From: Candidatus Bathyarchaeota archaeon
Lineage (GTDB): Archaea; Thermoproteota; Bathyarchaeia; Bathyarchaeales; DTEX01
Reading direction: 5' to 3'
NCBI GenBank assembly: GCA_018397065.1
Contig: JAGTRI010000006.1
Coordinates: forward strand, 1-56,330
Length of the DNA: 56,330 bases
In this document: positions 1 through 56,330 of the stretch, piece after piece
Numbering within the stretch: position 1 is the first letter of the stretch
Layout: each line of letters starts with the position of its first letter
Notes under the pieces: generated by a model
Seen by the model: only the letters and a program-made list of their open reading frames with translations
Database searches by the model: none
Told to the model about the DNA's origin: nothing
Translations under genes and position numbers: made by a program

Positions 1-698
1 TTTATAATTCCATCATCGCCATACCATTTAAGCTGGTCTTTTTTCTGCAAAATGATCGCAACAGCCTCTGTTATACTCGTTTGGGTTTGCCTTTCTAAAA
101 GCTCAATCAAAAGAAACTCAGGCTTTTCCACATAATATCCCTCCTCAGTTCTTGTCCTTATTAACTCAATTGGCCTGTTTGAATGAACAAGCTTTACGTA
201 ACTTCTTATTTTTCTCGTCTCTATCACATCTCCGATAAAAACTCTGGTTTTTTCATCAGTCAAGAAAGCTATCCATTTTCCTTCGTCCTTAGATTCTATT
301 TTAATTTCAACAACCTTTGGCGGAAGCATGTAGTGATGATAATAATAAGCGGCATGACTCCCAGTTATAGCATACAAAAGCCTATCTCCTATAAAAACAA
401 GCTTTTCAATCAAACTCTGTTTGCCAATTTTCTCCTTCTCAACTAAAGAATAAATCCCTATGGCAAAACTGATGTCTTCCGGCGAAATTAACCTATAAAC
501 TCTCGCTCTATAATCAACATCGCTTCTCTCCTTATTCACAAAACCCCTCTGCTCCAACTCCCAAAGCACCTTAATCGCCATAACTCTACTAACCCTCAAC
601 TCTTTCATCACATGTTTTAAAGTAAACGCTTGCCTTCCACATTTTGTCCATAACCTGTTATAATATCTCTTCAACCACTCCGGCATTTCCTTACGCAT
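1..698 (-). CDS. AbiEi-like winged-helix protein, 3' end cut by window edge
   Basis: Open reading frame of 232 codons with no stop, running off the left edge, so the C-terminus is missing. Residues about 1-65 look like a winged helix (motifs ELRVSRVMAIKVLWELEQRGFV). The middle contains YAITGSHAAYYYHHY and a conserved-looking YYVEKPEFLLIELLERQ, which resembles the C-terminal part of AbiEi-type (type IV) antitoxins. I chose ATG at 698 because GGTGA lies just upstream; an in-frame GTG at 707 is the alternative. A TATA-like sequence inside an inverted repeat lies upstream at 739-763. If it is an AbiEi antitoxin, a nucleotidyltransferase toxin would be expected just beyond the left edge. The family assignment is inference from pattern only; a plain transcriptional regulator is possible. 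Confidence 0.6.
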   Translation of the reverse strand, partial: MRKEMPEWLKRYYNRLWTKCGRQAFTLKHVMKELRVSRVMAIKVLWELEQRGFVNKERSDVDYRARVYRLISPEDISFAIGIYSLVEKEKIGKQSLIEKLVFIGDRLLYAITGSHAAYYYHHYMLPPKVVEIKIESKDEGKWIAFLTDEKTRVFIGDVIETRKIRSYVKLVHSNRPIELIRTRTEEGYYVEKPEFLLIELLERQTQTSITEAVAIILQKKDQLKWYGDDGII

Positions 699-738
699 AA
701 TAATCACCAGCAAGCAATACACTTTAATTACTCATTTA

Positions 739-763
739 GGTAAACAAATTTAAATAGTTTACC
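739..763 (-). promoter_or_regulatory. Inverted repeat over a TATA-like box upstream of the AbiEi-like gene
   Basis: GGTAAAC (739-745) and GTTTACC (757-763) form a perfect 7-bp inverted repeat around an A/T core that reads CTATTTAAATT on the minus strand, a good archaeal TATA element about 45-55 nt upstream of the ATG at 698. The overlap of dyad and TATA fits autoregulation, as is known for AbiEi-type antitoxins. Regulatory role is inference. Confidence 0.45.
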
Positions 764-844
764 AAAATCATTCCACAAACTCCAATAGCACTACAAAAAC
801 CCAAATCGGAACCCTCAACAGAAAAAAAGGAATTTACGGGTGAC

Positions 845-988
845 TTAAGATTTTCCGTATGAAAACCGGTATGCGCAATTTCGGCACAGATACCTTTGAA
901 CTTCACCATGTCGAGTATATCTTATACCATCCTTATACACCCGGTCACAACCACACTCAGGACACTTAACCGTCTTTTCACCACTCAC
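845..988 (-). pseudogene. Zinc-ribbon fragment, probable remnant of a transposase/integrase
   Basis: A 47-codon stretch carrying a four-cysteine zinc ribbon, CPECG followed by LCRNC, with the phrase YTRHGEVQRYLCRNCAYRF. Such ribbons form the N-terminus of several archaeal integrase- or transposase-like proteins. The best start is GTG at 988, because GGAGGTGA lies just upstream; the open frame itself extends back to 1069. The frame stops right after the ribbon and no catalytic domain follows in the next 140 bases, so it is either a truncated mobile-element remnant or a tiny stand-alone zinc-ribbon protein. The first reading is preferred but not proven. Confidence 0.45.
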
Positions 989-1240
989 CTTTCTCACCTC
1001 CAAACAGCCTAAACGGGTCAAATTCGAGGAGAACACCCAAAAAAATGGGGATTTGCGGGGGAAATCCATAATTTCAGCGCAAATAGGCTACCCCGGCTTT
1101 GGTTTGTTGAATATTCTTTGTTTATGCGGTTTCATTTAAATTTATTCTTACATTAGAATATTGATGACTGTTTAAAGCATTGTTGATGAATGTTTTAAAT
1201 AAATTGAGCTCTGTTTTCTTATTCAGGAGGCGATTTGCTC

Positions 1241-1567
1241 ATGGACGTTTTTGTTCAAGTTCTTACAACATGCGAGACGAAGGGTCAAGCTGAAAAAATT
1301 GCGGAAGCTTTGGTTGACAGAAAAATGGCTGGATGCGTTCAAATTGTTGGTCCAATCACTAGCATTTACCGTTGGAAAGGCCAAATCGAAAAGGCTCAAG
1401 AATGGTTGTGCCTAATCAAGACAAGGGCGAAACTTTACGTCGAAGTTGAGAAAATCATAATACAAAATCACACTTACGAGACGCCTGAAATAATCTCGAC
1501 GCCAATCACCGCAGGCAGCATTGAATACCTTCAATGGCTCAAAAATGAAGTTAGAACAACCGAATAA
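1241..1567 (+). CDS. cutA: Divalent-cation tolerance protein CutA1
   Basis: About 108 residues, the usual CutA1 length. The N-terminal strand (FVQVLTTCETKGQAEKIAEALVDRKMAGCVQI), the central SIYRWKGQIEKAQEW and the later YETPEII are all hallmarks of the family, which forms ferredoxin-like trimers implicated in divalent metal tolerance; the biochemical role is not settled. ATG at 1241 is preferred by family alignment, with AGGAGG ten bases upstream; a TTG at 1235 lies only four bases from that site and could also be used. A TATA-like ATTTAAATTT stretch sits near 1134-1143. Confidence 0.9.
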   Translation: MDVFVQVLTTCETKGQAEKIAEALVDRKMAGCVQIVGPITSIYRWKGQIEKAQEWLCLIKTRAKLYVEVEKIIIQNHTYETPEIISTPITAGSIEYLQWLKNEVRTTE

Positions 1568-1589
1568 TCCATGCCAGCACAAAAATTTC

Positions 1590-2285
1590 TTATTGGTTTT
1601 TTCTTAATATCTTAATTCCTCTTTCAGTACCGACAATCGCCATGTCCGCCATGCCGAGAAACAAGCCTGTTTCAACCACGCCTGGAAGGGATTTCAATTT
1701 TCGATTTAGCTGCCACGGATTCTTTATAACTCCGAAGTCCGCGTTAAGAACGTAGTTGCCGTTATCAGTAATAAATGGACTATCTCCCGAGCTGCTTTTT
1801 TTAAGGACTGGCTGCCCGCCAATTTTCTTTATTTCGGACATGACAAAAGGCAAAGAGAAAGGTAGAACCTCAATTGGCAAAGGTTGATTTTTCCCTAAGG
1901 TGTTTGTAAGTTTAGATTCGTCACCGACCACTACGAATGTTTTTGAGACTGAAGCTACGATTTTTTCTCTTGTCAAAGCACCTCCCATGCCCTTAATAAG
2001 ATTCAACTCTTTGTCAATTTGGTCAGCACCATCAATATCCAAATCCAAATGTAAATGCTCCTCAAGAGATGTTAATGGAATCCCATATTGTCTAGCCAGT
2101 TGAGAGGTTTGACTGGAAGCAGAAATAACTAAAACATTGATGTGCTCCTCCCTTATTCTTCGCGCGATTTCTCTTAAAGCGTAAGCAACCGTTGAGCCCG
2201 CGCCAATGCCAAGAACAAAACCGTCTTTAACCAGTTTAACAGCCTCAACAGCCGCTCTCTCTTTGGCTGACTCTCTCCAAACCAT
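1590..2285 (-). CDS. rpiA: Ribose-5-phosphate isomerase A
   Basis: 231 residues, typical for RpiA, which interconverts ribose 5-phosphate and ribulose 5-phosphate in the cytosol. The phosphate-binding GIGAGSTVAYALREI near residue 27, the DLDIDGADQID motif and KGMGGALTREKI (catalytic Lys/Glu region) are all present. The start ATG directly abuts the stop of the upstream membrane coiled-coil gene, so the two are co-transcribed. In archaea that lack an oxidative pentose-phosphate pathway RpiA feeds ribose for nucleotides. Nothing unusual seen. Confidence 0.95.
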   Translation of the reverse strand: MVWRESAKERAAVEAVKLVKDGFVLGIGAGSTVAYALREIARRIREEHINVLVISASSQTSQLARQYGIPLTSLEEHLHLDLDIDGADQIDKELNLIKGMGGALTREKIVASVSKTFVVVGDESKLTNTLGKNQPLPIEVLPFSLPFVMSEIKKIGGQPVLKKSSSGDSPFITDNGNYVLNADFGVIKNPWQLNRKLKSLPGVVETGLFLGMADMAIVGTERGIKILRKNQ

Positions 2286-3041
2286 TTATTCCTCAACTTC
2301 CATCTGGCTAAGTTTTTTCAAAACTTGTTCCACGTCAGCCAAGATCTGTTCAACCTTTTTCTCAGCTTCACCTGCCTCCTGCTCAGGTGAAGGCTTTGAC
2401 TTACTTGCCTTCTTTTTTATCTCAGCAGGCTTTTCAGTGGGCTGTTTAAGTTCAGCGGCCTTCTCTTCTGATTCTAATTGAACCTTCAACTGATCTATAT
2501 AGCCAAGTTCCTTTTTTACCTCAGAAGCGATGGCTTCTTTTGTTGACTGATCTATCAAGCCGATTTTTTGCCTCAAATCCTCGATTTTTTTGTTTATTTC
2601 TTCAAATTGCTCAGTGAACATTTTTATGAGTTCATCACGAACCTTTTCAAGCTGATCTAAAGCGACTATCGTTTGACCTTTTTCGATTCCCTGCTTGATC
2701 CTAGAAAGGTCCATGCTATACTTCTGCACAAGCTGGTCTCTTTCAGCTTCTGTAATTTTCCCCTCGACACTAGCCTCATAGAGCCTTCTAACTGCATCAC
2801 TGAGAATCTCTCTTTCAACATCAAGCAGCCTAAGCTTCTCCTTAGCTTCTGAAATAACCTCCGTTGAAATTGACTTCTGAACAGTCTGAGGTAAAGAGAT
2901 CTCTGTTTGCACTTTACCTGCCTTTGTAGACTCATCTTGCGGCGGCCTTTCCTTTTCCCGCTGCATAACAAGAATTATGATTAATCCTACAGCTACAGTT
3001 GCTGAAACAAGCAACAGCCAAAACCAAAGATCTCCGTTCAC
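2286..3041 (-). CDS. Membrane-anchored coiled-coil protein, unknown function
   Basis: 251 residues. Residues about 5-27 (LWFWLLLVSATVAVGLIIILVM) are one transmembrane segment, followed by a strongly charged Glu/Lys-rich body with heptad-like spacing over roughly residues 60-250, so an inner-face coiled coil tethered to the membrane is likely. No catalytic motif is visible. GTG start at 3041 has GAGGGA just upstream. It is the first gene of a two-gene unit with rpiA, an association with no obvious functional logic. I do not recognise the family. Confidence 0.75.
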   Translation of the reverse strand: MNGDLWFWLLLVSATVAVGLIIILVMQREKERPPQDESTKAGKVQTEISLPQTVQKSISTEVISEAKEKLRLLDVEREILSDAVRRLYEASVEGKITEAERDQLVQKYSMDLSRIKQGIEKGQTIVALDQLEKVRDELIKMFTEQFEEINKKIEDLRQKIGLIDQSTKEAIASEVKKELGYIDQLKVQLESEEKAAELKQPTEKPAEIKKKASKSKPSPEQEAGEAEKKVEQILADVEQVLKKLSQMEVEE

Positions 3042-3152
3042 AAGGTTCCCTCAACAATGGATTGGTAAACACACTTCAGACATATAATTTTTCCGTAACC
3101 ACCAACCTTAACTAAGGCCTCTTACAAAAAATGTGCATAATTAAGAAAAAGC

Positions 3153-3861
3153 CTAATACAAGAACTTATGCCCATGTTTACCAATAAGAGGTACAAAGGC
3201 GACTCCTCCAAGGTCTTCCTCTCTAAAATCACCGTCAAGTTTTGTTAAGCGAAGAAGAGTCTGATAAAAACCAACTGCTCCAACTGGAATGACTATTATA
3301 CCGCCTTTTTTAAGCTGATCCTTTAAAGGAGGAGGAATATAAGGCGCCGCAGCAGTTACGTATATCCTGTCAAATGGAGCTTTTTCAGGATAACCTTCGG
3401 AACCATCCTTACAGATTATAGTTACACGTTCATTATAACCCGCTTTACAAATATTATTTTTTGCGAGTTCAGCAAGTTTTGAAATAATTTCAAATGAATA
3501 AACATGCCCCCACCTCTCTTTAGACACGTTACTTGGCGCAACGATTTCAGCAACGGTCGCAGCGTGCCATCCACATCCAGATCCAATCTCAAGGACTACA
3601 TGCCCAACTTCCAGTTTCAGGGCTTCATTCATTATCGAAACCATGTCTCGCCTGACTGACCGTACAAAATCAGCCAAGTGGCGCAGAAACCGTTTGCCCT
3701 GAACCTATCGGTAATGGAGTATCAACCGCTGCTGCAGCCTTGTCATTTTCTGAAAGGAAAAGATACCTTGGCACCATCCGCATTGCCCTTATGACAGCAG
3801 GCGTTTTCAGTATACCACATCCTATGAGTTCATGTATTAGTTTTTCCCACGAATTGTTCAA
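3153..3861 (-). pseudogene. pcm: Protein-L-isoaspartate O-methyltransferase, split by a frameshift
   Basis: Two overlapping frames together make one Pcm, the SAM-dependent enzyme that repairs isoaspartyl residues. The first (3670-3861, 63 aa) ends with the family motif DTPLPIGSGQTVSAP then stops; the second (3153-3677, 174 aa) carries MVSIMNEAL, the SAM motif VVLEIGSGCGWHAA and the C-terminal IIVIPVG. In intact Pcm, SAP is followed after about one residue by M-V; here 34 bases separate them, a net insertion of about 31 bases that breaks the frame. The second frame could start at TTG 3677, overlapping the stop by eight bases, but no ribosome site is visible. Probable pseudogene; sequencing error or a two-polypeptide enzyme are alternatives. 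Confidence 0.8.
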
Positions 3862-3995
3862 TGACCATCCCCTAAGCTTAATATTCAGATAAACAATATT
3901 AAGACAACGAGAGTATAAATATAATTTTGAAATTTTACAAGCCGAGACGTTAACAGTAAATCATTTATAATAATTCAAAAATTAACTTTAGTTCT

Positions 3996-5819
3996 CTATT
4001 TTACTGTTACAGATTTTGCTAGATTTCGAGGTTTGTCAGGATTCAATCCTTTTTCCACCGCCATATAATAGGCCAAAAGCTGTAAGGGCGTGATGAATGC
4101 GATTGGTGTGAGCATTTCGGGAAGGCTACCAGCAACTTCGAAGTATTTGTCTGATAAGCTTTTAATTTCCTCGTCCCCTTCTTCAATAACAGAAATTATT
4201 GTAGCACCTCTTGCCTTCATTTCCATTATATTTCCAATAATAGTTTTCCGAGTTTCATCCTTTGGGCATATGAACACAACTGGAAACCCAGGCTCAATAA
4301 GGCTTATAGGACCATGTTTACTTTCGCCTGCTGGATATGCAATCGACGGAACATAAGCAATCTCCATCAGCTTTAGCCTAGCTTCCTGCGCTGTTGCAGA
4401 GCTTATTCCTCGACCTAAGAAAAAGAATACTTGTTTATCTCTGAATTCTTTAGCAACCTCCCTTGCAACCGGGTCATTCTTCTTAATAGTTTTTTCCACA
4501 ATGTCAGGCATTTGACGAATCTTTTCTTCTAACTCCTCAATTTGGCGGTGTCCAATCTTACCTCGAATCTTTGCCACTCTTAAGGCAAGCTGAGCGAGAA
4601 CAGACAGCTGGGACGTAAAAGTCTTTGTTGCTGCGACGCCAATTTCTGGTCCTGACTGCTGAACAATGTATACTCTTGAAACCCTTGTCAATGATGAGCC
4701 AACCACGTTAGTCAACCCAAGTATTGTTGCAGCACGGTTTCGAGCATAATCAACAGCGGCCAAAGTATCAGTGGTTTCTCCCGACTGGCTAACAGCTAGG
4801 ATGGTACTATTAATGTTCACAGCCATGCCTTCCTGCTCAATGAACTCAGACGAAATTACAGGATGCGTCGCCAAAAACGCAAGATCTGAAAACATATACG
4901 AGGCAGCAAGACAAGCATGGTACGAAGTGCCCGCAGCGACAAGAAAAACCTCTCCAGCTCGATCCAGAAAAGTCGCCATCAAATCAAGATACAAATCCTG
5001 AAGCCTAAGAGTGTCTCTTAGACACCTTGGTTGCTCATAAATTTCCTTGATCATGAAATGAGGGTAGCCTTGTTTTTCAGCCATCTCTGCAGTCCACTTA
5101 ATTACCTCGGGTTCTCTTTTAACGGGCTTCCAATCTTCTATTGTCCAGATTTCGTACTTGTCAGACTTTATTATGGCAATTTCGCCATTCTCAAGAATTA
5201 CAGCTTTATTTGTCAAGGGGAGAAAAGCAGGAATGTCTGAAGCACAATATGTTCCTTCTTCACTAACGCCAATGATAAGTGGACTTTCGTTTCTTGCACA
5301 TATTATTGTGTTAGGCTCAAAAACTGATAACACCGCAATGGCATAGGAACCTCTAATGGTTTTTAATGTCTCATGCACAGCTTCTATGAGATTCATTCCT
5401 TTTTTCATGTTTTCCTCTATAAGATGAGGGATAACTTCTGTGTCAGTTTTAGATCTAAATTCATGTCCTAATGCCTCAAGTTCCTTTCTAATTTCGAGAA
5501 AGTTTTCAACTATGCCATTGTGAACAACTGCGATTCTATTTGCACAATCAGTATGTGGATGGGCATTTACTTTGTATGGAGCTCCGTGAGTTGCCCACCT
5601 GGTGTGTCCAATGCCGATGCTTCCCTCCATATCATCAAGGTTGAGTTCTCTATGAACCTCGTCAATTTTTCCCTGATCCTTCTTAATGTACATGACGCCA
5701 TTAAATAGTGTTGCCTCTCCTACTGAATCATAACCTCTATATTCAAGTTTCTTAAGAGCAGCATGAATTAAGGGAGCAGCTTTGCCTTCTTTCAATACGC
5801 AACCAAAAATTCCACACAT
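3996..5819 (-). CDS. glmS: Glutamine--fructose-6-phosphate aminotransferase (isomerizing)
   Basis: 607 residues, full length. Starts MCGIFGC, so Cys2 is the N-terminal nucleophile of the class II glutaminase domain (about residues 1-230), with HTRWATHG and HNGIVEN. Two SIS sugar-isomerase domains follow (AAGTSYHACLAA and SQSGETTDTL; FFLGRGISSATAQEA), and the C-terminus NLAKSVTVK is the usual signature tail. It makes glucosamine 6-phosphate for UDP-GlcNAc and glycans. Monocistronic; a TATA-like ATTAATTTAAC reads on the minus strand near 5893-5904. No glmS ribozyme is seen in the leader of about 50 nt. Confidence 0.97.
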   Translation of the reverse strand: MCGIFGCVLKEGKAAPLIHAALKKLEYRGYDSVGEATLFNGVMYIKKDQGKIDEVHRELNLDDMEGSIGIGHTRWATHGAPYKVNAHPHTDCANRIAVVHNGIVENFLEIRKELEALGHEFRSKTDTEVIPHLIEENMKKGMNLIEAVHETLKTIRGSYAIAVLSVFEPNTIICARNESPLIIGVSEEGTYCASDIPAFLPLTNKAVILENGEIAIIKSDKYEIWTIEDWKPVKREPEVIKWTAEMAEKQGYPHFMIKEIYEQPRCLRDTLRLQDLYLDLMATFLDRAGEVFLVAAGTSYHACLAASYMFSDLAFLATHPVISSEFIEQEGMAVNINSTILAVSQSGETTDTLAAVDYARNRAATILGLTNVVGSSLTRVSRVYIVQQSGPEIGVAATKTFTSQLSVLAQLALRVAKIRGKIGHRQIEELEEKIRQMPDIVEKTIKKNDPVAREVAKEFRDKQVFFFLGRGISSATAQEARLKLMEIAYVPSIAYPAGESKHGPISLIEPGFPVVFICPKDETRKTIIGNIMEMKARGATIISVIEEGDEEIKSLSDKYFEVAGSLPEMLTPIAFITPLQLLAYYMAVEKGLNPDKPRNLAKSVTVK

Positions 5820-6043
5820 ACACAGAACCTCTTAGCTTTGGATCATTATCCACCTCTTTATTAACCAAATTACCATTCGTTAACTTGAAATGTTAAATTA
5901 ATAATAGTCGGATTCTTGGTATTTATGCATTAATGAATAAATTATCCTAATATAACTGTCATCTTTTTCCATTTTAAGCATAAACCGAAAACTTGGACAT
6001 AAGAAATTTAAACAAACCATTATAATAATCACTATCACTGGAA

Positions 6044-6138
6044 GCGGCCGTAGTCTAGCCTGGTTAGGACGCCGGCCTCCCATTCAATTTGAGAGAAGAA
6101 AGCCGACAGCCCGAGTTCAAATCCCGGCGGCCGCACCA
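6044..6138 (+). tRNA. tRNA-Gly (CCC) with an approximately 18-nt intron, CCA encoded
   Basis: Acceptor GCGGCCG (6044-6050) pairs with CGGCCGC (6128-6134); discriminator A6135 and an encoded CCA (6136-6138) follow. D stem GUCU/GGAC, anticodon stem CCGGC (6072-6076) with GCCGA (6102-6106), T loop TTCAAAT (6116-6122). Anticodon CCC at 6079-6081. About 18 extra bases (6083-6100) lie after position 37, the usual site of archaeal introns; exact ends are uncertain by one or two bases. Two A-C mismatches are present, 27-43 and 52-62. A TATA-like TTTAAA is at 6007-6012. Confidence 0.88.
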
Positions 6139-6215
6139 ATTTATTGTTTTTCAAATTTTTTATTATGCCCGTTTTTCATTGGTGTAGCATTTTTAAAATT
6201 TATTATTTAACCTTA

Positions 6216-6231
6216 TGTACAAAAATGTACT
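6216..6231 (+). promoter_or_regulatory. Paired TGTAC boxes resembling TrpY operators
   Basis: TGTACA (6216-6221) and TGTACT (6226-6231), ten bases apart, lie directly upstream of the trpB2 TATA box. TGTACA is the known TRP box of the archaeal repressor TrpY, first described in Methanothermobacter, which controls the trp operon and trpB2 there. The match is seen in the sequence; the regulator in this organism is inferred. Confidence 0.5.
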
Positions 6232-6238
6232 AACAAGG

Positions 6239-6247
6239 TTTAAATAT
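6239..6247 (+). promoter_or_regulatory. TATA box of trpB2
   Basis: TTTAAATAT, an excellent archaeal TATA element. It predicts a transcript start near 6265-6270, which rules out the upstream in-frame ATG at 6246 and supports ATG 6297 preceded by AGGTGA. Confidence 0.55.
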
Positions 6248-6296
6248 GACATGCGTGTGCTATAGAAAATTAATAAATCAAAATATAGGTGAAAAA

Positions 6297-7688
6297 ATGC
6301 AACAAAGAAAAATACTTTTAGATGAGGAAGAACTGCCAAAGCAATGGTACAGCATAATTCCAGATTTACCTAAGCCTTTACCGCCAACGATTGAACCAGA
6401 CAAAAGACAACCTGGACCGGGAATAGTTCCGTTGATTTTTCCTAAGTCAATCATTAGTCAAGAAATTAGCAAGGAAAGATTCGTCGATATTCCTGACGAA
6501 GTAAGAGAAGTATATAAGCTTTGGAGGCCAACTCCACTTTATAGGGCTGTCGCGCTTGAAAAGGCTTTGAAGACTCCTGCTAGAATTTATTATAAATATG
6601 AAGGTGTTAGTCCTCCTGGAAGCCACAAGCCGAACACCGCCGTAGCTCAAGCCTACTATAATATGAAGGAAGGCACAGAACGTATGGCTACTGAAACAGG
6701 TGCTGGACAGTGGGGGTCAGCATTGGCATTTGGTTGCATGTTATTTGGGTTGAAGTGCACAGTTTACATGGTAAAGGCTAGCTACAATCAAAAACCATAT
6801 CGAAGAATAATGATGGAATCCTATGGTGCCGATGTTTACGCAAGCCCAAGCGAACAAACAGAAAGTGGAAGAAAAATTCTGAAAGATGACCCGAACAATC
6901 CTGGCAGCCTAGGAATAGCAATAAGCGAAGCTGTTGAAGACGCTCTTAAAAATGATAAGGTCAAATATGGTATAGGAAGCGTTTTTAACCATGTATTACT
7001 GCATCAGACTGTGATTGGGTTAGAAGCAAAAAAGCAGATGGAAGCGGTAGACGATTATCCAGACGTAATATACGGCTGCATAGGTGGTGGAAGCAGCTTC
7101 TCAGGACTTTTCTGGCCCTTCTATTATGATAAAGTTTCTGGAAAAGCTCCAAAAGACGTGCAATTCATAGCCACAGAGGCGACAGCTTGTCCCAAAGTTA
7201 CGAAGGGAGAATATACCTTTGATCATGGAGATACAGCAAGACTTACTCCTCTAGTTCCAATGCACACAATAGGGCATGATTTTATTCCCGCTCCAATTCA
7301 CGCAGGAGGGCTTCGCTATCACGGAATTGCTCCGACTATAAGCCGATTAGTCTCAGAAAAGAAGATGCAAACAAAGGCTTATAACCAAGTTGAGGTATTT
7401 GATGCAGCTAAGATTTTTATGAACACCGAAGGCATAATTCCAGCTCCAGAACCTGCCCATGCAATTAAAGGGGTTGTCGACGAGGCACTACGATGTAAAA
7501 AGAATGGAGAAAAGAAGACGATAATGTTCTTGCTATGTGGGCATGGATACTTCGACATGCAGGCTTACGCAGACTACTTTAGTGGAAAACTGTTGCCCTA
7601 TGAATATCCAGAAGAGAAAGTCGCAGAAGCAATGCAAAGACTAAAGAAACTTTATCCATGGCTTGATGAACTCAAGAAGATGATATAG
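6297..7688 (+). CDS. trpB2: Tryptophan synthase beta chain, TrpB2 type
   Basis: 463 residues from the ATG at 6297, longer than TrpB1 as is usual for TrpB2. PLP lysine is in GSHKPN (about K111); [12 protein letters not shown], the phosphate-binding GGGSSFSG and the C-terminal LLCGHGYFD are typical. The enzyme condenses indole and serine to tryptophan; TrpB2 lacks tight coupling to TrpA and may salvage indole. No other trp gene is in the window, so it is an orphan. AGGTGA lies five bases before the start, and TGTACA-type boxes precede the promoter, suggesting tryptophan-responsive control. Confidence 0.93.
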
Positions 7689-7741
7689 TATTTTTCAATA
7701 AAATAACTATTTTCAATTAACCTCTCTTCTTTTTTTAAATC

Positions 7742-7751
7742 TTTTATAAAT
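7742..7751 (+). promoter_or_regulatory. TATA box of the TIM-barrel gene
   Basis: TTTTATAAAT about 58 bases before the TTG at 7800. The in-frame TTG at 7767 would fall at the transcription start, supporting the downstream choice. Confidence 0.4.
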
Positions 7752-7799
7752 AAGTAATATTATTTTTTGATAACCATCATATTCTATTTGGTGGACGAT

Positions 7800-8594
7800 T
7801 TGAAACTTGGCTTTAGCACAGTGATTTATGAAAATTCTGGTTTGTCACATCAGCAAATTGTGGAAAAAGCAGCTTTTCTTGGCTATCAAGGTATTGAACT
7901 TAACTTTAAAGAGTGGCCTACTGATTTTAAAGTAGATTCAATTAAGAATTCTTTACAGGAATATGGTATAGAGGTTGCTGCGATAGGTACAAGACACATG
8001 TACGTTACACATAATCTTTACCTTACCTCTCCTAAGCTGAAGGTTAGAAGGAAATCCTTCGAATATTTAACAGAATGCATGAAAATCGCCGATGAACTTA
8101 ACTGCAATGTTGTTCAGGCAGGTTGGGCATTTCAAGGATCAATTTTGGAGGCCTCATACAATGATGCGTGGAAAATAGCGGTAAATAGCCTAAAAGACGT
8201 AAGTAATCTTTGTAGACGATATAATAAAATCTTCGTTGTCGAATTTGCATGTAAACAGAATGCTCAATTGTTAAATACGGTGGACGAGACACTGCGTATG
8301 CTTGACGAAGTTGGAGAAGATAATGTTTTTGTTATGATCGACATTTATCATGTACAACAAGAAAATTACCCTCTTGGAAAATGTGTTCATAAGGCAAATA
8401 AAAAATTGGCGTATGTACACTTGGCAGATAATGAGAGGCTACCTCCAGGAAAAGGAATTATTAACTTTAAAGAGTTCATTAGCGCATTAAAAGAAATTCA
8501 TTATAATGGATACTTGATTATGGAATACGAAGCCAAATCAGACATTGACAAGTCATTGAAAGATGTTTTAAATTTCATAAAGCAGCTTTTATAA
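7800..8594 (+). CDS. Sugar-phosphate isomerase/epimerase-like TIM barrel (AP endonuclease 2 family)
   Basis: 264 residues from TTG 7800, preceded by GGTGGA; the open frame reaches back to 7767. Sequence begins KLGFSTVIYENSGLS and contains the family pattern of metal-ligand strands: VVEFA, VMIDIYHV, AYVHLAD and LIMEYE, giving Glu/Asp-His/His/Glu candidates for a divalent metal site. This fold includes xylose isomerase-like, tagatose/psicose epimerase, hydroxypyruvate isomerase and endonuclease IV members. The lack of DNA-binding loops and overall length favour a sugar or keto-acid isomerase. Substrate unknown. It stands alone with its own TATA box. Confidence 0.82.
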   Translation: MKLGFSTVIYENSGLSHQQIVEKAAFLGYQGIELNFKEWPTDFKVDSIKNSLQEYGIEVAAIGTRHMYVTHNLYLTSPKLKVRRKSFEYLTECMKIADELNCNVVQAGWAFQGSILEASYNDAWKIAVNSLKDVSNLCRRYNKIFVVEFACKQNAQLLNTVDETLRMLDEVGEDNVFVMIDIYHVQQENYPLGKCVHKANKKLAYVHLADNERLPPGKGIINFKEFISALKEIHYNGYLIMEYEAKSDIDKSLKDVLNFIKQLL

Positions 8595-8647
8595 TTAGAC
8601 CCTAGTTGCTAATTGTTCTATAACCTCTTCGAAAAAATCAGTAGTAA

Positions 8648-8664
8648 ACCTAAGAGATTTAGGT
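8648..8664. terminator. Small inverted repeat between convergent genes
   Basis: ACCTAA (8648-8653) and TTAGGT (8659-8664) form a 6-bp dyad with a 5-base spacer, followed by an A/T-rich run, between two convergent genes. A bidirectional termination signal is possible; an operator is less likely here. Confidence 0.25.
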
Positions 8665-8727
8665 AAACAAAAAAATTATTTATTGATATTAAGGGAATCC
8701 TGGTTCTGATTAGTGGACATTGATTTT

Positions 8728-8910
8728 TTATAATGAATCTTGGTATTTTTCGAAGAGAAGCTCAAGCGATCTTCTTAAGGCTTCAGCTCTGCTTGAAAAG
8801 ATTCTTTTTACATCAATTAATTGGTCGAGCTTTTTTAGGTAGTCCTTTGAGAGAGCTAGCTTAACAACAATCTCTTCATAATCTTTTGTTTCTGTAGGTT
8901 GTTCTGTCAA
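8728..8910 (-). CDS. Small ribbon-helix-helix DNA-binding protein
   Basis: About 60 residues. EEIVVKLALSKDYLKKLDQLI followed by SRAEALRRSLELLFEKY fits the strand-helix-helix pattern of CopG/Arc/MetJ-like repressors. TTG at 8910 is eight bases from GAGG and preferred over TTG 8916. A clear TATA (reads TTTTATATACTA on the minus strand, about 8944-8955) gives a very short leader. No partner toxin gene is adjacent; the neighbours are ftsZ and a TIM-barrel gene, so target and role are unknown. Confidence 0.72.
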   Translation of the reverse strand: MTEQPTETKDYEEIVVKLALSKDYLKKLDQLIDVKRIFSSRAEALRRSLELLFEKYQDSL

Positions 8911-9108
8911 GACCAATTCCTCAGCAAAAACTTAGCATTTTTAGTATATAAAAGTTATTGTTTAATTTACTTTTAACTTTACTTTATAGTTTACAAAAAT
9001 CATTTCTGCATCTTTATTTTTTAACCATTTTGCAATACTCTAATATCGTAATATAGTATACTAATATATTTAATCTAGATATACTCTTGGAAAGCTTTAT
9101 ATCTACGA

Positions 9109-9119
9109 TTATATAAATA
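9109..9119 (+). promoter_or_regulatory. TATA box of ftsZ
   Basis: TTATATAAATA, about 52-62 bases before the ftsZ ATG, which has AAGGAG upstream. A further A/T-rich dyad (TAGTATACTA near 9055-9064) lies upstream and might be a second promoter or operator. Confidence 0.45.
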
Positions 9120-9170
9120 AAAATCGAGCTTATAGAAAATAGAAAATTGAGATAAAAGGAGATTAAAAAA

Positions 9171-10253
9171 ATGGAGCGAAGTATTGAAGAGATAGCTAGA
9201 GAAGCTATCCCACAGATAGCTGTATTAGGAATCGGTGGAGCAGGGTGTAACATCATATCATGGATGAAGGAAAGAGAAGTCGCAGGTGCAAGAGTCTACG
9301 GATTAAACAGTGACGCACAGCACTTAAGCATTACAAAAGCAGACCATAGGGTTCTCTTAGGATACAAGGTAACGGGCGGTCTTGGGTGCGGAGGTTTTCC
9401 AGAGCAAGGTGCAAAAGCTGCTGAGGAAAGCTTAGAAGAAATTGAAAAACTTATCTCAGGCATGGGACTAGTCTTCATAACAACAGGTCTTGGCGGTGGA
9501 ACAGGAACTGGCGCATCCCCAGTAATAGCTAAACTGGCTAAGGAAATGGGAGCTTTGACAATATCAGTGGTCACTACACCATTTATGGTTGAAAGATCAA
9601 GGTTCACGAAGGCAAAGGAAGGCCTGAAAAGGCTGGTTGAGGTATGTGACGCAGTAATAGTAATCGACAACAACAGGCTCAGAAAAGTCGCGGGTAACTT
9701 ACCACTTTCACAAGCTTTCGGAGTTGCCAATGAATTAATTGGATCCTTCATTAAGAACATATCTGAAGCTATCGCTGTACCAAGCCTTGTAAACCTTGAC
9801 TTTGCAGATCTAAAAGCAATCATGATGGGAAGCGGCGTATGTGCTATCGGCGTAGGCGAAGGACAAGGAGACACAAAGGTTGAAGATTCCATAGAAAAGG
9901 CATTAGAGCTGCAGTTGCTCGACATCGGTGACATCAGGAAAGTTGAGGGAGCACTTGTCCATCTTGAAGGCGGAGATGACATGACTTTAGAGGACGTCAA
10001 CAGAGCTGGAGAAATTGTGGTAAGTAGAGTATCTCCAACCGCAAGAGTGTCATGGGGCGCCCGAGTTAACAGTGCATTGAAAGGAACTATGCATGCTACA
10101 GTAGTCCTAGCAGGAGTCGAAAGTCCATTCCTCACAGGAGAACTTCCGTCGCTTGGCACGATGGTAGCTCCGACAGGAGAGGGACAACAAGTCGAAGTCA
10201 AGAAGGAAGCACCACCTAAGAAAGGGTTCTTTGGAAAGCTATTTAGTGAATAA
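9171..10253 (+). CDS. ftsZ: Cell division GTPase FtsZ
   Basis: 360 residues. Nucleotide-binding IGGAGCN (about 21-27), tubulin signature GGGTGTG (about 107-113), and the T7 loop NLDFADLKAIM with catalytic Asp are all present, so GTP hydrolysis and polymerisation should work. The C-terminus ends in a short linker and a basic/aromatic tail KKGFFGKLFSE, a likely docking site for a membrane anchor such as SepF. It forms the division ring at the membrane. A strong TATA at 9109-9119 drives it, and a small zinc-ribbon membrane protein gene follows immediately, probably in the same operon. A 301-codon open frame on the opposite strand is only a shadow. Confidence 0.96.
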   Translation: MERSIEEIAREAIPQIAVLGIGGAGCNIISWMKEREVAGARVYGLNSDAQHLSITKADHRVLLGYKVTGGLGCGGFPEQGAKAAEESLEEIEKLISGMGLVFITTGLGGGTGTGASPVIAKLAKEMGALTISVVTTPFMVERSRFTKAKEGLKRLVEVCDAVIVIDNNRLRKVAGNLPLSQAFGVANELIGSFIKNISEAIAVPSLVNLDFADLKAIMMGSGVCAIGVGEGQGDTKVEDSIEKALELQLLDIGDIRKVEGALVHLEGGDDMTLEDVNRAGEIVVSRVSPTARVSWGARVNSALKGTMHATVVLAGVESPFLTGELPSLGTMVAPTGEGQQVEVKKEAPPKKGFFGKLFSE

Positions 10254-10282
10254 ATGCCTAAAATGTATAGGAGACGAGAAAA

Positions 10283-10552
10283 ATCAACGATCTAATAACT
10301 TACGCAATAGTGCTGTTTGCAGCTATCGCTGTACTGATAATCCTCTATATCGCCATAAAAGCCTTTAAACCTCCTACAATGTTTTTTGCATTAGACGAAT
10401 CAGTTGAAGAGCTAACAACTAAGCTTAGCTGCCCAAAATGTCGTTCAAGAAGATTAAGGCCCATAGGACGATACACAATTGAGTGTGCAAACTGTGGCTT
10501 CATATTTAGTGTAGGAATGGTGGCTAAAAAGCCAGTGGTTCCTAGCCAATGA
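10283..10552 (+). CDS. Small membrane protein with cytoplasmic zinc ribbon, downstream of ftsZ
   Basis: One hydrophobic helix (ITYAIVLFAAIAVLIILYIAIKAF) followed by a C-x2-C...C-x2-C zinc ribbon (CPKCRSRRLRPIG...CANCGFIF). The frame is closed by a TAG at 10268, and the only codon well placed after TAGGAGACGAG is ATC at 10283 (ATC AAC GAT CTA), nine bases from GGAG; the first conventional codon is GTG 10310, which has no ribosome site and would cut into the helix. I therefore suggest an AUC start, or an ATG altered by mutation or sequencing error. The position behind ftsZ suggests a division- or envelope-related role; function unknown. Confidence 0.65.
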   Translation: MNDLITYAIVLFAAIAVLIILYIAIKAFKPPTMFFALDESVEELTTKLSCPKCRSRRLRPIGRYTIECANCGFIFSVGMVAKKPVVPSQ

Positions 10553-10746
10553 GAAACACTAAATGAACAGCCGAAAATTAGGATTTTCGACTGATTCGTT
10601 TTCCCCATTTTTTAGATATATTTTCTTTTTTGGTTTTCAAACTGATTCCTTAGTATAGACAGTTTGTTTATAATTATTTTAGGCCTCAGCAATCGTTCCT
10701 TAATCATATTTACAATATTAGATTATTACTCATGGAAGTATTATGA

Positions 10747-11546
10747 TTGTATAAAAAACAAGACGTAGCAGTCTTGAAAATTCTATTGATCCTAATATCC
10801 GTCTCCGTCGATATAGTGGTTATGCCAAGCATTACAGTTAATGCATCAAACGCGCTAAGTGTCTCATACAATGAAGACGAGAAAAAATAATTTATGCTAA
10901 TGATAAAAAAGGGTCTCAAGCCATATGCCAGTTGTCGGAGCTGTGATAATGTTTAATTATAGTTGTAGTGACAAAAAATTTGTCAGATATGTAACAGTTG
11001 AACAAAATGGCTCATTCACAGATTTATCCATGCCTGAAAAAATTGGCAATTGGACAGTTTCAGCGTCTTGGCAAGGTGATGAAACCTATTTTGCAGCTTC
11101 AACCGATCAAAAAAAGTTCGTTGTTCAAAGGGTTCCCACATCACTTACTTGTTCAATATCTAAAGAAACAATAGAATCGGGAGGCAAAATTACAATCACA
11201 GGATTTGTTCATCCAATTAATATAGGGAAACCTATTAAGTTAGAGTTAGCATTTACAATGCCCAATTCCACGGTCATCGAAAAATATACTTACGTAAATT
11301 CTGAAGGGATTTTCAATACTGAATTTACACCTCAACCACCAGGAACTTGGAAAGTTCAGGCATATTTAGCGGGAGACAATATTTATATGTCGTCAACAAG
11401 CGAATCTTCAATTTGTTGTCAATGATATATGGTTAAACATTTTGATTTCTTCGATTTCTCAAAACCTTCTTTACATTGCAGTTGCGATAGGTACGATGGT
11501 ATCTGCTGTGGGATTTTTAATATATTGGAGAAGAAGAGGAGAATAA
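10747..11546 (+). pseudogene. Broken secreted Ig-like surface protein
   Basis: Three pieces of one protein lie in three frames. 10747-10890 encodes a signal peptide (KILLILISVSVDIVVMPSITVNA) and then stops. 10925-11425 holds two Ig-like beta-sandwich repeats (GTWKVQAYLAGDNIYMSS; GNWTVSASWQGDETYFAAS). 11424-11546 encodes a C-terminal transmembrane anchor (LLYIAVAIGTMVSAVGFLIYW, then RRRGE). Together this is the layout of an archaeal cell-surface protein with tandem Ig domains anchored at its C-terminus. At least two frameshifts are needed to join them, so it is a pseudogene unless the assembly is faulty. Confidence 0.75.
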
Positions 11547-11569
11547 AACTCAAGGTTAACAATGTTTTA

Positions 11570-13351
11570 TTAGTATGAACCCCAAAACGGCGTTGTTTTT
11601 CTCATTATTTCGATGTATTCGTTTAAACAGTCTATCTCATCTTGACCTAGTCTGTCTTGAAATTTTGAGAGTAATTTTTTCACGTGGTCTTCTGGAACTT
11701 CAACATAAAGAATGTCTTCCTCGTTAAAGTGTCGACCTACAACGGGCTTGTCCATTGAAATAGCAACCTGTTTCCCAATTTCGGCAGATGAAATTGCCTC
11801 ACCTTTCTCTTGAATTTGAAGTATTTCTCCTACTTCCTTCCCATTTGCGGTAATCAATTGTACTCTAGGTTGGATTTTTCCAGCTAAAACCTCAACTCCA
11901 ACTATAGCTGGCTTAGCTTTTCTAAAGATATATCCTGAGAGAACTTTAACCTTACCTGGTCTTGTAAGCTTTTCTAATTCGGTTTTTTCTCTGGCTTCTT
12001 TTTCTTGCCTCATCCATTTCAAGTATTCGTCAACTAGATGATAAATTATTTTTTCCCTAAAAACTGGAATTTTCCGATTCTCAGCTTCTTCTATGGCGTC
12101 AGGTAGAACTTTTACGTTGAAGCCTAAGACAGCTGCAAACAAGGGCTCGTTTTCTTTAACTACTGCGGCTTCTGCGATATCTCTTTTTGAAATGTCGCCA
12201 ACATCAGCCAGTCTTATAGGTATGCCTTCTCTTTGTAGATTTTCAGCTATTGCTTCTAAGGAACCTAAAGTATCGGTCTTTAAAATCACGCCATCAATGT
12301 TGGTTGACACTCGGATCCTCTGCACCTCTTCCAAAACATCATTAACATAATTTGCCAACTTATCTCGAGAAGGTACAGCATAAAGTGGAGCCCCAGCCAA
12401 TGCGTCGTCAAGATTTGGCGCAACAATTTTAACTCCAGCAGCTGCAGATACCTCGTCTACAACTGAAAATTTGTCTCTTGGATCCCTTATTTCGTCAAGC
12501 GGTTTAGGTAACAAAAGAGCTCGAACCGTTGTTTCAATTGGTTTGATTTTTCCACCTAAGACTATTGTGTCATTTTTTCGGAGAACACCATCATAAATGA
12601 TGACATTAATCGTTGTGCCGAGTCCCGTTTCTTCTTTGACCTCAAGAACAGTGCCTTTTGCTGAACCACTTGTAGTCTGAAGTCTGCTTCTAAGGAATTG
12701 TTGCGTAAGCCCTATTAATACAGCCATAAGTTCAGTGATACCTTCGCCTGTTTTGGCACTTGTTGGAACAATGGCTATTGTACGTGTGAAATCAGTGATT
12801 CTGTCAAATCTGTCTGCTCTGAATCCAATTTCAGAAAATTTTCCAATAATATTGTATAAGTGTTCATCTACAGACTGTTGAACAAATTTGTCTTGGTTCT
12901 TGTAAGATTCCATGAAAGAGAGGGTAGAGTGAGGAACCCACCCAGCGATCCGGTCAACTTTATTCGCTGCCACAATAAAGGGCGTTTTTCTAGATTTCAA
13001 AATTTCAATAGATTCAAAAGTTTGGGCTTCAAATCCCTTAATAATGTCTATAACCAAAATTGCAATGTCAGCAACCCCGCCACCTCTTCTTCTCAAATTC
13101 GTGAAAGCCTCATGTCCAGGCGTGTCAATCACAAGGAGACCTGGTATTCGTATATCACCGCCAAACTTTTGAAGAAGTTGACCAGCCAATTCTTTTAATG
13201 TTTCAACTGGAAAAAAGCTAGCGCCAACGTGTTGTGTCATGCCCCCAGGTTCTCTTGCTTGAACGTTACTTTTTCTGATTTGGTCAAGTAACAAAGTTTT
13301 TCCAGTATCTACGTGCCCAAGGACGCACACAATTGGTTGTCTTAGTGGCAT
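11570..13351 (-). CDS. infB: Translation initiation factor aIF5B
   Basis: 593 residues, the archaeal aIF5B length. G-domain motifs: GHVDTGKT (about 12-19), DTPGHEAF and NKVD. Domains II, III and IV follow, with PGKVKVLSGYIFR in the C-terminal beta barrel. It is a GTPase promoting ribosomal subunit joining and initiator tRNA placement. No intein is inserted, unlike in some archaeal infB genes. It lies 61 bases downstream of the BioD/DRTGG gene, so it may be read from the same unit. Confidence 0.96.
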   Translation of the reverse strand: MPLRQPIVCVLGHVDTGKTLLLDQIRKSNVQAREPGGMTQHVGASFFPVETLKELAGQLLQKFGGDIRIPGLLVIDTPGHEAFTNLRRRGGGVADIAILVIDIIKGFEAQTFESIEILKSRKTPFIVAANKVDRIAGWVPHSTLSFMESYKNQDKFVQQSVDEHLYNIIGKFSEIGFRADRFDRITDFTRTIAIVPTSAKTGEGITELMAVLIGLTQQFLRSRLQTTSGSAKGTVLEVKEETGLGTTINVIIYDGVLRKNDTIVLGGKIKPIETTVRALLLPKPLDEIRDPRDKFSVVDEVSAAAGVKIVAPNLDDALAGAPLYAVPSRDKLANYVNDVLEEVQRIRVSTNIDGVILKTDTLGSLEAIAENLQREGIPIRLADVGDISKRDIAEAAVVKENEPLFAAVLGFNVKVLPDAIEEAENRKIPVFREKIIYHLVDEYLKWMRQEKEAREKTELEKLTRPGKVKVLSGYIFRKAKPAIVGVEVLAGKIQPRVQLITANGKEVGEILQIQEKGEAISSAEIGKQVAISMDKPVVGRHFNEEDILYVEVPEDHVKKLLSKFQDRLGQDEIDCLNEYIEIMRKTTPFWGSY

Positions 13352-13412
13352 GAGGTTCTCGCCGTCGCATATCTTTTAATAAATATTTTCATATTTTAGT
13401 TTAAATGTGATC

Positions 13413-14483
13413 TTACTTTAGAATCTGCTTCCAATCAACATTTTCTTTAACCAATCTTGTCGCTTTTTTTATTCGTTCCTCGTCCGTGGGCTTGATTCTT
13501 CCAATAATTTTTTGTACCATTTGTAAAGTGGTATAGGTATCAAAGGGCACTAGAATTATTGGAATTCTAAGATCGTCTGCCCTTGGAAAAATCTTTACGC
13601 TTGGATACAAATTTCCCGTTAGAATCAGCGCGGAAACACCTACCTCTAAAGCAGTAAAAATTATGTCAGTCCTGTCTCCTCCTGTTATGATAAGCTCGTT
13701 TTTAGCCTTTCTGAAGTATCCAGCTGCACTTTCAGGTGTCATTGCGCCTATAAGAACTGTTTGCACAATTCTGTTCATGCCGTCTTTGCCAGCTAGAATT
13801 TTTCCGCCAACTGCATCGTGAATTTCTTTTACCGTAAGAGCACTTAATGCCTTATCTTCAGGAATAATGCCCATAACATTTATTCCGCTTTTTTCAAGTG
13901 CTGGTTTGATAACATTCTTTGCTTTTTCCATTTTGGTAGAAGAAACTTGGTTCAAGATAACGCCTAAAACGTTGGATTTCCATTTCGAAAAATAATCCAG
14001 AGCTTGTAAAATATTATCTACTATAAGGTCATTTTCATACTTTTCAACAAGAAGAATTTGAGCCCCAAAATCTGCTGCTAATTTTGGGACAGGGCATCCT
14101 ACGTAAGATCCAACAGATAAAGCTGTAGGTCCCTCAATCAAAACCAAATCTTTTTCTTCTGAAGCACTCTTGTATGCCGTTAGAATTTTTTGTAAAGCCT
14201 TCTGTGAATTAACTTGCATAAATTGCTCTAGCAACGTGTCTCTATGAACAACAAAGGGACAAACCTGATTTGCGTCAACTTTTAGATTCAAAATTTTTCT
14301 CATGGTTTCAGCGTCTTCGTCTATTGGTTCACCCTTTTCATTTAACAAATATTGTAAGCCTATTGGCTTCAAATACCCCACTTTTTTTCCTAAATCTATA
14401 GATATTTTCGCTAGCGCTATTGTTACGATACTTTTGCCTGAAAGTTCTTTGGTTGATGCTATGTAGATTGCTTTTTTATTCAT
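13413..14483 (-). CDS. BioD-like P-loop protein with DRTGG domain
   Basis: 356 residues from ATG 14483, which follows AGGAGAG and sits two bases past the stop of the acyl-CoA synthetase gene; the longer frame to 14513 would overlap it. The N-terminal half is a dethiobiotin-synthetase-like P-loop domain (IYIASTKELSGKSIVTIALAK, LVLIEGPTAL). The C-terminal part has ITGGDRTDII, a DRTGG domain. The same pair forms the N-terminal regulatory half of long bacterial phosphotransacetylases. Here there is no Pta catalytic domain. Coupling to the ADP-forming synthetase suggests a role in acyl-CoA/acetate metabolism or its regulation; this is inference. Confidence 0.85.
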   Translation of the reverse strand: MNKKAIYIASTKELSGKSIVTIALAKISIDLGKKVGYLKPIGLQYLLNEKGEPIDEDAETMRKILNLKVDANQVCPFVVHRDTLLEQFMQVNSQKALQKILTAYKSASEEKDLVLIEGPTALSVGSYVGCPVPKLAADFGAQILLVEKYENDLIVDNILQALDYFSKWKSNVLGVILNQVSSTKMEKAKNVIKPALEKSGINVMGIIPEDKALSALTVKEIHDAVGGKILAGKDGMNRIVQTVLIGAMTPESAAGYFRKAKNELIITGGDRTDIIFTALEVGVSALILTGNLYPSVKIFPRADDLRIPIILVPFDTYTTLQMVQKIIGRIKPTDEERIKKATRLVKENVDWKQILK

Positions 14484-14484
14484 C

Positions 14485-16602
14485 TTACTCTCCTTCGTAA
14501 GCCATTTTGTCAATTGTTATTTTTATATCTACTGCAATACACCCTTTTTTCTCGTTATAAACAAAAAGTGGATTTATTTCCATTTCAATAATTTCGTTAA
14601 ATTCGGTCATAATTTGGGAAATCCTCAAGATCACATCAATTACTGAATTGATGTCTGATGGAGGTTCGCCTCTTACGCCTCTGAGAAGAGTATACGCCTT
14701 TGTTTCTTCGATCATTTCTTCGGCCTCTGATCTTGTTAAAGGACATAACCGGTACGATACATCTTTTAGAAAATTAACGTAGATTCCTCCTAATCCAAAC
14801 ATCATAAGAGGGCCAAATTGAGGGTCTCGAACAGCGCCAACAATTACTTCTTTACCTTGTGGAACCATTTTTTGAACCGAAATTCCTAATATTCGGGCTT
14901 GAGGCATAAAACTGTGTACTTTATTCAAAATGTTTTCGTAATTCCGTTCGGCTTCAGCTCGTGAGGTAATATTGAGGGCGACTCCACCTACATCAGTCTT
15001 ATGAAGAATTTCAGGTGAAACAACTTTCATAGCCACAGGATAACCAATTAAATCCGCCATATCTCCTGCTTCTTTGGGTGAGTGAGCAACCATCAATTTT
15101 GGGACTGGTATTCCAAAAGATTCTGCAATTATGAAGGCTTCCTCAACTGTAGAAGTCAAACGGTCATCCTTTCTGATCTTGTCCAACGTATTTTTAATGA
15201 TTCTACGATCAACTTGTATTTGGAGTATTGGTTCTCGACTTGACCTTTTTAGGATTGAGGTGTATTCATGCATTTTTTTAAGAACAAATGCTGTAGACTC
15301 TGGGAAAGGATAATTTGGAATATCATTTTTTAACAGCGTCTTTATGGCAGCTGAATCGTCGTCGAGACCCATAAAAGCAGTCACAATAGGCTTGTTTGAC
15401 GTCTTTCTAACTTCAGCAATTATCTCCGCAACTTTATCTGAGGGAGTCATCGCTTGAGGAGTTAAAATAATTATTATTCCATCCACAATTTCACTTTTTA
15501 GGCCAATTTTGAGGGCCAGCTCATATCGTTTCTCATCTGCATCTCCTAACACGTCCAGAGGATTATTCAAGCTTGCATGCGGCGGCAAAGAGTTACGAAG
15601 TTCCTCTCTAAGGTTAAGTTCAAGAAGTGGAAGGTTTAGACCCATTTTTTCACAAGCATCAGCTACAAGAATTCCAGGTCCTCCACCATTAGTAATAATT
15701 AACACGTTTTTGTCTTTAGGTAATGGCTGATTTTCAAATGCCAAGACTAATTCAAAAAGTTCCTCTAATCTATCCACTCTAATAATACCTGCTTTCCTAA
15801 AAGCAGCTGAAAATGCTACGTCAGAACCAGCAAGTGACCCTGTGTGAGATGAAACAGCTCGGACTCCCACGTCGGTTGTTCCCGACTTTAACACAATAAC
15901 TGGTTTTTTCATCGATATTTTCTTAGCTACCTCAATAAAGTGAGACCCGTCTTTAACGCCTTCTATGTATAACCCAACAGCTCTTGTCTGTTCGTCTTCA
16001 GCAAGAAATTCAAGGAAATCTGCAGCTGTTAAGTCAGCCTCGTTTCCTAAACTTATGAAACTTGTGAACCCAACATCATTTTGGAGAGCCCAATTCAAAA
16101 TTGTGCTTCCAAGCGCACCGCTTTGAGAAATAAAGGCAATATTTCCAGCGGACGGTTGAGCTGCAGCAAATGTAGCGTTCATGCGATTTTGCGTATTTAT
16201 CAGACCTAGACAGTTTGGACCTTGCATTCGAATGTTGTATTTTCTACAAATTGCTAAGAGTTCTTTTTCTAGCTGTGTTCCTTCTCTTCCTGTTTCGCTG
16301 AATCCTGCTGAGATGACAACTAATCCTTTCACTCCTTTTTTTCCACATTCTTCAGCGACCGTAGGCACAATTTTTCCGGGAACCACAATAACTGCTAGGT
16401 CAACCTGTTCAGGCACTTCTAAAATACTTTTATAACATTTCAAGCCCAAAATTTTGTCTGCGTTTGGGTTAATTGGGAAAATGTGACCTTTAAATCCATA
16501 TTCAATAAGGTTTTTTACTATTCTGTGTCCTACTTTTTCTGGCTCTCTGCTTGCTCCAACAACTGCAATGGATCTCGGCCTAAAAAAGGCGTCTAGCAGC
16601 AT
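14485..16602 (-). CDS. acd: Acetate/acyl-CoA synthetase (ADP-forming), fused alpha-beta
   Basis: 705 residues. Order: CoA-binding Rossmann domain (IAVVGASREPEKVGHRI), succinyl-CoA synthetase-like domain with the phosphohistidine loop SSHTGSLAGSD, then an ATP-grasp domain (YPVAMKVVSPEILHKTDVGGVAL and MVPQGKEVIVGAV). The enzyme converts acyl-CoA, ADP and phosphate to the free acid, CoA and ATP, the typical archaeal substrate-level phosphorylation step in peptide or sugar fermentation. It is divergent from a CoA-transferase/GNAT gene across 133 bases. Which acyl group is used cannot be told from sequence. Confidence 0.93.
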   Translation of the reverse strand: MLLDAFFRPRSIAVVGASREPEKVGHRIVKNLIEYGFKGHIFPINPNADKILGLKCYKSILEVPEQVDLAVIVVPGKIVPTVAEECGKKGVKGLVVISAGFSETGREGTQLEKELLAICRKYNIRMQGPNCLGLINTQNRMNATFAAAQPSAGNIAFISQSGALGSTILNWALQNDVGFTSFISLGNEADLTAADFLEFLAEDEQTRAVGLYIEGVKDGSHFIEVAKKISMKKPVIVLKSGTTDVGVRAVSSHTGSLAGSDVAFSAAFRKAGIIRVDRLEELFELVLAFENQPLPKDKNVLIITNGGGPGILVADACEKMGLNLPLLELNLREELRNSLPPHASLNNPLDVLGDADEKRYELALKIGLKSEIVDGIIIILTPQAMTPSDKVAEIIAEVRKTSNKPIVTAFMGLDDDSAAIKTLLKNDIPNYPFPESTAFVLKKMHEYTSILKRSSREPILQIQVDRRIIKNTLDKIRKDDRLTSTVEEAFIIAESFGIPVPKLMVAHSPKEAGDMADLIGYPVAMKVVSPEILHKTDVGGVALNITSRAEAERNYENILNKVHSFMPQARILGISVQKMVPQGKEVIVGAVRDPQFGPLMMFGLGGIYVNFLKDVSYRLCPLTRSEAEEMIEETKAYTLLRGVRGEPPSDINSVIDVILRISQIMTEFNEIIEMEINPLFVYNEKKGCIAVDIKITIDKMAYEGE

Positions 16603-16684
16603 TCTACTGCCTCTGACTATTTGGTGCTACAGCTTTGCGTTAGGAAAGTATTGTCGAATATTTATGTGTAGCTTATTTCAATAT

Positions 16685-16713
16685 AAATGATAAAAAATTA
16701 AATGATAAAAAAT
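16685..16713. repeat. Tandem direct repeat in the divergent promoter region
   Basis: AAATGATAAAAAAT occurs twice (16685-16698 and 16700-16713), period 15, between the divergent acyl-CoA synthetase and CoA-transferase genes. It lies just ahead of the CoA-transferase start and may be an operator or simply an A-rich promoter. Confidence 0.35.
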
Positions 16714-16735
16714 AATCTTTCAATGGTGTCCTCGC

Positions 16736-18598
16736 TTGAATGCTAAACAAAACAATTGGTTAAGATTCTACGATGAGAAAAAACTAAGCTTGACTGAGGC
16801 TCTTGGAAAGATTAAGACCGGAGACCACATTTTCATAGGTTCTGCTTGTGGTGAACCACAATATCTCGTTAATGGATTAGTTGAAAAGGCCAGCCACCTT
16901 GCTGATAATGAAATTCTGCATGTACATACTTTGGGGGTTGCGCCTTATGCCAAACCTATTTATTCCGATAGGTTTCGGTTAAATGCCTTTTTTGTAGGAA
17001 TAAACACAAGAGCTGCTGTTGCTGAAGGAAGAGCTGATTACACTCCAATGTTTCTTTCTGAGCTCCCGAAGCTCATATCTAAAGGCATGATTCCGATAGA
17101 TGTTGCGCTTATACAAGTTACTCCGCCTGATGAACATGGCTTTTGTAGTTTAGGAGTTTCAGTAGAAATTACGAAAACAGCAGCGGAGAAAGCAAAAATT
17201 GTGATTGCTCAAGTAAATCGCGAGATGCCTCGTGTTCTTGGTGATAGCTTCATTCATGTAAATGATATAGATGTGATTGTAGAACATGATGAACCCATCT
17301 TGGAGATTTCACGTTCAGACCATGACATAGTTTCAAGTAGAATTGCAAAACATGTGGCAGATTTAATCGAAGACGAATCAACACTTCAAATTGGCATAGG
17401 CAGCGTTCCAGATTCAGTTCTAGATGTTTTGGGTAATAAAAAAGACCTTGGAATACACACTGAGCTACTAACAGAAGGTGTCGTTGATCTAGTTGAAGAA
17501 GGAGTCGTCACATGTGCGAAAAAAACGATTAATCGAGGAAAAATTATTGCCTCTTTTGCAATGGGAACTCGCCGACTTTACGATTTTATTGACAACAATC
17601 CTATGGTTGAGTTTTACGAGTCTGATTATGTGAACAATCCAGTTGTTATCAGTCAACATGAAAAAATGGTTGCCATAAACCAAGCCTTAGAGGTGGATCT
17701 TACGGGCCAAGTCTGTTCAGATTCCTTGGGTTATCGTTTTTATAGTGGCTTAGGAGGGCAAGCAGATTTCATGAGAGGTGCTAGTCTATCTAAGGGTGGA
17801 AAAGCCATAACAGTTCTTCCGTCAACTGCAAAAAAAGGTAAGGTTTCACGCATTAAGTCTCTTTTGTCAAAAGGTGCTGGTGTAGTTTTAACTAGGGGTG
17901 ATGTTGATTATGTAATCACTGAGTATGGAGTGGCAGCTTTAAAGGGTAGAACAATAAAGGAGAGAGCATTATCATTAATTAACATTTCGCATCCTATTTT
18001 CCGTAATGATCTTTTAGAGTGGGCGAAAAAACATCACTACGTTCCTCAAGAGGTTTTGCCGTTTCCCGAGATTGAGTATCCTGAGAACTTAGTAAAAAGG
18101 ATAACGTTGAGAAATGGTTCTAAGGTTTTATTGCGACCTATTAAGCCTTCAGATGCTACCTTGAAGCAACATCTTTTCTATTCGTTATCAAAAGACGCAG
18201 TGACAAAACGTTACCTCGGCTCATTAAAGGCTATGCCCTTAAGACGAGTTTGGCCATACGTTATTGTGGATTATAAAGATGAAATGGTACTAGTTGGAAC
18301 CACAATGGAGGAAGGAAGAGAGAACATCATCGCCATTGGCAGCTACTCAAGAATTCCAAACACTAACGTGGCTGAGGTGGCACTTGTTGTCAGAGACGAC
18401 TGGCAAAACCAAGGCTTAGGCACGACCCTTTTTCAATATCTAGTTGAGATAGCTCAAAAGTATGGAATAACGGGGTTCACTGCTTGGGTCATGGCGAATA
18501 ACAACAAAATGATTCATATTTTCAGAAAATCTGGGTATCAAATGAAATATAGAATCGAAGGAGACCTCATTAACGTTAACCTTGATTTTAAGAAATAG
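16736..18598 (+). CDS. Acetyl-CoA hydrolase/CoA-transferase fused to a GNAT acetyltransferase domain
   Basis: 620 residues. Residues about 1-440 are a class I CoA-transferase of the acetyl-CoA hydrolase/4-hydroxybutyrate CoA-transferase type, with IGIGSVPDSVLDVL, HTELLTEGVVDLVE and SGLGGQADFMRGA; a Glu in the HTELL segment is the likely catalytic residue. Residues about 455-620 are a GNAT domain, with the acetyl-CoA loop VRDDWQNQGLGTTLF. TTG start with GGTG upstream. Similar fusions are known in bacteria. It may couple acyl-CoA exchange to protein or small-molecule acetylation; this is inference. It is divergent from the ADP-forming synthetase and convergent with the ribosomal block. Confidence 0.88.
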   Translation: MNAKQNNWLRFYDEKKLSLTEALGKIKTGDHIFIGSACGEPQYLVNGLVEKASHLADNEILHVHTLGVAPYAKPIYSDRFRLNAFFVGINTRAAVAEGRADYTPMFLSELPKLISKGMIPIDVALIQVTPPDEHGFCSLGVSVEITKTAAEKAKIVIAQVNREMPRVLGDSFIHVNDIDVIVEHDEPILEISRSDHDIVSSRIAKHVADLIEDESTLQIGIGSVPDSVLDVLGNKKDLGIHTELLTEGVVDLVEEGVVTCAKKTINRGKIIASFAMGTRRLYDFIDNNPMVEFYESDYVNNPVVISQHEKMVAINQALEVDLTGQVCSDSLGYRFYSGLGGQADFMRGASLSKGGKAITVLPSTAKKGKVSRIKSLLSKGAGVVLTRGDVDYVITEYGVAALKGRTIKERALSLINISHPIFRNDLLEWAKKHHYVPQEVLPFPEIEYPENLVKRITLRNGSKVLLRPIKPSDATLKQHLFYSLSKDAVTKRYLGSLKAMPLRRVWPYVIVDYKDEMVLVGTTMEEGRENIIAIGSYSRIPNTNVAEVALVVRDDWQNQGLGTTLFQYLVEIAQKYGITGFTAWVMANNNKMIHIFRKSGYQMKYRIEGDLINVNLDFKK

Positions 18599-18626
18599 TC
18601 ATAGGATATTTTAAGACTCATTTTTA

Positions 18627-19232
18627 CTATTTCTTAGATTGTTTCTTAAAATTTGACATTATTTTTTCTTTTATTGTTACAAAATGATCCGCTATCTTTT
18701 CTGGAGCTAGTCCTCTTTTATTATACGATGAAAAAAATTTTTTGTATTCCTCTGGGTTTGAGGAAAGTTTTTCAGCATACTCGGCAATGTGGGTACCCAT
18801 AATTCTTTTATCGTCAGGTGCTACTTCCTCATTAAATGGAACCTTTACTCCAGCATCAAGAAATCCTTTAGCAACTGCAAATACGTTTGCCCCTTTGGAT
18901 GGAGTTTGTAATCCAATGTCTAAAACAGCCTCATTAACATTACTGGCGAGAGATTTACAGCCACAGAGAAGTCCTGTAAGATATGAAGAAGGAAGGCTGT
19001 TTAGGCTTCCAAGATAACCGTATTTTTTTCTTAGTTCACTTGAATGAGCTGAAGTAATAACTCTATCACCTTTTACATCAGGTTCAACAAGTTGAGCAAT
19101 GATGTACTTCCCCGTTTTTCTAACCACTATTCTGGGAAGACCAGAAGAAACAAGTTTCTTTCTTAGGCTATAATTTGTTTTTCCCTCTCTTCGCCTACGA
19201 TATGGAACATTGTACGTTGCTCCCTTACCCAT
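18627..19232 (-). CDS. rpl18: 50S ribosomal protein uL18
   Basis: 201 residues from ATG 19232, which overlaps the eL19 stop as TGATG and has AGGAGG eight bases upstream; GTG 19235 is possible. Contains YRRRREGKTNY, RIVVRKTGKYIIAQL and the family GLQTPSKGANVFAVAKG. It binds 5S rRNA with uL5. It is the last gene of this ribosomal block; rps5, rpl30, rpl15 and secY, which normally follow, are absent. Confidence 0.96.
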   Translation of the reverse strand: MGKGATYNVPYRRRREGKTNYSLRKKLVSSGLPRIVVRKTGKYIIAQLVEPDVKGDRVITSAHSSELRKKYGYLGSLNSLPSSYLTGLLCGCKSLASNVNEAVLDIGLQTPSKGANVFAVAKGFLDAGVKVPFNEEVAPDDKRIMGTHIAEYAEKLSSNPEEYKKFFSSYNKRGLAPEKIADHFVTIKEKIMSNFKKQSKK

Positions 19233-19684
19233 CACCTTTTCCTCCTAAGACCATGAGCCTCAATGTAACGGTCAAGGTCTGCAACAGAACGGAAAGAACC
19301 ACTTTTCGTCATAATGTATAGCTTTCGATAAACGGTATCAGTGATAACATGCTTGTCTCTAAGTTCTCGTAGCTTTTTTCTTTGCGCTCTAACTCTTTTT
19401 ATCCAAGCCTCTTTGGCAGGAGTCCTTGCACCATCCTTTCCAGTTCGGCTTCCTTGCCCTCTTCTTTTTCCCGCTGTCTTTTTAGCATGAATTATCCGAG
19501 CACGAGCCCGACTTATTCCTTTTTCTGGCATCTTCATTATTGCTTTATCCTTGATAAGCCTCCTTATTTCCTCTCTTGAAATCGCTGACTCTACATCACT
19601 GATTCTTTCAGGGTCGATCCAAACCCTATTCGTACCTATCTTTAGGATTTCAGCAGCCATACGCCGTTGACTTTTTAGGCTCAT
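19232..19684 (-). CDS. rpl19e: 50S ribosomal protein eL19
   Basis: 150 residues. Begins SLKSQRRMAAEILKIGTNRVWIDPERISDV and carries the basic GKRRGQGSRTGKDGAR loop, both diagnostic of eL19. Overlaps uL18 by one base. Archaeal and eukaryotic only, with no bacterial counterpart. Confidence 0.97.
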   Translation of the reverse strand: MSLKSQRRMAAEILKIGTNRVWIDPERISDVESAISREEIRRLIKDKAIMKMPEKGISRARARIIHAKKTAGKRRGQGSRTGKDGARTPAKEAWIKRVRAQRKKLRELRDKHVITDTVYRKLYIMTKSGSFRSVADLDRYIEAHGLRRKR

Positions 19685-19713
19685 AACATAACTCTCCGTA
19701 TGCCCAATATTTT

Positions 19714-20151
19714 TTACTTTGACTCTGTTTTCTCAGTTGCAGGTTCCTTTAGTTCTTTGAATTCTCTCGGGTTCAATACGCGGATTCCCATTTCTTTAGC
19801 TTTATTAAGTATTTCAATCCTTTTTCGGTCACCCACAGTGTGAGCGATTTTTATAACTTCAAGGTCTGGTCTAACCTTATCTAAGTCATCTACATTAAAA
19901 ACCCTAACTTCTATATGACCAGAAGGATGTAACCCTTTGGAATTCTTCGGTCCACCATAACCAGCCCCTGGAGAATCTGGCCATCCCTTAACCTTTCTAC
20001 GCATTTTGTTGTCTATTCCGCGTGGCTTTCTCCAATTTTCCTTTAGACGCTCATATCGCCAGCTTTCTTGGCGATGAAACTTTGGTTTCTTAGCCTTCTC
20101 TTTTTTCCTCTTTTTAACAAGGTCCTTTAAATTTAATTGTTTCTCTGTCAA
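19714..20151 (-). CDS. rpl32e: 50S ribosomal protein eL32
   Basis: 145 residues. The core PKFHRQESWRYERLKENWRKPRGIDNKMRRK and the PGAGYGGPKNSKGLHPSG segment identify eL32. Its start overlaps the uL6 stop by four bases (ATGA). A lysine-rich N-terminus and a Glu/Lys tail flank the core. Confidence 0.97.
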   Translation of the reverse strand: MTEKQLNLKDLVKKRKKEKAKKPKFHRQESWRYERLKENWRKPRGIDNKMRRKVKGWPDSPGAGYGGPKNSKGLHPSGHIEVRVFNVDDLDKVRPDLEVIKIAHTVGDRKRIEILNKAKEMGIRVLNPREFKELKEPATEKTESK

Positions 20152-20693
20152 TCAGCCATACCCTCTAATTTTTCGTAAATGTATATTCCGTCTAGAAATT
20201 TTCGCGTATCCCGTTTTCTTACAATAGTGGCTTGTTCAATATTAGCTGCTGTTTGGCTCACATCCTCAATATTAATGCCTTTAACTATGACATCATCTCC
20301 CTTAACTGATACAGTTGAATTTCCCATAATGAGAGCTCTACGCGGATTTCTTTCTCCAATAAAATTTTCAATCGTTACATAATTTCCTTGAACCTTCACA
20401 GACATTGGAAAGTGAGAATATACAATCTTAAGTTTATAAGTAAAGCCTTCTGTTACTCCTTTAATCATATTGTTGATGTGAGAAACTACAGTTCCAACTA
20501 GAGCAGATTCTTTTCTTCTAGGTCTAAGTGCAGAAACAATAATTTTATTTCCCTCAACTCTGATTTCAATCGGAACTTGGGAGAAATCCCTAACTAATTG
20601 TCCCTTTTCACCTATAACTTCAACGACTTTATTATTTAAAAGAACTTTGACTTTTTCTGGAATTTGAACCATTCTAGTTTCTAAACGAGACAT
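20148..20693 (-). CDS. rpl6: 50S ribosomal protein uL6
   Basis: 181 residues, two-domain uL6. IPEKVKVLLNNKVVEVIGEKGQLVRDF and FIGERNPRRAL with VSVKGDDVIVKGINIEDVSQTAANIEQ are typical. Located between uS8 and eL32 as in other archaeal spc clusters. Confidence 0.97.
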   Translation of the reverse strand: MSRLETRMVQIPEKVKVLLNNKVVEVIGEKGQLVRDFSQVPIEIRVEGNKIIVSALRPRRKESALVGTVVSHINNMIKGVTEGFTYKLKIVYSHFPMSVKVQGNYVTIENFIGERNPRRALIMGNSTVSVKGDDVIVKGINIEDVSQTAANIEQATIVRKRDTRKFLDGIYIYEKLEGMAD

Positions 20694-20706
20694 TGTAAGA
20701 CACCCA

Positions 20707-21090
20707 TCAATATACGTAGGCTAAGAGAAGTCCTCCGAGGTTTTTCTGTGAAGCTTCCTTGTGCGACATGACACCCCTATGAGTTGATATTGCAAGTATG
20801 CCTATATCTCTCGATGGAAGGAAGACTTTTTCCCATTTTTCAATTTCTCTAGTCTTTATTGCATACCTTGGTCTAATAGCGCCACATTTGTTTATTCTGC
20901 CCAAAAGTTGTACTCTGAATTTTCCAGAGCGTCCATCATCAATGAATTCGAATTCTCCGATGTATCCATTCATCTGGATAACTCTTAGTACGTTACCTAA
21001 AAGTTTTGAAGCTGGAGTTATGATACATTCCTTCTTTCTTCTAATTTCGTTATTCATTATGGTTATTAATCCATTGGCTATGGTATCCAA
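20707..21090 (-). CDS. rps8: 30S ribosomal protein uS8
   Basis: 127 residues, TTG start. [32 protein letters not shown] and the C-terminal [17 protein letters not shown] (the uS8 rRNA-binding signature) are clear. Assembles on the 16S central domain. Sixteen bases separate it from uS14. Confidence 0.96.
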
Positions 21091-21105
21091 TCACGTATCC
21101 CTTCC

Positions 21106-21270
21106 TTATTGATATTTTTTGAAACCTAGTTTTTCAGCAACCTCTCTGAAACAGTGCCTGCAAAGGTTAAGACCATATTTTCTAATAATTGGTCCGTATG
21201 ATCCGCACCTTCTACATGGTCTACTTCCTTTGCCAAATTTTCGTTCTTTTCTTGGACTTTGGGCACTCAT
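21106..21270 (-). CDS. rps14: 30S ribosomal protein uS14, zinc-binding form
   Basis: 54 residues translated from 21270 down to the TAA at 21106-21108. Sequence reads [49 protein letters not shown] in segments, with C-x2-C and C-x2-C zinc ligands as in archaeal uS14. It sits in its normal place between uL5 and uS8. Short, but unmistakable. Confidence 0.96.
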
Positions 21271-21282
21271 TTTTAGTTGCTC

Positions 21283-21822
21283 CTAGGTAATTTCCACACC
21301 TAAAGTGTCCTTTAAAAAGGATACGGCTTCATCAGTGGTTAATAAATGCTGCGAACCAACTTTAGAGTTTGCACGGTGCCTATGTTTAACTCGATAGCCT
21401 GGTCTTTCTAGGGTTACAGAAACATCCATCCCAATAATGCCCAAATCTGGTGAATATTTGGTTCCAGGAATATCAATGTGCTCTTTAATTCCAAAAGAGA
21501 AGTTTCCTTGTTTATCAAAAGATCGTCTAGAAATTCTGTTGTCAACTGCTCGTAAACTTTTAGTTAGAAATTCATATGCTTTCTTTCCACGTAACGTTAC
21601 TACGCAGGCAATAGGTTCCTTTTTTCTTATTCCAAATTCCCTTACAGTTTTTTTGGCCTTCTTGATACATGGTTTTTGTCCAGTTAATTCTTCAATAATT
21701 TTTATAGCTTTTTCAAGAGGTTCACCTGACTTGCCGACTGACGAATTCACAACTATCTTAGCAATTTTAGGCGTCAACATAGGGTTTTTGTTCGCTTTTT
21801 CATCGTGTCCAGGTGATTCCAT
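21283..21822 (-). CDS. rpl5: 50S ribosomal protein uL5
   Basis: 179 residues. NPMLTPKIAKIVVNSSVGKSGEPLEKA is the family N-terminus; FGIKEHIDIPGTKYSPDLGIIGMDVSV is the P-site tRNA loop and following strand. Starts one base after the eS4 stop. Binds 5S rRNA with uL18. Confidence 0.97.
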   Translation of the reverse strand: MESPGHDEKANKNPMLTPKIAKIVVNSSVGKSGEPLEKAIKIIEELTGQKPCIKKAKKTVREFGIRKKEPIACVVTLRGKKAYEFLTKSLRAVDNRISRRSFDKQGNFSFGIKEHIDIPGTKYSPDLGIIGMDVSVTLERPGYRVKHRHRANSKVGSQHLLTTDEAVSFLKDTLGVEIT

Positions 21823-22587
21823 TTATAGGTCCTCCTTGCTGGGTAAAGATATCCTTGGTTTCTTATCTCCCACGACAAAGGCGTAGTTAAGAACTGTTTG
21901 ATAGGCCTCTCCCATCTCATTCTGTATTGTAATTAGAAAATTTTTGCGTTTTTGTCCTGTCTGCTCCACGATCGATGTGACAATTCCATATTTGCCAATG
22001 TTATTTCCATCCGCAAAAACTACTAATGCTTCTTTACCAAGTTTCAGATGTTCAAGAATTTCCTGTTCTGGAATACTAATTTTTAATGTGTCAAGCGTGT
22101 TGTAAACATCTTCAGATGGTCTCTGAGGATCTTCGACGTGAACTAATATGTTTCTTCCATCGTGAAGATTCAACTCGATGTTTCCTTTTTCTAAAGTTGT
22201 TTTGTTCTCTATTCTGCATATCTTAAATTTTGCTTCATCTTCGCTTATTGGATGAAGAAATAAACCTTTTTCTGAAGGAACTACGCGATAATTTTGACTG
22301 GTTTCAGGAATTGTTATTACATCCATCAAACCGACGGGAAATCGTTCGTTATGAATAATCCGTCCATCAACTAAAATCTTACCTTGAGAAACAATTTTCT
22401 TTGCTTCTCTTCTCGTTTTAGCTAGACCAAGAATTTCACGGACCACCAAGGTTAGTGGTAAGCATTGATGTATTGGATGGGGGCCAGGTAAAGGCTTAAT
22501 GGTCCATACATACTTTTTTCTATGAATGGGCCAAAATCCTGGAGCTGCCTCTCTTTTTAGGTGGCCTTTGCCGCCTTTTTTTCCCAT
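21823..22587 (-). CDS. rps4e: 30S ribosomal protein eS4
   Basis: 254 residues. MGKKGGKGHLKREAAPGFWPIHRKKYVW is the classic eS4 start; an S4-type RNA-binding domain (REILGLAKTRREAKKIVSQGKILVDGR) and a KOW-like segment near GIVTSIVEQTG follow. One base from uL24. The extended C-terminal end (KKPRISLPSKEDL) is normal. Confidence 0.97.
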   Translation of the reverse strand: MGKKGGKGHLKREAAPGFWPIHRKKYVWTIKPLPGPHPIHQCLPLTLVVREILGLAKTRREAKKIVSQGKILVDGRIIHNERFPVGLMDVITIPETSQNYRVVPSEKGLFLHPISEDEAKFKICRIENKTTLEKGNIELNLHDGRNILVHVEDPQRPSEDVYNTLDTLKISIPEQEILEHLKLGKEALVVFADGNNIGKYGIVTSIVEQTGQKRKNFLITIQNEMGEAYQTVLNYAFVVGDKKPRISLPSKEDL

Positions 22588-22588
22588 A

Positions 22589-23059
22589 TTATTTTTCTTC
22601 CTCCATTTTTTCTTCTACTGGCTTAGTGACTCTTTTTTCCTTTTTCTGGTTCTTTCCTTTTTCAAGGTTTTTTTCTTCAGGCTCTTCTTCCTCTTTTTGT
22701 TTCTTTCGTTCAATAATTTTGTTTCGCCATTTATCGTCAAGATTCAGCTTGGTTATTTCAACTTTTGAAGGATGTATTGGTACTTGTACGGAGGCCCCGT
22801 CAGCCTTCTCTCTTGTAATGCCATCTACATAGATTTTGTATTTTTGGCGATCAACACGTAATATTTTTCCTTCGTAATCTTTATAGTCTCCCCTCAAAAC
22901 TCTTATTGTATCACCCTTTCTGACGGGTAAAGCTCGAACACCATACGTATTCCGTAAATCAGTGGAAAGATGAGCTGACATAATATTGCCTCTACAATGA
23001 TAAGGCATTTCGTAAAGCCTTTTTCTCTGTTTTGTCGGATCTTTAATTTTTAACTTCAT
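22589..23059 (-). CDS. rpl24: 50S ribosomal protein uL24 with long charged tail
   Basis: 156 residues. The core, about residues 1-115, has the KOW motif (GDTIRVLRGDYKDYEGKILRVD) and VPIHPSKVEI. Residues about 115-156 are an additional Lys/Glu-rich extension (IIERKKQKEEEEPEEKNLEKG), longer than in most archaeal uL24, probably a disordered or helical surface tail. Confidence 0.96.
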   Translation of the reverse strand: MKLKIKDPTKQRKRLYEMPYHCRGNIMSAHLSTDLRNTYGVRALPVRKGDTIRVLRGDYKDYEGKILRVDRQKYKIYVDGITREKADGASVQVPIHPSKVEITKLNLDDKWRNKIIERKKQKEEEEPEEKNLEKGKNQKKEKRVTKPVEEKMEEEK

Positions 23060-23076
23060 CTTAGCTTCACTTGATC

Positions 23077-23517
23077 CTATACAATTATACTTGAGGCACT
23101 TGCAATCCTAGGCCATCTTTCAGCAGCTTCCCTTGCCACAGGACCACGTATTTCAGAGCCTCGCATTTCACCTTCAGGTGTTAATATGACTGCGGCGTTG
23201 TCTTCAAACTGTACCCAATTTCCTTCAGGGCGTCTATAGGGTTTTACCTGTCTGATAATTACTGCCCTAAAGAGCTTTTTTCTCATATCGGGGGTTCCCC
23301 GTCTAACTGAAACAATGACCATGTCCCCTACGGCAGCCGCTGGAACTCGTCTCAGTCTACCTTTATATTTTACAACTTGAACCAGTCTAAGTATTTTAGC
23401 GCCGGAGTTGTCTGCGCACTTTAATAATGAACCAGCTGGAAGTCCAGATGAAATTTTCAGTCTGTATCCAGCTGTTCCTTTTGCCAGTAAACCTCTTCCT
23501 TTTGCCTTGGCTGCCAT
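23077..23517 (-). CDS. rpl14: 50S ribosomal protein uL14
   Basis: 146 residues. The LKCADNSGAKILRLVQVV and AVGDMVIVSVRRGTPDMRKK motifs are diagnostic, as is FEDNAAVILTPEGEMRGSEIRGPVAREAAERWPRIAS in pieces. Forms an intersubunit bridge. Short N-terminal extension compared with bacterial forms, as in other archaea. Confidence 0.97.
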   Translation of the reverse strand: MAAKAKGRGLLAKGTAGYRLKISSGLPAGSLLKCADNSGAKILRLVQVVKYKGRLRRVPAAAVGDMVIVSVRRGTPDMRKKLFRAVIIRQVKPYRRPEGNWVQFEDNAAVILTPEGEMRGSEIRGPVAREAAERWPRIASASSIIV

Positions 23518-23524
23518 TAGTTTC

Positions 23525-23845
23525 TCACTGTCCTATTTTTTCTATGACGACAAATGAAATTGTTTTGCTTATTGGCCTACATTCTGCTATTCGAACTCGA
23601 TCGTTTTCTTGGGCTCCAATGCATGGTGGATTATGTGCAGGGATGTGGCTGTGTCTTCTTTCATAGCGTTTGTATTTTTTAACGTAATGCACAAAGTCTC
23701 GACGTACAATAACCGACTTGTCCATTTTTGCACTTGTAACAACGCCGTCTAGAATTCTACCCCTTGTCTTAAGGGATCCATGAAATGGGCAGTTAGGATC
23801 ATTGCAGGTTTTTTCTGAAGTTTGTTGTACAGACGACATCACCAA
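23525..23845 (-). CDS. rps17: 30S ribosomal protein uS17
   Basis: 106 residues. C-x-x-x-C-like DPNCPFHGSLKTRGRILDGVVTSAKMDKSVIVRRDFVHY and RVRIAECRPISKTISFVVIEK identify uS17 of archaeal type. Overlaps the RNase P subunit gene by seven bases, so translation is probably coupled. Confidence 0.96.
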   Translation of the reverse strand: MVMSSVQQTSEKTCNDPNCPFHGSLKTRGRILDGVVTSAKMDKSVIVRRDFVHYVKKYKRYERRHSHIPAHNPPCIGAQENDRVRIAECRPISKTISFVVIEKIGQ

Positions 23846-24120
23846 CGCCTCCTTAATGTTTTTTTAACGCGGTCTTCTGGTCGTCCAACAAGAACTTTAC
23901 CATCGACCTCTATTATTGTTTTGTCTGGAAGAGTAAAAAGAAAAGTGGACGTTTCTTTAACGATGCGTTTTTCTTTGTTGCCATGCAATACCGTTAGGGT
24001 CTTTTGGGTTTCATCAAGAATTTTTCCTCTTATTCCAATCTGACTTCGATTAGAGCTGCGTACAACTTTTGTCTCGAGTCCTATAAGCTCGTGTTGAAGA
24101 AAGGATTCTGCGTCAATCAT
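23839..24120 (-). CDS. rnp1: RNase P protein component 1 (Rpp29/Pop4)
   Basis: 93 residues. FLQHELIGLETKVVRSSNRSQIGIRGKILDETQKTLTV and IIEVDGKVLVGRPEDRVKK show the Sm-like Pop4 fold. It is a protein subunit of the tRNA 5'-processing RNase P ribonucleoprotein. Located between uL29 and uS17, the usual archaeal place. The SUI1 (aIF1) gene often found beside it is not here. Confidence 0.95.
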   Translation of the reverse strand: MIDAESFLQHELIGLETKVVRSSNRSQIGIRGKILDETQKTLTVLHGNKEKRIVKETSTFLFTLPDKTIIEVDGKVLVGRPEDRVKKTLRRRW

Positions 24121-24122
24121 TA

Positions 24123-24332
24123 TTATCTAGCTTCCCTTGTTTTTTCATTAATAACAGTTAGGATACGTGCAATTGTTTTCTTAAGGTTCCGAATTCTTGA
24201 TGGATTTTCCACAGCGCCACCCGCCTCAACCATCGTTCTCATCCTAACCAGTTCTGTTTTTAATTCACTTAATCTCTTAAGTAAATCTTCAGAAGATTTC
24301 TCCCGAATTTCCCGAACTCTTTTCATCGGCAT
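24123..24332 (-). CDS. rpl29: 50S ribosomal protein uL29
   Basis: 69 residues, two antiparallel helices: REIREKSSEDLLKRLSELKTELVRMRTM and NPSRIRNLKKTIARILTVINEK. Positioned directly after uS3, as expected. It lies near the tunnel exit. Confidence 0.95.
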   Translation of the reverse strand: MPMKRVREIREKSSEDLLKRLSELKTELVRMRTMVEAGGAVENPSRIRNLKKTIARILTVINEKTREAR

Positions 24333-25100
24333 CTATTTTTCGCTCTCCCCTTCTTGGCTTTCAACATTGTTTTCAACGATATCTTCAGAATAAACCTCGG
24401 CTAGCTGCTTTTCCTGTTTCAGTGTCTGCGTCTCACTTGTCTTTTCAGGAGTTTCTTCCTCTATTTTTTCTTCAATCTGTTCTGTTATTTGTTGTGGCTC
24501 AGGTTCGATTTCTCGTATTGTTATTTGGTCTGGAAGCTCTATACCAGGAGGCATGATTGTTACTTTTACCCCGAATATTCCCGGTTTTAGCTGGCTGTGA
24601 ACGACCGCTCTTCTCACAAATTTCATTGCTGGGTCTCCGCTTTTGGGTACGTATCCTTCTCGGAATTTTTCGCTTCGAGCCCGTTCTGTTCTGAGTTTAC
24701 CGCTTATAATTATTTCTGCACCTAGGGCTCCTGCCTCCATTATTTGGGAAAGAGCCCAAAATCCTGCTCTACGGAAGTGTACACCCCGTTTTAGTGTGGT
24801 TGCGATCCGTGAAGCCATGACGTGAGCGTTTAATTCTGGAACTTCGATTTCGGCGACTGAAACTTGTGGGTTAGGTAGTCCAAATTTTTCTTCCAGCGCC
24901 TTTGCGAGATTTTTAATTGTTGTGCCTCCGCGTCCAATTATTATGCCTGGACGCATTGCGTAAACAACGATGTTTGTGCCCAAAGGTGTTTTTGTGATGT
25001 CTACACCTCCGTAGCCTGCTTTCTCAAATTCTTTCCATAAAAATTCGTCCACGCCTGTTTTTCTGATGGATTCATCAATAAAATGTTTGATGGAAGACAC
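24333..25100 (-). CDS. rps3: 30S ribosomal protein uS3 with acidic C-terminal tail
   Basis: 255 residues. KH domain with GRGGTTIKNLAKALEEKFG, and the C-terminal uS3 domain with SGKLRTERARSEKFREGYVPKSG. The last ~50 residues are an acidic, Gln/Glu/Thr-rich tail (EPEPQQITEQIEEKIEEETPE), probably disordered. Abuts uL22 with no gap. Confidence 0.97.
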   Translation of the reverse strand: MSSIKHFIDESIRKTGVDEFLWKEFEKAGYGGVDITKTPLGTNIVVYAMRPGIIIGRGGTTIKNLAKALEEKFGLPNPQVSVAEIEVPELNAHVMASRIATTLKRGVHFRRAGFWALSQIMEAGALGAEIIISGKLRTERARSEKFREGYVPKSGDPAMKFVRRAVVHSQLKPGIFGVKVTIMPPGIELPDQITIREIEPEPQQITEQIEEKIEEETPEKTSETQTLKQEKQLAEVYSEDIVENNVESQEGESEK

Positions 25101-25574
25101 CTAAACTTCTCCTCCTACTTGTGCTAAGACAATTTCGACGTGGCACAAGTTTTCATTCTTTGGAGTTGCTCTCCCCATAGCTCTTGGAATAAATCTTTTG
25201 ATTTTGATACCAGAGTAAGCTGCTGCGTGAACTATTTTCAAGTTTTCCGAATCTAAACCTTTGTATATGGCGTTTGATTCTGCGCTTTCAAGAACTTCAA
25301 GTATTTTTTGTGCTGCCTTAACGGGGTATCTGCCAGCGGCGATTTTTTGAAGATCCTTTCTGTGGGGAAGAGTTTTCTTATGTTTCCTGTAGGGGACAGA
25401 CTTTTTTTTCTGTTGAACCTGTTCGAGGAATGCCTTAGCAGCGTCCAGTTTCATTCCTCTTATGGCCGCGCAAACTTCTACAGCTGCTTTTGGCGATACT
25501 CTCAGCTCTCTTCCGCTGGCCTTAACGGTTGTTTCTGGGTCTAAGCCCGTTACGGAGTATCCCCATTTAGGCAA
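25101..25574 (-). CDS. rpl22: 50S ribosomal protein uL22, first gene of the block
   Basis: 157 residues, TTG start with GGTGA upstream. LRVSPKAAVEVCAAIRGMKLDAAKAFLEQV and PRAMGRATPKN are diagnostic. In most archaea rpl3, rpl4, rpl23, rpl2 and rps19 precede it; here the upstream 300 bases are non-coding and hold a TATA box, so this gene heads its own transcript. Confidence 0.96.
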   Translation of the reverse strand: MPKWGYSVTGLDPETTVKASGRELRVSPKAAVEVCAAIRGMKLDAAKAFLEQVQQKKKSVPYRKHKKTLPHRKDLQKIAAGRYPVKAAQKILEVLESAESNAIYKGLDSENLKIVHAAAYSGIKIKRFIPRAMGRATPKNENLCHVEIVLAQVGGEV

Positions 25575-25875
25575 TTCTTGTTCACCGACTTTTCATTGAA
25601 CAGATGCATAGTGGTTTATAAGAATTATCTTTTTTGGTACATATTTTCCTGATTATGCATTTTTTAGTGGTCGTTGTTTTAGCTGTTTCTGTGGGTTGAA
25701 GATGTTTCGTATTAGAGATTTTTCATTGGAAATGTTGCGCGGTTTCTATTATCATTGTGATATATGATATTGTTTGTTGTTTGTTACAAGTGGTTTTCGA
25801 ACAATGTTTTTTAAAAGAGCATCTTTAGGAAAAATCTTATATTTTTATTTATATTCTTTAGTTTAGGGGACAGTT
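25575..25875. other. Divergent intergenic region with two promoters
   Basis: A 301-base non-coding stretch. Minus strand: CTTATAAACC at 25613-25622, a TATA box about 40 bases before the rpl22 TTG. Plus strand: an A/T-rich TATA-like run at about 25838-25858 ahead of the GH99-like gene, whose ATG at 25876 follows AGGGGAC. The middle is T/G-rich on the plus strand with no further structure that I can see. Confidence 0.5.
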
Positions 25876-26820
25876 ATGAATACTGAAAGAAAAGTTTTAG
25901 ACTTTCATTATGCTTGGTACGGTGTTCCTTGGGGTCCTGGGAAAAAGTGGCAGGGGTGGAAGGATGAGGCTCATAATTCGGATAAAATAGTTGGAGGAAG
26001 ACGTAACATAAAGTCTCCTCATTATCCTCTTGATGGAGTCTACGATTCCTTGGACGTTTCTGTCATTAATAGGCAGTTTGTTGAGGCGAAAGAGGCGAAC
26101 CTAGATGGGGTCATCGTTTCGTGGTGGGGTTTTGAAAGTTACTCTCACAAAGTTCTTGAGGCTTTGCTGGATTTGGCTCCTAAAAATTTTATAACTATTT
26201 ATTATGAGACGGCGATGACGTTTAAGCAAAGAGATTTGTCGCGTGAGAATGCGATTGAGAGAATATATTTGGATTTGAAAAAGTTATTGGCAGAACAGGG
26301 TATCAAAGATCGTTGGATACATGTTGATGGAAAGCCTCTTGTTGTGTTGTATATTGTTGAAAATTACAGGATAGATGAATGGCTTACGATTAAAAGAAAA
26401 TTGAGCGATGATGGTTATGAGCCTTTTTTTCTTGGAGACACATATAACGTAGAGTACTTGGATGTAATGGATGGTTTGCATACATATAATCCTGTGTGGA
26501 TCACTTTAACTGGTTTAAGTTTTACAGAAATCTATGATAAAATTTCCTTAAAGATTCATGATAAAGGCAAGCTTTTTGCTGCTACGGTGTGCCCAGGCTA
26601 TGACGACAGGAAGGTTAGAGATCCTGGGATTTTTATCAGTAGAGCCGATGGTCATTACTATAACCTATGTTGGGAAGCTGCAAGGAAAAGTAAGGCAGAT
26701 TGGGTTCTTGTTACTAGCTGGAATGAGTGGTTTGAAGGCACAGAGATTGAGCCAAGTTTAGAGTATGGAAAAGACTATATTTACCTCACAAGGCAGAATA
26801 CAACGAGTTTTAAATCTTAA
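25876..26820 (+). CDS. Glycoside hydrolase family 99-like protein
   Basis: 314 residues, no signal peptide, so cytoplasmic. FHYAWYGVPWGPG at the N-terminus, VSWWGFESYSHKVLEALLDLAP in the middle and the C-terminal TSWNEWFEGTEIEPSLEYG are the GH99 hallmarks; the paired Glu residues of the last motif are the presumed catalytic/substrate residues. GH99 members are endo-alpha-mannosidases or mannanases. The substrate here is uncertain. Convergent with a GH28-like gene, together forming a small carbohydrate island flanked by housekeeping genes. Confidence 0.85.
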   Translation: MNTERKVLDFHYAWYGVPWGPGKKWQGWKDEAHNSDKIVGGRRNIKSPHYPLDGVYDSLDVSVINRQFVEAKEANLDGVIVSWWGFESYSHKVLEALLDLAPKNFITIYYETAMTFKQRDLSRENAIERIYLDLKKLLAEQGIKDRWIHVDGKPLVVLYIVENYRIDEWLTIKRKLSDDGYEPFFLGDTYNVEYLDVMDGLHTYNPVWITLTGLSFTEIYDKISLKIHDKGKLFAATVCPGYDDRKVRDPGIFISRADGHYYNLCWEAARKSKADWVLVTSWNEWFEGTEIEPSLEYGKDYIYLTRQNTTSFKS

Positions 26821-26882
26821 AGAGAAGTATAATTGCATCGTTTAGGTCGCGTTTTTAACTATTAGTCAGTAGCTTGTGACTG

Positions 26883-28244
26883 TTATAAGAAATTTATGTT
26901 TTTTGCGTTGTGGATTGTAAATTTTCCTTGTTCAGCGTTTTTTATGCGTTGACCGTGAACTGTTAGGTTCTCGAACGATACGTTTTCAACGAGGTGATTT
27001 TTATCATATCCATGTATTATTGAGAATGGAAACGGTCCGTTGAGTACTGAGATGTTTTTGACCTGTATGTTTTTGATGTGTCCACGATTTGTGGCGTATT
27101 TTTCTTGTTGACCATTTGGTACACTGAGCACTCCGTCCCATGCTCCATGAAGGTAGCGTCTGTTTACTTCTTCTGGATCTTTGGGGCTGTCTATGCTGTA
27201 TCTGGAAAGAAAGATGGCGAAGTCGAAAAGCTTGTGGCGGGCGTCTTCTACGCGGATGTTTTCGTATCGGACGCCGTCAACGACTGCGTAGTCGCCGTTG
27301 TGTATGCTAAAGACTGCTCCACGTTCAACGTGAATTATGTCGCAATCTTCGAAAACTATGTCGTGAACTTTGTTTGCTCTAAGTTCAAATCCAACCTCAA
27401 GGCCGTTTCCCCAAAGCCCGTTCCAAAAGACGGAGCGGGAAACTCTTACTTTTTCAACTCCATTTTCGGCTGGGTAATCCCACGCTGCTTTGACTGCTAT
27501 GCAATCGTCTTTTGAGCGGATGAAGCACTCTTGGATTTTTACGTTTTTGCTTCTTACAATGTCTATGCCGTCGTCGCTTCCATTGTCACTTACGATTTTG
27601 ACGTTGTTAATGTTAACTTGGTTACAGTTTATTGGTACGATTTGCCAAGTTTGGCTGTTTACAATCGTGATGTCTTCGATTTTTATTTTTTGGCTGTCCT
27701 GGAGATGTATTAATCTTTGCCATTTCTTTTCACTTTTCCACTCGTTAACACGTGTTCCATCAAGTATGCCTCGTCCAGCAATGCGTATGTCTTCAGCGTT
27801 TTCTGCATCGATGAGACCTTCAACAATTGCGCCTTCATCAATGTAGACTGTTTGCCCACTTTCTATAGGTATGTTGCCAGCTTCATGGATCTTGTGTGGC
27901 TCAAAATAGATAGTGTCTGGATCGTTTTTGTCTGGAACTCTTTCTTCTGGCGAATTGGCAAAAAGGAAAAGTGGGCGAGTTGATGGATCACGGTTTAATT
28001 CAACACTGATTTGGCATGGTTGGTTCAATAAGAATTTTACTTCATTAAGGTGAAATGATGGTTTTATATTCAGGCGTAGGGGGCGTATGTCAACCCATTT
28101 TATATCGCGGTTGGTTTTAATTGTTATTTTGCATTCGTCTTCTAAGTTGAAATTGGCAATTGATGCAACTGGAACGTCATAAACGGGTATTTCCTTACCA
28201 TCTTTTTTGAGTTTATACGCTTCAGATGGCTTAACACAGCTCAC
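26883..28244 (-). CDS. GH28-like right-handed beta-helix glycosidase
   Basis: 453 residues, GTG start, no signal peptide. An N-terminal beta-sandwich (about 1-110) precedes a parallel beta-helix. Catalytic-region motifs of polygalacturonases are visible: GSDDGIDIV and SKDDCIAVKA supply the three Asp residues. The usual GHG motif appears as GNGLEVG, with Asn in place of His, so substrate and mechanism may differ from classic polygalacturonase. Lies 118 bases downstream of the membrane-protein gene on the same strand and is probably co-transcribed with it. Confidence 0.82.
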   Translation of the reverse strand: MSCVKPSEAYKLKKDGKEIPVYDVPVASIANFNLEDECKITIKTNRDIKWVDIRPLRLNIKPSFHLNEVKFLLNQPCQISVELNRDPSTRPLFLFANSPEERVPDKNDPDTIYFEPHKIHEAGNIPIESGQTVYIDEGAIVEGLIDAENAEDIRIAGRGILDGTRVNEWKSEKKWQRLIHLQDSQKIKIEDITIVNSQTWQIVPINCNQVNINNVKIVSDNGSDDGIDIVRSKNVKIQECFIRSKDDCIAVKAAWDYPAENGVEKVRVSRSVFWNGLWGNGLEVGFELRANKVHDIVFEDCDIIHVERGAVFSIHNGDYAVVDGVRYENIRVEDARHKLFDFAIFLSRYSIDSPKDPEEVNRRYLHGAWDGVLSVPNGQQEKYATNRGHIKNIQVKNISVLNGPFPFSIIHGYDKNHLVENVSFENLTVHGQRIKNAEQGKFTIHNAKNINFL

Positions 28245-28362
28245 CTTTTTTAACCTCGTTTATTCTTTTGAGATTACTTCTAGTTATTTTTAACTGATAC
28301 TTTTTTTACTAAACAATTAATGTGATTAAGGAAATTGCCGTTAAGTGTGTACTTGTTTTTTC

Positions 28363-29055
28363 TTAGCTTAATGGTTGGTTAAGTTCAGGTATTTTTCTTA
28401 GCGATGCGACTAATGGTACTCCGAGAAGGGTTGAGACTATCAGAACGATTATGTCTTCCATGAACGAGTCTGCGGCTCCTAGAATAAATGCTGAGTATAC
28501 TATCTCTTCGGTCCATCCTAATATCGTGTAGAAGTCTAGGGGGATGAGGAGGAAAATTCTTGTTAACGCGTCGGTTACGGTTCCGATGAACCCAATTAAG
28601 TGAACCACCAGGGGCAATAGTCGGTTGTCTTCTTGGGAAAGTTTGCCGCACAGTAGTGCCACAGGAAAAGCAAGTACTAATGCGACTAGTATGTCCATGA
28701 TTGCCCATAATGGAAGCTGACGTCCAAGTGGGTGGATGAAGTAGGCTCCCAGCATTAGACCGTAGATTGCAAGGACAGGTTGCCACTGTTTCTTTATTAG
28801 AAATCCGCATGTCATGACGCCAACAGGTTCAGCGATGATGCCGAACATCCATAGGTCGGAGGGTTTAGCGACCCGTGCTACTAGGCTTCCGAGAAGGGCT
28901 GAGGCGAAGCCTATGTATGGGCCTAGGATTACGCCTTCGATGGGCTCCAAGTATATGCTCCAGCTTCGCCAGAGGTCGACTGACCATAGGTATAGTATGG
29001 CGTGTAAGGAAGCGAAGATGCTTATGACTGCAACTGTTTTTGTTGAAACTTTCAA
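28363..29055 (-). CDS. ECF-transporter S-component-like membrane protein
   Basis: 230 residues, about six transmembrane helices, TTG start. The N-terminal AVISIFASLHAILYLW and the EGVILGPYIGFASALLGSLVA helix resemble substrate-binding (S) components of energy-coupling-factor transporters, which capture vitamins or other small molecules. No ECF ATPase or T component is nearby, so shared modules elsewhere would be needed. Its leader of about 250 nt looks structured, and the downstream gene is a GH28-like glycosidase, suggesting a regulated nutrient-uptake pair. Substrate unknown. Confidence 0.7.
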   Translation of the reverse strand: MKVSTKTVAVISIFASLHAILYLWSVDLWRSWSIYLEPIEGVILGPYIGFASALLGSLVARVAKPSDLWMFGIIAEPVGVMTCGFLIKKQWQPVLAIYGLMLGAYFIHPLGRQLPLWAIMDILVALVLAFPVALLCGKLSQEDNRLLPLVVHLIGFIGTVTDALTRIFLLIPLDFYTILGWTEEIVYSAFILGAADSFMEDIIVLIVSTLLGVPLVASLRKIPELNQPLS

Positions 29056-29305
29056 TGTCCAGTTCGTAAGTTATCTTTTGGTTAAGGGATAAATCGTTTT
29101 CGCTTTCGACGTATGCATCTTATGTTGTTTACGAAGAAGCTAGGGGGGACATTCTCTTTTTTGGTTTCAAGGGGCGGTCTGTTCTTAAATTTTTCCTGTG
29201 GTCTTTGATTTGAATAAAATAGATGTGTGTTGCGAGGGGAAAGAGGGTACATATAGTCGGGTCAGCTTTTTGACCATCGTACCTGTTTCGTGCTTATTCC
29301 GTGCA
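29056..29305 (-). promoter_or_regulatory. Long structured 5' leader of the membrane-protein gene (riboswitch candidate)
   Basis: A TATA at 29321-29330 puts the transcript start near 29300-29307, leaving about 250 nt before the TTG. Near the 5' end lie a hairpin (GTGC/GCAC, 29290-29305) and a two-step hairpin: GGTAC (29279-29283) with GTACC (29246-29250) enclosing GGTCA with TGACC (29259-29275), written on the minus strand. No known riboswitch class is recognised. Regulatory role is inferred from length, structure and the transporter-like gene. Confidence 0.4.
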
Positions 29306-29320
29306 CCTTGAGATTTTTTT

Positions 29321-29330
29321 CTTTATATAG
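29321..29330 (-). promoter_or_regulatory. TATA box for the structured leader
   Basis: Reads CTATATAAAG on the minus strand followed by an A-rich run upstream of the hairpins; one of the best TATA matches in the window. Confidence 0.5.
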
Positions 29331-29435
29331 GCTCTGTGGAAACACTGTGGGACTGTGGATTTTTATTCTTATGGCTTGATTTTTCCGTCTTTTTTGCTTA
29401 AAAAATCTGTTGGTTTCAGTATTGGTTTGTTTTTT

Positions 29436-29660
29436 ATCGTGGGCGTAGTTGTGTTCCGCGCAACTAACACTCAGCATCATTGCGGAGAGCGGGCACGCCC
29501 TTCTCAGCTAAGCTCTCTCTAACGCGGCTTTCTGACGCCCACGCCCACCATGTCCCGCTTCTGGGTAAACTCTTCTTCATTGATGGATGAGGATTCATCC
29601 GTCTTTGTTGAGTCCGTCTAGGCGGGCTCATGTTGAGTTTGGTGGGATTAGATCAGCTCA
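29436..29660 (+). ncRNA. GC-rich structured non-coding RNA candidate
   Basis: About 225 bases with visibly higher GC than neighbouring spacers and no credible reading frame. Pairings: CGTGGGCGT (29438-29446) with ACGCCCACG (29535-29543), 9 bp; GAGAGC (29485-29490) with GCTCTC (29512-29517); GGATGA/TCATCC with a 4-base loop (29585-29600); and TGAGTCCG/CGGGCTCA (29609-29630), 8 bp, including a T-G pair that is a wobble only on the plus strand. CCCACC (29544-29549) can also pair with GGTGGG (29641-29646). A weak TATA-like run lies near 29395-29404. Not recognised as RNase P or SRP RNA. Confidence 0.4.
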
Positions 29661-29730
29661 TGTCATCGCTAGATAGAAAAGTGAAATGGTTTTCAAATAA
29701 GCATTTCTGTCTTGGTTTTTCATTTAAAGT

Positions 29731-31428
29731 TTAGGGCTTAGATAAAATGTGTTGCCTAAGTTTGTTAATGTTTATTTCGAATGCTGCAGCTGGATTTTCC
29801 AGTTCCCAGTTTTGTAGCACTTGCGGGTGAATTTCGCCGATGATTCCGATTTCTTTGTCTTCGATGATTATTTTTCCAGTTCTTCCTTGGATGAAGCTTT
29901 CGTGGTTCTCTTCTTTTAATGTGTATTGTATTCCCAGATTTGCAAGTAGGGCGTCTAGAAATGATTTTGCTTCGGTGAAGCTTGCGTTTGAGTGGATTGC
30001 CACGCATGCCAATGTTTCGATGTCGCATGTCTTGTTTTCTTTTTGCTCGTCGTGAACTACGCAGTATCCTACTTCGAAAACTTTCTGTGGGTAATCCACA
30101 TGCGTGTTGTGGCTTAAAAATTCCATTAGACTTGGAAGCAACCAGTTTCTGAGGCAAGTCATTGAGCTAAGTCTTGGATTCGCGATCTCTACCGTCCTTT
30201 GTGGCTTAACATTCATCTTCGTAAACAAAACCTCAGGTGAAGACATGATGAACGTTAGAATCTCCTGAAATCCAAGTCCAACCATCAATTCTCTTATGAT
30301 GTCTCTGAATTCAGACTCGCTTGATAAGCCTCCGATTGTTAGCTGCTTTGGCCATTGCGGCTGGATCTTATTGTAGTTATATGCTATGGCGATGTCTTCA
30401 ACAATGTCTATTGGGTGAAGAACATCAACACGGTAACATGGAACCTTCACGACCAAACTGTTCTTAGAAGCCTTCACAACATCGTATCGCGCCTTACCTA
30501 AAAGTTCCCTGATTTCTTTCAATGTGAACTGGATTCCAATGACTTTCTTAACGTAGTCTAAACCAAGTTCTAAGGGTACGCCTTTTAAGTTCGGGGTTGT
30601 CATACTTCTAATTTTTCCGTATGGATACTGGATTTTAACTGAATATATTTTTCCGCCGCGATCAGCTAATGCAAGCGTAACATTCGTCAGGGTGTTCTGA
30701 ACCGTCTCTATAGATGTGCCTGTAACCTCAACAAGCACGTTTTCTGTACTAGGCGTAACATGGCCTAAATCGTTAGAATTGATTATTGGCGGAAAAGAGA
30801 GAACCTTGTTTGTCGAGTCCATGAAAATCGGCCACATAGGAAAACTCTGAACAATGTGCCCGTACTCGATCCCTTTCGGATGCTTTTCCAGAATCTCCTT
30901 CAAAGTCAGTTTCTCAGAGAAATCAAGCGGAACAAAACTTACTTCATCCGGTTTTGCAACGCCGTACCTAAGTGGGGGACTAATCAAATCGTAGTCATAC
31001 AGTCCAATAGAGGTTCTCCTTCGGTTTCTCCCATACGTCTGATCCAACTTGTCTTGGAAATGCATCATTTGACGGATAGCAGCGTCAGTAAGCCTTACTC
31101 CTTTAACTACAGAGCAGGCTATGTAGGGACGAATCGTGCTTAGCTTAGGGTCCACCTGAACTGTGACGCCTGATTTTCCTTCGATTTGGTAGTTCTTGAA
31201 TCCTTTTTCAAGCCCCAAATATCCACGTAGGGCTCTGGCTATTCCCTCTACGCTCCAAATGTCAGCGCGGTTGCTGTCTTTGAGCTCAACTCGGATTTCT
31301 TTTGACTCTAGGCCTTTCGCTTCGCCTTTAATGTACGATAAAACCTCGTTTAGTTTCTCTTCCTCTCGAGGCAACTGCATGCCAAGCAGCAACTCTAAGT
31401 CTTCTAGGTCAACCTCAACAGTTGGCAT
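29731..31428 (-). CDS. pheT: Phenylalanyl-tRNA synthetase beta subunit
   Basis: 565 residues from ATG 31428, which shares one base with the pheS stop (TAATG); the open frame back to 31455 is not the gene start. MPTVEVDLEDLELLLGMQLP is the typical archaeal N-terminus. B3/B4 editing domain (GVRLTDAAIRQMMHFQDKLDQTYGRNRRR) and B5 are visible. Acts with PheS as an alpha2-beta2 enzyme charging tRNA-Phe. Confidence 0.97.
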   Translation of the reverse strand: MPTVEVDLEDLELLLGMQLPREEEKLNEVLSYIKGEAKGLESKEIRVELKDSNRADIWSVEGIARALRGYLGLEKGFKNYQIEGKSGVTVQVDPKLSTIRPYIACSVVKGVRLTDAAIRQMMHFQDKLDQTYGRNRRRTSIGLYDYDLISPPLRYGVAKPDEVSFVPLDFSEKLTLKEILEKHPKGIEYGHIVQSFPMWPIFMDSTNKVLSFPPIINSNDLGHVTPSTENVLVEVTGTSIETVQNTLTNVTLALADRGGKIYSVKIQYPYGKIRSMTTPNLKGVPLELGLDYVKKVIGIQFTLKEIRELLGKARYDVVKASKNSLVVKVPCYRVDVLHPIDIVEDIAIAYNYNKIQPQWPKQLTIGGLSSESEFRDIIRELMVGLGFQEILTFIMSSPEVLFTKMNVKPQRTVEIANPRLSSMTCLRNWLLPSLMEFLSHNTHVDYPQKVFEVGYCVVHDEQKENKTCDIETLACVAIHSNASFTEAKSFLDALLANLGIQYTLKEENHESFIQGRTGKIIIEDKEIGIIGEIHPQVLQNWELENPAAAFEININKLRQHILSKP

Positions 31429-32939
31429 TAAACCATCTCCACACGCCTCAGCCAATCAAGGTTTTGCGAAAAAAGGTAACGGATGTCGTCGATTCCCGCC
31501 TTCATCATGAACAATCTGTCAACGCCAAGCCCCCACGCCAGCACAGGCACTTTTATTCCCAAAGGAAGCGTAAGTTCAGGACGGAAAATCCCTGAGCCTC
31601 CAAACTCCATCCAACCGTACCCCTTTTTGTAGGCAACCAGTTCAACGCTTGGTTCGGTGAACGGAAAATAGTCCGGTCGGTACTTGACCTTATCTGCCCC
31701 AGCAACGTCCTTTGCGAATTTTTCCAAAACGCCGAGTAAATTGACGAGCGTAAGGTCTTCGCCTAGGATTATACCCTCAACTTGGTTGAACTCTGTCAGA
31801 TGGGTTTTGTCAATTACATCAGGACGGAAACACCGTGCTATTGCGAAATATTTACCTGGAACCTCAAGGTCTTCGCTTATAAGCATTCTTGCACTAGCCG
31901 CAGTTGTTTGGCTTCTCAACATCAAACGTGCAGCTTCAAGCATCGAGAAAGCGTAACCCCAGCCTTTTGAACCGGTTTTCCAACCGTCTTCATGAGTTTT
32001 TTTAACCTTTTCTAAGAAGCTTCGGTATTGCTCGAGGCTGCCATGTTGCGGTTCTTTGATGAAATACATGTCGTGAACTTCTCTGGCAGGATGATCCTGA
32101 GGCATAAACAGTCCATCGCAGTTGAAGAAGCTAATCTCAACGATTGGCCCAGTCATCTCTTTGAAACCAAGCGCTACGAGTTTCTTTTTAAGATCGTCAA
32201 GGAACCTTAAGTAAGGGTGTTTTTTTCCAGGCCAAGTGCTTGCCACTGGCGCCTGGATGTTATAGGCTCGAAGCTTAGTTTCCTTCCACTTTCCAGTAAC
32301 CAGCATCTCAGGGGTCAGTTGACTTACTTCCTTTACAGTTTCGATGCCTCTTTTAACTAAGTCCCATCCTGCTGTAGAAAGCTCCAACTCTCTTTCTGTT
32401 TCAACTCGAACCTCGGCAATTTTTCTTCTTTTTAAAACCTCAACAGCATCTTTCAGTTCGTCGTCTAAAGCTTCAAGGGTTACGAATCTTTTTTCCTTCA
32501 ACAGAGACAAAAGCTTTTCATCTGAACCTTCAATTGGCTCTTTTAACAGTTTTATCTTTTTTGTCTCCTTGTCTATTGTGGCCCATCCCTTTCGGTTTAA
32601 CCAACCTAAAGTTATGACTTTCGCAGACTCGCCCAAAGACGCGGCTTTAAAAACCGAGTCTATGTCTCCTTCTCCTCCCATTTTCACTAATTCTTTTACG
32701 ACACGCCTTTCAGGTAACCCTTGATCCGCGTATAATTTGCCTTCTTCATTGAGAACAACTTTTGTGCTTCTTCTTTCTTTAACCAAAACAAGATTTTGGG
32801 ACTCCAAAGACAAGGCTGCACGCATGACTGCAGAATGGTCTAAACCGCTTGAATGCGCAATTTCGTCGATTGACAATCGCCTGCCAGCGTTCCCTAAGGC
32901 AATTAATGTTTTGCTTTCGTTCTCGCGAAGTTGGCTCAT
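31428..32939 (-). CDS. pheS: Phenylalanyl-tRNA synthetase alpha subunit
   Basis: 503 residues. N-terminal winged-helix tRNA-binding modules (about 1-200), then the class II catalytic core: motif 2 FRPDVIDKTHLTEFNQVEG and motif 3 GLGVDRLFMM. The phenylalanine-pocket segment YGWMEFGGSGIFRPE is intact. First of the pheST pair. Confidence 0.97.
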   Translation of the reverse strand: MSQLRENESKTLIALGNAGRRLSIDEIAHSSGLDHSAVMRAALSLESQNLVLVKERRSTKVVLNEEGKLYADQGLPERRVVKELVKMGGEGDIDSVFKAASLGESAKVITLGWLNRKGWATIDKETKKIKLLKEPIEGSDEKLLSLLKEKRFVTLEALDDELKDAVEVLKRRKIAEVRVETERELELSTAGWDLVKRGIETVKEVSQLTPEMLVTGKWKETKLRAYNIQAPVASTWPGKKHPYLRFLDDLKKKLVALGFKEMTGPIVEISFFNCDGLFMPQDHPAREVHDMYFIKEPQHGSLEQYRSFLEKVKKTHEDGWKTGSKGWGYAFSMLEAARLMLRSQTTAASARMLISEDLEVPGKYFAIARCFRPDVIDKTHLTEFNQVEGIILGEDLTLVNLLGVLEKFAKDVAGADKVKYRPDYFPFTEPSVELVAYKKGYGWMEFGGSGIFRPELTLPLGIKVPVLAWGLGVDRLFMMKAGIDDIRYLFSQNLDWLRRVEMV

Positions 32940-33069
32940 GATTCAGCCTTCCCTTTTTCTTTTGCACGGTAATTAAAGAGACCTTTATCCAATGAACCCT
33001 AACTATTAATTAATGTTACATTAATAAGTCTTAGTTGGACACCAAGAGTTGAAGATTTTCATTAGTTCG

Positions 33070-34101
33070 TTAGAACCATGATTCCAAAGTTGTTTTCTTT
33101 TTGGACTCCTTCATTCCCTCAACCGCTTTGGAGAGGGCTTTTCTAACCCTATCCTCTGAGAAGTCTTTTTCGCCGCAGAGAAACTCAACGACGCCTTCAA
33201 CGTTTGGTTCATGCCAACTTAGGCTGTAATTGTCTGTAACTTTAGGGTGAAGAAAAACTTCTTTGATGAGTCTGGGTTCAACAGGAAACTCTGCTTCTTT
33301 AAGTAAAGGAAGGGCAGCTTCGAGGCTTCCATGTTCTTTAATCAACTTAAGTGCAGATTTAGGTCCAATGCCCTTTACCCCATCTGGGTTATAGTCGGTG
33401 CCAATCAAGATTCCTATATCTATAAGCTGCTCATACGTGATCTCTAGTTCCCTCAAAAGCTTTGCTAACTCCACGGTTTCAGGCTCAATCTCTATGTAAA
33501 CGTTTTTTCTAGGAAGCTTTCTTCTACCTGAAATTGTTAGATTTCTGAGTAGAACTGGAGCTCCAAATAATAGGCTGTCAAAATCTTGACTGGCGCAGTA
33601 GTCAGCATTTCCCTTTTTTGCGATATAGGCTGCTTGAGCTTCTCCTTCTGATGGAGCTTGTACCCAAGGGATGCCCATACAATTTAGTAACCGTTTAGAA
33701 TCGTCTGCCATGTAGTCTTTTAGTCGACTTGTCATTTGGGCATAGCTTCTTGCCTCTTCGATTTTGCCTTCCTTAATGGCGATCTCATACTTTATTTGGG
33801 CTTCTTCCTTGATCTTCGATCTTCGTTTTATCTCGGCCTCTTTAAGTGTAGGGGGCATTCCGTCGAAGACATATATGACTTTAATGCCCATCTCCATGAG
33901 GTTGCACGTTCTATAAAATAAGCCGCTAAGATGGCTCGTAATCATACCATTGTGGTCTCTTAAAGGTGTTCCATCAGGCTGCCTGATTATGGCTAAGAAC
34001 TGATAAAGAGCGTTATATGCGTCGATGGCGACCTTTTTTCCATTAAGGTTCTTAAGATCAATGGGTGTTTTTGGAACAAGATCTCCTAAATTGACGCCCA
34101 T
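33070..34101 (-). CDS. fen1: Flap endonuclease 1
   Basis: 343 residues. N and I nuclease domains with the acidic metal ligands (VAIDAYNALYQF; YVFDGMPP; APSEGEAQAAYI; SQDFDSLLFG; GILIGTDYN) and the helix-hairpin-helix GVKGIGPKSALKLI. C-terminus KTTLESWF is a PCNA-interacting box. Removes 5' flaps in Okazaki-fragment maturation; the DNA ligase gene nearby acts next in the pathway. Confidence 0.97.
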   Translation of the reverse strand: MGVNLGDLVPKTPIDLKNLNGKKVAIDAYNALYQFLAIIRQPDGTPLRDHNGMITSHLSGLFYRTCNLMEMGIKVIYVFDGMPPTLKEAEIKRRSKIKEEAQIKYEIAIKEGKIEEARSYAQMTSRLKDYMADDSKRLLNCMGIPWVQAPSEGEAQAAYIAKKGNADYCASQDFDSLLFGAPVLLRNLTISGRRKLPRKNVYIEIEPETVELAKLLRELEITYEQLIDIGILIGTDYNPDGVKGIGPKSALKLIKEHGSLEAALPLLKEAEFPVEPRLIKEVFLHPKVTDNYSLSWHEPNVEGVVEFLCGEKDFSEDRVRKALSKAVEGMKESKKKTTLESWF

Positions 34102-34281
34102 TTAATTTTCGCCCATAATACGATGTTTGCCTAAAGGTGCGACTGTCTAATCTGTTAACTCAACAAAGCCTATAAAGGTTTTTAACTTAGCTGATAGAAG
34201 TCTTATTTGCTTGTTAAATATGCGATTCAGAATATTAGATTATGATAACTCTATATTTGGATTGTCTAGGAGCCTAAAAGG

Positions 34282-35211
34282 ATGGCGTTTCGAAAACCTA
34301 ACCGTGAGCTTTCAGTTACTGAAATCCTAAGTTTTTCTTTTAGCTTGTACGTAGCGAAGTTTGATGTTATGCTTGTTCCATTTCTTTTTATAAGCGTCTT
34401 TAACACTTTTGTAACAGATTTTCTTTGGCGGTTGACTCCTATTTTTGAATTGCCACAAAACATTTCTGAGGAATTCTTTTTGCAGTTCTTTAATTATTTG
34501 GCTACTATTTTCCCTTTAATAGTTGCAATTATAGTCATAAATTGGGTCATAACAACTATTGCTAACGGAATTGTCGTAAAATTGTCTTCTGAAACGCTTG
34601 AGGGAAAAACTGTGTCTGCCAAAACTGGGCTTGACTCTGTCTTGTCGAATCTTCTTACTCTTCTAGCAGCAAGTTCGATTGTGTCGATTCTAACAGTTTT
34701 CGGATTGTTCGTTTTCTTAATACCCGGAATCATCGTGGCCACAATGTTTAGCCTAACAGTCCAAGTAATCATAATTGAACGCCTCGGTATTTTAGCAAGC
34801 CTCTACAGAAGCAGGAAACTTGTTGCAAATAGGTGGCTGAAAGTTCTGATACTTCTTTCCACGATCATGTTTCTTACGGTAACAGCTAATATCATTGGGC
34901 AAGTTATAAGCAGCTCTGTAACATCATTCAACACAACTATGGCACTAATCATTGAGGGCGTCGTTTCATCTCTTGTTCTACCAATCCACCCAATATCATT
35001 GACAGTGCTTTATTATTCTCTGCGCACAAGAGAAAAGCCATCTGACCAGACGTTACCACCGAAGCTCTTAATTCCCCGCATAAAACAGCCATACCCGTAT
35101 TCGCAGATGCCGCCGTATTTCCAGCCTAAATACTGCTATAAATGTGGGGTACGCCTTCCCCCAGACGCGGTTTTCTGTCCACAATGCGGCGTACGAGTAA
35201 GAACCGAATAG
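34282..35211 (+). CDS. Multi-pass membrane protein with C-terminal zinc ribbon
   Basis: 309 residues. About five or six hydrophobic helices over residues 15-250 (FPLIVAIIVINWVITTIANGIVV; LLTLLAASSIVSILTVFGLFVFLIPGIIVATMF), then a Pro/Tyr-rich linker and a double C-x2-C zinc ribbon (YCYKCGVRLPPDAVFCPQCGVRV). Such zinc-ribbon-tailed membrane proteins are common in archaea and mostly uncharacterised. Divergent from fen1 and followed 76 bases later by the DNA ligase gene. Function unknown. Confidence 0.78.
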   Translation: MAFRKPNRELSVTEILSFSFSLYVAKFDVMLVPFLFISVFNTFVTDFLWRLTPIFELPQNISEEFFLQFFNYLATIFPLIVAIIVINWVITTIANGIVVKLSSETLEGKTVSAKTGLDSVLSNLLTLLAASSIVSILTVFGLFVFLIPGIIVATMFSLTVQVIIIERLGILASLYRSRKLVANRWLKVLILLSTIMFLTVTANIIGQVISSSVTSFNTTMALIIEGVVSSLVLPIHPISLTVLYYSLRTREKPSDQTLPPKLLIPRIKQPYPYSQMPPYFQPKYCYKCGVRLPPDAVFCPQCGVRVRTE

Positions 35212-35287
35212 GCGGCTCTTGGCTGAAAAACCATTCAGTTTTAATATTCCATTAAAGAATTGATAAATTAGCTAAGGGGAACTTGGC

Positions 35288-37048
35288 TTGCGGTACTCAT
35301 TAGTCGCTGACGCCTATGAAAGAATTGAGGCGACAACCAAGAGGCTGGAGATGACAGACTACCTTGTTGAGTTACTTAAAAAAACGCCTAAAACAGTCAT
35401 TGATAAAGTTGTCTATCTTACACAAGGAAAACTTTATCCCGACTTTATCGGAATCGAAATAGGCATCGCAGAAAAACTTGCAGTTAAAGCAGTAGCTAAG
35501 GCAACGGGAAGAAGCGAAGAAAAAATCGAGGCTGACCTGAAACAAACAGGAGACCTCGGCGAAACCGCACAGAAATTTCTCGAAAACAAACAGCAAGTCA
35601 CCTTTTTTCCCCAACCGCTTACAGTTGAAAGAGTCTACGAAACGCTTGACAAAATCGCTAAATCGACTGGCGCCGGCTCCGTAGACCAAAAACTCAACCT
35701 TCTAGCTGGTTTGCTTGCAGACGCGGAACCAAAAGAGGCAAAATACCTCATTCGAACGGTCACAGGTAAACTTAGGGTTGGAATTGCGGACATGACTGTC
35801 CTTGACGCCCTAGCCATCGCATATGGTGGAGGCAAAGATCTTAGACCCCTATTTGAAAGAGCCTATAATGTTTCCTCTGACCTTGGAAGAGTGGCAAAGA
35901 CAGTTGTTGAGTCTGGACCTGAAGCTCTCAAAAACTTCAGCGTGTCTCTAGGCGAGCCTATCAGACCTATGCTTGCTGAACGCCTAAGTTCGCCTAAAGA
36001 GATACTTGAGAAGCTCGGGGGGATCTGCATAGCTGAGTACAAGTATGATGGAGAGAGAGTGCAAGTCCACAAAAACGGTGGCGAAGTTACACTTTTTTCC
36101 AGGAGACTTGAAAACATTACAAGTCAATATCCGGACGCTGTTGAAATTGTAATGGAGAGTTTGATTCCTGAAAAGGTCATATTTGAAGCTGAATGCGTCG
36201 CAGTCGACGTTGACACAGGAGAAATGAAGCCTTTCCAAGAGCTAATGCACCGGAGAAGAAAGTATGGAATTCAGGAGGCAGCTAAAGAGAACCCTGTTTC
36301 ACTGTTCATGTTTGACGTTTTATATGTTGATGGAAGAGATTTAACACTTGAGACGTATCCGGTTCGCCACAAGATATTACAAACAATTGCTAAGAAGCAC
36401 GACAGAATTAGGGTAGCAAACTCCATAATTGCGGACAACCCTGAGAAACTCGAAAAATTTTTTGAGGAAGCCATCGAAAACGGCTGCGAAGGGCTAATAT
36501 GCAAATCAATAAGAGAAGACTCCGTTTACCAAGCTGGAGCAAGAGGCTGGCTGTGGATAAAGTATAAGAGAGATTACAAAAGCGAAATGAGAGACACCGT
36601 GGATCTCGTCGTCGTAGGCGCATTCCACGGCAGAGGAAAAAGAGCTGGAACGTACGGAGCGCTTCTACTAGCAGCCTATAACCCGAAAAAAGACGAATAC
36701 GAAACCGTATGTAAATGCGGCTCAGGCTTCACAGACGAAGACCTAGCGAACATCCCTAAAATGATGAGCGCACACCAGATGCTGCACCGCCACCCAAGAG
36801 TTGAATCTAAACTCGAGGCTGACGTATGGTTCGAACCGAAAATTGTGCTGGAAATTATTGGAGCTGAGATCACCCTTAGCCCAATCCACACCTGCGCCGA
36901 AAATGTTCTACGAGAAGGAAGCGGCTTAGCAATCAGGTTCCCAAGATTCACTGGAAAATTTAGATCTGACAAGGCAGCTGAAGACGCAACAACCGTGGAC
37001 GAAATCGTGGAAATGTATCGAAGCCAACTAAAAACCATAGAATCATAA
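35288..37048 (+). CDS. lig: ATP-dependent DNA ligase
   Basis: 586 residues, TTG start. DNA-binding domain about 1-220; nucleotidyltransferase motif I EYKYDGERVQVH puts the AMP-accepting lysine at about residue 252; motif III (FMFDVLYVDGRDL), motif IV (CEGLICKS) and motif V (WLWIKYKRDY) follow, then an OB fold. Seals nicks after FEN1 action. The segment TTVDEIVEMYRSQ ends the protein. Confidence 0.97.
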   Translation: MRYSLVADAYERIEATTKRLEMTDYLVELLKKTPKTVIDKVVYLTQGKLYPDFIGIEIGIAEKLAVKAVAKATGRSEEKIEADLKQTGDLGETAQKFLENKQQVTFFPQPLTVERVYETLDKIAKSTGAGSVDQKLNLLAGLLADAEPKEAKYLIRTVTGKLRVGIADMTVLDALAIAYGGGKDLRPLFERAYNVSSDLGRVAKTVVESGPEALKNFSVSLGEPIRPMLAERLSSPKEILEKLGGICIAEYKYDGERVQVHKNGGEVTLFSRRLENITSQYPDAVEIVMESLIPEKVIFEAECVAVDVDTGEMKPFQELMHRRRKYGIQEAAKENPVSLFMFDVLYVDGRDLTLETYPVRHKILQTIAKKHDRIRVANSIIADNPEKLEKFFEEAIENGCEGLICKSIREDSVYQAGARGWLWIKYKRDYKSEMRDTVDLVVVGAFHGRGKRAGTYGALLLAAYNPKKDEYETVCKCGSGFTDEDLANIPKMMSAHQMLHRHPRVESKLEADVWFEPKIVLEIIGAEITLSPIHTCAENVLREGSGLAIRFPRFTGKFRSDKAAEDATTVDEIVEMYRSQLKTIES

Positions 37049-37091
37049 TCAAAGAAATCCTAAGAATGCCAGATATAATTCTATAAAATCA

Positions 37092-37329
37092 TAATTCCAA
37101 GCTGGGTCTAAGCCTCAGGCGCTGTTCAGCCCGTACAGGCGTTGTCTTCGACGTGCATCGATCTTCAGCTGTTTCGACCGATGCTCTCAACGCCTTAACG
37201 CATCGCGCTTTAAGTATTGTCCAGCCCATTGAAGCAATGTCTTTGTCACGTACCATCTTTCAGCTGTTTCAGATGATACGTTCATTGCTTCAATGCAATA
37301 CTTGAAGCATACTTCCCAGCTTGGGATTA
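37092..37329 (-). ncRNA. Novel structured RNA candidate with two tandem kissing-loop hairpins
   Basis: About 238 bases closed by a helix of 10 perfect pairs (37097-37106 with 37315-37324), extended by four pairs beyond one mismatch. Inside are two hairpins. Hairpin B: 8-bp stem (37212-37219/37296-37303), 12-bp perfect stem (37228-37239/37283-37294), purine internal loop, 10-bp apical helix (37249-37258/37271-37280). Hairpin A: 8-bp stem (37137-37144/37188-37195) and a 9-bp apical helix (37155-37163/37176-37184). Both end in the same 12-nt loop, GAAACAGCUGAA on the minus strand, containing self-complementary CAGCUG. Both apical helices have one site that is a G-U wobble only on the minus strand. 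A TATA-like box lies upstream on that strand. Not a family I recognise. Confidence 0.65.
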
Positions 37330-37347
37330 ATAAGTTATTTTTCCCTG

Positions 37348-37356
37348 AAATTTAAG
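37348..37356 (-). promoter_or_regulatory. TATA-like box upstream of the structured RNA
   Basis: Reads CTTAAATTT on the minus strand with AAAAGA before it as a BRE-like element. It lies about 25 bases upstream of the first base of the closing helix at 37329, the canonical archaeal TATA-to-start distance. Confidence 0.45.
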
Positions 37357-37657
37357 TCTTTTGCACAAAATTCTAAACAGAATAGTACTTATTTTTTTAA
37401 AAACGGTAGATTTAAAGTCTAGTTACTTTAAGATTCGCAGTTTGTATTTCATTATTATTTTTAATTTTTTTAATTTGCTTACTTTTTTGAAATGGTTATG
37501 AATTAGGTCGAAAAAGTTGGTGACGATGTTTTTGTTGTCATTTTTCACAAAAAGTATTGAGGATGGGATGACATGTTGGCTTATTACGTGTCGTTTTTAT
37601 ACTCTCAAAAAATTTAAATTGTTTTATACAATATTTTGTATGTCTCGAGGTATATTT

Positions 37658-38329
37658 GTGCAGGAATTTGAAAGGGATCTAGAAGTCTTGGCGAAAAGGC
37701 TTTGCCAAGGCGAAGACGAAAGTGTTTCAAAAGAAATAGTAAGGTTAAAAGATCATTTGAAGGTTTTACACAGCAAAAACCTTGTAAAGATTAATCATTC
37801 CGTTATGGAGCTTGTTTGTGCAAAATATTTGGTTCTCGCTGGATACAATGTGGATTTGGAAAAGAGCCTAAATGGATTATCATGTGACATTTATGCTTCA
37901 AAGGGTTTAGGCACGATGATAGTTGAGGTTGAAACGGGTTTTGTTCCGCCTGACCATGCTCTTGACCCTTCAACGTATATTCGAGCTCGAATAGCCAGCA
38001 AAATAACGCGTTACAGCCATTTTGCTGAAAAGTTTGGGTTAGCAGTTCCCCCACATTATGTTATGCCAATTCCTAAAGTTTTAATTGAGCCTCCACGTTA
38101 CCGAAGCAGCGAACAAATATCAGCTATCAAGGCTCTTTGTGACCTTTACTACAGCAATCCTCCTGTGAGTCTCGATGAAATTAGAAATGCCCATATTCAT
38201 ACTGTCTACATTTTGGATGTTGACAACGGTGTAGTGAAAGAGACCGAACCAACAACATATATTGAGGAAACCGAACACCTTTTCTCAAGCAATAAAGTTT
38301 TGGCAACTATCAATCAATCATATGTGTAA
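37658..38329 (+). CDS. PD-(D/E)XK nuclease-like protein, unknown function
   Basis: About 223 residues from GTG 37658, eight bases after GAGGT; ATG 37640 is an alternative, and a TATA-like AATTTAAA near 37609-37616 excludes the open frame further upstream. An N-terminal helical part is followed by CDIYASKGLGTMIVEVETG, the Asp...Glu-x-Glu arrangement of PD-(D/E)XK nucleases (the usual Lys is not evident). A conserved-looking C-terminal half (HYVMPIPKVLIEPPRYRS) has no match I recognise. It stands between the structured RNA (divergent) and a glycosyltransferase. Function unknown. Confidence 0.68.
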   Translation: MQEFERDLEVLAKRLCQGEDESVSKEIVRLKDHLKVLHSKNLVKINHSVMELVCAKYLVLAGYNVDLEKSLNGLSCDIYASKGLGTMIVEVETGFVPPDHALDPSTYIRARIASKITRYSHFAEKFGLAVPPHYVMPIPKVLIEPPRYRSSEQISAIKALCDLYYSNPPVSLDEIRNAHIHTVYILDVDNGVVKETEPTTYIEETEHLFSSNKVLATINQSYV

Positions 38330-38439
38330 TGAGATATATATTCCAAAATCATTAAGAACGTTTGTTGCATTCTTAGGTTTAACCAGAACATAATCTCAAT
38401 AATTAAAGTTAACCCAAAGAAAAAGGAGGAGCCCTTACG

Positions 38440-39624
38440 GTGAGAATTTACTTCGGCGTTTGCGGAATCGGGCTGGGACATGCTGGCAGATGCATTCCAA
38501 TTTGCGAAAAACTTGTGGAAAAAGGCGCTGAAGTATTATTCTCTACCTACAGAGACGCAGTAAAATATGTTGAACAAGCAGGATTCCCAGTTGTTAAGGC
38601 CCCACCTGTTGGATTTGTTGTTAAAGCAGACGGCTCAGTAGATTTTAGGCAAACCGTTGCAAACCCAGGTCCAATAATAGCATCATTCACGTTAACAAAG
38701 CAAATTGAAGCGGAAATCAGGTTTATGCGAGCCTTCAAGCCCGACGTGGTCGTTTCTGATTCTCGGGTTTCTCCACTACTCGCGGCAAAAATGCTTAACA
38801 TCCCAGATGTCTGCATTCTTAATCAATTTCAAATCATCATTCCGCGAAGGTCCAGGCTCCTAAGGTTGGCTAAGCTCGTTGATACGGGTGCCCTTGCTAT
38901 GATTGGAAAACTGTGGACAAGCGGAGCGACGCATTTAATGATACCTGATTTTCCGCCACCTTACGTTTTGTCAGCTGGAAACCTTCGTATTCCTAAATCT
39001 TATCAAAAAAGAGTTAAATTAATTGGGCCAATATTGCCTGTGCATCCGAACGATCTTCCTAGTAAGGAAGAATTAAAAAATAAGCTTGAATTAGACAACG
39101 GGTCAAAGATGGTCTACATGCCCATCAGTGGTCCAGCTAAGGAACGCGCCTATATTACGGGTCTTCTACGAAAAATTGTTCTTGACCTTAAGACGGACTA
39201 TCAAATAGTTATGTCTCTTGGGTATCCAAATTCCTCTATAAAACCTGTCCGCAAAGGGAAAGTGTCTATTTTCGGGTGGATACCGAACAGGTTTGAGTAT
39301 CTTAAAGCCTGCGACCTTGTCGTATCCAGAGCTGGACACGGGACAATAACGCAAAGTATCAGTTATGGGAAACCGATGGTTCTTATTCCTACTCCTAACC
39401 ACACTGAACAAGTTAACAATGCCGCGAGAGTTAAAGAACTGGGTATAGCGGAAGTCTTAGAGCAAAAGGACGTGAACAAAGAAACACTTGCAGAAGTCAT
39501 AAAAAGGATGTTGTCGGACGAAACTTACCAAAAAAGAAACGAAGAACTTCAAAAAGAGATAATAGGCCTAAATGGGCTTCAAACGGCAGTGGAAACAATA
39601 CTTAGGGTCGCTGAAAACCACTAG
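38440..39624 (+). CDS. MurG/GT28-like UDP-glycosyltransferase
   Basis: 394 residues, GTG start after AAGGAGGAG. GT-B fold: N-terminal GVCGIGLGHAGRCIPICEKLVEKGAEVLF and C-terminal nucleotide-sugar motif SRAGHGTITQSISYGKPMVLIPTPNHTEQVNNA. Likely transfers a sugar from a UDP-sugar to a lipid or other acceptor at the inner membrane face. Acceptor unknown. It stands alone with its own ribosome site. Confidence 0.85.
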   Translation: MRIYFGVCGIGLGHAGRCIPICEKLVEKGAEVLFSTYRDAVKYVEQAGFPVVKAPPVGFVVKADGSVDFRQTVANPGPIIASFTLTKQIEAEIRFMRAFKPDVVVSDSRVSPLLAAKMLNIPDVCILNQFQIIIPRRSRLLRLAKLVDTGALAMIGKLWTSGATHLMIPDFPPPYVLSAGNLRIPKSYQKRVKLIGPILPVHPNDLPSKEELKNKLELDNGSKMVYMPISGPAKERAYITGLLRKIVLDLKTDYQIVMSLGYPNSSIKPVRKGKVSIFGWIPNRFEYLKACDLVVSRAGHGTITQSISYGKPMVLIPTPNHTEQVNNAARVKELGIAEVLEQKDVNKETLAEVIKRMLSDETYQKRNEELQKEIIGLNGLQTAVETILRVAENH

Positions 39625-40259
39625 ATTTCACAGGAAGAACCTAATATATCTTTGCCGATAAAACCCAATCCGAGAATATATATTTCTGCGCTTTCTTTTC
39701 TACTGGCTTGTGGTTTAATAACTTTGACATCAGCAAAGGATTTTTTCATCCTGTTCAAAAAACTGTTGAAAAGGTCGCCTTGAAAAAGCTTAACAAAAAA
39801 ATTCCCTTTGTCTCTTAAGACTGATCTAGCTATGTGCATCGAACTGTTAGCAAGATCAATCTGCCGAGCATGGTCAACTTCCCATATCCCAGAAACATGC
39901 GGAGAAACATCTGAAATTACAACGTCTGCTTGTCGTGGAAGTATGGCTTTAATGCGATCTACGATGTCAGGTTCAGTTATGTCACCAACAATTGTAAAAA
40001 CATTCGGGTACTCCAACGGCTCAATTTTGACAATGTCTATTCCTAGAACAAAGCCTTTTGACCCGACAATTTTTCTCGTTGCCTGTAACCAACCGCCTGG
40101 TGCAGCGCCTAAATCAACAACAACGTCTTGTGGCTTTATGAACTGAAATTTTTGAGATGCTTGCAACAGCTTATAATAAGCACGTGACCTGTAGTCCTCT
40201 TCTTTTGCTTTTAGATAAAAATAGTCTTTCCTGTTTCCTCTTACCCATCTTTTAGGCAA
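39621..40259 (-). CDS. rlmE: rRNA 2'-O-methyltransferase RlmE (FtsJ)
   Basis: 212 residues. YRSRAYYKLLQ, SAM motif VVDLGAAPGGWLQ, ISDVSPHVSG, NFFVKLFQG and KESAEIYILG supply the K-D-K-E catalytic set of the RrmJ/FtsJ family, which methylates a 23S rRNA ribose. The archaeal enzyme lacks the TRAM domain here. Its start directly follows the stop of the TFE-beta-like gene. Confidence 0.93.
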   Translation of the reverse strand: MPKRWVRGNRKDYFYLKAKEEDYRSRAYYKLLQASQKFQFIKPQDVVVDLGAAPGGWLQATRKIVGSKGFVLGIDIVKIEPLEYPNVFTIVGDITEPDIVDRIKAILPRQADVVISDVSPHVSGIWEVDHARQIDLANSSMHIARSVLRDKGNFFVKLFQGDLFNSFLNRMKKSFADVKVIKPQASRKESAEIYILGLGFIGKDILGSSCEI

Positions 40260-40637
40260 TTAGTAGTCACCAGAGGGATCCGCATTTATCTGGCATGACT
40301 CTAGAATCCACGCAGTAAGAAAGTCACATGTGCTGGGTGATACCCTTCCGCCTGGTCCACATCTTATGCTTTCCTCGCATGTCAGGCAAGGGCAATTGAG
40401 GATTGAGTCTATAGAAACAGGCTGCCTCATTGAGAACAATCTATAGGTCCAGCGGCCATTATATATCTCTTTTTTACGGTATATTAGTCCCTTTTTCTCT
40501 AGCTTTAAAGAGATTCTAGAGCCTTCTCTGCTACTCGCGTTCATGCTTCGCCAGAGATCGGATTGTAAAAGACCTTGCTCTCCAGATTTGATTATAAGCT
40601 GTAATGCTTTTTGTTCAAGATCGACTTGTTTCGGCAT
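40260..40637 (-). CDS. TFE-beta/RPC34-like winged-helix protein with Fe-S cysteines
   Basis: 125 residues from ATG 40637, preceded by GAGGAAG; the longer frame to 40664 is unlikely. Residues about 10-75 form a winged helix (LLQSDLWRSMNASSREGSRISLKLEKKGLIYRKK). The C-terminus has C-x2-C-x5-C-x10-C in CLTCEESIRCGPGGRVSPSTCDFLTAW, the pattern of the iron-sulphur site in RPC39/TFE-beta, where GG-x-(I/V)SP-x2-C is conserved. TFE-beta helps RNA polymerase open promoters together with TFE-alpha. Family assignment is fairly strong; function is inferred. Confidence 0.75.
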   Translation of the reverse strand: MPKQVDLEQKALQLIIKSGEQGLLQSDLWRSMNASSREGSRISLKLEKKGLIYRKKEIYNGRWTYRLFSMRQPVSIDSILNCPCLTCEESIRCGPGGRVSPSTCDFLTAWILESCQINADPSGDY

Positions 40638-40762
40638 CAGGTCTTCCTCGATTCTCTGTTTCAAAATATATAATTACTACAGCGTTACATAAAAAGTATA
40701 TACTCAAAACTTAATTCAAACAGCCGATATAATTTTAAGAGCTTAATTTCATAGTTGATTTC

Positions 40763-41785
40763 GTGTCAAATGGTTACTGCCTCGGAATTGAAAGTACCGC
40801 TGACGATTTCGGCGTCGGCATCGTATCATTTAAAGGTGAAATACTAACTAACATCAACAACTCCTATATTCCAGAAAAAGGAGGCATCCACCCAAGAGAA
40901 GCAGCGAGGCACCACGCAGATGTAGCTGGAAAAGTAATTACCGAAGCGTTAAAAAGATCGAAAATTGAACCTAAAGACCTAACGTTGATAGCGTTTTCGC
41001 AGGGACCAGGGTTGGGTCCTTGTTTGAGAACTGGAGCAACCGCCGCCCGGTCTTTGGCGTTATACCTTAATCTGCCTCTCGTCGGCGTAAACCATTGTGT
41101 GGCCCACATTGAAATAGGTAAGCTAACAACTGGTGCCACGGACCCGCTCACTTTGTATGTTTCCGGTGGTAACACTATTGTCTCAGCTTATGAATTGGGT
41201 AAATACCGTATTTTTGGCGAGACCTTGGACATTGCTGTTGGAAACTGCTTGGATGTTTTCGTCAGAGAATTAGGCATAAAATTTGAAGGGGGAAAGGCTC
41301 CAGGCCGAATAGTTGAGGAACTTGCAGCCAAGGGAAAAAAGTACATTCCTCTCCCATATACGGTAAAGGGGATGGACTTGTCTTTCAGTGGGCTCTTAAC
41401 AGCCGCTGTTAGTCTTCTAAAAGAAAAGAAATGTAACATTGAAGATGTGTGTTTCAGTTTTCAAGAAACAGCTTTCTCAATGCTTACTGAGGTAACTGAA
41501 AGAGCTCTGGCTCATACAGAGAAGAAAGAGGTTTTGCTTACAGGTGGCGTCGCAGCGAATAGTAGGCTTCAAGCCATGCTTAAAATAGTTTGTGAGGAAC
41601 ACAATGCAAGATTTTTTGTTGTACCAAAAGAATACTCGGCTGATAATGGAGTGATGATTGCCTGGACCGGGATTCTTTCTTATTTGCATGGAATAACAGT
41701 TCCAGTTGAAAAAAGCTTTGTAAGAACAAAATGGCGTCTAGACGAAGTAGAGGTTCCATGGGTTGAAAAAAGAAGTCTTAATTAA
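40763..41785 (+). CDS. kae1: KEOPS catalytic subunit Kae1 (tRNA t6A synthesis)
   Basis: 340 residues, GTG start. ASKHA-fold ATPase with GIESTADDFGVGIV, metal-site HPREAARHHAD, SQGPGLGPCLRTGA, LYVSGGNT and the C-terminal GGVAANSRLQ. Transfers threonylcarbamoyl to A37 of ANN-decoding tRNAs. The bud32 gene overlaps its 3' end by 23 bases, and pcc1-type genes are nearby. Confidence 0.96.
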   Translation: MSNGYCLGIESTADDFGVGIVSFKGEILTNINNSYIPEKGGIHPREAARHHADVAGKVITEALKRSKIEPKDLTLIAFSQGPGLGPCLRTGATAARSLALYLNLPLVGVNHCVAHIEIGKLTTGATDPLTLYVSGGNTIVSAYELGKYRIFGETLDIAVGNCLDVFVRELGIKFEGGKAPGRIVEELAAKGKKYIPLPYTVKGMDLSFSGLLTAAVSLLKEKKCNIEDVCFSFQETAFSMLTEVTERALAHTEKKEVLLTGGVAANSRLQAMLKIVCEEHNARFFVVPKEYSADNGVMIAWTGILSYLHGITVPVEKSFVRTKWRLDEVEVPWVEKRSLN

Positions 41786-42407
41786 AAAGGGCGCAGAAGC
41801 TAGCCTTTATCTTCAAAATTGGCATAACCGAAAAGTGATAATGAAAAAAAGACTTTCAAAAAAGTACCGAATACCAGAATTAGATAAGACAATTCAAGCT
41901 CAAAGAACAAAACGTGAATCACAGATAATGCATAAAGCAAAAGAAGCAGGAGTCTCAACTCCAATCGTGTATTTTGTTGACCTTCAGAATTCGACGATTG
42001 TCATGGAATACATTGAAGGAAAACAAGTTAAGCAAATTCTTAACGAGATGTCTCCAAATGAAAGAACAAAAATTTTTACGTGCATTGGTGAACTTGTCGG
42101 AAAGCTTCATGCAGCTGGGATAGTGCACGGAGACCTAACAACATCTAACATGATTTTAACCCAAAAAGGCGACATTGTATTCATTGATTTCGGATTAAGC
42201 GAACAAACTTGGGAAGTTGAAGCTCGAGGTGTTGACTTGCACCTCATGAAAAGAGCTATCATGAGTACACATTTCATGTATGCTGATGAATGTTTCAAGG
42301 CGGTTCTAGATGGCTATCAAAAAGTAATGGGAAAAAAGGCAGTTGCTGAAATTTTGGATAAAATTGCTGAAATTGAAAGAAGAGGAAGATATATTACGGA
42401 AAGATAG
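41763..42407 (+). CDS. bud32: KEOPS kinase-like ATPase Bud32
   Basis: 214 residues, TTG start inside the kae1 3' end. Small atypical kinase: KGAEASLYLQNW N-lobe, VHGDLTTSNMIL catalytic loop and FIDFGLSEQ metal motif, ending GRYITER with the basic tail typical of Bud32. It drives Kae1 by ATP hydrolysis. In some archaea the two are fused; here they are separate but overlapping. Confidence 0.95.
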   Translation: MKKEVLIKKGAEASLYLQNWHNRKVIMKKRLSKKYRIPELDKTIQAQRTKRESQIMHKAKEAGVSTPIVYFVDLQNSTIVMEYIEGKQVKQILNEMSPNERTKIFTCIGELVGKLHAAGIVHGDLTTSNMILTQKGDIVFIDFGLSEQTWEVEARGVDLHLMKRAIMSTHFMYADECFKAVLDGYQKVMGKKAVAEILDKIAEIERRGRYITER

Positions 42408-42442
42408 TTTTTCACAAATAAAGATGTCTTGAGGAAAAGCAT

Positions 42443-43036
42443 GTGGTCACCTACTCGTTTCCATATGGTCGGCTTGTATATTTTGTTACAGGCAACATTC
42501 ATAAGTTCTTCGAAGCTAGACAAATCCTTGCTGAATATAACATTGCTTCAGCTATGTTAAAGATCAAGGTTTCAGAAATACAGGACGATGACATCGAAAA
42601 CATAGCGAAAACAGGTGCAAGAGAAGCTGCCAAAACAAGTGGCTTGCCAGTTATCGTTGAGGACGCTGGATTATTCATAGATGCCTTAAACGGGTTTCCT
42701 GGACCATACTCAAAATTTGTTTTTAACACTATAGGACTTAATGGAATCCTAAGGCTTCTGGGCAATGAACAAAAAAGAGAAGCCTACTTCAAGTCAGTAG
42801 TAGCTTTCTGCAACTCAGAAGGAACAATCAAAACCTTTTCAGGAATCGTTGAAGGCAGAATCTCAAACAAAATCAGAGGAACCGGCGGATTCGGATTTGA
42901 CCCAATTTTTGAGCCTAAGGGAAAAGTTGGAAGAACTTTTGGAGAAATGTCTATCGAAGAAAAGGGCAGAGTCTCTCACCGCTCTCGAGCCTTAAGAAAA
43001 TTTGCTGTATGGTACAAGAAAAATTATAAGTTTTAG
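42443..43036 (+). CDS. XTP/dITP pyrophosphatase (RdgB/HAM1 family)
   Basis: 197 residues, GTG start. VTGNIHKFFEARQIL, VEDAGLFIDALNGFPGPYSKFV, GTGGFGFDPIFEP and the closing SHRSRALRKF are the family motifs. Cleanses the nucleotide pool of deaminated purines. It follows bud32 by 35 bases, probably co-transcribed. Confidence 0.94.
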   Translation: MVTYSFPYGRLVYFVTGNIHKFFEARQILAEYNIASAMLKIKVSEIQDDDIENIAKTGAREAAKTSGLPVIVEDAGLFIDALNGFPGPYSKFVFNTIGLNGILRLLGNEQKREAYFKSVVAFCNSEGTIKTFSGIVEGRISNKIRGTGGFGFDPIFEPKGKVGRTFGEMSIEEKGRVSHRSRALRKFAVWYKKNYKF

Positions 43037-43162
43037 TTTTAACATTGAAGAATCAAATTAAAAAGCACGATGATTAAACTGCAACACGTCTTAACATTTG
43101 TCTCAACAAAGTTTTTAAATATCTGATGAGTTGTTTAGAAGAACTAGGATGGATGATAAGTA

Positions 43163-43597
43163 GTGCCCAAAAAAGAAAAGGGTGAATCACATTCGAAACG
43201 TCCCATAAGCCGACGGAGTCCAAGCTGGTGTAAGTATACCTCTGAAGAAGTGGAGGCTTTAGTGATCAAGCTTGCGAGAGAAGGTAACCCTCCAAGCAGA
43301 ATAGGCGTGGTTCTTCGTGACCAATACGGGATTCCTTTAGTTAAGACAATTACGGGTAAGGGTATATTTGACATTTTACGTGAAAACAACTTGAACCCTT
43401 CAATTCCCGAAGACCTCGAGGTACTCTTGAAGAAGGCAGCTAACCTTCGAGCGCACCTTGAACGACACAAATCAGACACATTCAATAGACGCGCTATACA
43501 GGTAATTGAGTCAAAAATTCACAGCCTATCAAAATACTATAAAAGTAAAGGCGTCTTATCTGAAGATTGGAAATACGCTTATGAGCCTCTTAGTTGA
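43163..43597 (+). CDS. rps15: 30S ribosomal protein uS15
   Basis: 144 residues, GTG start. Archaeal type with N-terminal extension (PISRRSPSWCKYTSEEVEALVIKLAREG) and the uS15 core ending SKYYKSKGVLSEDWKY. A TATA (TTTTTAAATAT, near 43110-43120) precedes it. It heads the unit that continues into the DHH nuclease and pcc1. Confidence 0.95.
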   Translation: MPKKEKGESHSKRPISRRSPSWCKYTSEEVEALVIKLAREGNPPSRIGVVLRDQYGIPLVKTITGKGIFDILRENNLNPSIPEDLEVLLKKAANLRAHLERHKSDTFNRRAIQVIESKIHSLSKYYKSKGVLSEDWKYAYEPLS

Positions 43598-43617
43598 ACC
43601 ATGATTTGTGAACGGTC

Positions 43618-45075
43618 ATGGCAGCTTCTAAAGGTCAACTTAGACCTTTTTTAAACGAAATTCATAAAGCTGCCAACTACATTATGGAACATGTTGAGAA
43701 ACGACATTTAATTTCCGTAGTTTCACACATGGACGCAGACGGGATTTCAGCTGCTGGCATAATGGGCACATCACTTGCAAGAATGGGTGCAACTTTTCGC
43801 GTTCGGATAGAAAGATGGTTCGACAACAAGGTTGCTGAAACCATAGCCTCTGAGAAAAACGCTCTCACAATTTTGACCGATATGGGAAGCGGATACCTGG
43901 ACATTTTGAATGACAAGATGAAGGGGAAACCATTAATCATTCTTGACCATCACCAACCTAACGGCGAAGCAATTAAAGACTTTGTACACGTAAATCCTCA
44001 GCTCTTCGGATTTAATAGTTCACGTGACATCAGCGGATCAGGAATGGCGTATCTTACCGCAAAGGCTCTTTCAGAAGAAAACATGGACCTAGCATGCCTC
44101 GGAGTTGTTGGCGCTTTAGGAGATATGCAGGATAAAAACAAAGAAAGAAGTCTGGGAGGAGCCAACCAGATAGTCGTTGAAGACGCTGTAAAGTCTGGAA
44201 AAATGGAGACAGTGATTGACCTCATATTTTTTGGCAGAGAAACCCGTCCCATCCATAAGGCTTTAGCTTATACTACAACGCCTTTTATTCCAGGAATTAG
44301 CGGAGAAGAAGACAAAAGCTTAGATTTTCTTATGAGATTAGGCATAAAACTCAAAATCAATGAGAAATGGCGTGCATTAAGGGATCTTTCTCAAGAGGAG
44401 AAACGCCAGATTTTTTCATCTCTTTCTGACTACCTTCTTTCTAAGGGTTTAAAAAGCGATGTCGCAATGAGTCTCCTTGGAACGGTGTATATACTGACCA
44501 ACGAAGAACCTTGGACTCCACTTAGAGACGCAAGGGAGTTTGCTTTGCTGCTTAACTCAACAGGAAGGACGGGAAAGCCAGGCTTGGGAGTAGCGATCTG
44601 CATGGGTGACCGTGGAAGATGTCTCGAGGAAGCTAATAAAGCCCTAGATAAGTATAGACAGGCCATTTCAGAGATTTTAAGGTGGATAGACGATCATCCT
44701 GATTGGTTAGAAGAAAGGAAAAACATATATGTCTTTCATGGTGGAGAAACCGTTGACGAAAAGATGATTAGCGCGGTCTCTACGATTCTTATGACAAACG
44801 TGCCTAACATGAATAAGCCCGTAATTGCCTACGCCGTAATCCCTGAAGAGGGCATTCTTAAGATTTCTGCCCGTACAGTTGATGAGCTTACGTTTAAAGG
44901 ATTCAACATAGGCGAGGTCATGCGTGTATCCGCTGAAAAATTTAATGGCACAGGCGGAGGACATGACATTGCTGCTGGAGCACAAGTTCCGATGAAGTTC
45001 AGAGAAGAATTTCTGAAAACCATAGATGATCTCGTTGAAGACAATATAAAGAGGCTGGCGAAAAATGGAGGCTGA
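43618..45075 (+). CDS. DHH-family single-strand exonuclease (RecJ-like)
   Basis: 485 residues. Motif I VSHMDADGISAAGI, motif II LTDMGSGY, motif III ILDHHQPNG, then a DHHA1 domain with GGGHDIAAGAQV. This is the archaeal RecJ/GAN-type group, which includes nucleases that bind GINS and the replisome. Lies after rps15, as in many archaea, with pcc1 overlapping its end. Confidence 0.92.
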   Translation: MAASKGQLRPFLNEIHKAANYIMEHVEKRHLISVVSHMDADGISAAGIMGTSLARMGATFRVRIERWFDNKVAETIASEKNALTILTDMGSGYLDILNDKMKGKPLIILDHHQPNGEAIKDFVHVNPQLFGFNSSRDISGSGMAYLTAKALSEENMDLACLGVVGALGDMQDKNKERSLGGANQIVVEDAVKSGKMETVIDLIFFGRETRPIHKALAYTTTPFIPGISGEEDKSLDFLMRLGIKLKINEKWRALRDLSQEEKRQIFSSLSDYLLSKGLKSDVAMSLLGTVYILTNEEPWTPLRDAREFALLLNSTGRTGKPGLGVAICMGDRGRCLEEANKALDKYRQAISEILRWIDDHPDWLEERKNIYVFHGGETVDEKMISAVSTILMTNVPNMNKPVIAYAVIPEEGILKISARTVDELTFKGFNIGEVMRVSAEKFNGTGGGHDIAAGAQVPMKFREEFLKTIDDLVEDNIKRLAKNGG

Positions 45076-45316
45076 GATAAGGCTGGAATATAGTTCTTCT
45101 AATGAGGCAAAGGCTATCTCTGAGGCCATTTCGCCGGACAATATTGATGTGCCATCTTGTCTTTTGATTCAAACCTTTTGTTCGGATAACACCGTAATAA
45201 CCATAGTTAGATATGATGAAGACAACATTATGACTTTTCTTTCAACAATCGACGATATTTTAAGATGCGTGTCAACAGCAGAAAAGGCCATTGTCTCTGT
45301 AAAAAAGATGAAATAA
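45065..45316 (+). CDS. pcc1: Pcc1-family KEOPS subunit (copy 1)
   Basis: 83 residues overlapping the DHH gene by eleven bases. Small Pcc1 fold: IRLEYSSSNEAKAISEAISPDN, a middle strand, and the C-terminal helix FLSTIDDILRCVSTAEKAI. Pcc1 dimerises and bridges KEOPS units with Kae1. A second Pcc1-type gene occurs at 49508. Confidence 0.75.
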   Translation: MEAEIRLEYSSSNEAKAISEAISPDNIDVPSCLLIQTFCSDNTVITIVRYDEDNIMTFLSTIDDILRCVSTAEKAIVSVKKMK

Positions 45317-45464
45317 GTTACCTAATCGCTAAATTTATGTTTTCGCAGATGCTTATTCTATTCAAAAGATACCTTTATGCAGTTTAAACAAAAAAGTTTT
45401 TTAGTTTCGTCTATAACCTTTTGTGAGAGAAGATGCAAGATAGGATATGAAGAGGTGAATACGT

Positions 45465-46199
45465 TTGTCAGTGTTCGCTGTTCCAGGAGCATATGACCGC
45501 GCAATTACGGTGTTCTCGCCGGACGGACGGCTGTTTCAGGTTGAATATGCACTTGCAGCCGTGGATAGAGGCCCAACCATTGTGGGTATTTCGTGCTCAG
45601 AAGGGGTTGTTATTGGAGCAGAAGAAAAAATTGAATCAAAGCTTCAAGACCCAAATTTTAGTCAAAAAATTTATGCGGTTGATGAACACCTTGGTGCAGC
45701 GGTTGTAGGCATAAGCTCAGACGCAAGGATATTGATTGACGAGTCAAGAGTTTACTCGCAAAGTAATAGGCTGATGTATGATGAGCCCATCGACGTTGAA
45801 ATGGTTACGAAAAGAATTGGAGATCTAATGCAAATTTACACCCAACATGCAGGGGTTAGGCCATTCGGTGTTTCGATTATTTTTGGAGGCGTTGACAAAA
45901 CAGGAGCAAGACTTTTCGCTACGGATCCCATTGGCTCATACAGGTCATACAAAGCCCTAGCGATTGGTATTGGCAGAGAAACAGCTGAAAACATTCTCCG
46001 TGAAGAATACAACGAAAATCTAAGTTTAGATGATGCAATACGCTTGGCTGTTAAATGTCTTACGAGATCGTTGCAGGCGAGAGATGAACAGGCAAGAATA
46101 AAAATAGCCGTTATTCCAACAAAGACTAAAACATTTACGCTTTTATCAAATGAAGAAATAGAAAAATGCCAAGCCGAAGTGCTAGGCAGTGGAAAGTAA
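45465..46199 (+). CDS. psmA: 20S proteasome alpha subunit
   Basis: 244 residues, TTG start preceded by AGGTGA. The alpha signature YDRAITVFSPDGRLFQVEYALAAV is at the N-terminus, and GVRPFGVSIIFGG in the middle. Forms the outer gated rings of the proteasome. A TATA-like AGTTTAAAC near 45379-45388 starts the exosome/proteasome operon here. Confidence 0.96.
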   Translation: MSVFAVPGAYDRAITVFSPDGRLFQVEYALAAVDRGPTIVGISCSEGVVIGAEEKIESKLQDPNFSQKIYAVDEHLGAAVVGISSDARILIDESRVYSQSNRLMYDEPIDVEMVTKRIGDLMQIYTQHAGVRPFGVSIIFGGVDKTGARLFATDPIGSYRSYKALAIGIGRETAENILREEYNENLSLDDAIRLAVKCLTRSLQARDEQARIKIAVIPTKTKTFTLLSNEEIEKCQAEVLGSGK

Positions 46200-46888
46200 T
46201 GAGTAAGCCTTACACGATTGCGCGGATCAGTATTGATGGAAAAAACTATGAACTAATAGTGAAACCAGAACCAGCTTTAGAATACCACGAAGGAAAACCT
46301 GTAGGCTTATCAAGCGTTTTAGTTACAGAAACGGTCTTCAGCGACGCAAATAAGGGCTTAAAAGTTTCGGAAAAGGATCTTCAAACTGCCTTCGCTACAA
46401 CGGATATTCAAAAAATTGCAAGTATAATTTTGAAAAAAGGCACCCTTCAATTAACTGCTGAACAGAGAAAAAGGATGGTTGAGGAAAAAAAGAAGCAGAT
46501 AGTTGCCTTCATTTCTCGGCAGGCCGTTGACCCTAGAACTAAGCTTCCTCATCCTCCTGCAAGAATAGAACAAGCCTTAGAACAGGTTCATTTTTCTGTG
46601 GACCCGTTTGGAAGTGTTGAGGAGCAGGCAAACGAAGCTATTAAGGTTTTACGTTCAATTTTGCCCCTAAGTATCGAAAAAATCTCGGTTAATGTCAGGA
46701 TTCCAGCTCAGTACGTGGGAAAAGCTTATGGAGCTGTGAAGTCGTTTGGAACAATTAAGAGCGAGTCGTGGCGGGCTGATGGGTCGTGGACAGCGGTTGT
46801 TGAGATGGTTGCCGGATTTTATGCACCCTTATTGGAGAAGCTTGGCGATTTAACCAAAGGTAACGCTGAGGCGGAGATTATAAAATAG
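46199..46888 (+). CDS. Ribosome maturation factor SBDS/Sdo1
   Basis: 229 residues from ATG 46199, sharing one base with the psmA stop (TAATG). Three-domain SBDS: KNYELIVKPEPALEYHEGK, KKGTLQLTAEQRKRMVEEKKKQIVAFI and PAQYVGKAYGAVKSFGTIKSESW. Works with the EF-2-like GTPase to release aIF6 from the 50S subunit; aIF6 begins at the right edge of this window. Confidence 0.95.
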   Translation: MSKPYTIARISIDGKNYELIVKPEPALEYHEGKPVGLSSVLVTETVFSDANKGLKVSEKDLQTAFATTDIQKIASIILKKGTLQLTAEQRKRMVEEKKKQIVAFISRQAVDPRTKLPHPPARIEQALEQVHFSVDPFGSVEEQANEAIKVLRSILPLSIEKISVNVRIPAQYVGKAYGAVKSFGTIKSESWRADGSWTAVVEMVAGFYAPLLEKLGDLTKGNAEAEIIK

Positions 46889-46907
46889 GAAACTGTGGGT
46901 GGTTTGA

Positions 46908-47603
46908 TTGCCCTTTTTGTTTGAAAATAGACAAATTGTTACACCAGGCGATTTACTGGCGGAGGGAGATTACCTCGCTGGATTTAACACGTACAAGCGT
47001 GACTCGAAGATTTATGCAAGTAGACTTGGTTTAGTTGAGTATAAAGGACGAAAAATCGATGTTGTCGCACTAAACACGTTCTATATTCCGTCAGTCGGAG
47101 ACCTTGTTATTGGCAAGATTGTTGAGTCGAATCTTCACGGTTGGACTGTTGACATTAATTCGCCTTATCCTGCCATTTTGAGAACCTCTGAAGCTTTAAA
47201 CCGGCCCTTTAAGCCGCAAAGAGATGATCTTTCAGAGTTTCTAGATGTCGACGACTTGATACTTGCTAAGGTGATTTCGTTTGACCGAACACGCGATCCA
47301 AACCTTACAATACGCGAGCCAGATCTTGGAAAAATCAAGTATGGCCAAATTGTGAAGGTTTCGCCAGCCAAGATTCCTAGGATAATTGGAAGAAAGGGTT
47401 CAATGATAGGTATGTTGAAAAAGGAGACAAGGTGCAACATAACTGTTGGCCAAAATGGATTAGTTCTTGTGTCTGGGAGAAATCGTGAAGATGAAAGAAT
47501 AGCGATAATGGCTATTAAGAAAATTGAGGAGGAAGCCCACACCACGGGACTAACGGATCGAATAACTGAAATGGTAAGAAAAGAAAGAGGTGAAGTTACA
47601 TAA
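46908..47603 (+). CDS. rrp4: Exosome RNA-binding subunit Rrp4
   Basis: 231 residues, TTG start. S1 domain ([26 protein letters not shown]) and a KH domain with [18 protein letters not shown]. Forms the cap on the RNase PH ring. Its stop overlaps the rrp41 ATG. Confidence 0.95.
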
Positions 47604-48349
47604 TGACAGAAAAAATTGTTTTAGTTAATGAAGATGGAATTAGGACGGACGGAAGAAAACTGTCTGAACTTAGACCCATAAAATTAGAGGTAGGCATCCT
47701 AAGCAACGCAGATGGGTCAGCGTACATCGAACAGGGAAAAAACAAGATATTAGCAGCTGTATATGGACCCAGGGAAGTGCATCCGAGACATATGGCACTT
47801 CCAGACAGAGCGCTACTTCGATGCAGATATCACATGGCTCCGTTTTCTGTAGAGGAAAGAAAATCGCCGGCGCCATCAAGACGCGAGGTAGAGCTGTCAA
47901 AAGTCATAAGAGAAGCCTTTGAACCAGCCATTTTCCTTGAAAAATTTCCAAGAACGTCAATAGACCTTTTCATCGAGGTTCTGCAAGCTGATGGGGGAAC
48001 CAGATGCGCTGGAGTAACTGTGGCCTCTTTAGCGTTAGCGGACGCAGGCATACCGATGAAGGATTTAATTGTGGCTTGTGCAGCTGGAAAAGCAGGAGGA
48101 CACTTAGTGTTAGACCTGAATGACATTGAAGACAAGGAAGGTGAGGCAGACATTCCCGTTGCCTACATGCCTAGTTTCAACGCTGTTTCTTTGCTTCAGA
48201 TGGATGGACTTTTGACGATTGAGGAGTTTCAGCAAGCAATCAACCTTGCCTTAGAGGGTTGCAAACAGATTTATGCTCTTCAAAAAGAAGCTTTAAAGGC
48301 AAAGTATCAAGCAATAAAGGAGTCCACGGAGGTAACAGAAGAAGAATGA
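47603..48349 (+). CDS. rrp41: Exosome catalytic subunit Rrp41
   Basis: 248 residues. RNase PH fold with [56 protein letters not shown] and the catalytic-Asp segment [11 protein letters not shown]. Performs phosphorolytic 3'-5' RNA decay and tailing in the Rrp41/Rrp42 hexamer. Confidence 0.97.
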
Positions 48350-49143
48350 CGTCTGTTATGGTTTCCCGTATAAGACGGCAACAAATTGCGCAGCTGATTG
48401 CGGATGGAAAGAGACTGGATGGAAGAGGACTAAAAGATTATCGTTCTATTCAAATAGAGTCGGGCATTATTGGGAAAGCCGAAGGCTCAGCTAGAGTTCG
48501 ACTTGGTAAAACCGAGGTTATGGTTGGAGTAAAAATTGACGTAGGTGAACCTTTTTCTGATAGACCTAATGAAGGCGTTTTGACAACGAACGCGGAGTTT
48601 GTTCCTTTGGCTTCACCTGAGTTTGAAGCAGGACCTCCAGGCGAAGAATCCATGGAGCTTGCAAGAGTCGTCGACAGAGGTATCCGCGAGTCTAAAGCTA
48701 TTGAACTTGAAAAACTATGCATAATTCCTGGAAAGAAGGTTTTCGTAATTTTTGTAGACGTCTATGTATTGAACCATGACGGCAACCTTATAGACGCCTC
48801 AACCTTAGCTTCGATTGTAGCCTTAATGAATACCAAAATCTTCAAATACGAAATTAAGGACGGAGAGATTGAAAAGAAACCAGGCTTCTCACCATTACCT
48901 TTAAGAGACATTCCGATATCAGTCACCTTGGCGTCGATAAATGGTATACTTGTTGTAGACCCTTGGCTTGACGAAGAAGAGGTCATGGATGCCCGTCTAA
49001 CGATAGCTTTCAGCAAGGATGGAAGAATATGCGCGATACAGAAAGGCGGATCTGGAACCTTATCTCCTCAACAAATAATTGAGGCTGCAAACATCGCGAA
49101 AGAAAAATCGGAAGAAATAAGAGAAATAGTGGTGAAAAGCTAA
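48346..49143 (+). CDS. rrp42: Exosome non-catalytic subunit Rrp42
   Basis: 265 residues from ATG 48346 (ATGA overlap with rrp41); the open frame upstream lies inside rrp41. [33 protein letters not shown] and [23 protein letters not shown] are typical. Structural partner of Rrp41 in the hexameric ring. Confidence 0.96.
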
Positions 49144-49406
49144 TGTCCCTTAAAAGAAGAAAGGAAAAAGGGCCTATTGGTGGACTCGGCGTAAGATACG
49201 GAGTTAGAGCTAAAAAAAGATACAGCGAGGTCCTAATTGAAAAAAGTAGGAGGCACTCTTGCCCGCAATGCAGCTCAAACTCGGTTCGCAGAGAAAGTGT
49301 AGGTATTTGGATCTGCAGAAAATGCGGTTTCAAATTTTCTGGAGGAGCCTACACTCCAGTTACTAAGATAGGAGACACTGCTGAACGGTCAACCCGAACA
49401 GAGTAA
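49143..49406 (+). CDS. rpl37ae: 50S ribosomal protein eL43 (L37Ae)
   Basis: 87 residues, TAATG overlap with rrp42. RYGVRAKKRYSEVLIEKSRRHSCPQCSSNSVRRESVGIWICRKCGFKFSGGAYTP in pieces contains the C-x2-C...C-x2-C zinc ribbon. rpoP, which often follows in this operon, is not in the 101-base gap. Confidence 0.95.
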   Translation: MSLKRRKEKGPIGGLGVRYGVRAKKRYSEVLIEKSRRHSCPQCSSNSVRRESVGIWICRKCGFKFSGGAYTPVTKIGDTAERSTRTE

Positions 49407-49507
49407 AAATCTAAGCGCGTAATTTTCGGTTTATAACGGGCAATTATAAATGCCAAAAACTGACGTAAAAAGGGTTTTGTCTACATTTAATTGGGTCGTG
49501 TGCTTAG

Positions 49508-49762
49508 ATGTCAAAAAAGGCTTCAGCAACATTAAAGTTGGCTTTACGTTCAGAAAAGGCCTCCGAAGCAATTAAGGCGGCTCTTGAACCAGAAACAAAG
49601 GCTTCCGTTACCGCCCGTTCAAGGGTTAAGATTGTCAAAGAAGGAAAAAATATCACGCTGTTCTTTGATGCTAGCGATACAACGGCTCTCAGAGCCTCAA
49701 TGAACTCTTACTTAAACTGGCTACGTCTTCTAAAGGAACTCTACAATTCGCTTAACGCATAA
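49508..49762 (+). CDS. Pcc1-family KEOPS subunit (copy 2, possible Pcc2)
   Basis: 84 residues. ATLKLALRSEKASEAIKAALEPETKA, RVKIVKEGKNITLFFDASDTTALRASMNSYLNWLRLL shows the Pcc1 fold with an intact ASDT...LRAS...NS..W pattern, arguably a better match to canonical Pcc1 than the copy at 45065. It lies at the end of the exosome operon, its standard archaeal place. One of the two copies could be the paralogous KEOPS subunit described as Pcc2; which is which cannot be decided here. Confidence 0.85.
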   Translation: MSKKASATLKLALRSEKASEAIKAALEPETKASVTARSRVKIVKEGKNITLFFDASDTTALRASMNSYLNWLRLLKELYNSLNA

Positions 49763-49766
49763 TTTT

Positions 49767-51629
49767 TTATGGAAATCCGCGTGGAACCATTCTGGGCATT
49801 GTTTGTGTTTCCGCTTGTTTTTCTGTTTCAGGTTCTCTGAACTGCATGTCGTACAGATGGCGGTACAAGCCCTTCTTTCTCATTAGTTGCCTATGTGTTC
49901 CTTCTTCAACTATTCTTCCGTTGTCGACGACGAAGATTCGGTCAGCGTTCCTAACCGTGGAAAGCCTATGGGCAATAATGATGGACGTTCGGTTCTTTAA
50001 CAGGATCTTCATTGCCTTCCTTATAAGAAGGTCTGTGTAAGGATCGATGCTTGAGGTTGCCTCATCCAGAATTAGGATTGCTGGATTTCTGAGAAGCGCA
50101 CGGGCAAACGAGATAAGCTGTTTTTGTCCAACTGAAAGTCCAGCGCCTCTTTCGCCAATTTCCGTGTTATACCCGTTAGGTAGCTTTGAGATGAACTCGT
50201 GGGCGCCAACAGTTTTTGCAGCATTTATAACTTCTTCGTCTGTTGCCTCTAATTTTCCATACCTAATGTTTTCCATTATTGTGCCAGTGAAAAGGAAAGA
50301 TTCCTGCAGGACGATGCCCATCTGGCTGCGAAGAGACTTCTGTGAAATTTGTCTAATGTCTTTGCCGTCTATTGTTATTGTTCCAGACTGAGGCTCGTAG
50401 AATCTGCTGATCAGCTTGATTATTGTGCTTTTTCCTGCACCTGTAGGTCCAACAAGCGCTAATGTTTCTTTAGGTTTTATGCGGAAACTGACATTGTGGA
50501 GAACGGGGTGTTCTGGAACGTAGCCGAATGTTACGTCATTAAACGCTATCTCGCCCTTTATTGACTGCAGCTCCAAAGCGTTCTCAGCGTCTTTTATTTC
50601 CGGCTGTTTATCAATTAAGTCAAATATTCGTTCAGCAGCTGCCAGTGCACCTTCAACGACATTATAGAAGTTCGTCAAGTCAAATATGGGACCGAAAAAC
50701 CTACTTACGTATAACGTAAAGGTCATTAGCACCCCAATCGCGTTAGCTATCGTGCCAAGAGAACCGTTTAAAGCCAGCATTCCACCGTAAAGGATGACTA
50801 TGCCTGTTCCTAATGCTTGAATAAATTGTATCGTCGGAAAGAAAGTTCCCCAAACAATGTTCGCCTGAAAGTTAGCTTGAAATTCCTGCTGATTAACTCT
50901 CGTAAAGTCCCTTATAGTGTCATTTTCCTTAGTGAAAGATTTTATTTCCCTTATGCCCGAAATTCCCTCTTGAAGTTTCGAAGTCACGCCTGATATTGTT
51001 TGCCTAGTGGCTCTAAAGGTTGCGCGGAACCTCGAATTGAAAGCAAGTGCTGTTGCAATCAACATTGGGACAACGATGAGAGATACTAAGGTTAGCTCTA
51101 GGTTTATCATGAACATGACGACGATCGTTAAACTCATACTTATGACGTCGCTGAGAACCATAACTATACCAGACGTGAAGGCTTGACCTATGCTGTCAGT
51201 GTCATTTGTAACTACGGAAATTATGTCTCCACTGACTGCCCTGTCGAAGAAACTGAAGGAAAGCCTTTGAAGATGAGCAAACAGGTCTGAACGCATTTTG
51301 TAAAGCATATTTTCGCCGATTGTACCAATGTTGTAGGTTCGAACTGCTTCTGAAATCCAATTTATGATCAAAATCCCGATGTAGGCAAGAACTATGAGTT
51401 GAAGTCCAGAATAATCAGATGTCAAAATGTAGCGACCAATTATTTCCATGCCTAACAGGTACGGACCAATTACACCAGTTACGGAAGACACGACAATTGT
51501 CAGGGCAACAATTAATAAATGCTTCTTAAAGGGCAAAAAGTACTTGAGCAACCTTGAAATCAAGACTCTGCTTGAAGTTTTCCTTTCGGTTCGTTCAAAT
51601 TCAAACCCATGCCAATGATGGAACCCCAT
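49767..51629 (-). CDS. ABC exporter half with consensus Walker B (subunit 2)
   Basis: 620 residues, type IV exporter half: six transmembrane helices (about 30-330), then an NBD with Walker A GPTGAGKSTI, signature LSVGQKQ, Walker B ILILDEATSSID with catalytic Glu, and switch His in IAHRLST. The signature deviates from LSGGQ. Paired directly downstream of the other half; together they form a heterodimeric exporter, probably for lipids or drugs. Starts immediately after the stop of its partner. Confidence 0.93.
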   Translation of the reverse strand: MGFHHWHGFEFERTERKTSSRVLISRLLKYFLPFKKHLLIVALTIVVSSVTGVIGPYLLGMEIIGRYILTSDYSGLQLIVLAYIGILIINWISEAVRTYNIGTIGENMLYKMRSDLFAHLQRLSFSFFDRAVSGDIISVVTNDTDSIGQAFTSGIVMVLSDVISMSLTIVVMFMINLELTLVSLIVVPMLIATALAFNSRFRATFRATRQTISGVTSKLQEGISGIREIKSFTKENDTIRDFTRVNQQEFQANFQANIVWGTFFPTIQFIQALGTGIVILYGGMLALNGSLGTIANAIGVLMTFTLYVSRFFGPIFDLTNFYNVVEGALAAAERIFDLIDKQPEIKDAENALELQSIKGEIAFNDVTFGYVPEHPVLHNVSFRIKPKETLALVGPTGAGKSTIIKLISRFYEPQSGTITIDGKDIRQISQKSLRSQMGIVLQESFLFTGTIMENIRYGKLEATDEEVINAAKTVGAHEFISKLPNGYNTEIGERGAGLSVGQKQLISFARALLRNPAILILDEATSSIDPYTDLLIRKAMKILLKNRTSIIIAHRLSTVRNADRIFVVDNGRIVEEGTHRQLMRKKGLYRHLYDMQFREPETEKQAETQTMPRMVPRGFP

Positions 51630-53438
51630 TTATGACTCCTCCCTTTTCCGATTTCGAGAATTTGATCGTTCACTTTGCGGTTTAAGAACCTCTTTTTGAG
51701 CCTCATACAATGTTTCATAAATCTTGTAGTACGCGCCTTTTTTGGCCATCAAGGTTTCGTGGTCTCCCTCTTCAACGATTTTCCCGTCGTCAAGAACAAT
51801 TATTTTATCCGCGTTTCGGATGGTTGAAAGCCGCTGCGTAATAACAAACGTCGTTCGATTCTTCAAAAGCGCACTTAAGGCTTGCTGAATTTCGTACTCC
51901 GTATCCACATCGACGCTGGATGTTGAATCGTCCAAGATCAAAATTCTCGGATCCGTAAGCAAAGCTCGAGCTATGGCGATTCTTTGCTGTTGCCCACCGG
52001 ACAAAGTTAAGCCTCGTTCACCAATAACTGTGTCGTACCCCTTAGGAAACGTCATGATAAAATCGTGAGCTTTAGCTATCTTTGCGACTCTCTGGACGTC
52101 CTCCATTGTTGCATTCGGCACGCCATACGCAATGTTTTCCTTAACTGTCATGTTAAACAAGAAAGTTTCCTGCGAAACGATGCCTATTTGTTTTCTGAGG
52201 CTCTCAACCTTAACGTCCCTAATGTCATATCCATCAACAAGGATTCTTCCGGAAGTCACATCGTAGAATCTAGGAAGCAGCCTAATAATTGTGCTTTTAC
52301 CCGATCCTGTAGGTCCCAAAAGCGCAACTGTTTCACCAGGCTTAGCCTCAATGTTTATGTTATTCAATATCAGCTTGTCCTTGTCGTAACCGAACGAAAC
52401 ATTTTCAAAAACAACGTGTCCCTTAATCGGTGGCAACGTAATTGCATTGGGCTTGTCCCTAATTTCTGGAACAGCGTTGATTATTTCAAAGACTCTTTCA
52501 GCAGCAGCCGCCATCGTCTGGTAACCTGATAAAATCATCCCTAACATTCCAATGGGTCTCATCAACATTGAAAGGTAAGTGCTGAACACGAAAAGCTGGT
52601 CTATAGTAAACTGGTTTTGAATTATCTGAATCCCACCAGCCCAAAATATCGAGATTGTGGCTAACCCAAAAATGAATGACTGCAGCGGTTGGTAAACAGT
52701 TTGAGTTTTCACAGCTTCCTTCATTTTCTTGAAGTAGTCCGTATTCGGCTTGTTAAACTTCTGTTCCTCATATTCTTCTCTGGCGAATGATCGAACTACC
52801 CTTATTCCTGTAATGTTTTCCCACAGTACAGAGGTCAATGTGCCGTAATGATCTCTTGCAGTTTGCATAATAGGCCTAATTTTTTTCCCAAACAAGATGT
52901 TCACTAGCAAGAGTACTGGAACAATTGCAAAAGCCAATAATGAAAGGTCTCGATGAATGATAATCATTGAAGTTATTACGCCCCCAAGCAAAAACAGCGA
53001 GTCAATCAGCATTCGCAGCTGGAATCCAAGAAACCCTCTTATCCTCTCAACGTCAGTGGTCGCTCTAGACATAAGTTGGCCTGTTTTCATCTTATCAAAA
53101 AACCCGAATGACTGCCTCTGGATGGATTTAAAAACGTCGTTCCGAATGTCAAAAACAGCTTTCTGTGTGAAGTAGCCGTATGAAGCTGAACGGATTATGG
53201 AAAGAATGCCAGAGGCACCAGTTAGAACTAAAATTTGGATTACAAGCCACTGCAACATCCCGTAATTTCCCATCACAAGTATCTCTCTGACGGCCTGACC
53301 GGATAATGTTGGGATGTAAACGTTAATGTAAGTGGTAAAAACCGTGACAATTGTGCTTATGACAAACCAGTGAATGTTTCTTAGAATGTACCTTAAAAGT
53401 TCTTTAAACAAAGACAAGCATTCTTTCCTCCATACCAT
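51630..53438 (-). CDS. ABC exporter half with degenerate ATP site (subunit 1)
   Basis: About 602 residues, ATG at 53438 overlapping the ArsR stop (TGATG). Six-helix membrane domain, then an NBD: Walker A GPTGSGKSTI, signature LSGGQQQR (consensus), Walker B ILILDDSTSSVD, where Asp replaces the catalytic Glu, and ITQRLST, where Gln replaces the switch His. These losses, together with the partner's altered signature, make one ATP site degenerate, as in TM287/288-like exporters. Confidence 0.93.
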   Translation of the reverse strand: MVWRKECLSLFKELLRYILRNIHWFVISTIVTVFTTYINVYIPTLSGQAVREILVMGNYGMLQWLVIQILVLTGASGILSIIRSASYGYFTQKAVFDIRNDVFKSIQRQSFGFFDKMKTGQLMSRATTDVERIRGFLGFQLRMLIDSLFLLGGVITSMIIIHRDLSLLAFAIVPVLLLVNILFGKKIRPIMQTARDHYGTLTSVLWENITGIRVVRSFAREEYEEQKFNKPNTDYFKKMKEAVKTQTVYQPLQSFIFGLATISIFWAGGIQIIQNQFTIDQLFVFSTYLSMLMRPIGMLGMILSGYQTMAAAAERVFEIINAVPEIRDKPNAITLPPIKGHVVFENVSFGYDKDKLILNNINIEAKPGETVALLGPTGSGKSTIIRLLPRFYDVTSGRILVDGYDIRDVKVESLRKQIGIVSQETFLFNMTVKENIAYGVPNATMEDVQRVAKIAKAHDFIMTFPKGYDTVIGERGLTLSGGQQQRIAIARALLTDPRILILDDSTSSVDVDTEYEIQQALSALLKNRTTFVITQRLSTIRNADKIIVLDDGKIVEEGDHETLMAKKGAYYKIYETLYEAQKEVLKPQSERSNSRNRKREES

Positions 53439-54037
53439 CAAACACTATTGGGCCTTAGCTCCTGGGAGATTTCTGCTAAAAGTTTTTGGAAATCAGCCCT
53501 TTCATGCAGACGGATGCTCATCAGCACATTTAAAAGTAGTCTTATAGATGGGCCTTCAGCTTGGATAGGTTTTTTCTGTTCTGAGATTATTCCTTCAAAA
53601 ACCATGTGTTCTAGGCTGGCGTATTTTTCTATGAGATTTAGGATTATTTCTTCTTTTTCCTTCGATACGACATAGCCAAAGGCTTCTAGGCTTTTAACTG
53701 CACCTCGACAAACCTCCCTTGACCACTTAGCGATGTCTTCGGAGCCTGGTACAAGCCCTTCGCTTAGAGTGTATGAAATTATGAAGTCTTTGGCTGTAGT
53801 TTGGTAAAATTTCTCTATTAAGTTTCCCTTAACAACAGTTCTGCTTTGTTTTACTAGGCCAGCTTGTTCCAAAGCGTTAAGATGGTATGCGATTGATGAA
53901 AGATTTTTGTCAAGAGCTTTTGCTAGCTGACAGCACGTCATTTCTCGATGCCTAAGATTATGCAAGATTTCTCTTCGCACAGGGTCGGCGAAAAGCTTGG
54001 CAATTTCAGGTTCTTTGATAATGATGAAGTCTTTCAT
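53438..54037 (-). CDS. ArsR-type winged-helix repressor of the ABC exporter
   Basis: About 199 residues from ATG 54037; ATG 54064 is possible. N-terminal winged helix: KEPEIAKLFADPVRREILHNLRHREMTCCQLAKALDKNLSSIAYHLNALEQAGLV. The C-terminal ~120 residues are a helical sensor region. A near-perfect 12-bp inverted repeat lies just upstream. Arranged arsR-abc-abc with overlapping starts, so it probably represses the exporter and is released by the exported compound. Ligand unknown. Confidence 0.88.
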   Translation of the reverse strand: MKDFIIIKEPEIAKLFADPVRREILHNLRHREMTCCQLAKALDKNLSSIAYHLNALEQAGLVKQSRTVVKGNLIEKFYQTTAKDFIISYTLSEGLVPGSEDIAKWSREVCRGAVKSLEAFGYVVSKEKEEIILNLIEKYASLEHMVFEGIISEQKKPIQAEGPSIRLLLNVLMSIRLHERADFQKLLAEISQELRPNSV

Positions 54038-54065
54038 ATTTGAAACACACATTATACAATTCATT

Positions 54066-54093
54066 TTATCGCTACATAAAAATGTATCGATAA
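54066..54093 (-). promoter_or_regulatory. Inverted-repeat operator of the ArsR/ABC operon
   Basis: TTATCGCTACAT (54066-54077) and ATGTATCGATAA (54082-54093) are inverted repeats matching at 11 of 12 positions, spaced by four bases. A TATA-like CTTATACAAA on the minus strand (about 54103-54112) puts the transcript start inside the repeat, a classic repressor arrangement. Autoregulation is inferred. Confidence 0.55.
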
Positions 54094-54229
54094 AAAATAA
54101 TTTGTATAAGTTAACCTGCAGGCGCCGAAAGTTGTAAACAACTGGTTCTTTTGATTACAAGAAACTTCTTATAAGTATTTTAGCTCAATCATATGATGAA
54201 CAAATTACAAGATATTACTGGCTTTAGAT

Positions 54230-54544
54230 ATGAACGATAATTTAAGAAAAATTGCTCTTGAACGGGTAAAAATACTATTTAGACTTGCCCTTGAAAACGC
54301 GAATTGTAGACCTGACCTTGCTCAAAAATATGTAAAGTTGGCAATGAAAATTTCCTCAAGAGCGAGGGTTCACCTTCCACGTGAATACCGCATCCAAGTC
54401 TGTAAATATTGCAAAAGGTTTATTTTACCCGGAACTACCTCTCAAGTTCGTATCCAACCTAGAAGAGAACCGCACATCGTGTTAACATGCTCTCACTGCG
54501 GTGGGATAACAAGAATTCCGTTAAAAAGGAAAGAAACAAAATGA
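54230..54544 (+). CDS. rnp4: RNase P protein component 4 (Rpp21)
   Basis: 104 residues. Long N-terminal helices (LRKIALERVKILFRLALENANCRPDLAQKYVKLAMKISSRARVHLP) then a zinc ribbon VCKYCKRFILPG...LTCSHCGG. Partner of Rpp29 in RNase P. Ends with ATGA overlapping the next start. Divergent from the ArsR operon. Confidence 0.93.
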   Translation: MNDNLRKIALERVKILFRLALENANCRPDLAQKYVKLAMKISSRARVHLPREYRIQVCKYCKRFILPGTTSQVRIQPRREPHIVLTCSHCGGITRIPLKRKETK

Positions 54545-54861
54545 GAAAAAATGAAACGCGAAAGGCAAGTCGAAATAAAAAAGATAGCCAGAAACCCGTC
54601 GTCATTATCGGGAAAAAGGGTCCAACTGACTTTTCGATTAACGAAATTTCTAAAACCTTCAATCGCAGCAAGTTGGTAAAGGTTAAGATTTTGAAAACAG
54701 CCCTCGTCAACGCGGATAAAAAAGACATTGCACAAAGGGTTGCGGATGCAACAGACTCGAAAATGGTTGAGATGCGCGGGCACACTTTTGTTCTGTTTAA
54801 GTCAAAGAAAAACCGAAAAGGTATTTATAATACGCCTTTAAAATACTCAGAGGAACGTTGA
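54541..54861 (+). CDS. CRM-domain (YhbY-like) RNA-binding protein
   Basis: 106 residues from ATG 54541 (ATGA overlap); the frame extends upstream within rnp4. KPVVIIGKKGPTDFSINEISKTFNRSKLVKVKIL and IAQRVADATDSKMVEMRGHTFVLF are the CRM fold with a GKKG loop in place of GxxG. Probably acts in ribosome assembly, in keeping with its neighbours. Confidence 0.88.
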   Translation: MRKNETRKASRNKKDSQKPVVIIGKKGPTDFSINEISKTFNRSKLVKVKILKTALVNADKKDIAQRVADATDSKMVEMRGHTFVLFKSKKNRKGIYNTPLKYSEER

Positions 54862-54878
54862 ATTAGGGAAGGAAAGAT

Positions 54879-55334
54879 ATGCCGACACCTCATGATGTTC
54901 CATCCTCGCTGTTGATTGAGAAGTTAGCTGCATACCTCAAAAGCAATGTGGACAACGTTAAACCTCCAGAATGGGCGTTGTTCGCTAAAACTGGGGTTCA
55001 CGCTCAGCGAAGCCCAGAAAATCCTGATTGGTGGTACATTCGAAGTGCTTCACTGCTTAGAAAGATATACATAAAAGGGCCAATTGGACTGGAACATCTT
55101 AGATCAGACTATGGCGGTAGAAAAGATCGTGGTTTCATGCCTGAGCATACGAGGAAAGGAAGCGGGGCTATTGTTCGGAATGCCCTTAAGCAGCTTGAAA
55201 ACTCGGGGCTTGTGAAAACCGTTAATGGAAGAGGACGAATTGTAACACCAGAGGGAAGAAAACTGCTAGATATGCTTTCAACAGAAATAAAAAAGGAACT
55301 AGAAAAAGTAAATCCTGAACTTAAAAAGTACTGA
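54879..55334 (+). CDS. rps19e: 30S ribosomal protein eS19
   Basis: 151 residues, ATG after GGAAGG. VPSSLLIEKLAAYLKSNVDNVKPPEWALFAKTGVHAQRSPENPDWWYIRSASLLRKIYIKGPIG in pieces and RKGSGAIVRNALKQLENSGLV identify eS19. Followed 13 bases later by the PDCD5 gene. Confidence 0.96.
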   Translation: MPTPHDVPSSLLIEKLAAYLKSNVDNVKPPEWALFAKTGVHAQRSPENPDWWYIRSASLLRKIYIKGPIGLEHLRSDYGGRKDRGFMPEHTRKGSGAIVRNALKQLENSGLVKTVNGRGRIVTPEGRKLLDMLSTEIKKELEKVNPELKKY

Positions 55335-55346
55335 GCGGGATAATTT

Positions 55347-55676
55347 ATGGGTGAAGATGCTGAGCTTGAGGAACTGCGTAGGCGAAGAGCCTTAGAGCTT
55401 CAGCAAAGAATGACGCAGGATCAACAGGCGGATGCAGAGAGAAAACTTGAAATCCAGAAACAAGCCTTGCTGCGAAGAATCCTTACGCAGGAAGCTAGGT
55501 AAAGGCTTACAAATCTTAAGATGGTTAAACCTGAGTTTGCAGCGCAGCTTGAACTTCAGTTGATCCAGATTGCTCAGCAAGGAAGAATAAATATTCCAAT
55601 AGATGATGACCAATTAAAGGAAATCCTACTAAGGCTTCAAAGTGACAAAAAAGAAATTAGGATCAGAAGGGTTTAA
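55347..55676 (+). pseudogene. PDCD5 (TFAR19) DNA-binding protein with in-frame TAA
   Basis: ATG 55347 opens LRRRRALELQQRM...LEIQKQALLRRILTQEAR and then a TAA at 55500-55502 interrupts codon 52. The same frame continues [45 protein letters not shown] to the TAA at 55674, a perfect PDCD5 C-terminus. Homologues have Glu (EAR-E-RL) where the stop stands, so GAA to TAA is the simplest change. Either a nonsense mutation, a sequencing error, or a split gene; no restart with a ribosome site is visible. Confidence 0.85.
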
Positions 55677-55678
55677 AG

Positions 55679-55834
55679 TTGGCAAGGTACAAACCTGCAG
55701 CTAAGAAGCGAAGATTAATTAAAGCTGGCGTGGAAACGAAGCCAGTTCCATCTTGGGTTGTTGCGAAAACTCGGGGAAAAGTAAGGGTTAACCCAAGGAG
55801 AAGACACTGGCGCCGAACTAAAATAAAAGCATGA
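55679..55834 (+). CDS. rpl39e: 50S ribosomal protein eL39
   Basis: 51 residues, TTG start, read directly from the sequence. ARYKPAAKKRRLIKAGVETKPVPSWVVAKTRGKVRVNPRRRHWRRTKIKA in pieces is an unmistakable eL39, a basic arginine-rich tunnel protein. It is three bases past the PDCD5 stop. Confidence 0.96.
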   Translation: MARYKPAAKKRRLIKAGVETKPVPSWVVAKTRGKVRVNPRRRHWRRTKIKA

Positions 55835-55847
55835 GGTAACTGCGAAT

Positions 55848-56279
55848 ATGGATACCAAGAAGGATGAGACTAACCCCGAAGTGGCCGGTGAAACAGTAAG
55901 CGAAAAAACAGCGGAGGCCATTGAGAGGGAGGAGGAAACAGTCAAGGTCTCTGAAGAACAAAAGAAAGTTGAAGAGAAAAAGGAAGAGAAAAAAAAGAAA
56001 GAAGATGAAGAAGAAATAGTTGAGGAACGTGTTTACACAATTCCTCTCGGCAGATCTTGCCTTGCTCCTCGGAAAAAAACTACCCCTAAGGCTGTTCGAA
56101 TAATCAAGAGCTTTGTTTTAAGGCACATGAAGGTTGATGGCGATTCAGTAAAAATTTCAAACGCAGTTAACGAGAAGCTGTGGAGAAGAGGTATTGAAAA
56201 GCCTCCTCGTAAAATTAAAGTACGCATAACAAAGAACGTTGACGGCATTGTAACTGTTCATCCGGCAGAAGGAGAGTGA
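55848..56279 (+). CDS. rpl31e: 50S ribosomal protein eL31 with long charged N-terminal extension
   Basis: 143 residues. The eL31 core (ERVYTIPLGRSCLAPRKKTTPKAVRIIKSFVLRHMKVDGDSVKISNAVNEKLWRRGIEKPP in pieces) fills about residues 58-143; the first ~57 are a Glu/Lys-rich extension (EEQKKVEEKKEEKKKKEDEEE) absent from most eL31 and probably helical. It sits in the eS19-eL39-eL31-aIF6 cluster typical of archaea. Confidence 0.94.
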   Translation: MDTKKDETNPEVAGETVSEKTAEAIEREEETVKVSEEQKKVEEKKEEKKKKEDEEEIVEERVYTIPLGRSCLAPRKKTTPKAVRIIKSFVLRHMKVDGDSVKISNAVNEKLWRRGIEKPPRKIKVRITKNVDGIVTVHPAEGE

Positions 56280-56282
56280 AAG

Positions 56283-56330
56283 TTGGCCATCTTTCTTCTT
56301 GATACTTTTGGCAGTTCAAACATTGGAATT
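56283..56330 (+). CDS. eif6: Translation initiation factor aIF6, 3' end beyond window
   Basis: TTG at 56283 after GGAGAGTG opens 16 codons, AIFLLDTFGSSNIGI, matching the aIF6 N-terminal LD-x-FG-x-x-NIG signature, and runs off the right edge. It is an anti-association factor on the 50S subunit. Position after eL31 is canonical. Confidence 0.8.
   Translation, partial: MAIFLLDTFGSSNIGI

Follow-up and report, generated by a model that had tools for sequence, protein, structure and literature searches.

Tandem pseudoknotted modules in a candidate stand-alone noncoding RNA of Bathyarchaeia and Methanomicrobia

In the SAM-I riboswitch, the lysine riboswitch and the group I P4–P6 domain, a hairpin bends at an internal loop and thereby docks its tip onto the domain's base, while in the twister ribozyme one long hairpin pairs its terminal loop with the 3' strand of an internal loop further down. 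H/ACA RNAs carry one to three hairpins, each with an internal loop. A pseudoknot repeated in tandem two or, usually, three times has been described as the STAXI motif (RF01728), which occurs in Enterobacteriales near DNA-handling genes, has UUCG tetraloops and is of unknown function (PMC2864571). The GOLLD, ROOL and OLE RNAs are reported to form homo-oligomers (PMC12286853).

The archaeal RNA described here is nearest in plan to STAXI but shares with it only the idea of tandem pseudoknots, and RF01728 matched neither the Methanomicrobia loci nor the window (the whole 56,330-nucleotide stretch analyzed, from contig JAGTRI010000006.1 of a Candidatus Bathyarchaeota archaeon). Like GOLLD, ROOL and OLE, it appears to be stand-alone, ornate and structured; those RNAs, however, are bacterial and much larger, and the loop pairing of the archaeal RNA stays within one module. 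The likeness to the riboswitches and P4–P6 is one of plan only, with no sequence relation and no cis gene control seen, and the 5' internal-loop strands and short P2 of twister are lacking, as is an Rfam match. Whereas H/ACA RNAs have a variable, two-sided guide pocket, the archaeal RNA has a constant one-sided bulge and a pseudoknotted loop. With the curated gathering score, Rfam 15 gave no match at the element, the only match in the window being a tRNA (6044–6135), and none for five Methanomicrobia loci; relaxed thresholds gave chance-level matches only. As we also found no paper naming such an RNA in open-access text, it is a new RNA family, undescribed in the sources that we could search (open-access literature and Rfam 15).

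The initial annotation had proposed an unannotated minus-strand RNA with two tandem hairpins, its own promoter and no known family, and the analysis supports this description. On the minus strand, the 238-nt element folds with −97.1 kcal/mol (z = −7.5), a stability reached in none of 200 shuffles, and the plus-strand fold is weaker (−89 kcal/mol). The apical helices are unbroken on the minus strand (11 and 9 bp, including G–U pairs) and each is interrupted on the plus strand, so the foldings of both strands agree with the earlier remark that the plus-strand mismatches become G–U pairs and the helices continuous. The statements about a closing helix that encloses two hairpins with an identical 12-nt loop likewise held wherever we checked them against the sequence: both minus-strand loops are exactly GAAACAGCTGAA (37164–37175 and 37259–37270), and with at most one mismatch this string occurs at five sites in the window against 0.6 expected. 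A third exact GAAACAGCTGAA lies outside any module, in an apparent coding region (45978–45989, plus strand). No comparative support was found for GCATCG as an alternative pairing partner. The element is present once in its own genome, which is 71.6% complete. Its features are the following:

37092–37329, minus strand: whole two-module RNA (fold z = −7.5, homologs, P0 covariation)
Ends of the RNA, minus strand: predicted 5' end near 37329; predicted 3' end near 37092 or within the U-rich stretch that comes after it
37349–37364, minus strand: putative promoter, BRE-like GCAAAAGA (37364–37357) and TATA box CTTAAATT (37356–37349), the TATA at a fixed distance
37315–37329, minus strand: 5' strand of P0 (fold; covariation over 40 loci)
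37092–37106, minus strand: 3' strand of P0 (fold; P0 covariation)
37107–37111, minus strand: internal loop UUAGA above P0, facing AAGUAU (37314–37309); sequence conserved across Bathyarchaeia elements
37207–37308, minus strand: module A, first in the RNA (R1/R2 match 37208–37307, 107.8/106.4 bits)
37308–37296 with 37219–37207, minus strand: P1 of module A
37283–37295, minus strand: 5' strand of P2 of module A, 13 bp with 37239–37227 (complementarity, covariation)
37271–37281, minus strand: 5' strand of P3 of module A, 11 bp with 37258–37248 (fold, covariation)
37259–37270, minus strand: loop of module A, GAAACAGCUGAA; CAGCU (37266–37262) pairs with 37222–37226 (pseudoknot covariation)
37240–37247, minus strand: 8-nt hinge bulge of module A, GACAAAGA (8 nt in 106/111 modules; consensus)
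37222–37226, minus strand: 3' bulge strand GGCUG of module A, pseudoknot partner of the loop (covariation)
37113–37207, minus strand: module B, second in the RNA (R1/R2 match 37113–37207, 78.1/77.8 bits)
37188–37200, minus strand: 5' strand of P2 of module B, with 37144–37132, 85% complementary (covariation)
37176–37184, minus strand: 5' strand of P3 of module B, 9 bp with 37163–37155 (fold, covariation)
37164–37175, minus strand: loop of module B, GAAACAGCUGAA; CAGCU (37171–37167) pairs with 37127–37131 (pseudoknot covariation)
37145–37154, minus strand: hinge bulge of module B, with CGAAGA at its end (fold)
37127–37131, minus strand: 3' bulge strand GGCUG of module B, pseudoknot partner of the loop (covariation)

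Covariance models R1 and R2 list both modules in the window, and model R3 lists module A alone.

When 19 modules were aligned, every hairpin proved to be a copy of a single unit of about 90 nt. From 5' to 3', this module consists of P1, P2 (13 bp), a single A, P3 (11 bp), the loop, P3', the hinge bulge, P2', a further bulge and P1', with few or zero unpaired bases between P1 and P2 on the 5' side. The consensus is RAAA-CRGCK-RAA for the loop, GAYAAAGA for the 8-nt hinge bulge on the 3' side and GGGCYGG for the 3' bulge below P2. Lengths are nearly constant among 111 modules, with a hinge of 8 nt in 106, P3 of 11 nt in 98 and P2 of 13 nt in 88. In 59 modules, 91.4% of the cells were paired and double changes were found in 38 of 41 pairs, counts that lean towards P1–P3 because nested helices guided the alignments A2 and A3; this level was reached in none of 500 shuffles, and with the partner strand slid as a control only 30 to 39% of the cells paired. 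The closing helix P0 covaries across 40 loci. In Bathyarchaeia it carries a conserved internal loop, AGYAN/YYAGA, and in the methanogens, where the RNA is about 330 nt long, it reads UGCCUCAG...GGGGCA. Judged by this comparative evidence, the helices P0, P1, P2 and P3 are real.

Overlooked in the initial annotation was that the strand on the 3' side of each basal stem (GGGCUGG at 37227–37221 and GGGCUGA at 37132–37126) is complementary to the loop of its own hairpin. The resulting helix had 92.1% of its cells paired and double changes in four of its five pairs (59 modules), and this support was not built in, since the pseudoknot is absent from every model used in the alignment. The covarying loop/bulge pairs include CAGCU/GGCUG, CGGCU/GGCCG, UGGCU/GGCCA, CAACU/GGUUG, AGACU/GGUCU and CGGUG/GACCG. 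Among 23 two-module elements, Watson–Crick pairs were more numerous within than across modules in 19 and equally numerous in the other 4, with no element showing the reverse, such that all 19 informative tandem elements favor pairing inside one module; the sign test on these is no more than indicative, given the relatedness of the sequences and the reading of the strings by eye. On this evidence from aligned sequences, we are nearly certain that each module contains a pseudoknot, formed between its apical loop and the 3' bulge below its P2. In one sister genus (g2; L012, L019, L021 and L027), module B lacks the 8-nt hinge bulge and the loop–bulge pairing is kept.

A TATA-like box upstream on the minus strand had been noted earlier; it is present as CTTAAATT, some 23 nt upstream of P0, and homologs keep its distance. 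Of 41 loci from Bathyarchaeia, 30 had their best TATA match inside one 7-nt window, against a maximum of 13 in shuffles, and from this position the start is expected at P0's 5' end. In many loci a U-rich sequence follows directly after P0. A promoter at a fixed distance (in the Bathyarchaeia loci) and compensatory changes in the helices are what a stand-alone noncoding RNA gene should show; with massive compensatory change and a constant TATA distance, the homologs passed two of the checks that the initial annotation had named as able to refute it. The locus thus almost certainly encodes a structured noncoding RNA that stands alone and has its own archaeal promoter, its expression being predicted from this promoter and the covariation. 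In family f5 (L054, L062, L063, L064, L066, L067, L071 and L072), many promoters have a palindrome near TTGTGACATAAATGTCACAA that abuts the TATA box on the upstream side, as if a dimeric DNA-binding protein regulated them.

A DNA search found the element in 17 of the 21 genomes of its own family, and with model R1 it turned up in 56 of the order's 163 genomes and, across the class Bathyarchaeia, in 63 of 257; such genome counts are lower bounds, because the large searches filter strictly and many genomes are incomplete. Model R2, run on 398 genomes of the phylum, gave no match in its other classes. A DNA pattern applied to the GTDB species set returned unexpected records from Methanolinea, Methanoregulaceae and Methanomicrobiales, in which covariance models identified three tandem modules each, about 100 nt apart. 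The RNA was found in 50 of 232 genomes of Methanomicrobia; in a sample of Halobacteriota, 23 of 325 genomes were positive, all within this same class of methanogens, and the rest gave no match. The first pattern found no viral carriers, and a viral (L202) and a bacterial (L089) pattern match received no score with model R3. The two-hairpin architecture described earlier stands for the window, and the homologs show it to be one member of a series, with one module in genus g3, family f25 and locus L150, two in most other Bathyarchaeia and three in many Methanomicrobia. In L153, L155 and L158 (Methanomicrobia), two modules about 90 nt apart have another structured insert at the place of the middle module. 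Genome G032 (L059, L060 and L061) has several one-module copies and one two-module copy; two of the one-module copies sit in different surroundings and are almost the same, so this RNA gene is capable of duplication.

We put at roughly 0.5 the probability of the reading in which the locus encodes a stand-alone RNA from its own promoter and the one to three pseudoknotted modules of this RNA, enclosed by P0, fold back on themselves and make up a multivalent scaffold or decoy. Between P2 and P3, the A-rich bulge of 8 nt would act as a hinge, allowing P3 to fold back antiparallel along P2 and the loop to dock at the foot of P2; this fold-back is suggested by the nearly equal and constant lengths of P2 and P3 (13 versus 11 bp). 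Module B of genus g2, with its missing hinge bulge, counts against this reading. Each module may be one binding platform, probably for a protein, that displays the conserved purines of the hinge and the loop flanks, and tandem copies would give a multivalent RNP scaffold or decoy. Taken by itself, the assignment as a multivalent protein-binding scaffold is tentative, at somewhat less than even odds. We regard as similarly tentative the broader proposal of a new archaeal RNA class in which one to three pseudoknotted fold-back modules form a multivalent RNP, present in Bathyarchaeia and Methanomicrobiales by a very ancient origin and many losses or by transfer. To our knowledge, archaea have few known structured RNA families of their own apart from RNase P, SRP and guide RNAs; this one combines very strong covariation, two distant archaeal groups and a natural series of one, two and three modules, and Methanomicrobiales has cultured members, making expression, structure and partner of the RNA directly testable.

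Less likely, though a serious contender, is a trans-acting regulatory RNA whose modules are aptamer-like sensors of a metabolite or ion rather than a multivalent protein scaffold, and which changes state or sequesters a target upon binding. The highly conserved unpaired purines of the hinge and loop flanks surround the pseudoknot as in many aptamers, and tandem copies are known in sensors such as the glnA and pan motifs (PMC2864571); on the other hand, the loci have no constant downstream gene and no visible expression platform, and nothing indicates a ligand.

Gene neighborhoods differ among the loci. In families f1 and f3 one side is occupied by lig, many methanogens have a membrane-transporter-like gene as neighbor, and other genes occur elsewhere; across the loci compared (Bathyarchaeia and Methanomicrobia clades) no neighbor is constant and orientations vary as well. 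As the neighbors vary and none is constant, the RNA probably acts in trans. The constant position beside lig in f1 and f3, and its location after a same-strand transporter gene in many methanogens, would fit a cis-acting riboswitch, attenuator or 3'-end element of the neighboring gene, here lig, but this is improbable: in the window the RNA converges on lig and is antisense to the end of its mRNA, other loci differ in neighbors and orientations, and the RNA has its own TATA box. A constant link to the 5' ends of genes from one family or a small number of families, as expected of a cis riboswitch, was not found among these loci.

The only recurrent neighbor, a PD-(D/E)XK-like gene (37658–38326, plus strand), encodes a conserved archaeal protein family without match in Pfam, NCBIfam or PADLOC. 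The family is present in 113 of 257 Bathyarchaeia genomes and has invariant C76 D77, E90 and E92; its AlphaFold model is confident (pLDDT 90.7) and weakly matches the folds of SfsA and further PD-(D/E)XK proteins. We consider it quite improbable that the RNA partners this divergently transcribed protein, for instance by guiding or inhibiting it. The weak fold matches of the model, the adjacent divergent gene in f1, f3 and f11 and the co-occurrence within the class (58 of 63 genomes with the RNA versus 55 of 194 without, uncorrected for relatedness) point that way. Yet relatedness confounds the co-occurrence, the gene is not adjacent in f4 and f5, and a search run without a positive control gave zero matches in 232 Methanomicrobia genomes, many of them RNA-bearing. 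The latter speaks against a universal partner, and the analysis found no protein partner.

The initial annotation had read the self-complementary CAGCUG of the loops as a site where two loops kiss or two RNAs dimerise, which would resemble GOLLD, ROOL and OLE, ornate RNAs reported to form homo-oligomers (PMC12286853). The palindrome is present in the window and its closest relatives but in only 14 of 111 module loops; common loop cores, among them CGGCUG, CGGCGG, CAGCGA and CGGUGA, lack this self-complementarity, and the bases in question covary with the bulge inside their module, leaving the kissing model with a very small probability.

A divergent RNase P, SRP or H/ACA guide RNA is extremely improbable, even if the size, the one to three hairpins and an ACA after the bulge in many modules would fit: besides the lack of Rfam matches, separate RNase P RNAs were found in 18 and SRP RNAs in 16 of the 21 family genomes (RF00373 also elsewhere in the genome of the window, on C23; RF01857 unmatched at the element and in that incomplete genome), and in place of a two-sided guide pocket there is one unpaired nucleotide on the 5' side and a conserved 8-nt GAYAAAGA of constant sequence on the 3' side. 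The hinge also lacks the tandem sheared G–A/A–G pairs of a K-turn, the binding site of L7Ae. The G required for the second of these pairs forms a Watson–Crick pair with an invariant C (G–C in 56 of 57 modules), and the position is C–G in some Methanomicrobia, such as L142. The tRNA matched by Rfam in the window (plus strand, 48.3 bits) is missed by ARAGORN and has 92 bases against a 71-position model, and it therefore probably contains an intron.
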